The translations under genes and the position numbers were made by a program. Below are positions 1 through 32,576 of a stretch of 32,576 nucleotides of DNA, one piece after another; positions within the stretch are counted from its first letter, which is position 1; each line of letters begins with the position of its first letter. The notes under the pieces are model-generated. The model was not told where the DNA came from and did no database searches. It saw nothing but the letters and a program-made list of their open reading frames with translations. This DNA comes from a candidate division WOR-3 bacterium (GTDB taxonomy: Bacteria; SDB-A), in contig JAFGSQ010000061.1 of the NCBI GenBank assembly GCA_016934535.1, positions 1 to 32,576 of the forward strand, written 5' to 3'.

Positions 1-122
1 AGGTTTAAAAAGAAAAAAAGAATTAACCACTAATTAACGCGAAAAAAGGAAAGAATAAGTTATAACCACGAATTGACACGAATGGACGCGAAAAAGACAG
101 AAAAATATTAACCACGAATCAG

Positions 123-146
123 ATTTTTGAATCGAAGATTCAAAAT
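123..146. repeat. hairpin in repeat tract 1
   Basis: An inverted repeat with arms TTTTGAATC (125-133) and GATTCAAAA (137-145) and loop GAA. The stem is 9 bp. It is bracketed by CCACGAAT on the left and ACACGAAG on the right. Confidence 0.75.
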
Positions 147-197
147 ATCGTTACACGAAGAGACGATAAATGAAAGAAAGAGATATCCACCACGAAG

Positions 198-220
198 GGT
201 GGGAAGCATCGCTTCCCACC
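198..220. repeat. perfect 10-bp hairpin between CACGAAG units
   Basis: Arms GGTGGGAAGC (198-207) and GCTTCCCACC (211-220) pair perfectly around the loop ATC. A CACGAAG unit ends directly before the left arm, and another starts two bases after the right arm. No T-run follows, so it does not look like a terminator. Confidence 0.85.
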
Positions 221-230
221 TGCACGAAGG

Positions 231-250
231 AAAAAATGTAAACATTTTTT
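231..250. repeat. AT-rich hairpin between CACGAAG units
   Basis: Arms AAAAAATGT (231-239) and ACATTTTTT (242-250) pair perfectly around two A bases. The left flank and left arm recur at 3549-3569, where the right arm is degraded. This copy is therefore one member of a small hairpin family. Confidence 0.75.
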
Positions 251-336
251 CTACACGAAGGTTAAGAAAAGAAAAGTATAAAAATCTTACCGTAAAAATG
301 ATACAGTGATATGGCGCAGTGCGGCGCAGTAGTTTG

Positions 337-1386
337 TCACAGTAGCTCATAGTATTTAGTCGGGTCCGTGGCGCTTTGAGCCACCGGTTTGACTATCTTT
401 TTTTCTTCGAGTATCTCAAAATCCCTCTGGGCGGTCCTTCTTGAGCAGAGATTTTTGTTCTGGTGTTCGTTGATTGTTATTTTTCCGTTAATCAGTATTT
501 GTTTCAACGCTTTTATCTGCCTTTCGTTTAAATCCATTTTTCTGTATGTTCGCATTTTCTCTTCGCTGGAGATTATTTTTTCTCCCTTCAGCCGGATTTC
601 AGCCATCTGCGAACTGAGGCCGCTGACGAAATACTCCAACCAGGAGGTCATGTCCATCCTGCTGTTTCTGACAGATTGTATCGCTTTGTAATAGGAAGGT
701 CTGTCTCTGTCGTAAAACTCGGAAAGAGTGAAAAGCTTTTTGAAATCGTAACCGGTTTTGTAGAGAACGAGAGTCGAAAGAAGACGGGCAGCTCTGCCGT
801 TGCCGTCTATAAAAGGATGAATGTGAACGAGCCGAAATTGTGATATACCGGCGGCGAGAACCGGCGACATTTCTCCCGGCTTGTTGAGCCATTTGACGAG
901 CTCTTTCATCAGGGCCGGGACTTTTGAGGGAGGGGGAGGAGTGTAGACAATATTTTTGGTCATTGAGTTAATGAGATAATTTTGTATTTTTCTGTAATTA
1001 CCCGGATCTGATTTGTCATTCCTGACGCCTTTTACCAATATTTCGTGAAGTTTGCATATAATCTCTTCAGTAATCGGATCGTTCTTGCCCAAATATTTGG
1101 ATATAAAAAACATTGCTTTTTTGTAATTTAACAGTTCGCGCCTGTCATTTGGGTCAACGCCCAAAACTTTGTGGCCGGCCAGAATATTTTTCGCCTGATT
1201 GAAGTCGAGGCCGGTCCCTTCGATGTGAGTGGAATGATGGGCTTCAGTTACAAGAGCATTTTTCTGTATGTCGGATATCCAGTCCTCTTTAAGTTTTATG
1301 GCGTCAAGAAAACCGCTCACACGTTCAATTTCCGTGAGATTTTTATTCATTTTGGGAGTTATTCTAAATTTTGTTTTAAAAGACAT
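337..1386 (-). CDS. Fic family protein with N-terminal inhibitory motif and C-terminal DNA-binding-like domain
   Basis: A 349-residue Fic-domain protein. Fic enzymes usually transfer AMP from ATP to a hydroxyl side chain of a target protein. The Fic motif HPFIDGNGR is at residues 190-198 with catalytic His190. The inhibitory helix motif S-x3-E-G is at residues 52-57 (Ser52, Glu56, Gly57), which makes it a class II, self-inhibited Fic protein. The last 70 or so residues look like a winged helix-turn-helix, a common arrangement in stand-alone Fic proteins. The start has an AGAGG ribosome site, and a TATAAT box lies just upstream. The gene stands alone with repeat DNA behind it, and no antitoxin gene is adjacent. 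The target is unknown. Confidence 0.9.
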   Translation of the reverse strand: MSFKTKFRITPKMNKNLTEIERVSGFLDAIKLKEDWISDIQKNALVTEAHHSTHIEGTGLDFNQAKNILAGHKVLGVDPNDRRELLNYKKAMFFISKYLGKNDPITEEIICKLHEILVKGVRNDKSDPGNYRKIQNYLINSMTKNIVYTPPPPSKVPALMKELVKWLNKPGEMSPVLAAGISQFRLVHIHPFIDGNGRAARLLSTLVLYKTGYDFKKLFTLSEFYDRDRPSYYKAIQSVRNSRMDMTSWLEYFVSGLSSQMAEIRLKGEKIISSEEKMRTYRKMDLNERQIKALKQILINGKITINEHQNKNLCSRRTAQRDFEILEEKKIVKPVAQSATDPTKYYELL

Positions 1387-1402
1387 TTTTCCTCTTTGCT
1401 CG

Positions 1403-1430
1403 ATTATAACTTGTTTTGAATTGAAATAAA
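1403..1430 (-). promoter_or_regulatory. possible promoter of the Fic gene
   Basis: Read on the minus strand there is a perfect TATAAT (1403-1408), with a weak TTTATT 16 bp upstream (1425-1430). It lies 17 bases before the Fic start codon. The support is mainly the -10 box. Confidence 0.35.
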
Positions 1431-1544
1431 ATCCGTGTCAATTGATCAGGGCATTTTATATATCCAATATCATTCAGCGATTTTAAATAAAATGATTTAA
1501 TGTTTTTTTAACGCCTAAAAGGTATTGAAATGTTCAAACTCAAC

Positions 1545-1551
1545 AAAGGAG
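1545..1551 (+). promoter_or_regulatory. ribosome binding site that favours a GTG start at 1557
   Basis: AAAGGAG is 5 bases before GTG 1557 but only 2 bases before ATG 1554, and it lies inside the longer reading frame that begins at ATG 1530. Starting at GTG gives a normal signal peptide that resembles the start of the paralogue on the minus strand near 28.6 kb. Confidence 0.6.
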
Positions 1552-1556
1552 AGATG

Positions 1557-3158
1557 GTGAAGGCAATTTTAGTTTTAATACTGATGTTGGCAACGGCAGT
1601 CAACGCTTATTCATCTATACGCGATTATCAGAGCGCGAAAATTGTAAGCATAATAGAAGACCAGGACCCCCTGGAACTTCTGCCTAATACAAGCAACGAA
1701 GTCTATCCTTATCTTCCCGATTTGCAGAGCAGGCCAGAAACACCTTCCGGTTACAACGGAGAATGGGGGACGGACAGGCTGATATCGAATGAATGTTGCA
1801 TGGAAAATTCAATAATTTCATTGGACTACGATAATGACGGTTTCCTGTATGTCGTCCTGATTTCGAAAAACAGCCAATATGACACTTTAAAAATATATAA
1901 ATCCGCTGATCAGGGAGTAACGTGGAATAGGATAGTTCAGTTTACTCCTTTAGTTCCCTATAAGATATTTGACGTGGAAATGAGAGTGAATCACACAGGA
2001 AGTGATCCTGACATTTATTTTTTCATGATAGATTCTTTTTCAGTAACAAACAAGAGATCGCTTTGGTTCTGCACTATTGATCAACCATCAATGACTAGTA
2101 ACTGGAAAGAGTTTCCGGACACAGTAACGATATTTGAAAAACCTCTCGAACTTTCGATTGACATCACCGACGAAGCGATACCCGATATCTGGTGCTCATA
2201 TAGCCGCGTGACGGCGTCAAATTACGGTTGGGCTTCAATCCGCTCTTCCGACGCCGGAGTGACATGGAATGTTTTCAGCCACAGCACGAACAGGGGCGGA
2301 AGGGATCCATACATTTCTTTTGGGACTGATTATGTTTATGAGGTGTGCGTTTACACGAACACATCAGACAGCAATGCCATAAGGTGCTGTATCACTGATA
2401 TTGGCGGTGGAGGAGATTATATATGGGTCTCTGATCAAAACCTTCAGGGAAGAACACGTCCCTGCGTTGCGAGCACGAGAATAGCATATCGTGCGAACAG
2501 GGTAGAAGTGCTCTATGAGGAGATTGCAGTTTCGGGGGAAATAATAAAAGAATCCTTCAGCAATGACGCCGGTCAGACTTGGACTTTGTCTCAACTATGG
2601 CCGATGACGGGTGATGCCGAGTCTGTTCATCCTTACGTCAGATCGGGTTGGCAGACGGGTGTATGCAGCGAATTTTGCGCTGTGGCAGCCATTCCGGGTG
2701 TTTTCGATTCTTTAGTTGTCGCTTACAATGTTGACGGGAACTGGACCGGCAGAATAACAGTAAACGAATACAAGGTGACCGGTGAAGTCACGTCTCAAGC
2801 TACTGTCACCTTAGGCGGAAGGGCTGTAGTATATCGTCAATACGGATCAGACAATGTTTGGTTTGACTCGAATGACAATGTCGCCGTTGAAGAAATCCCT
2901 TCTGAAGTCTTTCTGGATTGGAATATCACAGGACAGAATAATATTGTAAGGGTCAGTTTTACTCTTGAGACGCCGCAGTCAGTGACGTTGAAAATGTACG
3001 ATGTTCTCGGCAGAAATGTCCTGACGGAAGATTTCGGGAAGGTTTCTGAGGGAAGTCATTCTTATGTCCTGAACGCAGCGGAGATGAGTTCGGGCAGGTA
3101 TTTCGTCAGCGTAAGGGCAGGGGATCGGAATCTCTCAAAGCCTATTGTTCTTTTTTAG
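1557..3158 (+). CDS. secreted BNR/sialidase-like propeller protein with type IX-like sorting tail
   Basis: About 533 residues from the preferred GTG start; an in-frame ATG at 1530 would add 9. A signal peptide begins KAILVLILMLATAVNA. The body holds Asp-box-like repeats (SADQGVTWN, SSDAGVTWN, SNDAGQTWT), typical of sialidase-like beta-propellers, but I see no complete sialidase active site. The last 80 or so residues form a beta domain ending RYFVSVRAGDRNLSKPIVLF, like type A sorting domains of the type IX secretion system. It should be exported and attached to or released from the cell surface. It is a clear paralogue of the minus-strand gene at 26980-28602: both share HPYVR/RPYVR, DSLVVAY and GSDN-WFD stretches. 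Substrate or ligand is unknown. Confidence 0.8.
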   Translation: MKAILVLILMLATAVNAYSSIRDYQSAKIVSIIEDQDPLELLPNTSNEVYPYLPDLQSRPETPSGYNGEWGTDRLISNECCMENSIISLDYDNDGFLYVVLISKNSQYDTLKIYKSADQGVTWNRIVQFTPLVPYKIFDVEMRVNHTGSDPDIYFFMIDSFSVTNKRSLWFCTIDQPSMTSNWKEFPDTVTIFEKPLELSIDITDEAIPDIWCSYSRVTASNYGWASIRSSDAGVTWNVFSHSTNRGGRDPYISFGTDYVYEVCVYTNTSDSNAIRCCITDIGGGGDYIWVSDQNLQGRTRPCVASTRIAYRANRVEVLYEEIAVSGEIIKESFSNDAGQTWTLSQLWPMTGDAESVHPYVRSGWQTGVCSEFCAVAAIPGVFDSLVVAYNVDGNWTGRITVNEYKVTGEVTSQATVTLGGRAVVYRQYGSDNVWFDSNDNVAVEEIPSEVFLDWNITGQNNIVRVSFTLETPQSVTLKMYDVLGRNVLTEDFGKVSEGSHSYVLNAAEMSSGRYFVSVRAGDRNLSKPIVLF

Positions 3159-3181
3159 ATAATTGATTCATTGATAATAAC

Positions 3182-3209
3182 AAAGGCGGGAATAAATCCG
3201 CCTTTTTTT
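3182..3209 (+). terminator. rho-independent terminator after the secreted BNR-like gene
   Basis: Arms AAAGGCGG (3182-3189) and CCGCCTTT (3198-3205) pair perfectly and are followed by T bases to 3209. Outer bases TGATAA and TTATCA partly extend the stem. Confidence 0.9.
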
Positions 3210-3272
3210 GTTATCAGTGGTTATGTTTTTTGCTAATAAAATTTAAGAAAGAGGAAATTTAAACCACGAAGC

Positions 3273-3295
3273 GGGATAAAGCCTTACTTTATCCC
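3273..3295. repeat. hairpin between CACGAAG units
   Basis: Arms GGGATAAAG (3273-3281) and CTTTATCCC (3287-3295) pair perfectly around a 5-base loop. It is bracketed by CACGAAG at 3265 and 3298. Confidence 0.8.
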
Positions 3296-3362
3296 TTCAC
3301 GAAGGTGAAGAAAAAAAACAAATAGATTATTCTTAATAAAATTTGTATTACTTCGTGTAGGG

Positions 3363-3389
3363 CACTTATTTGTCTTTAGCAAATAAGTG
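3363..3389. repeat. hairpin between CTTCGTG units
   Basis: Arms CACTTATTTG (3363-3372) and CAAATAAGTG (3380-3389) pair perfectly around loop TCTTTAG. It is homologous to the hairpin at 8405-8435, with the same inner stem and different but still paired outer bases. Confidence 0.85.
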
Positions 3390-3401
3390 AACTTTCGTGT
3401 A

Positions 3402-3429
3402 GAAGGGTATTGCTGCTGTAATACCCTTC
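3402..3429. repeat. hairpin between reversed repeat units
   Basis: Arms GAAGGGTATT (3402-3411) and AATACCCTTC (3420-3429) pair perfectly around an 8-base loop. The reversed separator CTTTCGTGTAG directly precedes it, and CTTCGTT follows. Confidence 0.8.
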
Positions 3430-3729
3430 GCTTCGTTGTAAAAATTATTTTTGGTTTTTCTTCGTAATGCATCAAATAAGTGAATTAGCAGTCGTGGTAG
3501 AAATTGTATTTAGTCTTTACAGAATAAAAAACAAGAAGAGATGTCAACCACGAAGGAAAAAATGTAAACAATCCATCTTCACGAAGCCGTCTATTTTTAC
3601 TCTGTCGGAAAGTAAGAATGGTTTATAAATTTACTTATGAATTGCTTGCTTTTTAATCGTCAAAACTTTGGTATGATTTTTTCCCTTTTCGTAATAAAAT
3701 TATGTTAACAGTTTAAGACAGGAGGAAAA

Positions 3730-4167
3730 ATGGCGTTACTCGATTTTGTAAAAGACGCGGGTAAAAACCTTATCAAAGACGCAAAACAGGCGACTTTGAA
3801 ACCCGAAGATTTGGCCAATGAATTGAAACTGCACGGATTTGAGATTCAGGATCTCAAGATCGGAGTCGACAAGGAAAAAGTCCTCGTTTCTGGAAAAGCA
3901 AAATCTCAGGAAGAAAGGGAAAAAGCCATTCTGTGTCTCGGAAACATAAAGGGCGTCGCTCAGATAGACGACAAGATCGCCATCGGTAAGGCCGAACCCG
4001 AATCGGGATATTATACTGTCAAATCCGGAGACACCCTTTCGAAAATCTCCAAGGAACAATACGGGGACCCGAACAAATACAACACAATCTTCGAGGCAAA
4101 CAAACCCATGCTGAAAGACGTTAACAAGATATACCCGGGTCAGGTTCTCAGGATACCCAAAAAGTAA
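3730..4167 (+). CDS. kbp: BON-LysM domain protein (Kbp/YgaU-like)
   Basis: A 145-residue protein with a short amphipathic start, a BON domain at about residues 25-85 and a LysM domain at about residues 95-145 (YTVKSGDTLSKIS ... IYPGQVLRIP). This domain order and length match E. coli Kbp (YgaU), a potassium-binding protein. There is no signal peptide, which also fits Kbp. The GGAGG ribosome site supports the start. A strong terminator follows directly, so it is probably its own transcript. Potassium binding is inferred from the family and is not shown by the sequence. Confidence 0.85.
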   Translation: MALLDFVKDAGKNLIKDAKQATLKPEDLANELKLHGFEIQDLKIGVDKEKVLVSGKAKSQEEREKAILCLGNIKGVAQIDDKIAIGKAEPESGYYTVKSGDTLSKISKEQYGDPNKYNTIFEANKPMLKDVNKIYPGQVLRIPKK

Positions 4168-4182
4168 TAGTTTTAACTTCAA

Positions 4183-4220
4183 GGTGTGTCATATATCCAT
4201 GATGACACACCATTTTTTTT
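4183..4220 (+). terminator. rho-independent terminator after the BON-LysM gene
   Basis: Arms GGTGTGTCAT (4183-4192) and ATGACACACC (4202-4211) form a perfect 10-bp stem, followed by eight T bases (4213-4220). Confidence 0.93.
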
Positions 4221-4247
4221 AATATTTGTAATGTTAAGGAGAAAAAC

Positions 4248-4745
4248 ATGGGATTGCTTGAATCGATTCTGAATTCCGATGCGTCACCTCTGAATAAAAT
4301 CGGAGATAAATTCGGGCTCAGTGAACAGCAGACCGCGGAAGTGGTAAAATTGTTTCTACCTGCTTTAACAGAAGGTATTAAAAAAAATGTGTCCCAAAAA
4401 GGGGGACTGGAAAGTTTGCTCGGTGCGCTCGCCAACGGGAATCACGATAAATATCTGAACGACGCGAATTCGCTGGATTCAGACAATGCAATTTCGGACG
4501 GCAACGGGATCCTCGGTCATGTGCTTAAAAACAAAGAAGTCAGTAAACAACTTGCAAAAAAGACCTCTGAAATTACGGGGGTAGATTCAAAAATACTTGA
4601 AAAAATGCTGCCTCTGGCGGCAGGACTGGCGATGGGAGCGCTGAAAAAACAGGGAGGAAAATCGGGTATTGTTTCCCAGCTTGTAGGAAGTGCACCGGCG
4701 CCATCAGCCCTTGATACAGTTATGTCTTTATTGAGCGGAGATTAA
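4248..4745 (+). CDS. DUF937 family protein
   Basis: A 165-residue protein rich in helix-forming residues. It begins GLLESILNS and has the FGLSEQQTAEVV and LPLAAGLAMGAL segments typical of DUF937 (YidB-like) proteins, whose function is unknown. The Gly/Ala-rich middle (about residues 118-135) could be a hydrophobic helix. There is no signal peptide. AAGGAG lies 7 bases before ATG. It begins just after the terminator of the upstream BON-LysM gene, so it should have separate transcription or depend on read-through. Another reading frame overlaps its 3' end and continues to 4890. Confidence 0.8.
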   Translation: MGLLESILNSDASPLNKIGDKFGLSEQQTAEVVKLFLPALTEGIKKNVSQKGGLESLLGALANGNHDKYLNDANSLDSDNAISDGNGILGHVLKNKEVSKQLAKKTSEITGVDSKILEKMLPLAAGLAMGALKKQGGKSGIVSQLVGSAPAPSALDTVMSLLSGD

Positions 4746-4890
4746 TAGTCAATCAGTCGAATATACGACTAAAGCGAACAGAGCGCTGATCGAAATCGCT
4801 TACAGAAGAACACCTTCTCTGAAAGACACACCTGATGAAATTCTCGATCTGGTCGCAGAGTATCCGAAGTCTACAAAAGCGATAAAGTAG
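4735..4890 (+). pseudogene. possible C-terminal gene remnant after the DUF937 gene
   Basis: An open frame, shifted +1 relative to the DUF937 gene, encodes about 51 residues ending DLVAEYPKSTKAIK and then TAG. It has protein-like composition (ALIEIAYRRTPSL, TPDEILDLV) but no ATG, GTG or TTG start; a CTG at 4783 is the best alternative. It may be the tail of a decayed gene or a frameshifted extension of the DUF937 gene. I do not recognise the family. Confidence 0.3.
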
Positions 4891-4911
4891 AATAATTAAG
4901 TTAATACGCTG

Positions 4912-6327
4912 TTATTTTTCAAGACCTGTAGGAGATCCGTACCATACGAAAATTGCTCCCTGCGTGTCGTCTTCGAGCGTAATTCCGGATGCTCCTGCAA
5001 CAATGTCGTCAAAACCATCGCCGTTTACATCGCCGGCACAGGAAACTGTAATGCCTAACAGCGCATTTTCGACATCGGATTCAATTAACGAATAAGAAGA
5101 ATTTGAAAGGCCTGTGGGCGAACCGTAGAAAAGATAAACTGCTCCTTCCATACTCTCGCCGTTTTTATAACCGTGGGCTCCGACAATGACGTCGCCGTAA
5201 CCGTCGCCGTTTATGTCTCCGGCGGCCGAAACATCGTATCCGAAAACGGAATTTTCAATTCCTGACGCAAAGGACCAGTTCAACAGGTCCGAAAGACCGG
5301 AGGAAGATCCGCTGAACGAAAACGCTGCGCCCTGCCAGGCCTCGCCGCCGCTGAACATCGGCGCCCCGATCAAAACTTCGTCGTATCCGTCGCCGTTGAC
5401 GTCGCCGGCAGAGGAGACCGAGGTTCCGTATTCAGTTCCTATCTGAACGGGCATGGCTGTCCAGTCGGGCTCCGAGGGGAGCCCTGATCCGGTGCCGTAA
5501 AAAACCAGCGCGGAGCCGAATTCCTCATCCGCGAAGTCGAAATAAGGCGCTCCAGCAATAATGTCGGAAAAACCGTCGCCGTTTACGTCCCCGGCACTGG
5601 AAACAGACCATCCGAGGTTTGACCATTCCTGATCGGATTCATAGGACCAGTCATAATTTTTGGAGGGGCCGGAAGAAGATCCGTAATAGACGAAAATCCC
5701 GCCCTCATATTCCTGATAGTTGGAGAAATTGTAAGAACCTGCTACGATGTCAGAATATCCGTCTTTATTGATGTCGCCTGCTGATGAAACCGAAGATCCG
5801 AAAAATGCTTCGAGTTGATTTATTTCGGATGTCCAATCAGGAGTTTCAGAGAGTCCTTCAGGCGATCCGTAATATATAAAAACCCTTCCCTTGTCATTTT
5901 GTTCGTCGCCGTATCCCGGTGATCCGATAATGACGTCCGAATAACCGTCGCCGTTGACATCGCCGGCTCCGGACACAGCCCATCCGAATTTAGCTTCCAC
6001 CAGGTCGGATTCCGCCAACCAGTCCGGAGAAGATGATAAGCCGTTTTCAGATCCGTAAAAAACTAGAGCGGCTCCTTCGAAAGGTTCCTCATCCATGAAG
6101 TACGGGACCCCCGCGATAATGTCGTCGTATCCGTCTCCGTTAACGTCGCCGGCAGAAGACACGGAAGTCACGGAAAGACCTAAATTCGCATAAATGTGTT
6201 TGGTGGAAAAAGTCCAATCGGAATCAAAAGAAGAAAATAGAACGAAATCTTTTGCAAAAAAAGTCAATGTCAACAGAACAATCAATTTTTTAAACGTTCC
6301 ATACGATATTAATCTTATTCCTTTCAC
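4912..6327 (-). CDS. secreted FG-GAP repeat (integrin-type beta-propeller) protein
   Basis: A 471-residue protein starting at GTG, with AGGGGA six bases upstream. The N-terminal hydrophobic stretch (about residues 13-30) is a signal peptide or anchor. Seven repeats follow, each with a core like SSAGDVNGDGYDDIIAG (DxNxDGxxD calcium loop) and a blade segment like GSSSGLS. Seven copies make one complete seven-bladed integrin alpha-type propeller with a calcium site in each blade. Unlike the other secreted proteins here, it has no C-terminal sorting tail and ends directly after the last blade. It has its own well-formed promoter. Partner or ligand is unknown. Confidence 0.9.
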   Translation of the reverse strand: MKGIRLISYGTFKKLIVLLTLTFFAKDFVLFSSFDSDWTFSTKHIYANLGLSVTSVSSAGDVNGDGYDDIIAGVPYFMDEEPFEGAALVFYGSENGLSSSPDWLAESDLVEAKFGWAVSGAGDVNGDGYSDVIIGSPGYGDEQNDKGRVFIYYGSPEGLSETPDWTSEINQLEAFFGSSVSSAGDINKDGYSDIVAGSYNFSNYQEYEGGIFVYYGSSSGPSKNYDWSYESDQEWSNLGWSVSSAGDVNGDGFSDIIAGAPYFDFADEEFGSALVFYGTGSGLPSEPDWTAMPVQIGTEYGTSVSSAGDVNGDGYDEVLIGAPMFSGGEAWQGAAFSFSGSSSGLSDLLNWSFASGIENSVFGYDVSAAGDINGDGYGDVIVGAHGYKNGESMEGAVYLFYGSPTGLSNSSYSLIESDVENALLGITVSCAGDVNGDGFDDIVAGASGITLEDDTQGAIFVWYGSPTGLEK

Positions 6328-6365
6328 AACAATTCCCCTTTAAAGAATTTTATAAAATCTCTTTT

Positions 6366-6393
6366 ATTATAAGAATTAAACACCATTTGTCAT
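6366..6393 (-). promoter_or_regulatory. promoter of the FG-GAP gene
   Basis: On the minus strand ATGACA (6388-6393) and TATAAT (6366-6371) are 16 bp apart, matching the spacing at the tRNA-Asp promoter. The start codon lies about 40 bases downstream. Confidence 0.6.
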
Positions 6394-6427
6394 ACAAAAT
6401 AAACAGAGTATTATCATGAAATATCTC

Positions 6428-6456
6428 TTGCATTGGAATAAATTACTGAATAATTT
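6428..6456 (+). promoter_or_regulatory. possible promoter of the GT-C-like membrane protein gene
   Basis: TTGCAT (6428-6433) and TAATTT (6451-6456) are 17 bp apart, about 25 bases before the start codon. Both boxes are imperfect. Confidence 0.3.
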
Positions 6457-6481
6457 AGGTTTAAACCGTTTGTAATAAAAA

Positions 6482-8083
6482 ATGAAAAAAATAAACACAC
6501 TTTTCCTTTGCATATTTGTTTATTCAGCTACAGTTATTATTCTCGTTGTCTCGGGCATTAGATCAAATTCCGGAACATTTGTTTACCCTCTCGATGACAC
6601 GTACATACACATGGCTTTAGCCCGGAATTTTGCCGGCAACGGAGTATGGGGTGTCAACGGAAATACACATTCTTTTTGTTCTTCGTCACCTCTTTGGACG
6701 TTGCTGTTATCATCTTTATATTTTGTTATTGGAAGCAGCATCTGGCTGCCACTGGTTCTCAATATTGCATTCGGAGTGTTGTTTATAATTTTTGCTTTTA
6801 ATTTTCTGCATAAAACCATGAATCTGACCGCCACTTTTTTTGCGGTGAATCTTTTGGTGTTTTCAATTTCACTGCCTGCTTTGACTTTAATCGCCATGGA
6901 ACATGTTTTACATATTTTGCTGACTGCGGTATTTTTGTATTTTGCGTCTGATCTTATCGGACGTGATAAATGCGGAAAATCGGGTGTCGTGAAAATTTCC
7001 TTTATCGCTTTTTTGCTTTCTTCTGTGAGATATGAGGGAATTTTCGCAGTTCTATCGGTTTGTTTGTTCCTGCTTTTTATCAAAAAATACAAAACAGCTG
7101 TGATTGTCGGGACTTCGGGTGTTATGCCGGCTTTTATACACGGTGCTTTTTCAACAGCCAAAGGATGGAAGTTTTTTCCAAGTTCAGTGCTTATAAAAAG
7201 AGCCTCTCTTTCGTTCAGTTCATTTGAAAGAATTTTGGATTCAATCGGAGGTTTGGCCATCAGGAAACTCTGGTCCTGTCATGCGCTTTTGTCTGTTTTG
7301 GCTCTGATAATTATAAGCTTTTATATAAAGAATTCAGAATCCGAGGAGAAAAGTTTAAGGAACAATTATCTTTTTCCCGTGGTTATTCTGGTTACTATTT
7401 TGCATCTGCAATTTGCCGCATTAGGCTGGATATATCGGTACGAAGCATATCTTATCGCTTTGGGACTTTTGATTTCATTGCCGATCATATCGAAGAAGCT
7501 GTTTATTCTTTTAAGGAACTGGACAAGACCTGTACAGCCGGTAAAATTGCTCGTTTTATGCGTATCAATGTTGATAATCGTTTTTCCTCTGGTTGACAGA
7601 GGCAGAAAAATGACCAGAGACGTTTATTATGCGATGAACGACAGATATCTGGAACACGTATTTCCAGCTCTTTTTTTGGAAAAATATTATGATGGTGCAG
7701 TGATTGTACTCAACGACATTGGAATAGCGTCATATTACTGTGACTGCAAAATCTTAGATGTTTCCGGTTTAGGCAGTATAGAACCGTTGAACTTCAGAAT
7801 GAAAACGGACGGATATACAAAAGATGATGTGTACGAATGGTCGAGTTCGGAAAATGCCCGGATCGCGATAATTCAAGTTAAATGGAAAGAAATCGCACAG
7901 AAGATTCCGGATCAGTGGGTGAAGGTCTGTCAATGGGAAATCCCGAGGAATACTGTATTCGGAGACACGGTCGTCGGATTTTTCGGTACGGATTCGGCTC
8001 AGGCATTAAAATTGAAGGAAAATATTATAGATTTCTCAAACTATATGCCAAGAAATATCCATATAACATGGGAACTAATGTAA
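6482..8083 (+). CDS. multi-pass membrane protein, GT-C glycosyltransferase-like
   Basis: A 533-residue protein with about ten hydrophobic segments and a soluble C-terminal part from about residue 385. After the first segment comes YPLDDTYIH (Asp38, Asp39). An acidic pair in the first outer loop of this kind is typical of GT-C glycosyltransferases, which transfer sugars from polyprenyl-phosphate donors on the outer membrane face. The NTHSFCSSSPLWTLLL stretch is also common in bacterial membrane proteins of this group. The C-terminal part (residues about 405-510, with a DVSGLGSIEPL stretch) would lie outside the cytoplasm. The ribosome site is weak. No other glycan gene is nearby, so the acceptor is unknown. 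The stop codon lies 2 bases from the 3' end of the convergent tRNA gene. Confidence 0.75.
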   Translation: MKKINTLFLCIFVYSATVIILVVSGIRSNSGTFVYPLDDTYIHMALARNFAGNGVWGVNGNTHSFCSSSPLWTLLLSSLYFVIGSSIWLPLVLNIAFGVLFIIFAFNFLHKTMNLTATFFAVNLLVFSISLPALTLIAMEHVLHILLTAVFLYFASDLIGRDKCGKSGVVKISFIAFLLSSVRYEGIFAVLSVCLFLLFIKKYKTAVIVGTSGVMPAFIHGAFSTAKGWKFFPSSVLIKRASLSFSSFERILDSIGGLAIRKLWSCHALLSVLALIIISFYIKNSESEEKSLRNNYLFPVVILVTILHLQFAALGWIYRYEAYLIALGLLISLPIISKKLFILLRNWTRPVQPVKLLVLCVSMLIIVFPLVDRGRKMTRDVYYAMNDRYLEHVFPALFLEKYYDGAVIVLNDIGIASYYCDCKILDVSGLGSIEPLNFRMKTDGYTKDDVYEWSSSENARIAIIQVKWKEIAQKIPDQWVKVCQWEIPRNTVFGDTVVGFFGTDSAQALKLKENIIDFSNYMPRNIHITWELM

Positions 8084-8085
8084 GA

Positions 8086-8163
8086 TGGCGGGGTAGACGG
8101 GACTCGAACCCGCGGCCTCTGGCTTGACAGGCCAGTGTGCTAACCAAACTGCACCACTACCCC
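8086..8163 (-). tRNA. tRNA-Asp (anticodon GUC), CCA encoded
   Basis: On the minus strand a 7-bp acceptor stem GGGGTAG/CTACCCC closes a full cloverleaf. The anticodon arm is CTGGC, loop CTGTCAA, GCCAG, giving anticodon GTC (Asp). The T arm is GCGGG TTCGAGT CCCGT. The discriminator base is G and the CCA end is in the DNA. A strong promoter lies directly upstream. Confidence 0.96.
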
Positions 8164-8176
8164 TCTGGAATAAGGA

Positions 8177-8204
8177 ATTATAAGTAATTGAAAATTAAAG
8201 TCAA
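8177..8204 (-). promoter_or_regulatory. sigma70-type promoter of tRNA-Asp
   Basis: On the minus strand TTGACT (8199-8204), a 16-bp spacer and a perfect TATAAT (8177-8182) lie 13 bases before the tRNA 5' end. This is the best promoter in the window and gives a reference for the organism's housekeeping consensus. Confidence 0.8.
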
Positions 8205-8367
8205 GGATTTTAGTAGAGAAGAGAACTGAAGAACTTCCACCACGGTTATAATGTAGTGTGAAAAAAGAATATAAGAAACTAACCGCAAAAAAGAAAGAAA
8301 AAAATTAACCACGAATTGACACGAATGAACGCTAATGGATGCGAAGGATAAGAAAGAAACTATTCTA

Positions 8368-8393
8368 TATAAAATTTGTTACCAAATTTTATA
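8368..8393. repeat. perfect 11-bp hairpin next to CTTCGTG
   Basis: Arms TATAAAATTTG (8368-8378) and CAAATTTTATA (8383-8393) pair perfectly around TTAC. A truncated relative (AATAAAATTTG, right arm missing) precedes the CTTCGTG unit at 3351. Confidence 0.85.
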
Positions 8394-8404
8394 ACTTCGT
8401 GTAG

Positions 8405-8435
8405 CTGGTTTATTTGCCTTATGCAAATAAGCCAG
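8405..8435. repeat. 12- to 13-bp hairpin between reversed repeat units
   Basis: Arms CTGGTTTATTTG (8405-8416) and CAAATAAGCCAG (8424-8435) pair with one G-T wobble. A further C-G pair (8417/8423) lies inside. It is homologous to the hairpin at 3363-3389. Confidence 0.85.
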
Positions 8436-8494
8436 CCTTCTTGGTAGAAATATTCTTAGTTCTTTGATTAAAATTTTTTAAAAAAAGATAGAAT

Positions 8495-9664
8495 TCAGAT
8501 CATCGAAGAAAGGATCGCGGTTAACTCGTCTACGAGGACTGCGCCTTCTTCAGTCACACGGCACCTTGTTTTTGATATTGATATTAAATTTTTCTCAATC
8601 AAATTTCCGGTTTTTTCTCTGCTGAAATTTTTGAATATACCGAGGCGGACACCTTCTTTTGTCCTCAATCCCGTCATCAGTATTTCGAGTCTTCTTTGTT
8701 GTTCGGTGACCTCTTCGCTTTCAGCGAGAATTTTTCCTTTAGAATAGGAAACAAGGTCGGATATGTTTTTCCACCTCCTGTTTCCTATACGCGACACAGA
8801 AGCGGGTCCGAAACCCAAATAGTTCTTTCCTTTCCAGATGTGAGAATTGTGGACGCTTCTCGCGTTGAAATCTTTTCTGAAATTACTTGTTTCATACCGC
8901 TCGTATCCGCTGTCTGACAGTATTTTTCCTACGAGCCTGAAAAGAGAAAGAGATTTTTCTTCGTCCAAAGGTCTTATTTTGCCTTTTTCCGTGTCTTCAA
9001 AAAGAGGGCATCCTTTTTCAATTGTCAGAGCGTAAGCTGAGACGTGGTCGGGCGAGAGAGACAGCACTTTTTCAAGGTCCTTTCTCAGGGATTTTTCGTC
9101 TTCGCCGGGAACACCGAATATAAAATCCACAGAGACTGATTTGGCGCGGGACTTCCTGCAAGCCTCGAAGGCTTCAAGAGCTTTCGAGGCGCTGTGAATC
9201 CTTCCGAGAAAACGTAATTTTCTGTCGTTCAGGCTTTGTACGCCGAGAGAGAGTCTCGTTACGCCTTCAAGGGTTAAAAACCTCGCGTAATCGTTGTCGA
9301 CAAGTTCCGGATTGAGTTCGACGGCGAATTCCTGCGACGGATCATTCAGTCCGGAAGATTCGAGAAAGGACATGAAAGCGACTGCGTTCTTTCCGCGCAA
9401 TATGTTGGGAGTCCCTCCGCCGATGTGCAGAGTTCTGGCCCTGGGATGCGCCTTGTATTCAGACAATTCAGTTTTTAATCCTGAAAGGTATTGAGAAATT
9501 CTGTTGTCGGTAGAGTGGAATGATGTAAAATTACAGTACAGGCATTTTTTTACGCAAAGCGGAACGTGAACATAATAGTCGGTGGCAAGAAGAGATTGAG
9601 TTTGATGATGGGAGTGAGTATGAATTGGCTCCTGGCCGTTTCTTTCGGTGTCGTTTTTTTTCAT
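8495..9664 (-). CDS. hemW: HemW-like radical SAM protein (heme chaperone family)
   Basis: A 389-residue protein of the HemN/HemW family. The radical SAM motif C-x3-C-x2-C is CVKKCLYC (Cys37, Cys41, Cys44) and is followed by Asn-Phe. Next come HIGGGTPNIL, ELNPELVD, RLSLGVQSL and the conserved VDFIFGVPGE, then a C-terminal HemN_C-like winged domain. The single Cys after CxxxCxxC and the compact length favour HemW, a heme-binding chaperone, over the true coproporphyrinogen oxidase HemN. The N-terminus has about 28 extra polar residues including a His-rich run. No alternative ATG, GTG or TTG lies between it and the core, so ATG 9664 is kept despite lacking a clear ribosome site. It overlaps the divergent gene's 5' end. 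Confidence 0.9.
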   Translation of the reverse strand: MKKNDTERNGQEPIHTHSHHQTQSLLATDYYVHVPLCVKKCLYCNFTSFHSTDNRISQYLSGLKTELSEYKAHPRARTLHIGGGTPNILRGKNAVAFMSFLESSGLNDPSQEFAVELNPELVDNDYARFLTLEGVTRLSLGVQSLNDRKLRFLGRIHSASKALEAFEACRKSRAKSVSVDFIFGVPGEDEKSLRKDLEKVLSLSPDHVSAYALTIEKGCPLFEDTEKGKIRPLDEEKSLSLFRLVGKILSDSGYERYETSNFRKDFNARSVHNSHIWKGKNYLGFGPASVSRIGNRRWKNISDLVSYSKGKILAESEEVTEQQRRLEILMTGLRTKEGVRLGIFKNFSREKTGNLIEKNLISISKTRCRVTEEGAVLVDELTAILSSMI

Positions 9665-10282
9665 TGTTCTGAATTTAATGAAATTCTATCACTTTACAGG
9701 CGGATTGAAAACGACCCTTACACAAGCGCTGATATATTGACGTGGGCGGACATAATTTATCTTCACGGAAACAAAGAAATAAGCGAGGACGTCGCTTTTC
9801 TGCTCACTGACACGGCGAGACAGAGCATGGCGGGAATGCCTGTTTGCGCTCATATTTCCTGGGCCATCTACGACGCGAAAGAATTTTTAACTGCCGAAAG
9901 AACGGGCGCCTGGACCGGAAAGCTATACCCTTACAGGAGATTCGGACTTGAAGGGATTAACGACCTGCCTTCCCGTTTTGACACGGTGTTCGGCAAAACA
10001 GAAGGATTTGCCTACAGGTGCGGGTCGAGGTGGGCTGAATTCTATCCGTTTTTAGATTCTACGGGAATGGTGTGGATCGAAAACCTTGACGGATCGATGA
10101 GCACAGACGATCTCTGCAGGACTTCGGGAGCAGACAGAGGAGAGCTTTCGCTTTTTTTACTTGCTTTGTCAAGAATTGATGCAGTGCGTTTCAGCAAAAT
10201 CCAGTTGAGTGACAATTTCTGGTTTTGCCCTGATAAACCGGGCGGAATAAACGGTATGATGTATTTTTTTATTGGGGAATGA
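9620..10282 (+). CDS. unknown protein with N-terminal signal/anchor segment
   Basis: About 220 residues from ATG 9620, which has GGGAG five bases upstream. In-frame ATGs at 9605 and 9608 and one at 9566 would lengthen it into the hemW coding region. It begins NWLLAVSFGVVFF, a hydrophobic segment consistent with export, then Cys; the context is not a good lipobox. I do not recognise the family. Six cysteines are scattered after the anchor. A 25-base hairpin (10277-10301, arms GAATGAGC and GCTCGTTC with one wobble) overlaps the stop but lacks a T-run. The gene for a secreted C45-like hydrolase follows 100 bases later on the same strand. Confidence 0.6.
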   Translation: MNWLLAVSFGVVFFHCSEFNEILSLYRRIENDPYTSADILTWADIIYLHGNKEISEDVAFLLTDTARQSMAGMPVCAHISWAIYDAKEFLTAERTGAWTGKLYPYRRFGLEGINDLPSRFDTVFGKTEGFAYRCGSRWAEFYPFLDSTGMVWIENLDGSMSTDDLCRTSGADRGELSLFLLALSRIDAVRFSKIQLSDNFWFCPDKPGGINGMMYFFIGE

Positions 10283-10382
10283 GCGTTAAAACTGCTCGTT
10301 CAATTGTTGGAATATTTCTGTTGTTAACAGTACTGTGGAGGCAATTAATAAATTAATTTTCAAGCGCGAGAACGGAGAATAC

Positions 10383-11897
10383 ATGAAAAAAGTTTTGATA
10401 GTTCTGATTTCAAGCCTTTGTTTTACGGCCGCCATCCATGCGCAGGCCGTAAACGGAGACACAGTGAGAGTTGACCGAAACATACTGGTTCTAAAAGTGT
10501 GGGGTTCTCATCAGGAGAGAGGCTACGCTCACGGCTACCTTTTGGCCCCGAGAATAAAAAACGTCTTCGAGAATTATGTGCTCAGCAGTATATTCTACAA
10601 CAATGCTGGCTTGTACACCGGAGTCAGAACCTTTTTTGAGCAAAACTGCTATTTCAACGACAGATACCTTGCTGAAACCGGAGCGATGATACAGGGAATG
10701 GAAGATGCAGGCGTCAGCGTATGGTCGCAGGTCCTTGGAAGAGACGTCGATTCGGTCGACATACTTATGACGAGCGCAATAGACGAACTGGTCGAAGCTT
10801 TGGAGTGTTCAAGTCTCTCGAGCTGGGGACCCATGACTGCCCAGGACTCGGTTTTACAGGGTTCTTTGGTGATAACGAGAATGATGGACTGGACGTCAAA
10901 TTCCGTTCTGAAAGAAAACCATTTAGTAATAGTCCACATACCCTCTGAAAACGACGAACAGCCCTGGCTATCTGTCGCCTATTCAGGTTTCGTCGCCGCT
11001 CTTTCGGCTGTCAACGACAGCGGCGTCACGGCTTTCAAAAACATGGGGAACACGCCGAGTCATCCCAATCCGACGAACCTGTACCCGGCTCTCCTGGCCG
11101 CAAGAGACGCCGTCGAGAGATGTGATTACAATAACGACGGGACGTGCGACGTAAATGACGTATTGAGCTCATTTGGTTCGCATAATTTTTACGGTTCTTC
11201 GATAATACACGCAACATCGGAAGCGGGAGAGATAATCCCTGCGCTCGCAATCGAATGCGACAACGAGGCCGGAGACACCTTCAGAACGTATTCACACGAT
11301 CCCGGCTTGCCTCTTTACAACATCGTTTGCACGAACCATTTCCGCGCCCTGCATCCGCCAGTGTACTGTTACAGGTACAATAATATAACAGATTCAATAC
11401 AGGCGGACTCTTCAATGACCGCAGACAGAAGCTGGAAAGTCATGTCCGGAGCCGCCGGCGTTTCAGGCAACAGCCAGATGATGCAATGGATAGGAATAAC
11501 AAGAACCTTGAAAGTCTCTGCGGCAACTTCGGATTCCCCGGCATACATGAGGATGCCGATCCTGCTCAACGCGGATTCTCTTTTTGAATTCACCGGCGTG
11601 GAGGAAAACCGGGAATGCGCTTGCGGAGCTTTCCTGTCAGTCAGCAACGTTATTTTTTCTTCGACAATCGTCGTTTCTTATTCCGGAAACACGGAGATCG
11701 AGTTATTGATTTCCCTCTATGACATATCGGGAAGGGAAACCCTCCCCGTAAGACGAGTGATCATGAATCCGGGACGTTCGTGCGAAATTCCCCTGACAGA
11801 TTTTCCTGCCGGGATGTATTTCCTCAGGATAGAAGGAGTGACGGCCGATGCAGACAGAAATCTGTATCTGACAAAAAAAATCTTTTCAGTTCTTTAG
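10383..11897 (+). CDS. secreted C45-like Ntn-hydrolase with calcium-loop insert and type IX-like tail
   Basis: 504 residues from ATG 10383 (GGAG six bases upstream); an ATG at 10335 would add 16 residues ahead of the signal peptide and is disfavoured. The signal peptide is KKVLIVLISSLCFTAAIHAQA. The middle resembles the C45/acyl-CoA:6-aminopenicillanate acyltransferase family: a GSHQERGYAHG start motif, ECSSLSSWG with probable nucleophile Cys142, then VITRMMDW and CTNHF. Enzymes of this type hydrolyse or transfer amide-linked acyl groups, often after self-cleavage at the Cys. Unusual is DYNNDGTCDVNDVLSS, a dockerin/EF-hand-type calcium loop, inside the catalytic region. The C-terminal 90 or so residues form a sorting-type domain (SGRE, LPAGMYFLRI). 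Substrate unknown. Confidence 0.75.
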   Translation: MKKVLIVLISSLCFTAAIHAQAVNGDTVRVDRNILVLKVWGSHQERGYAHGYLLAPRIKNVFENYVLSSIFYNNAGLYTGVRTFFEQNCYFNDRYLAETGAMIQGMEDAGVSVWSQVLGRDVDSVDILMTSAIDELVEALECSSLSSWGPMTAQDSVLQGSLVITRMMDWTSNSVLKENHLVIVHIPSENDEQPWLSVAYSGFVAALSAVNDSGVTAFKNMGNTPSHPNPTNLYPALLAARDAVERCDYNNDGTCDVNDVLSSFGSHNFYGSSIIHATSEAGEIIPALAIECDNEAGDTFRTYSHDPGLPLYNIVCTNHFRALHPPVYCYRYNNITDSIQADSSMTADRSWKVMSGAAGVSGNSQMMQWIGITRTLKVSAATSDSPAYMRMPILLNADSLFEFTGVEENRECACGAFLSVSNVIFSSTIVVSYSGNTEIELLISLYDISGRETLPVRRVIMNPGRSCEIPLTDFPAGMYFLRIEGVTADADRNLYLTKKIFSVL

Positions 11898-12574
11898 GTT
11901 TTTTTATCGAGCCGGCAGAGGCACGACACCGTTTCTCCGATGCGGTCGAGTTTGATGCGCATGCCGGAGACTTTGAGGAAAACAGAGGACCGGTCTATCC
12001 ATAAAATGAAATGTCCGAATCTTGGTGTTATTCCGGTGAATAGCTCAAGAGCTCCTCTCAGAGTGGAAAGCGAAAGAAGCCGATCGGCTCCGGCCTGGCC
12101 GTCGGCTTTTACCCGGATTTTTTTCCCGCCTAAATCAACGGGCACGCAGTTTTCCAGACCGGTTTTCTGAAAAAGAAATCTCGAAGAGTAAAAGACGGCT
12201 TTAGAAGGCATAAAGACAGGGGTCCTGACTTCCAATCTCGCCGGAGAGTTTCTCATTGCGGGTCTGTAGAAGATTTCGACGCTCCTGTCGTTGTAGCGTC
12301 CGAAATAGCGCCTGCCCATTATAAAAAAACTTTGAACCTTTTCAACGGTCATGAAAGTCAGAAATTTAGAAATGTCGGAGCGCCTTTTGAGTATGGTCAG
12401 TATCAAACCAACGAACAGGACCCAGATAATGAAAAACAGGGAACCGGTTATTATCGGAGTGTATTCAGCGGTGATTATTTTTATGCCCTTAGCGGACTCA
12501 AGCCAGTACCCGGCCGACAGAAGGACGAGGACAGCAATGAATCCTGTCAGCAGATAAAAAAAATACTTAGGCAT
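11894..12574 (-). CDS. unknown membrane protein with two N-terminal membrane segments
   Basis: A 226-residue protein with hydrophobic helices at about residues 5-24 and 43-62, then a soluble domain of about 160 residues beginning after KRRSDISKF. The KRR after the second helix places the soluble domain in the cytoplasm. I do not recognise this domain; it ends in IKLDRIGETVSCLCRLDKKT. It starts 4 bases after the stop of the SUMF1-like gene upstream, so the two are probably co-transcribed and may work together. Its last 4 bases overlap the stop of the convergent C45-like gene. No clear ribosome site is seen, consistent with translational coupling. Confidence 0.7.
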   Translation of the reverse strand: MPKYFFYLLTGFIAVLVLLSAGYWLESAKGIKIITAEYTPIITGSLFFIIWVLFVGLILTILKRRSDISKFLTFMTVEKVQSFFIMGRRYFGRYNDRSVEIFYRPAMRNSPARLEVRTPVFMPSKAVFYSSRFLFQKTGLENCVPVDLGGKKIRVKADGQAGADRLLSLSTLRGALELFTGITPRFGHFILWIDRSSVFLKVSGMRIKLDRIGETVSCLCRLDKKT

Positions 12575-12578
12575 GTTT

Positions 12579-13850
12579 TCAGAAGGATCGTACCGTTCTG
12601 AATCCTATGAGTTCTATTGCCATCATCGGAATATTCTTGCCCCTTGACGAGCATCGTAGATACCTGAAGTCGTGTCCGAAGGAGCCTCCTCTCATCGATC
12701 TGTATTCACCCGATTCAGGTCCTCTCGGATTGTAATTGCTTCCCGCAGGAGGGTAGTCTGAATAGAAATTCGAGCACCACTGCCAAATATTGCCGGCCAT
12801 GTCAAACAGTCCGAAATTGTTTGGAGCGAAGTTTTTTACCGGAGAGGTGTGCATGAATCCGTCCCTTGCCATGTGGCTGAAAACAGACGCGAAGTCGCCT
12901 TTTTCCATGTCCTGTATGTATTCTCCGATCGTCGAATAACCCGCGTGGTTGGCTTTTGCCTCGCTTTTTTCTATTCCGGGTGATTCGTCTCCCCACGGGT
13001 AAGCGGCTATTGTTCCTCCCTGTGCCGCATACTCGAATTCGTATTCCGTCGGAAGCCTGTAGCCGTTCGTGTACCGGCACTGCCATGTGACGGTGTCATA
13101 CTGAATGTCAAGACCTTCTTTTGAAGAAAGCCAGTTGCAGTATCGCGCGGCGTCAAACCATGTGACCTGAGTGACCGGGTGATCAGGAATATCAGTCGGA
13201 GCGTCTGGACCTTCCGGCCCTCTCGGCCTTTGCCAGTTTCCTCCGTCGTGCTGGTAACCGGTCGTGTCTGTATAAAAACCTATTGTTGTGTCTTTTTCGG
13301 CATCTGTTATGTAACCTGTCTCCCTGACGAATGAGTAAAACTCGGCGTTCGTCACGGGCGTGGTCTTCATAAGAAAACTGTCTATCTTGACTCTGAATGT
13401 CGGTTTCTCGTCGTCGAATATAGGCCTTGTCGAACCAATTCTGCAAATACCCTCGGGTATAAAAGAGTAACCTTCGGGCAATGACCTGAAAATTTCTTCG
13501 GTTATGATCTGAGGTGGTTTTTTAAAAAATTTGTTGGAAAAAACTATCGCGAGAATTGCGAGAATGACTAAAATAAAAAATATTGACAAAAGTATTTTCG
13601 GCAGTTTGGATTTTTTCTCTTCCTCATCATACTCCGGGTAATCGGTCTTAGAAGGGGGCGGAATTTGTTTTTCCGGAGTTTTTTCGACGGTGACGGGCGG
13701 AATTTTTTCAGGTTCCTTTTTTGCCGGAGGAGGGGGAGGAAAGTCGTCGGGTGGAGGGGGGACGTCTTTTAAAAGCTTGTATCCGCAATTGGGGCATTTT
13801 ACGTCTTTCTCATTCACTGGGAAAAAACAATTAGGACAATTTTTTTGCAT
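12579..13850 (-). CDS. membrane-anchored SUMF1/FGE-like protein with N-terminal zinc ribbon
   Basis: A 423-residue protein from ATG 13850 (AAAGGAG six bases upstream; a TTG two codons earlier is less likely). Order: zinc ribbon with CPNC (Cys5, Cys8) and CPNC (Cys19, Cys22), a Pro-rich acidic linker, one membrane helix (about residues 86-104), then a SUMF1/formylglycine-generating-enzyme fold of about 290 residues. The fold shows KTTPVTNAEFYSFV, HPVTQVTWFDAARYCNWL, RLPTEYEFEYAA and FDMAGNIWQW. The active-site stretch reads RGGSFGHDFRYLRCSSRG, so both catalytic cysteines of true FGE appear missing. It is probably a non-sulfatase member, as in many sensing or binding proteins. The zinc ribbon would be cytoplasmic and the SUMF1 domain outside. 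Confidence 0.85.
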   Translation of the reverse strand: MQKNCPNCFFPVNEKDVKCPNCGYKLLKDVPPPPDDFPPPPPAKKEPEKIPPVTVEKTPEKQIPPPSKTDYPEYDEEEKKSKLPKILLSIFFILVILAILAIVFSNKFFKKPPQIITEEIFRSLPEGYSFIPEGICRIGSTRPIFDDEKPTFRVKIDSFLMKTTPVTNAEFYSFVRETGYITDAEKDTTIGFYTDTTGYQHDGGNWQRPRGPEGPDAPTDIPDHPVTQVTWFDAARYCNWLSSKEGLDIQYDTVTWQCRYTNGYRLPTEYEFEYAAQGGTIAAYPWGDESPGIEKSEAKANHAGYSTIGEYIQDMEKGDFASVFSHMARDGFMHTSPVKNFAPNNFGLFDMAGNIWQWCSNFYSDYPPAGSNYNPRGPESGEYRSMRGGSFGHDFRYLRCSSRGKNIPMMAIELIGFRTVRSF

Positions 13851-13919
13851 CCGCAACTCCTTTGTTGGAATGAATTATAATTTAAAAACGATTAAAAATA
13901 AATATTTGTGTTATTGGTA

Positions 13920-13947
13920 TTGTAATTGTGCCAAAAAGCAGTATCTT
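13920..13947 (+). promoter_or_regulatory. possible promoter of the Hrb-SOR-ferritin-Suf operon
   Basis: TTGTAA (13920-13925), a 16-bp spacer and TATCTT (13942-13947) lie 23 bases before the proposed TTG start. The boxes are imperfect but the spacing matches the better promoters here. A separate TATAAT at 13876-13881 has no -35 partner. Confidence 0.35.
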
Positions 13948-13961
13948 TATTTAAAACGAAC

Positions 13962-13966
13962 GGAGG
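13962..13966 (+). promoter_or_regulatory. ribosome binding site that sets a TTG start for Hrb
   Basis: GGAGG lies four bases before TTG 13971. The TTG frame gives [20 protein letters not shown], which matches the usual N-terminus of flavin reductase-rubredoxin proteins. The ATG 45 bases upstream has no ribosome site and adds an unrelated leader. Confidence 0.75.
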
Positions 13967-13970
13967 CAGA

Positions 13971-14666
13971 TTGGACCCCAAATGTTTTTACAAGTTGAGT
14001 TACGGAGTTTATATAGCCTGTTCCAAAAAAGGCTCCAAATTCAACGGTCAAATTGTCAACACATGTTTTCAAGTGACTTCCGATCCTCCTCAAATAGCTC
14101 TGAGCATCAACAAAAACAATCTCACCCACGAGTACATTCAGGAAAGCCGCGTAGTGGCGTTATCTATATTATCCGAGAACGCGCCCATGAAATTTATTGG
14201 AAATTTTGGTTTTAAAAGCGGAAGGGAAATAGATAAATTCCAGGGTATAAATTACAAAATAGGCAAACTTGGAGCCCCTATTGTTCTTGACTACACGACA
14301 GGATATTTTGAACTCGAAATAATAAGCCAGACCGACGTTGGAAGCCACACTCTTTTCATAGGCAAAGTTGTCGAAGCCCAGGTATGCAATGAAGATGAGC
14401 CCATGACCTATAGTTTTTACCACAACGTAAAAAAAGGGCTGTCTCCTAAAAATGCTCCAACGTATGTTAAGAAAACTGAAGAAACAAAACCGGAGGAGGA
14501 AAAGATGAAAAAGTATGTCTGCGATGTTTGCGGATATATCTACGACCCCGAGGTCGGAGATCCCGATTCAAACATTCCGGCGGGAACGGCTTTTGAAGAT
14601 ATCCCCGAAAGCTGGGTTTGTCCGATATGCGGCGCGGGAAAAGACTCCTTTTCCCCGCAGTCTTAA
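13971..14666 (+). CDS. hrb: flavin reductase-rubredoxin fusion (high-molecular-weight rubredoxin)
   Basis: A 231-residue protein from a TTG start. Residues about 1-155 form an FMN-binding flavin reductase domain ([43 protein letters not shown]). A charged linker (about 160-180) joins it to a complete rubredoxin: [14 protein letters not shown] and [15 protein letters not shown] give the two CxxC pairs that bind one iron. In acetogens such as Moorella this fusion passes electrons from NADH to flavodiiron protein FprA. No FprA is encoded here. The next gene is a superoxide reductase, a natural acceptor for rubredoxin electrons, which suggests the partner in this operon. Spacing to the next gene is 15 bases. 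Confidence 0.93.
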
Positions 14667-14681
14667 ATAAAGGAGGATGTA

Positions 14682-15062
14682 ATGACTAAAAAGCTTCAGA
14701 TCTACAAATGCGATATATGCGGCAACATAATCGAAGTTCTGCATCCGGGGGCAGAAGCGCTCGTCTGCTGCGGACAACCGATGAAACTTAAAGATGAACT
14801 GACAAAAGAAGGCGCCGGTGAAAAACACCTGCCAGTAATAGAAAAAACGGGCGACAAAATCAAAGTCAAAGTTGGATCCGTCACTCACCCTATGGAAGAC
14901 GCCCATTACATAGAATGGATAGAAGTCCAGTGCGGCGAAAAGGTGTGCAAAAAATTTCTCAAACCCGGTGAGAACCCCGAAGCTGAGTTCGAAAACTGTA
15001 AGGGCGAGGAAATTATCGCGAGAGAGTACTGCAACGTCCACGGACTGTGGTCGGTCAAGTAA
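14682..15062 (+). CDS. dfx: desulfoferrodoxin (superoxide reductase, two-iron type)
   Basis: A 126-residue superoxide reductase that reduces superoxide to hydrogen peroxide without making oxygen. The N-terminal desulforedoxin domain has Cys10, Cys13, Cys29 and Cys30 (center I, FeCys4). The catalytic center II has the expected ligands His49, His69, His75, Cys117 and His120, with Glu47 and Lys48 in the EKH motif. All metal ligands are present. Start supported by AGGAGG. It sits between the rubredoxin fusion, a likely electron donor, and ferritin, with 15 bases on both sides, so the three are co-transcribed. Confidence 0.96.
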   Translation: MTKKLQIYKCDICGNIIEVLHPGAEALVCCGQPMKLKDELTKEGAGEKHLPVIEKTGDKIKVKVGSVTHPMEDAHYIEWIEVQCGEKVCKKFLKPGENPEAEFENCKGEEIIAREYCNVHGLWSVK

Positions 15063-15077
15063 AAGGAGAAATAAAAC

Positions 15078-15563
15078 ATGGATCAAAAAATGATAAAAGA
15101 GCTAAACGATCAGGTAAACGCCGAGCTTTATTCGGCTTATCTTTATCTTTCTATGTCGGCTTATTTCGAAGACAGGAATTTGAAAGGTTTCGCCAAATGG
15201 ATGAGAATTCAGGCGAAAGAAGAACTCGGCCACGCGATGAAAATATACGATCACATACTCGAAAGAGGCGAAAGAGCTGAACTTTCGAAAATCGACGCTC
15301 CTGACAAGGAATGGGCTTCTCCTCTTGAAGTTTTTAAAAAAACTCTCGAACACGAAAAACACGTAACTTCACTCATTCACGGACTTGTCAAAACAGCGAG
15401 AGACTTAAACGACTACGCGACGGAGATATTCCTTCAATGGTTCGTAACCGAGCAAATTGAAGAAGAAGCGAGTGCCGGAGAGATTCTCAACAAACTCGAC
15501 ATGATTAAAGAGAGTAAAAACGGAATGTTCATGCTCGACAGGGAGCTCGGAACGAGAGAATGA
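15078..15563 (+). CDS. ftn: ferritin (iron storage)
   Basis: A 161-residue bacterial non-heme ferritin. Diiron (ferroxidase) ligands are visible at Glu16, Glu49 and His52, with Glu93, Gln126 and Glu129 region residues completing the site. The protein is cytoplasmic, forms 24-subunit shells and oxidises Fe(II) for storage. Paired with superoxide reductase it would remove free iron that could react with the peroxide made by that enzyme. The start has AAAGGAG. Its stop overlaps the sufC start by 4 bases (ATGA), indicating coupled translation into the Fe-S assembly genes. Confidence 0.95.
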   Translation: MDQKMIKELNDQVNAELYSAYLYLSMSAYFEDRNLKGFAKWMRIQAKEELGHAMKIYDHILERGERAELSKIDAPDKEWASPLEVFKKTLEHEKHVTSLIHGLVKTARDLNDYATEIFLQWFVTEQIEEEASAGEILNKLDMIKESKNGMFMLDRELGTRE

Positions 15564-16315
15564 TAAAAAGAGATAAGGAGAAGAAAAGCGTTCTCAGGAT
15601 AAGGAATCTCGCGCTTTCTCTAAACGGGAAAAAAATAATTAACGACCTCGATGCCGAGATATGGCAGGGTCACGTTCACGCCGTAGTCGGACCTAACGGC
15701 GCTGGTAAATCCACGTTAGCCGGAATCCTGATGGGACTCTCCGGCTATCGGGATTACGAAGGCGAAATAATTTTTCGGGGAAAATCGTTAAAAGAACTCG
15801 GGATTTACGAAAGAGCTGAACTCGGTATGACACTCGCCTGGCAGGAACCCGCGAGATACGAAGGACTGAAAGTGAAAGATTTCGTCGGAGCCGCGTCGGA
15901 AAAGATTTCCGGAATAAAATCGGCCAAAGCCCTAAAAGAGGTAGGATTGGATCCCGATGAATACCTTACAAGAAATGTGGACAAAACTTTGAGCGGAGGC
16001 GAGAGAAAGAAAATCGAACTCGCATCAATATACCTGATGAAGCCCAAACTGGCGATATTGGATGAACCTGACTCAGGGATAGACGTGGAATCGTTAGGTA
16101 GAATATTCGACGTAGTACGAAAACTCAAGGAAAAAGGAACCACGGTAATAATGATAACCCACAGCCTCGAAGTACTGAAACATTCCGATCACGCGTTTTT
16201 GATGTGTGACGGAAGGATTGTCGACAAAGGAGCCGTGTCTAAAATTTCGAAATACTTTGAGAATAAATGCATACCCTGTTCCCACAAAAACATGCCGGAC
16301 AGAGGAGTCAAATGA
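15560..16315 (+). CDS. sufC: SufC/SmsC, Fe-S assembly ATPase
   Basis: A 251-residue ABC-type ATPase. Walker A is GPNGAGKST, the signature is LSGGERKK, and Walker B is LAILDEPDSGID followed by the switch His in MITHSLEVL. The DEPDSGID form is characteristic of SufC. It powers the SufB-type scaffold on which Fe-S clusters are built in the cytoplasm. The C-terminus carries an extra short tail with two Cys (CIPCSHKN). Start and stop each overlap the neighbouring gene by 4 bases. No sufS, sufU or sufE gene is in the window, so the sulfur donor must come from elsewhere. Confidence 0.94.
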   Translation: MIKRDKEKKSVLRIRNLALSLNGKKIINDLDAEIWQGHVHAVVGPNGAGKSTLAGILMGLSGYRDYEGEIIFRGKSLKELGIYERAELGMTLAWQEPARYEGLKVKDFVGAASEKISGIKSAKALKEVGLDPDEYLTRNVDKTLSGGERKKIELASIYLMKPKLAILDEPDSGIDVESLGRIFDVVRKLKEKGTTVIMITHSLEVLKHSDHAFLMCDGRIVDKGAVSKISKYFENKCIPCSHKNMPDRGVK

Positions 16316-17250
16316 CCCAAAACAAGAATGCAGAAGAACTTTTTTCGAAAACCGATTCAGATATTAACGATCTTCTGGACCCGAAAATCGCCCATCTCAT
16401 AATTAGCCACGATAAAGTCGTCAGCAAAAACGGCGTTGAAGGCCTCAAGGTTGAAACCCAGACGATCGAAAACGGCCTTCACGTCCTCATCGAACTCGAA
16501 GAAGGAATAGTTATTGAAAAACCCGTCCATCTCTGTTTCGGTATGCTGCCTGAACAGGGAATTCAAAATATAGTAGTTGAAGCCGTGATGAAAGAGCGCG
16601 CTTCGATGTCCGTTCTCGCTCACTGCGTTTTCCCGAACGCGATAGACGTTCAGCACCTGATGAATGGCAGTATAAAACTCGGAAAATATTCTGTTTTCAG
16701 ATATTTCGAAAGGCACGTTCACAGCGAGAAAGGCGGAGTGAGGGTCGTGCCGAAAACTGTTGTGGAGCTGGGCGAAGGTGCAAAATTCTCGACGGAATTC
16801 GAACTTCTCAGAGGCAGAGTCGGCGTCATTGATATAGACTACGAGGCCAAATGCTCGGAAAACTCTGTCCTTGAAATGTCGGCTAGGATAAACGGAACCG
16901 AAGACGACAAAATTTCAATCAGGGAGACCGGATTGCTCCAAGGAGCTTATTCGAGAGGAGTTTTAAAGACCAAGATAGCCCTGCGCGGAAGGTCGAGAGC
17001 CGATGTCTTCAATAAAATTATCGCATCGGGAGCTTATTCGAGAGGTCATGTTGACTGCAAGGAAATCGTCATGGACCAAGCAGTAGCCAACGCAGTGCCG
17101 ATAGTTGAAGTCAGACATCCCAAGGCTCGCGTAACTCACGAAGCTGCAATAGGAAGCGTCGACAACAGACAGCTCGAAACGCTTATGTCGAGAGGCGTTT
17201 CTGAAGAAGCCGCCGAAGAAATGATAATACAGGGGATGCTGTCAGAATGA
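16312..17250 (+). CDS. sufB: SufB/SmsB-like Fe-S scaffold
   Basis: 312 residues from ATG 16312, which overlaps the sufC stop; an ATG 45 bases upstream lies inside sufC and is disfavoured. The C-terminal half is a SufB/SufD beta-helix (SRGVLKTKIALRGRSRADVFN). The cluster-building Cys (Cys249, in HVDCKEIV) and Glu (Glu277, in VTHEAA) correspond to the key Cys and Glu of SufB rather than SufD. The ending SRGVSEEAAEEMIIQGM is typical. At 312 residues it is much shorter than E. coli SufB, and no sufD exists here, which fits the two-gene SUF-like minimal system (SmsCB) of anaerobes and archaea. That assignment is inferred. Confidence 0.88.
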   Translation: MTQNKNAEELFSKTDSDINDLLDPKIAHLIISHDKVVSKNGVEGLKVETQTIENGLHVLIELEEGIVIEKPVHLCFGMLPEQGIQNIVVEAVMKERASMSVLAHCVFPNAIDVQHLMNGSIKLGKYSVFRYFERHVHSEKGGVRVVPKTVVELGEGAKFSTEFELLRGRVGVIDIDYEAKCSENSVLEMSARINGTEDDKISIRETGLLQGAYSRGVLKTKIALRGRSRADVFNKIIASGAYSRGHVDCKEIVMDQAVANAVPIVEVRHPKARVTHEAAIGSVDNRQLETLMSRGVSEEAAEEMIIQGMLSE

Positions 17251-17345
17251 AAGCAGGAAGGAAAAATGCTATCGCTTTTCCCGCTGGAATGAATTTCAGC
17301 GGAATCTTTACCCTGTCAGCAAGATCAGTCATGACAGAGTCATGA
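17247..17345 (+). CDS. small ORF after sufB, in frame with the next gene across one TGA
   Basis: ATG overlaps the sufB stop (ATGA). It encodes 32 residues (KAGRKNAIAFPAG, ending MTES), then TGA, and the next gene's ATG follows immediately in the same frame. It contains a hairpin-like repeat, TTCCCGCTG and CAGCGGAA (about 17278-17302). It may be a real small peptide, the positively charged front of a signal anchor cut off by a stop, or chance. No family recognised. Confidence 0.25.
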   Translation: MKAGRKNAIAFPAGMNFSGIFTLSARSVMTES

Positions 17346-17972
17346 ATGTTTTGCGCTGTAGTTCTCGCTCTGGTTTCCGGTTTCCTTTATCTTGCCGTTA
17401 CAGACTCTTCAATACTTGAAATTCACGATTCATTATATGACCGGACTCAGGAAATAACTGTTGCGGAACCGGAGTTTTTAAACAGAGATTTGATTAGAGA
17501 AGACTACCGGGTTATCGATTCGTTTTCCGCTGACATAACTGGAGACGGATTATCGGACGAAGTTTATCTCATAGAACGCCCTTTCAGAGACTGGCCTTTT
17601 GCCGTTTGGCACGAAATGGAGACCGTGATTTCAGGCAACAAAGACGAAAGAGGGCTCTCGTGCAGTATTTTTGTTTTCGGTCCGAAGTCTCCGAACGACA
17701 CAACCGGCAGTTTATTGTGGGCTGGATCTCCAATGTTCGTTCCTTTCACTGAAATCGAGCAGATAGATTCCGACAAAGACAAAGTTTTCGAGATCGCCGC
17801 CATTGAAAGCGATTATACGATTTGGTCAACGGGCTACGGAACAGACGTGGCAGTGTGGATATGGGACGGATTCGGTTTCAGAAGGGACTGCTTCTGTGGA
17901 GAAAGATCTTTCCTTTATGATTCATTGGAAATAAATGAAACAACGAGCATTTTACAAGTGCGCGTCAAATGA
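17346..17972 (+). CDS. unknown exported or anchored protein
   Basis: 208 residues. A hydrophobic N-terminal segment (FCAVVLALVSGFLYLAV, residues 2-18) suggests a signal peptide or anchor, although it lacks the usual positive charge at the very start. The soluble part holds one FG-GAP/VCBS-like calcium loop (DITGDGLSDEVYL) and a second acidic stretch (QIDSDKDKVFEIAAI), so it may be a small propeller-like or single-blade domain. I recognise no named family. AGAG lies before the ATG, which directly follows an in-frame TGA. It may belong to the upstream Suf operon by read-through. Confidence 0.55.
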   Translation: MFCAVVLALVSGFLYLAVTDSSILEIHDSLYDRTQEITVAEPEFLNRDLIREDYRVIDSFSADITGDGLSDEVYLIERPFRDWPFAVWHEMETVISGNKDERGLSCSIFVFGPKSPNDTTGSLLWAGSPMFVPFTEIEQIDSDKDKVFEIAAIESDYTIWSTGYGTDVAVWIWDGFGFRRDCFCGERSFLYDSLEINETTSILQVRVK

Positions 17973-18041
17973 CTTACCCGCTCTTTTGGTGTTTTTCAGT
18001 TTTTCGTGATATTCTATTTGTAAATTTTGCTGGAGGTTAAT

Positions 18042-20072
18042 ATGATGAGACTGTTTCGTTTTCCAGTAATCCTTTCCATACCTGTAATATTTACTCTGGC
18101 CAGACTTTCCGGCGCCGACTTCAATATTGAAGATTCAATTCCTGCCTCATACCAGGGGGCCGACTTCAGGTATCCCGTTGATCCCGAAAAGATTTTGTAT
18201 CTGGAATTTGCCGGCCTCAATGAAGGTCAGGCCAGGTTTCTTTGTCAGAACGGTTTTGTCATTGTTCCAGGAAATTCAAGGGATTTTTATTGTCTGTACG
18301 ACGGTTTTAAATACGATTCCGTTCCTGTTTACGTCACTGCTGACGCCATGCTGCACACCTACCATTTGATCTTCAATAAAATAATAAGAGGCCTTGAGGA
18401 CGAGTTTTTGAGGGAGAGATTGCTGATGCTCACGGTGGACCTCTGCGCCGAAGCGAAGGATGTTTATTCCGAGCTAAGAGGCACGCAGTTCGAAGACGCC
18501 GCGCTGGATGTCTGGACGTATTTTGAAATAGCACGTTTTCTTCTGGACGAAAAACCTTCGGCACTCCCACTGGCGGTAATGATTGCTGCACAGTACGAGA
18601 TAGAAAGGATTTCCGAAGCCCAGGGCATAGATGTTTCAACCCTTATGACTGAGGGAGAAGATATCTACGAAGAGGACTACAGTCAATACAGGCCGAGGGG
18701 GCATTACGACGGCAAACCCGAAAGAGAGAGATATTTCAGGGCGATGATGTGGTTCGGAAGAATAACATTTTCAACGGACGATCTCGGAGATATCCGAAGA
18801 ATCATTGTCTTTGCCGACATAATGTCAAAACCCGGGAATGATTATCTGAAAAAATGGCAGGAAATATCGGAGCCCATTGAGTATTTTGTAGGAAGGTCAA
18901 AAGATCTCAGCGTTGTCGAAGCCGTATCTGTTTTCAGAAAAATATACGGTGATTCCCCCGATAAATCAGCTCTCGTAAGCTTGGTAAAAGGGACGGAGTT
19001 TTTATCTGAGATAAAAAAAATATCCAAGGGCGAAGACCTGCCGTTTGAATATTCAGAAAATGACCCCGGTTTCAGGTTTATGGGACAAAAATACGTATTC
19101 GATTCACACGTATATGAAAAACTTGTCTACAGCGAAGTCGGGACGCCTTCAAACACAAGAATGCTGCCCAAAGCTCTCGACCTGTTCGCTGTTTTTGGCA
19201 GCGAAGAAGCGTACGGCATTCTCGAAAGCGATGGCGACACTGAAATCGAAAATTATTCCGAGAACATGGAAAAACTGAAAGCCCTCGTCTCAAGAATTAC
19301 TCCCGAAAAGTGGCAATCCGATGTGTACATTTACTGGCTTTACGTACTGAAAACATACGTCAGGGAAAAAGGCGAGTCATATCCGAAGTACATGAGAAAA
19401 CTATCGTGGACGCTGAGAAATCTCTACGCCGCTTTGGCGAGTTACACTGAACTCAAACATGACACTGTGCTTTACGCGAATCAGGTAATGGCAGAATGCG
19501 GCGACGACATCCCGTACGATAAGTACATCTGTCACGTCGAGCCTGATCCTGAATTCTTTTACAGTCTTTTGAAGCTGGTCGAATTGACCGAAAAAGCGCT
19601 GGAAAAAACCGGCGTTGAGTTGAAAGCTTCTGAAGGCTTGCTTGCAAACCTTGAAGAGGAAACCCGGTACATGGCATCGGTATCTCTTAAAGAACTCAGG
19701 GGAGAAGAATTGAGCAGGGAAGACTTCGACCGTCTATATTATTTCGGCGGATGGCTCGAATGGATGGTTTTTGAATCCGCGGACGATCCTGCAGGAAATC
19801 CCGACTGGGAATGGGCTGGACTCGTCACGGACATAGCGACCGATCCGAACGGCAGAGTCCTTCAGGAGGCGACAGGAAAAATATTCAAGATATTCGTAAT
19901 AACTCAGGGTAAAGAAGGAAGGCCTCAGCTCGCAGGAGGAGGCGTATATTCTTACTACGAATTCCCGTGGCCGATGGACGACAGACTTACGGACTCTAAA
20001 TGGAGAAAAATGCTATTAGAAAATTCCGAACCGCCGAGACCTGAGTGGTCGGGTAATTTCATAATTGAATGA
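18042..20072 (+). CDS. secreted DUF3160 family protein
   Basis: 676 residues from ATG 18042, chosen because GGAGG lies five bases upstream; the in-frame ATG at 18027 has none. Signal peptide MRLFRFPVILSIPVIFTLAR ends near SGADF. The rest matches the large DUF3160 family: NGFVIVPG, then VYVTADAMLHTYHLIFN, a long helical middle, and near the C-terminus WEWAGLVTDIATDPNGRVLQEATG followed by GGVYSYYEFPWPMDDRLTD. The function of this family is unknown. It is exported but has no C-terminal sorting tail. The PAP2 phosphatase gene starts 18 bases later, so the two probably share a transcript. Confidence 0.85.
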   Translation: MMRLFRFPVILSIPVIFTLARLSGADFNIEDSIPASYQGADFRYPVDPEKILYLEFAGLNEGQARFLCQNGFVIVPGNSRDFYCLYDGFKYDSVPVYVTADAMLHTYHLIFNKIIRGLEDEFLRERLLMLTVDLCAEAKDVYSELRGTQFEDAALDVWTYFEIARFLLDEKPSALPLAVMIAAQYEIERISEAQGIDVSTLMTEGEDIYEEDYSQYRPRGHYDGKPERERYFRAMMWFGRITFSTDDLGDIRRIIVFADIMSKPGNDYLKKWQEISEPIEYFVGRSKDLSVVEAVSVFRKIYGDSPDKSALVSLVKGTEFLSEIKKISKGEDLPFEYSENDPGFRFMGQKYVFDSHVYEKLVYSEVGTPSNTRMLPKALDLFAVFGSEEAYGILESDGDTEIENYSENMEKLKALVSRITPEKWQSDVYIYWLYVLKTYVREKGESYPKYMRKLSWTLRNLYAALASYTELKHDTVLYANQVMAECGDDIPYDKYICHVEPDPEFFYSLLKLVELTEKALEKTGVELKASEGLLANLEEETRYMASVSLKELRGEELSREDFDRLYYFGGWLEWMVFESADDPAGNPDWEWAGLVTDIATDPNGRVLQEATGKIFKIFVITQGKEGRPQLAGGGVYSYYEFPWPMDDRLTDSKWRKMLLENSEPPRPEWSGNFIIE

Positions 20073-20090
20073 GTCCCTGACAATTACTTT

Positions 20091-20714
20091 ATGACACTAA
20101 GCTATCTGCCTTTCGGCGCCGACATATTTGTTCTGGAATTAATAAACAAAACATTGCACGCAGTTTTTCTGAATTATTTTTTTGTTTTTTTCTCTGACGA
20201 AAAAGCAGCGGTTTTCCCGCTGGCCCTGACCTTATTTTTTTTTCTGAGAAAATACAAGAAAAAGGGAATCGTGCTTTTTTTGTTCGCGATCGCAGCTGTC
20301 GGACTGTCGGACCTTTTGGGAGCAAGATTTTTCAAGGAGTTGTTTGACAGACCAAGACCCTGTCAGGAAATAGCCGGTATATTTTATTTCGATAAAAAGA
20401 CCGCCGGATGGTTGATCACCGACGGAGTGACAGGTTTTAAATCTTCCTCTTCATTCGTTTCCAATCACTCGGCAAACGCCGCCGCATTTGCCCTGTTTTC
20501 TTCGTTTTATCTCAGGCGGCTTTCCGTTTTTTTTCTTACGGCGGCTTTTTTAGTCGGAATATCGAGGATATACACAGGAGTTCATTACCCTTCCGATGTC
20601 GCGGCGGGATTTGCGACAGGAGCAGTGTGCGCTTTTTTTACCAAATGGCTCTGTGATCTATCAATCAAAATCCATTCAGGATATCGGGAAAAGAGAAAAA
20701 AAGTACGAAGTTGA
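20091..20714 (+). CDS. PAP2 superfamily membrane phosphatase
   Basis: A 207-residue protein with about five membrane helices. The three PAP2 motifs are present: K-x6-RP (Lys82 to Arg89-Pro90), a variant second motif SNHSAN where the usual form is PSGH, and SRIYTGVHYPSD (S-R-x5-H-x3-D). The catalytic histidines are kept. Family members remove phosphate from lipid phosphates such as undecaprenyl diphosphate or phosphatidic acid on the outer membrane face. Position after the DUF3160 gene gives no clear hint to substrate. The start ATG has no obvious ribosome site. Confidence 0.85.
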   Translation: MTLSYLPFGADIFVLELINKTLHAVFLNYFFVFFSDEKAAVFPLALTLFFFLRKYKKKGIVLFLFAIAAVGLSDLLGARFFKELFDRPRPCQEIAGIFYFDKKTAGWLITDGVTGFKSSSSFVSNHSANAAAFALFSSFYLRRLSVFFLTAAFLVGISRIYTGVHYPSDVAAGFATGAVCAFFTKWLCDLSIKIHSGYREKRKKVRS

Positions 20715-20739
20715 TTTTTTCATTTCTGTGATTTATTAT
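20711..20739 (+). promoter_or_regulatory. promoter of the ferredoxin-AOR operon
   Basis: TTGATT (20711-20716), a 17-bp spacer and TATTAT (20734-20739) lie about 50 bases before the ferredoxin start. The -35 box overlaps the PAP2 stop codon. Confidence 0.5.
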
Positions 20740-20791
20740 TGATCGATATGTAATTGTCCCGTCAAAAAATTAAGGGAGGTAGGGAAAAGGC

Positions 20792-21184
20792 ATGAAATAC
20801 CTGAAAACTCACCCTGATAAATGCATCGGTTGTATGGTTTGTATGGACGTCTGCTCGGAGACATTCTTTGGCGAAAAAGATCACAGAAAATCTTCGATAA
20901 AGATAACTCCAAAAAAGGAAGAAGGCTTCGAGATAACCGTCTGCAATCAGAAATGCCGTTTGTGCGTCGACGAGTGTCCTGTCAAGGCTCTTTCTATAAC
21001 TTCTCAGGGAGTAGTAATACTCAATAAAAAACTTTGCGTCGGATGCCTCGCCTGTGTCGCTGTCTGTCCTATAAATGCTATGATGTGGCTGGAAGGCTTG
21101 GAAAATCCCTTTAAATGCGTGGCCTGCGGAAAATGCGCTGAAAAATGCCCGTCGGGCGCCATTGAAATTGCCGAGGAGGAATAA
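20792..21184 (+). CDS. polyferredoxin-type partner of the AOR enzyme
   Basis: A 130-residue iron-sulfur protein with four Cys-rich clusters of the 4Fe-4S type: CIGCMVCMDVC near the N-terminus, CNQKCRLCVDECP, CVGCLACVAVCP and CVACGKCAEKCP. The layout resembles the AorA-type small subunit of bacterial aldehyde oxidoreductases and the ferredoxin subunits beside other AOR-family enzymes. It would carry electrons from the pterin site. Its stop codon TAA is directly followed by the AOR start ATG, with the ribosome site GGAGG inside its last codons, so expression should be tightly matched. Confidence 0.9.
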   Translation: MKYLKTHPDKCIGCMVCMDVCSETFFGEKDHRKSSIKITPKKEEGFEITVCNQKCRLCVDECPVKALSITSQGVVILNKKLCVGCLACVAVCPINAMMWLEGLENPFKCVACGKCAEKCPSGAIEIAEEE

Positions 21185-23347
21185 ATGAGGGGAGACATCG
21201 AAAAAATCAAAGCTTCGCACAAACAGCTCGCTGAGATCAAATACGATTTGAAACCTGTCCGAAGAGGCTACAACGACAGGACTCTCTACGTCAATGTGTC
21301 CGACAATACGATAAAGATCAAACCGGTTTCCTCGCAAATGAAGGAAAAATTCACGGGAGGAAGAGGATACGACCTGAAGCTTCTCTGGGACGCAGTCAAT
21401 GAAAAAACCAGATGGAACTCTCCTGAAAACGAAGTTGTCATTGCGGCAGGACCCATTGGAGGTAATACAAATTATGCGGGTTCGGGCAAGTCTATAGTGG
21501 TCACCATTTCACCTTTGACTGGAATACCTATAGATTCCAACGTCGGCGGTTATTTCGGACCGTATCTGAAATTTTCCGGATTCGACGCCATAGAACTGCA
21601 GGGTAAAGCGAAAAATGATGTGATTGTTTTTATAGACGGTGACGAAGGATCGGTGAAAATAATGGAAGCACCGATGGAAGCGGTTGACAGCCACGTGCTC
21701 GGAGAACAGCTGGTGGAAATATTTTCAAAGAACGAAGAGGATAAAATTCACGTCAGTTCGGTTACAGCCGGAACGGGATCAGAACATGCGTACATCGGAT
21801 GTCTCAATTTTTCACTTTACGACAAGAGGAGGAAAGGAGTCCGCTTCAAACAGGCCGGCAGGGGCGGAATCGGAACGGTTTTCAGAGACAAAAAGATTAA
21901 AGCGCTCGTCGTCAGATTCTCGAACCTTACTTCCTCATCGAACGATCCCGCCGACATAGCAAAACTCCAAAAAGTGGGTCTGAAACTCCACGACGAAATA
22001 ATCCAGCGTGACGAACTCGATTGCAACATGAGAAAAGTCGGAACCGCTCATCTTGCCGAGATAATGAACGACTACGACCTTCTGCCCACGATGAACTACA
22101 AGTTCGGCAGTCACGAAATGGCAAAAAATCTGGCGTCCGACAAGCTTTATGAGAAATTTCTTTCAAAGGGCAAACCTGACGGCTGCTGGTACGGTTGTAC
22201 AATGGCTTGCGCAAAAGTCGTAGAAAATTTTGAATTGACCACCGGACCTTACAAGGGAAACAAAGTACTCGTCGACGGACCGGAATACGAGACCGTGGCG
22301 GGCTGCGGCTCGAACATCGGCGTTTTCGACATGAGGGACGTTTTGGAGATAAATTTTTACTGCGATTCTTACGGACTGGACACTATTTCATTCGGGACAA
22401 TGACTGCTTTCATAATGGAATGCTGGGAAAAAGGGATTTTGGACGCCGTAAAAACCGGCGGGCTCGATTTTTCCTGGGGGAACGCCGGATCCGCCCTCGA
22501 ACTTCTTCACAGGATTTCGCGAGGCGAGGGATTCGGGCTGATAGCGGGAAAAGGCATCAGGCAGATGAAGGATTATTTCGAAAAAGAATTCGGAGCGGAC
22601 AGAAAACTCATGGACGATTTCGGTATGGAAGCCAAAGGACTCGAATACTCCGAATACGTCACCAAAGAATCCCTGGCGATGCAGGGTGGATACGGTCTGA
22701 CCAACAAGGGTCCCCAGCACGACGAAGCGTGGCTCATTTTCATGGACATGGTCCAAAACCTCATACCGACGTTCGAAGACAAAGCCGAAGCCCTGCACTA
22801 TTTTCCGATGTTCAGAACCTGGTTCGGAATTCAGGGGCTTTGCAAACTGCCCTGGAACGACGTGACGCCCGAGGACAACGCCAGGACCAGCGAACCTGCT
22901 AAAGTCCCGGAACATGTCCAGAACTACGTCGACATCTTCAACGCGATAACAGGGAGGAACATAGACAAAGAGGAGCTCATACTACAGTCCGAGAGAGTTT
23001 ACAACTTCCAGAGGGTTTTCAACATAAGACTTGGCAAAGGAAAAAGAACGAACGACGCGATTCCATACAGATCGGTTGGACCCGTGACGGAAGAGGAATA
23101 CGAATCGAGGAATGAACGCTACGACAAACAGCTCAAAGAAAAAATCGGCCTCGACCCTGAAAAAATGAACACCCGGGAAAAGGTGAAAGAACTGAGAAAA
23201 TTCAGGGAAGACCAGTACAAAAAGCTGACTGACGCGGTTTACCAGAGAAGAGGCTGGACAAAAGAAGGGGTGCCTACGATAGAACACCTCAGAAAAATCG
23301 GAATGGATCTTCCCGAAGTAATCGAAGTTGTTAAAAAGCACCTTTAA
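21185..23347 (+). CDS. aor: aldehyde:ferredoxin oxidoreductase family tungstoenzyme
   Basis: 720 residues, longer than the roughly 600 of the Pyrococcus enzyme. The family oxidises aldehydes to acids, or reduces acids, with a tungsten-bispterin cofactor and one 4Fe-4S cluster. The N-terminal domain reads FTGGRGYDLKLLWD, AAGPIGGNTNYAGSGKS and SNVGGYFGPYLKFSGFDAI. The cluster ligands are Cys334, Cys338 and Cys342 (C-x3-C-x3-C; the Pyrococcus enzyme has C-x2-C-x3-C), with Cys553 (QGLCKLPWN) as the likely fourth. The YETVAGCGSNIGV and DTISFGTMTAF segments are typical. The last 100 or so residues are charged and helical and end in the usual RRGWTKEGVPT motif. Substrate cannot be told from sequence. 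Confidence 0.92.
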   Translation: MRGDIEKIKASHKQLAEIKYDLKPVRRGYNDRTLYVNVSDNTIKIKPVSSQMKEKFTGGRGYDLKLLWDAVNEKTRWNSPENEVVIAAGPIGGNTNYAGSGKSIVVTISPLTGIPIDSNVGGYFGPYLKFSGFDAIELQGKAKNDVIVFIDGDEGSVKIMEAPMEAVDSHVLGEQLVEIFSKNEEDKIHVSSVTAGTGSEHAYIGCLNFSLYDKRRKGVRFKQAGRGGIGTVFRDKKIKALVVRFSNLTSSSNDPADIAKLQKVGLKLHDEIIQRDELDCNMRKVGTAHLAEIMNDYDLLPTMNYKFGSHEMAKNLASDKLYEKFLSKGKPDGCWYGCTMACAKVVENFELTTGPYKGNKVLVDGPEYETVAGCGSNIGVFDMRDVLEINFYCDSYGLDTISFGTMTAFIMECWEKGILDAVKTGGLDFSWGNAGSALELLHRISRGEGFGLIAGKGIRQMKDYFEKEFGADRKLMDDFGMEAKGLEYSEYVTKESLAMQGGYGLTNKGPQHDEAWLIFMDMVQNLIPTFEDKAEALHYFPMFRTWFGIQGLCKLPWNDVTPEDNARTSEPAKVPEHVQNYVDIFNAITGRNIDKEELILQSERVYNFQRVFNIRLGKGKRTNDAIPYRSVGPVTEEEYESRNERYDKQLKEKIGLDPEKMNTREKVKELRKFREDQYKKLTDAVYQRRGWTKEGVPTIEHLRKIGMDLPEVIEVVKKHL

Positions 23348-23362
23348 TCCGATGGAGAAGAA

Positions 23363-23641
23363 ATGATAAATATAAACGAATATTTCGACGGCAAGGTAAA
23401 AAGCCTCGCTCCCGATGGCGTAAAGAAAAAGTTCACCGTGGGCGTCATCATGCCCGGAGAGTTCGAGTTCGGAACAGGCGTCAAGGAATTGATGGAGATC
23501 ACGCACGGATGCCTCGAAGTGACTTACAATGGACACCCGTCAAGAAAATATTCCAAGGGACAGAGTTTTGATGTTCCTGCTGAAACCAAATTCAAAGTCA
23601 AAGCGGAGGAAGCGACTTCGTACGTATGTTATTACGGATAA
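23363..23641 (+). CDS. ppnP: PpnP-like cupin (pyrimidine/purine nucleoside phosphorylase family)
   Basis: A 92-residue single-domain cupin of the DUF1255/YaiE family: NEYFDGKVKSLA at the start, then VGVIMPGEFEFGT, ELMEITHGCLEV and GQSFDVPAETKFKVKA. E. coli PpnP splits nucleosides with phosphate. It begins 15 bases after the AOR stop with a GGAG ribosome site and is followed 22 bases later by the ThiF-like gene, so it belongs to the tungstoenzyme operon. A nucleoside phosphorylase has no obvious job there. It may instead act in cofactor handling or be a passenger. Confidence 0.88.
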   Translation: MININEYFDGKVKSLAPDGVKKKFTVGVIMPGEFEFGTGVKELMEITHGCLEVTYNGHPSRKYSKGQSFDVPAETKFKVKAEEATSYVCYYG

Positions 23642-23663
23642 TTTTTTCTGCGAGTGAATCTGT

Positions 23664-24272
23664 TTGAAGTTTGACCAAATAAAAACGCGTCTTAAGAACT
23701 GTAATGTAGGGATCGCAGGGTGCGGAGGGTTAGGTTCAAACTGCGCTGTCATCCTGGCGAGGACCGGAATAGGGGGACTGATACTTGTAGATTACGATAC
23801 TGTGGAAAGGTCAAATCTCAATCGGCAGTATTATTTTCTGAATCAGCTCGGAAGAAAGAAAGTCGAAGCCCTCAAAGAAAATATTGAATCAATAGATCCG
23901 ACAGTAAGGGTCAAAACAATTTTCACGAAATTGACACCCTCAAACTGCGCTGAAATCTTCAGGGATTCCGACTTGGTAGTGGAAGCTCTCGACAAGGCGG
24001 AAGAAAAAGCTTGGCTGATCCAGGCATTGATGGGGAAAAAACCCGAAATGCGAGTTGTTTCAGGTTCAGGGATCGCGGGTTTCGGGAGCAACAACAGGAT
24101 AAAGACGAGGAGATATGGAAATCTCTGGGTCTGCGGAGACGGTGAAACCGAAGTGTCTGACGAAAACCCCGCGCTGGCGCCAAAAGTATCCATTGTCGCC
24201 GGCATGGAAGCAAATCAGGCCGTTGAAATACTTTTAAAAAAAATACATGAAAATGAAGATAAAACTGAATAA
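23664..24272 (+). CDS. thiF: ThiF/MoeB-like E1 adenylyltransferase
   Basis: 202 residues from a TTG start (no ATG in a fitting place). It has the ATP site GCGGLGS (residues 19-25), LVDYDTVERSNLNRQYY with the conserved Asp and Arg, and the later GSGIAGFGSNN and SIVAGMEANQAVEILL stretches. It lacks the zinc-binding CxxC pairs of MoeB and full-length ThiF, matching the short ThiF family 2. Such enzymes adenylate the C-terminal Gly-Gly of a sulfur carrier. The carrier gene overlaps its end. No thiG or thiH is present, and the operon encodes an AOR-family enzyme, so a role in (tungsto)pterin dithiolene synthesis is as likely as thiamine synthesis. Confidence 0.85.
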   Translation: MKFDQIKTRLKNCNVGIAGCGGLGSNCAVILARTGIGGLILVDYDTVERSNLNRQYYFLNQLGRKKVEALKENIESIDPTVRVKTIFTKLTPSNCAEIFRDSDLVVEALDKAEEKAWLIQALMGKKPEMRVVSGSGIAGFGSNNRIKTRRYGNLWVCGDGETEVSDENPALAPKVSIVAGMEANQAVEILLKKIHENEDKTE

Positions 24273-24456
24273 GAAAGATTTTTCGACAGATATAAAAAAC
24301 CCGACGGTTTCGTATCTTTTACGGCAGGTGGCTCCGATACATCCGATAGCCGCAGTGAAAGTCAACGGCTCATTCGTCAAAAAGACCGACTATGACATTC
24401 TTGCCCTCAAAGAAGGAGACAACGTCACGATTGTCTACATGCTCGGAGGGGGATGA
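24247..24456 (+). CDS. thiS: ThiS/MoaD-like sulfur carrier
   Basis: A 69-residue beta-grasp protein ending LGGG, the di-glycine tail that is adenylated and then thiocarboxylated. The AAVKVNGSFVKK and ALKEGDNVTIVYML segments are typical of ThiS/MoaD. The start overlaps the thiF-like gene by 26 bases; a second ATG two codons in is also possible. It is the last gene of the operon and a hairpin follows directly. Whether it serves thiamine or tungstopterin is open. Confidence 0.88.
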   Translation: MKMKIKLNKKDFSTDIKNPTVSYLLRQVAPIHPIAAVKVNGSFVKKTDYDILALKEGDNVTIVYMLGGG

Positions 24457-24458
24457 TT

Positions 24459-24486
24459 GCCGCTTTATTTAAGGCGGCTCCTTTCT
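24459..24486 (+). terminator. terminator of the AOR operon
   Basis: Left arm GCCGC-TT (24459-24465) pairs with right arm AA-G-GCGGC (24471-24478), with one bulged G, followed by the T-rich TCCTTTCT. It begins 3 bases after the stop codon. Confidence 0.65.
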
Positions 24487-24537
24487 AGCTACGTTTTTTG
24501 TACCGGTTTTTTATAAAAATCCGTCTCAAAAACACAT

Positions 24538-26856
24538 CTACCTCACGAGAGTTATTTTACAGGTTTTTGAGAAATTACCCGTTCTGAGCAACAGGAAATA
24601 CTGCCCCGCGGGTTCTTCAGATGTATTCCAGAAAAACTCATGTTGACCCGCCGATATTTCTTTGTCAGCGAGAATTTTAATTTTTCTTCCGACCAGATCG
24701 TAGATTTCGAGAACTAAAGGCGAGTCTTTAAAGATTTCTAGCCGGATTTCGACTAAAGATGCCGAAACTGATGCGCTTAGCTGAAAAGAAACTGTTTTGA
24801 CATGGTCGGCGTTGATCTCTTCGACGTGTGTCGAGTAAAAAGGCGTCCCCTGAACCCACTCACAGTTAAAAATTCTGCAGTTTATCATGTTGGCGGTTCC
24901 GTCAAAAAGTGTGTCTCCGTTTGCTTCGTTCATGTTCCAGTAAGCGACAAGGCCGGATTCGGAACCGGAAAGCGGATGAGAAAGATTGCTTTGTATGGTC
25001 TGCTGAGTGAGGCAGGAATTCCAAATTCTCAGATCGTCTATCACTCCGTTGAAAGTGAAATTTAAACCGTTGTTGTTTCCCACGTAGAGGTTGTAGCTTG
25101 AGTGATCTTTAACGCTTCCTGACGGAGAGGTCAAATATGTGAGGGGCTGTTCGACGCCGTTGATGTATATCTTGAGTTCGCTCGAGGATGCCAGGTAAGT
25201 AAAAGCTATGTGCTGCCATGTGTCAAGTATGATCGAACTGTCCGGAGTGAATGAATAGCTGGTCGAGTTGTCCGAATGGACGATTTTTACCGCCAGGCAG
25301 TGGTCGTTGTAACTTGCTCCGCTCTTGACAAGATAGAAAGACAAGTTCACTTTGTCTATTATTCTGCCGAAACCGAGCATAGAGTTTTCCCCCCATCCAT
25401 GAGGATATATCCATGCCTCGATGGACAGAGAATCCGTCAGGTCAAGATTCGGAGAACTCTGGCAGACCGCTCTGCTTGATGCCCCGTCGAATCCGAGCGC
25501 ACTTTCACCGTTGAAAACTCTCACGCATTTTTGTTTGATTATCGTGTCGGTCAGCGAATCGTTCGACACTACGAGGGTAACTGTATAGTCTCCGGAATCG
25601 CCGTAAACGTGGACGGGATTCTGATCGTGCGAATCAAATGTTCCGTCGCTTTCGAAATCCCATGACCAGTCGTTTGCCGCAGGACTTGAAAATGACGAGT
25701 CGGTGAAATGAACCGTCAATGGCTCGTGACCTGTTTGAGGTTCGGCCATGAAATCGGCAAAAAGGAATGTAGTGACAGTTTCGTACCAGGCTACGTAAAA
25801 AGCATCCCTGATCGAGGACACTATGTCGAGATCACCGTCCTGGTCTACGTCCGAAACAAACACGTCGGATGAACCGTTGACATTCCGGGCGACTGTGTGA
25901 CCTGTAAAAATAATCTGTCCCGTGTTTTCCCAGTACGTTATTTTGTCCGCTATAAGATCTGCTCCGATGACATCGATGTCCCCGTCGCCGTCGAAATCCA
26001 CGGGAACTACCGTATGCGGAGAGTTGCCGGCGCTGTCGATCAGATGTTTGGTCAGATTCGTCGAGCCGTCATTTTCATACCATGCGACCTGGCCTATGAT
26101 ACAGGATGAAGCGACGAGATCGGAATCGCCGTCTCCGTCCATGTCGATCACCTCGACATGGTTTGGTCTGCCCCATGAAGTTTCGATCTGATGCTCGGTA
26201 AAATTCATAGATCCGTCGTTTTCGAACCATGAAAGGTCACCCGCAATGCTTGCGGTTCCGAAAAGGTCATTGTCTCCGTCGCCGTCGAGGTCGCCCGAGG
26301 CAATGCTGTTCGCGTTGTCCCACGGATATTTAACCGTGTGATCAGTGAAGTTCATTGAGCCGTCGTTCTCGAACCAGCCGAACCTGTCCGCGTTTTCGCA
26401 TGCTGCGGCGAGTATGTCGATGTCTCCGTCAATGTCCAGATCGACAGCTCGAACATAAGTGACGCCTGACCAATTCGACACTACGTTGGGTGTAAAATTC
26501 TGACTGCCGTCGTTTTCATACCAGAGAACCAGAGCAGCCTCGTCTACTGCGCAGACAATGTCGCTGTCTCCGTCGCAGTCGAGGTCGCAGATCTCGAGTT
26601 TCATTACTCCCGTCGCCGAAGACGATATGTTGTGTCTTGTGAAATACTGATTGCCGCCGTTTTCGTACCAGTCCAGGCTGTTGCCGATTCTGTCAGTACC
26701 CGCTATATCTATGTCTCCGTCTGAGTCGATGTCGCACGCCCAGACGAACCAGGGCCAGCCCAATCCGCTTTGAATAATGTGTTCCGCGTAATAATTGAGA
26801 CAGCAGCATTCAACGAAAACAAACAATAAAACCGCGAATGAAAAGCACCTCTTCAT
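24538..26856 (-). CDS. secreted VCBS propeller-PKD-LamG protein with type IX-like sorting tail
   Basis: 772 residues from ATG 26856, chosen because GGGAGG lies six bases upstream and a signal peptide follows (KRCFSFAVLLFVFVECCC). Order: seven VCBS/FG-GAP-type repeats (about residues 30-355), each with a DxDxDGDxD calcium loop and a WYENDGS blade motif; a PKD domain (about 360-445, WSWDFESDGTFDS, VHVYGDSGDYTVTL); a concanavalin/LamG domain (about 445-670, SIEAWIYPHGWG, WQHIAFTY, GVIDDLRIW, LVAYWNMNE); and a C-terminal sorting domain (LEIYDLVGRKIKIL, then GQYFLLLRTGNF). It should be a large surface-exposed carbohydrate- or protein-binding adhesin-like protein. No catalytic site is seen. Confidence 0.88.
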   Translation of the reverse strand: MKRCFSFAVLLFVFVECCCLNYYAEHIIQSGLGWPWFVWACDIDSDGDIDIAGTDRIGNSLDWYENGGNQYFTRHNISSSATGVMKLEICDLDCDGDSDIVCAVDEAALVLWYENDGSQNFTPNVVSNWSGVTYVRAVDLDIDGDIDILAAACENADRFGWFENDGSMNFTDHTVKYPWDNANSIASGDLDGDGDNDLFGTASIAGDLSWFENDGSMNFTEHQIETSWGRPNHVEVIDMDGDGDSDLVASSCIIGQVAWYENDGSTNLTKHLIDSAGNSPHTVVPVDFDGDGDIDVIGADLIADKITYWENTGQIIFTGHTVARNVNGSSDVFVSDVDQDGDLDIVSSIRDAFYVAWYETVTTFLFADFMAEPQTGHEPLTVHFTDSSFSSPAANDWSWDFESDGTFDSHDQNPVHVYGDSGDYTVTLVVSNDSLTDTIIKQKCVRVFNGESALGFDGASSRAVCQSSPNLDLTDSLSIEAWIYPHGWGENSMLGFGRIIDKVNLSFYLVKSGASYNDHCLAVKIVHSDNSTSYSFTPDSSIILDTWQHIAFTYLASSSELKIYINGVEQPLTYLTSPSGSVKDHSSYNLYVGNNNGLNFTFNGVIDDLRIWNSCLTQQTIQSNLSHPLSGSESGLVAYWNMNEANGDTLFDGTANMINCRIFNCEWVQGTPFYSTHVEEINADHVKTVSFQLSASVSASLVEIRLEIFKDSPLVLEIYDLVGRKIKILADKEISAGQHEFFWNTSEEPAGQYFLLLRTGNFSKTCKITLVR

Positions 26857-26881
26857 CTTCCACCTCCCGTTTAGGTAGTCA

Positions 26882-26910
26882 ATTTTCAGCCTCAAATGAC
26901 AAAACGTCAA
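26882..26910 (-). promoter_or_regulatory. possible promoter of the VCBS-PKD-LamG gene
   Basis: On the minus strand TTGACG (26905-26910), a 17-bp spacer and GAAAAT (26882-26887) lie 26 bases before the start codon. A small palindrome (TGAC, 5 bases, GTCA) overlaps the -35 region. Confidence 0.4.
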
Positions 26911-26923
26911 GGAAAAAGCAGAT

Positions 26924-26957
26924 AAAAAAAAGGAGGGCAACAAGCCCTCCTTTTTTT
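26924..26957 (-). terminator. bidirectional rho-independent terminator between the two secreted genes
   Basis: Arms GGAGGGC (26932-26938) and GCCCTCC (26944-26950) with loop AACAA are flanked by eight A bases on the left and seven T bases on the right, so the signal works on both strands. It terminates the minus-strand gene that ends at 26980. Confidence 0.93.
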
Positions 26958-26979
26958 AACTTTTTATTTAATAAAGTTC

Positions 26980-28602
26980 TTAAAAAATCATTACGCTTTT
27001 TGTCTGAGAACCTTCCCTCGTAGTCGCTGTGACGAAATACCTGCCCGAAGACGGAGTTTCCCACAAGAAAGAGTGATCGCCGCTTGAAAGAGAGCCGGAG
27101 AAAATAGAGCCGGATTTTCTTCCCAAAATGTCAAAAACCGAGATGTCGACATTTGCAGGCGCGGAAAGTGAAAAACTCACGAGAATGTTCCCTTCTCCTC
27201 CCTGGATGTTCAAGGCGTCAAAGTAAGTGACAGAAGGAGTCTCTTCGACGGAGTTGGGGTTGGCGAAACAGTCAAACCAGATGTTGTCTGAACCAAATCC
27301 CCTGTAAACTATAGCTCTTCCAGAACTAATTACTGTGCCCTGAGGGGTTATCTCCCCCGTAGCGTCGTGATCGTTGGGGACGACTCTGCTTCCCCAGCCT
27401 GTTCCCGTGTAATATGCGACAACTAGCGAATCATAAGTTCCGACTAAAGTCGCCATACCGCACATTTCGGTGGAAACTCCTCCCAACCAGCCAGCCCTGA
27501 CATAAGGTCTCACTGCTTGAAAATCTCCCGTCATCTCCCAGGTCTGGCTCAAAACAGAATTCTGCCAACCGTCTGTGCTGGAAGAGTATTTGACTCTTGC
27601 GGAAGTTCCAGTCCCCTCCTGCCAGAATACCATGACATGATTGGCTGGATATGTCGTCCTGTAGGAAGCCACGCTGATGTAATTTCTTGTTGCGAGAACG
27701 TTTTCAGCCGCGTAAAACCAATCCCCGCCGCTTACCAGGTTTCTTCTGTACATCCTGATTCTTCCGTTGCCGGTAGTGTTGTTGTAAACTGTAATAGTGT
27801 AGAGATAGTCGTCGGCAATAGCCACGTAGGCGTCTCTCGCTATCGAAGTTGTTGAATGGTTTCCCGAAGTCCAGTTGGCGCCTCCGTCGGAAGACCATGT
27901 ATAGCTCCATGCGTAATTAGTGGCGTCGGTCTGTCGGCTCATACCGCACCAGATGTAAGGAGATGCGGCGCTGTTGATGTCGAAAGACATGTCGACGACG
28001 TTCTGATAGGCGGCCGTTGCGGGGTTGAATTGAGTCGCGTCCAAAATACCGGTAGTCTGGTGGTAAATCATGAACCAGAGCTGTTTTTCAGCCAAAGTTT
28101 TGTTTGTGTCGCATAAAATGATGTATATATCTGGGTCGGTTACCGCGTGGTTCACCCTAATATCGAAATCGTCGAATTCCATGCTGTAACTATTGTTAAA
28201 GAGATTGTAAACGAGGCTCCAAGTAAGGCCGTTGTCCGTGGATTTGTAGATTTTTAAGCTGTCGTGATCAGCATGTTTGTCAATTGAGGCGACATATATG
28301 TTGTTGTTCATGTCGTAGTCCATTGAAATCACGGATTGAGATGTTAAATTCCATTGGTCTGAAACGAGGATGTCATTTCCCCAAAGAGGAGCGTACGAAC
28401 CGGGAGATCCTTCCCTTTCTGCCGGCTGTTCCGGAGGGAAAAAAGCGGGTCCGGAATTACAATTCTCAAAATCGGCCGGATCCATGTCGTCCTGAGATTC
28501 GACTGAATTGGCCGTTCTTTCTACTGCGTTGGGTCCCCAGCTTGACATTGCGAATGCCGAGCCGGCAAGAACCGTCAGAAAAATTACTAGTGCTGTTTTC
28601 AT
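26980..28602 (-). CDS. secreted BNR/sialidase-like propeller protein with type IX-like sorting tail (paralogue)
   Basis: A 540-residue paralogue of the plus-strand protein at 1557-3158. The signal peptide is KTALVIFLTVLAGSAFA. Asp-box-like repeats include STDNGLTWS and SSDGGANWT. Shared stretches include SLKIYKS, RPYVRAGW, YDSLVVAYY and GSDNIWFD. The C-terminal 75 or so residues form the sorting domain (SVFDILGRKSG, then SGRYFVTATTREG). AAAGGAG lies six bases before ATG. It should be exported through the outer membrane and fixed or released at the surface. It keeps the propeller fold but shows no recognisable catalytic set, so binding or structural roles are as likely as hydrolysis. Confidence 0.82.
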   Translation of the reverse strand: MKTALVIFLTVLAGSAFAMSSWGPNAVERTANSVESQDDMDPADFENCNSGPAFFPPEQPAEREGSPGSYAPLWGNDILVSDQWNLTSQSVISMDYDMNNNIYVASIDKHADHDSLKIYKSTDNGLTWSLVYNLFNNSYSMEFDDFDIRVNHAVTDPDIYIILCDTNKTLAEKQLWFMIYHQTTGILDATQFNPATAAYQNVVDMSFDINSAASPYIWCGMSRQTDATNYAWSYTWSSDGGANWTSGNHSTTSIARDAYVAIADDYLYTITVYNNTTGNGRIRMYRRNLVSGGDWFYAAENVLATRNYISVASYRTTYPANHVMVFWQEGTGTSARVKYSSSTDGWQNSVLSQTWEMTGDFQAVRPYVRAGWLGGVSTEMCGMATLVGTYDSLVVAYYTGTGWGSRVVPNDHDATGEITPQGTVISSGRAIVYRGFGSDNIWFDCFANPNSVEETPSVTYFDALNIQGGEGNILVSFSLSAPANVDISVFDILGRKSGSIFSGSLSSGDHSFLWETPSSGRYFVTATTREGSQTKSVMIF

Positions 28603-28627
28603 TTTCTTCTCCTTTCGTTTTTTAAAG

Positions 28628-28633
28628 ATTATA
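28628..28633 (-). promoter_or_regulatory. possible -10 box for the secreted BNR-like paralogue
   Basis: A perfect TATAAT on the minus strand, 25 bases before the start codon. No good -35 match is present at 16-17 bp. Confidence 0.35.
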
Positions 28634-28745
28634 CACGATCGGGTATTAAAAAATCATTAAATAGAGGTTAAGTTCAAAAATTATAAAAGGTCCGGAATAA
28701 AACATTTCTGCTACAAGTAAACTATGTGAAACACGGAGGTGAGAG

Positions 28746-29393
28746 ATGAAAAGAAGAACATTCGACACTAAAGGACCGATGAGAATCGGCATCGCCATGG
28801 CCTTGCTTTTGCATGTAGTCGCTTTTATGACCATCCCTGAACCGGAAATTCCCGTTTACAAACCTCTGGATTCGAGAGAAAGGGAAACAATACAAGCCAA
28901 CATAAATGTGGGGATCGATTTCAGGACGGTCGAAGACGTGGTCAGAATTATCGAAAACCAGAATGTCATAGAGATTCCCAAGCAGGACGGGGGTGAGATA
29001 ATCATCTCGGATAAAGGCGACACCCTTCTCGGAAACATAACGGATTCCGTTTTTCTTATAGACACGGTTTCGCTTATACCTGAAGACACGTCGGATACAG
29101 GGTCAGAGTACGTGATGTCGTACGAGATACCACCGAGACCTGTAAAACTTCAGGAACCGGCCTATCCTTCAGCGGCTCTGAACGGGGGGCTTGAGGGAAC
29201 AGTCGTTTTGATGCTTTACGTAGATATCGACGGAACCGTTACGAAAGCCGAAGTTATAAATTCGACCAATCCTCTGTTCGATCAGAGCGCAGTTGACGCC
29301 GGGCTGAAGTGCGTTTTCAAACCGGCAGAGAGCGCCGGCAGACCAGTGAGGGTAAAGCTCGTTTTTCCGGTGAATTTCAAGCTTAACGGGTGA
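28746..29393 (+). CDS. TonB-domain protein
   Basis: A 215-residue protein with an N-terminal membrane anchor (IGIAMALLLHVVAFMTI, about residues 14-30), a periplasmic linker rich in acidic residues, and a TonB C-terminal domain (about 130-212: PPRPVKLQEPAYPSAALNGG, EGTVVLMLYVDIDGTVTKAEV, then VRVKLVFPVNFKL). TonB passes energy from the inner-membrane ExbB-ExbD motor to outer-membrane receptors. The linker lacks the long Pro-rich run of classical TonB, and no exbB, exbD or receptor gene is nearby, so it may serve another envelope role. GGAGG lies six bases before ATG. A hairpin follows the gene. Confidence 0.85.
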   Translation: MKRRTFDTKGPMRIGIAMALLLHVVAFMTIPEPEIPVYKPLDSRERETIQANINVGIDFRTVEDVVRIIENQNVIEIPKQDGGEIIISDKGDTLLGNITDSVFLIDTVSLIPEDTSDTGSEYVMSYEIPPRPVKLQEPAYPSAALNGGLEGTVVLMLYVDIDGTVTKAEVINSTNPLFDQSAVDAGLKCVFKPAESAGRPVRVKLVFPVNFKLNG

Positions 29394-29412
29394 AAGGGTG
29401 AAGGCGGTACAA

Positions 29413-29441
29413 AGCGGCGTTTTTCTTTGAAAAGCGCCGCT
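29413..29441 (+). terminator. hairpin after the TonB-domain gene
   Basis: Arms AGCGGCG (29413-29419) and CGCCGCT (29435-29441) pair perfectly. Inner bases TTTTTC and GAAAAG extend the stem with one mismatch. Only a short T-rich stretch follows, so termination efficiency is uncertain. Confidence 0.55.
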
Positions 29442-29547
29442 CTGGTATTTCTGTCCTCAATTAGTCCAATGAGTCTCCTTAAAATAATGAGTTGACTTTT
29501 ATCCGGGTCTAAAATTAAAGTTCTAATTCAATATAAATCCTGAAAAA

Positions 29548-32500
29548 ATGACGATAAAAGAAAACATTCTCATATCAGTCGCCGAGAAAATCGAAAAAGA
29601 CTGTCCTCTGTCTGTGAACAGGTTGAGCGCTTCGGAGCTCGCGCTCGTTCTATGCAGTCTTCACTTTTATCACAAAAAAAGCATTTTTGCTTTTCTCGAC
29701 GACGAAAAAGAGATCGAAAAAATATCTTCAGACATTTTTGTCATGTCAGGCGTTTTGCCTAAGACTTTACCCAGGTGGGACAAAGCTTTACCGGGTGAGT
29801 TTTCACCTTCACCGGACATAGTGAGGAGAAGGATGGATTTTCTGCTGAGCGCCGGAAGGGGAAAAAACGGTATTTATATTGCCGGAACAGATTCTCTGAC
29901 CGAGAAAGTCCCTTCTCCGAAAAGGCTTGAATCGTTCTCTTTGAAAATTGAACTTGGATCTGGTATTGACACTGAAAAAACGGCTCTGCTGCTTACAAAT
30001 GCCGGATACAACGCTGAAACAAACGCAATAAATCCGGGGGAATTTTCTATGAGAGGCGGAATTATAGACGTTTTTTCTCAGGGAGAGGAATATCCGGCGA
30101 GGATCGAACTTTTCGGCGACAAGATAGACGATTTGCGTGTTTACGATCCATCTAACCAGCGGAGCGTCAGAAAGATAACGACTTACAACATAATTCCAGC
30201 CAGGGAAATACTTTTAGACGACGAAGAAACAGCCGAGTTTCGAAATAAATTCCCTGAATTTCCGGATCCTTTCGCTTTGGGCTGTGAAGCCATTGCCAAA
30301 GAGCTGAGAAATGACGACGTACAGCTTGAAAGCGTTTTTCACAATGGTTTATTATTCTCGGAATCAGCGGAAATAACCGGCGCAAGGAAAATCAACTGGG
30401 GTGACGGTGTGACAACTCCTGTCGATTTCAGTTTTGAAGACATGGATAAAGAAGGGATTGCCGGGGATTTCAAAAATTACACGGTCAGATTTTTCGTCAA
30501 ATCCCAGTCCCTGTCAAAAAAACTTGGCAAATATTTCCCCGACGCAGATTTTGTGGGAAAACCGCTGAGTTCGGGTTTTTTGCTCGAATGCGCGAAACAG
30601 ATTTTTATCACTGAAAAGGAGCTTTTCGGAATTGAACCGAGACTGATAACTCAAAAAGAAAGAGAGCATTATTTTGTAAGAGATGAGATAGAATTCCTTC
30701 CTGTCGGAACATACGTAGTACACGAGCAGTCCGGGGTCGGCAGATACAAAGGCGTCAAAGTGATTGATCACGGCGGGCAAAAGACGGAATACTTGATGCT
30801 CGAATACGCGGACGAAGCTATTTTATATCTGCCCGTTCACAAGCTCCACCTCCTGACAAGATATATAGGGCCAAAGGATTCAGCTGTGCCCCAACTTAGC
30901 AGTCTCGGCTCGCTCAAATGGCTTCAAAAAAAACAGAAAGCAAAAAAAATCATTTGGGACATGACTATTGAACTGGCTCAGCATTACGCTCTCAGAAAAG
31001 CGGCCACAGCGCCTGCCATAGAGATAGACGATGAATTAGCGAGGTCTCTGTCTTCGAGCTTTGAATTTGAAGAAACCCCGGATCAGCTCAAAGCCATAGA
31101 AGATGTTTATTCGGATCTGATAGTCCCGAAACCGATGGACAGACTGATCTGCGGAGAAGTCGGATTCGGCAAAACCGAAGTCGCTGTAAGAGCTTCGATG
31201 AAAGCCGCCAACAGCGGATATCAGACCGCAGTCCTCGTACCGACTACAGTCCTTTGCCGTCAGCATTTCGATGTTTTCAAGAGGAGGCTTGCTGATTACC
31301 CGATGAAAATTGAAATGCTCAGCAGGTTTGTCAGCCGAGAAGGGGCGAAAAAAACAATTGAAAACATCTCTTCCGGCAAAACAGATGTTGTAATCGGAAC
31401 ACACAGATTACTTTCTCAAGACATCAAATTCAGAAACCTTGGCCTGCTTATAATTGACGAGGAGCACAAGTTCGGAGTCAAACAGAAAGAAAAACTGAGA
31501 AAGCTCAAAAAAAACGTCAACACGCTCATGATGAGCGCAACTCCTATTCCGAGAACTCTGCACATGTCCCTTTGGAATCTCATGGACGTCAGTCAGATAA
31601 GGACTGCTCCTCCGGGCAGATTTCCCATCGAAACATCTGTCATACCTTTTTCTGAAAAAGTTGTAAAGGACGCGGTTTATTTCGAGATAAGCAGGGGAGG
31701 ACAGGTTTTTTTCCTTCACAACAGGATAGACAGTCTTCAGGCAGTCGAAGCTTACTTGAGAAGAATATTGCCGGATGTGAGCATGAAATGCTGTCACGGA
31801 AGGATGTCGAGCGGACAGATAGAAAAAATCATGGTCGAGTTTTATGATCACGAATTCGACGTTCTGATATCTACGACCATTATAGAATCCGGACTCGATA
31901 TAAGAAACGCCAATACGCTGATTGTTGACAGGGCGGACACTCTTGGTCTCGCTCAGCTTCATCAGATTAGGGGCAGAATAGGGAGGGGAGACGTCAGGGC
32001 TTACTGTTATTTTATGATACCGAGAAAAGGACCTAAAACTGACAGCGGAAAAGAAAGACTGAAGGCTATAAGGTCGTATGCGAGGCTCGGTGCCGGCTAC
32101 CAGCTCGCAATGCACGACATGAAGATAAGAGGGGCAGGGAACCTTCTTGGCAGTCAGCAGTCAGGGTACGATTTTGACATAGGATACGAATTATACATGA
32201 AGTATCTTGAAGAGGCTGTGGAAAAGATCAAGGCCGAAAAGGGCGAACAGGAAGAAATTGAACACGACGTGCTGACCGACTTCGCTTACTACATTCCTCC
32301 CGAATTCGTTCAGGACGCGCAGGAAAGAGTCTATCTCTACAGGAGAATAGCAGGATCGAGCCTTGACGAGCTTTCTGATATTGAAGCTGAAATTAAAGAC
32401 AGATACGGCGCTTTACCGGAAAACGCGATCAGATTTTTCGAAGTGGCGAAGCTTTACAGGACTGTAAAAGAAAGCTGTATTGCATCACTGACACTGACGG

Positions 32501-32576
32501 AAAGCCTCAAAATTCAATTTGCAAAGGATCCGGAAAGGTGGTATATTGAAAAACTTGTCTTGAACATGCCGGAAAA
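29548..32576 (+). CDS. mfd: transcription-repair coupling factor Mfd, C-terminus cut by the window end
   Basis: Open from ATG 29548 through the window end, about 1009 residues, with the C-terminus missing. Mfd pushes stalled RNA polymerase off damaged DNA and recruits UvrA. Order: a UvrB-like N-terminal part (NPGEFSMRGGIIDVFSQG, then RIELFGDKID), the RNA polymerase-interacting domain (VVHEQSGVGRYKGVK, about residue 390), and the RecG-type translocase with Walker A GEVGFGKT (536-543), DEEH (637-640), MSATPIPRTLH and GLDIRNANTL. QIRGRIGRGDVRAYCYF and GAGNLLGSQQSG follow. The polymerase-binding domain comes roughly 90 residues earlier than in E. coli Mfd, so the N-terminal UvrB-like module is shortened. 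The ribosome site is weak. Confidence 0.95.
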   Translation, partial: MTIKENILISVAEKIEKDCPLSVNRLSASELALVLCSLHFYHKKSIFAFLDDEKEIEKISSDIFVMSGVLPKTLPRWDKALPGEFSPSPDIVRRRMDFLLSAGRGKNGIYIAGTDSLTEKVPSPKRLESFSLKIELGSGIDTEKTALLLTNAGYNAETNAINPGEFSMRGGIIDVFSQGEEYPARIELFGDKIDDLRVYDPSNQRSVRKITTYNIIPAREILLDDEETAEFRNKFPEFPDPFALGCEAIAKELRNDDVQLESVFHNGLLFSESAEITGARKINWGDGVTTPVDFSFEDMDKEGIAGDFKNYTVRFFVKSQSLSKKLGKYFPDADFVGKPLSSGFLLECAKQIFITEKELFGIEPRLITQKEREHYFVRDEIEFLPVGTYVVHEQSGVGRYKGVKVIDHGGQKTEYLMLEYADEAILYLPVHKLHLLTRYIGPKDSAVPQLSSLGSLKWLQKKQKAKKIIWDMTIELAQHYALRKAATAPAIEIDDELARSLSSSFEFEETPDQLKAIEDVYSDLIVPKPMDRLICGEVGFGKTEVAVRASMKAANSGYQTAVLVPTTVLCRQHFDVFKRRLADYPMKIEMLSRFVSREGAKKTIENISSGKTDVVIGTHRLLSQDIKFRNLGLLIIDEEHKFGVKQKEKLRKLKKNVNTLMMSATPIPRTLHMSLWNLMDVSQIRTAPPGRFPIETSVIPFSEKVVKDAVYFEISRGGQVFFLHNRIDSLQAVEAYLRRILPDVSMKCCHGRMSSGQIEKIMVEFYDHEFDVLISTTIIESGLDIRNANTLIVDRADTLGLAQLHQIRGRIGRGDVRAYCYFMIPRKGPKTDSGKERLKAIRSYARLGAGYQLAMHDMKIRGAGNLLGSQQSGYDFDIGYELYMKYLEEAVEKIKAEKGEQEEIEHDVLTDFAYYIPPEFVQDAQERVYLYRRIAGSSLDELSDIEAEIKDRYGALPENAIRFFEVAKLYRTVKESCIASLTLTESLKIQFAKDPERWYIEKLVLNMPE

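Follow-up and report, generated by a model that had tools for sequence, protein, structure and literature searches.

Among the closest described systems are the GTAG REPs, which, in the available sections of Di Nocera et al. 2013 (PMC3733652), are extragenic palindromes of 20-40 bp with GTAG at one end. They are grouped in clusters or paired as inverted dimers, their neighbours being mostly tandem or convergent genes, and their subfamilies differ through complementary stem residues. Here we describe palindromic arrays in a candidate division WOR-3 genome, starting from two hairpins in a stretch of 32,576 nucleotides that was analysed as a whole (the window). Both hairpins are members of a mosaic with the unit CTTCGTG-nAG-[hairpin]-CTTCGTG, and the features of these arrays in the window are as follows.

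191-260, minus strand: two head-to-tail units, GGTGGGAAGC..GCTTCCCACC (198-220) and GAAAAAATG..CATTTTTTC (230-251)
3265-3304, minus strand: oppositely oriented unit, consisting of linker, hairpin GGGATAAAG..CTTTATCCC (3273-3295) and linker
3334-3350, no strand: apparent remnant, as read from the sequence, of the central TATAAAATTTG/CAAATTTTATA hairpin, with one inverted half on either side
3351-3360, plus strand: linker CTTCGTGTAG left of hairpin 1
3363-3389, plus strand: long-family hairpin 1, with a 10-bp stem and a 7-nt loop, the first hairpin of the initial annotation
3392-3402, plus strand: linker CTTTCGTGTAG on the right side of hairpin 1, at a distance of 42 bp from its left counterpart
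3402-3429, plus strand: next hairpin in the hairpin 1 array, GAAGGGTATTGC..GTAATACCCTTC; the linker after it, CTTCGTT at 3431, is degenerate
3549-3586, minus strand: chimeric unit with left arm GATGGATTG and right arm CATTTTTTC, whose arms are unpaired (an exception)
8306-8345, no strand: linear non-hairpin CACGAA repeats in the intergenic region of hairpin 2, also present at 63-119 (families D4 and D5)
8368-8393, no strand: central hairpin TATAAAATTTG..CAAATTTTATA, adjoining hairpin 2
8395-8404, plus strand: linker CTTCGTGTAG left of hairpin 2
8404-8436, plus strand: long-family hairpin 2, with 14 pairs including one T-G, that is, the second hairpin of the initial annotation (8405-8435) plus one pair
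8437-8447, plus strand: linker CTTCTTGGTAG right of hairpin 2, with one mismatch

Hairpin 1 reads CACTTATTTG-TCTTTAG-CAAATAAGTG, and the stretch 8405-8435 reads CTGGTTTATTTG-CCTTATG-CAAATAAGCCAG, its stem being extendable to 14 pairs at 8404-8436. The initial annotation had placed both hairpins exactly, and the bracketing by units 42 bp apart that it described is found around hairpin 1 (TTCGTG at 3352 and 3394) and around hairpin 2 (CTTCGTG at 8395 and, with one mismatch, CTTCTTG at 8437). It had also counted two or three positions changed on both sides of the stem; two of these are indeed double changes (A-T versus G-C and C-G versus G-C), while the third, C-G versus T-G, is one-sided. A close relative of hairpin 2 in the congener G001 has C-G at this position, which points to the T-G having arisen by decay of a C-G. 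When folded as single-stranded DNA and compared with shuffles, hairpin 1 has a z-score of -4.35 and hairpin 2 one of -6.82. The genome, of 2.23 Mb, contains the shared core, TTATTTG-N7-CAAATAA, at six sites and the reversed control nowhere. What had been seen in a sample of two copies holds, and many more copies exist; what had been missed is that the hairpins belong to REP/BIME-like mosaics of many modules.

In these arrays the linker is constant (CTTCGTG followed by TAG, AAG or CAG) and the palindrome between linkers varies, falling into several stem families. Near-perfect palindromes make up 61 of the 67 spacers that were picked on their flanking linkers alone (with the nAG tag), a palindrome strength reached by 45 of 3350 shuffled spacers (1.3%). 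The spacers are mostly 20-36 long, which fits the short palindromic repeats (20-40 bp) of the GTAG REP superfamily. They come from three genomes (scored rows: 50 of 51 in G000 and 24 of 25 in G001, with one overlapping longer row omitted in each, and 23 of 23 in G002; nine rows from G003 were left unscored). The 65 distinct spacers represent 63 hairpins, as two are already-listed hairpins read on to a second linker, and the triplet that follows CTTCGTG in them is TAG in 28, AAG in 14, CAG in 12 and another in 11. Units face both directions inside one array, and arrays are inverted around the central TATAAAATTTG..CAAATTTTATA hairpin, which is the orientation of BIMEs and REPINs; intact copies of this central hairpin were found.

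The arrays are confined to three congeners among the 60 genomes searched. In the congener G002, the places syntenic to both array sites of the window were examined and are devoid of arrays, one of them retaining a lone CTTCGTGGTT end. According to rough ORF calls, the genes on either side of 18 of 20 two-sided arrays are convergent or tandem, those beside the other two are divergent, and none of 32 arrays was flagged inside a long ORF; the arrays mostly adjoin gene 3' ends. A pattern scan of genome contigs returned 79 stretches, mostly coding sequence or plain tandem repeats, and the matches with palindromic spacers came only from the WOR-3 MAG, a Parabacteroides MAG and a few others. Searches of the literature for the linker sequence and the repeat, covering a limited set of papers, found no earlier description.

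The initial annotation had proposed that all copies be collected and tested for covariation. We did so with a home-made test that uses an R-scape-like, tree-aware null, and covariation is supported. In the short ATTG family (17 sequences) five of ten pairs covary, with 0 of 221 off-structure pairs significant; in the long TTATTTG family (13 sequences) three of 14 pairs do so, with 0 of 514 off-structure; and in a third family (six sequences) one of 15 covaries weakly, with 0 of 546 off-structure. Structure counts in the hairpin families also exceed chance against shuffles and slides. Among the alignments, A2 contains only the seven equal-length long-family copies, and A5 omits the C25 copy, whose left linker is missing, together with two copies of the long family that are bounded by linkers but carry other indels, namely the first in C44 and the G002 copy C48. 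The double changes required within the three families number at least 8, 12 and 3. Between nearest neighbours we counted 47 one-sided and 18 double changes, 10 of the 18 being of a transversion type for which no G-U intermediate is possible. One copy, the chimera at 3549-3586, is of the kind that had been named as contrary evidence, its arms differing without pairing. That the paired changes are real and beyond chance is supported by 65 distinct spacers, representing 63 hairpins, from three genomes.

What maintains them is best explained, in our view and with about even confidence, if the hairpins are building blocks of a REP/BIME-like mosaic specific to this genus and the palindrome is kept by a process acting on DNA. 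We infer that the units spread and are remodelled as DNA. Most likely, single-stranded DNA would fold into hairpins during replication, and an arm that had mutated would be recopied from the opposite arm through template switching; alternatively, such an arm would be lost, since only hairpin-forming units would go on being copied. Template switching both creates and mends hairpin stems, according to the available part of a published account (PMC8794818). As the four-base loops occur in one orientation only, a loop-inverting switch is not seen and a loop-preserving one would be needed. Several observations go against such a DNA-level explanation: the excess of one-sided over double changes indicates that the arms are not strictly kept in step, the chimera is unpaired, and the lean towards G-T mismatches described below is also expected from mild selection on RNA or on the single strand. 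The initial annotation had offered two causes, selection on the folded form and symmetry-restoring copying. Taken here as selection for DNA hairpins and as template-switch copying between arms, both are compatible with these data.

It is possible, if rather less probable, that there is no selection on form at all, and that template switching between arms alone makes palindromes and keeps them symmetric, as in quasipalindrome correction. The mechanism is a known one (PMC8794818, in the part available), double changes barred from the G-U route are common, and the chimera joins the arms of two hairpin types via shared loop sequence. However, the mechanism alone leaves the oriented loops and the constant linkers unexplained, and gives no reason for palindromes to sit between linkers.

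We consider it unlikely that the hairpins function at the RNA level, for instance by stabilising 3' ends or by weakly terminating transcription, with the covariation reflecting selection on transcripts. The preference of the arrays for gene 3' ends would agree with this, as would the hairpins at 3402-3429 and 8404-8436, which satisfy a loose terminator consensus owing to their T-rich linker. Yet the 673 pair cells include 647 Watson-Crick pairs, 10 G-T mismatches and 7 A-C mismatches, and because the two mismatch types do not differ significantly, RNA-level selection is not favoured, although with just 17 informative cells the test is weak. This parity argument is further weakened by the family alignments, which lean to G-T (15:7 with the loop-closing pair and 11:6 without) and to that extent speak for RNA. 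Against it, a conventional terminator-like hairpin (3182-3205) separates the upstream gene from the 3265-3600 array, and unit orientation is mixed within one array. A structured RNA known to Rfam was also rejected, as the sole match above the gathering score in the window is a tRNA.

Similarly doubtful is the idea that these are true REP elements, moved by a Y1 (HUH) transposase of the REP-associated kind and under selection to keep the ssDNA hairpin that this enzyme recognises. GTAG is found at the hairpin foot in 28 of the 65 distinct spacers and a CT dinucleotide in each linker, and E. coli TnpAREP requires GTAG and cleaves at CT (PMC8266576, in the part available). The available sections also report compensatory changes for REPINs (PMC3116915) and, in GTAG repeats, stem positions occupied by alternative residues that are complementary (PMC3733652). 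Moreover, each of the three genomes encodes one PF01797 protein. Reading the alignment by eye, however, the HUH motif and catalytic tyrosine appear intact in G000 only; motif residues seem to be lost in G001 and G002, and the expected tyrosine to be missing in G002. A Bac_DnaA_C match below threshold in the G000 protein recalls a Y1 subgroup in which the available part of one study found no REPs (PMC6006769), and G003 encodes a Y1 protein but has no hairpin arrays. TTCGTG/CACGAA is absent from three of four Y1 loci (3.3 kb each), the fourth, L100, having a single CACGAAG. The single Y1 gene of each array-bearing genome is not flanked by arrays, as it would be in a REPtron, and a search of genome contigs with the Y1 protein found no relative. 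With Y1 genes unflanked by repeats and two of three apparently degenerate, we reject a dedicated RAYT system in its usual form.

Quite improbable, to our mind, is a reading in which CTTCGTGnAG, the linker, is what really moves or recombines, with a putative ssDNA activity repeatedly making new perfect palindromes between linkers. On this reading the arrays would be the product of a palindrome generator, with a constant part of 7-10 bp and the palindrome as variable cargo, and not a conserved REP. Chance palindromes or an alignment artefact, an idea encouraged by an observation resting on two copies only, have a negligible probability given the covariation, the fold z-scores and the six core sites against none for the reversed control, and chance palindromes are refuted by the 61 of 67 spacers set against the shuffles.

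Covariation is usually read as strong evidence for a functional RNA. Here, one genus carries many covarying palindromes in intergenic DNA mosaics, with near-strict Watson-Crick pairing and without a clear excess of G-U. Given genomes at strain level, these arrays would be a natural test of fold selection against template-switch arm copying as the source of paired changes.

The Parabacteroides MAG (L108, L137, L146, L175) has palindromes behind the same linker, CTTCGTGTAG, in tandem at the same 42-bp period, and its stems (TTTTTCC/GGAAAAA, TTTTCGC/GCGAAAA, TTTTTAC/GTAAAAA) show complementary differences; its arrays, however, are plain tandem and not inverted, and they were found with a pattern that fixes the linker, hence are no proof of shared origin. 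CRISPR arrays have non-palindromic spacers between long identical repeats; a CRISPR array was rejected here, as the spacers are palindromic and the repeats 7-10 bp. With the GTAG REPs, as far as the available sections describe them, our arrays share short palindromes, clustering, inversion, a tandem or convergent gene context and complementary stem differences. They differ in that the linker is constant and stem sequences vary widely within one array, in that the tag is TAG, AAG or CAG whereas GTAG is more than 90% conserved in most GTAG families, and in lacking a Y1 gene flanked by repeats. Copies per genome numbered in the tens, a count that may be too low since many arrays sit at the ends of contigs; GTAG families usually have more than 100. 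The REPINs of Pseudomonas fluorescens are likewise inverted REP pairs, but in the available account their palindrome is conserved and their spacer varies (PMC3116915), whereas here the palindrome itself varies. Finally, the BIMEs of E. coli are, in the sections available, intergenic mosaics of palindromes (PMC3733652), as these arrays are; the arrays here are distinguished by their central TATAAAATTTG hairpin and CTTCGTG linkers.

The two hairpins of the initial annotation lie at 3363-3389 and 8405-8435, as reported there. Each stands between linkers (CTTCGTG, or CACGAAG in reverse) set 42 bp apart, and they belong to the following arrays:

window 3265-3437: inverted array with a decayed centre
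window 8368-8447: array centre with a single half

Outward of their common stem, TTATTTG/CAAATAA, the pairs are C-G, A-T and C-G in the first hairpin and T-G, G-C and G-C in the second, whose stem extends one pair further (G8404-C8436). The proposed paired exchange of these outer bases holds for two pairs (A-T vs G-C and C-G vs G-C) but not for C-G vs T-G, which changed on one side only; at the T-G position, a close relative from a congener (G001) has C-G. The core palindrome TTATTTG-N7-CAAATAA is found at 6 sites in the window's genome (G000; 2,234,418 bases in 76 contigs), and at none for the reversed control.

Searching G000 for TTCGTG twice with 24-54 bases in between returned 51 rows (19 forward and 32 reverse; control, 5 and 3), from which the unit was read as CTTCGTG-(T/A/C)AG-hairpin-CTTCGTG, with hairpins of many sequences. 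Units of this form also occur in two congeners (25 rows in G001, 23 in G002); in G003, from the same family, the 9 rows are linear repeats, with hairpins absent by eye. Linear TTCGTG/CACGAA repeats of the same kind, without hairpins, lie at 63-119 and 8306-8345 of the window. Of 60 genomes scanned with covariance models for the short (R1) and the long (R2) hairpins, 3 gave matches, and all 3 belong to this genus. Spacers of G002 recur in the MAG 'candidate division WOR-3 bacterium isolate Zod_Metabat.185' (three records), whose species name is now placed under Caldifarciminota at NCBI.

The arrays follow the order ACCACGAAG-hairpin-CACGAAG-...-TATAAAATTTG..CAAATTTTATA-...-CTTCGTG-hairpin-CTTCGTGGT, with the two halves pointing outward from a central AT-rich hairpin. 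In the loci examined, 20/32 arrays have genes on both sides: 9 convergent, 9 tandem and 2 divergent. These counts come from rough ORF calls in which the strand of the LysM gene at 3730 was misassigned, and two window rows scored as convergent should therefore be tandem. The other 12/32 lie at contig edges, where the 3' end of a gene faces the array in 10. Many arrays are near contig ends in G000 (C6, C23, C32, C44, C58, C61, C73 and C76), a pattern suggesting that the assembly breaks at these repeats and lacks some of their copies. The window holds other repeats as well: internal DNA repeats of 186 bp in an FG-GAP repeat protein (4912-6327), where the homologous stretch of G002 can be aligned in several registers, and direct repeats at 144-150 bp spacing (25966-26735) within ORF 24538-26943.

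When spacers were selected by their linkers alone, tolerating one mismatch in one of the two, 27 loci in three genomes gave 90 linker pairs, and 73 enclosed a strong strand-neutral hairpin. Among nAG-tagged spacers, 61/67 were strong palindromes, a level reached by 45/3350 shuffled spacers. The six exceptions include a chimera at window 3549-3586, counted twice owing to a second linker; its left arm fits one hairpin type and its right arm another, both types share the loop sequence TGTTTACA, and the arms no longer pair.

Gathering the copies also allowed the covariation check proposed initially. Paired cells reached 91.2% in the short (ATTG) family (A4, 17 spacers; 74.5% in shuffles), with a covariation score of 0.503 vs 0.200; its double-change pairs and further pair types were not unusual, 80/500 and 470/500 shuffles being equally high. 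In the long family (A5, 13 spacers) paired cells reached 93.4% vs 80.0% and eight pairs showed double change, matched by 0/500 shuffles; the third family (A6, 6 spacers) gave a weaker signal (7/500). Under a tree-aware null of our own implementation, modelled on R-scape and rough because its trees come from very short sequences, structure pairs had E < 0.05 in 5/10 (A4), 3/14 (A5, one barely) and 1/15 (A6), and off-structure column pairs in 0/221, 0/514 and 0/546.

RNA folding as the constraint would be expected to leave a clear G-T excess. Yet G-T and A-C pairs in the family alignments did not differ from equality, either overall (15 vs 7, p 0.13) or with the loop-closing pair excluded (11 vs 6, p 0.33), so an RNA-level constraint is not favoured in this small sample. 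Across 65 distinct spacers, the 673 pair cells comprise 647 Watson-Crick, 10 G-T, 7 A-C and 9 other. Nearest-neighbour comparisons gave 18 double and 47 one-sided differences, and thus the arms sometimes drift apart; a route through G-U was possible for 8 of the double changes and impossible for 10. Four-base loops occur in a single orientation only.

Contig C86 of G002 carries homologues of both window gene neighbourhoods. The array is absent there upstream of the LysM gene, and only a lone CTTCGTGGTT is left between tRNA-Asp and the radical-SAM gene; arrays therefore come or go between congeners, by insertion or loss. The second site in G001 has no linker, and the tRNA is also absent.

Each genome encodes one PF01797 (Y1-like) protein, from a single gene (L036, L099 and L100), and no arrays frame the gene at any of these loci. 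Read by eye, the HUH motif appears intact in the protein of G000 and is degenerate in those of G001 and G002. Bac_DnaA_C matches the G000 protein below threshold. A published survey of Y1 proteins recognises a subgroup carrying a DnaA-like domain at the C-terminus, a subclass for which REPs were not found (PMC6006769). Taken together, these features do not support a usual REPtron.

The evidence best supports reading the arrays as an intergenic DNA mosaic of REP/BIME-like type, with a constant linker and a hairpin form that is retained as the stem sequence changes. Symmetry may be maintained through copying, or through selection on hairpin DNA. A Parabacteroides MAG (CALVFH01; L108, L137, L146 and L175) has 42-bp tandem repeats that share the linker CTTCGTGTAG and whose palindromes differ by complementary changes; similar tandem palindromes are present in Cytophagaceae (L169) and Planctomycetota (L167). 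Among known systems, complementary alternatives at stem positions are described for GTAG repeats (PMC3733652) and compensatory changes for REPINs (PMC3116915), and template switching is reported to create or repair stems (PMC8794818).
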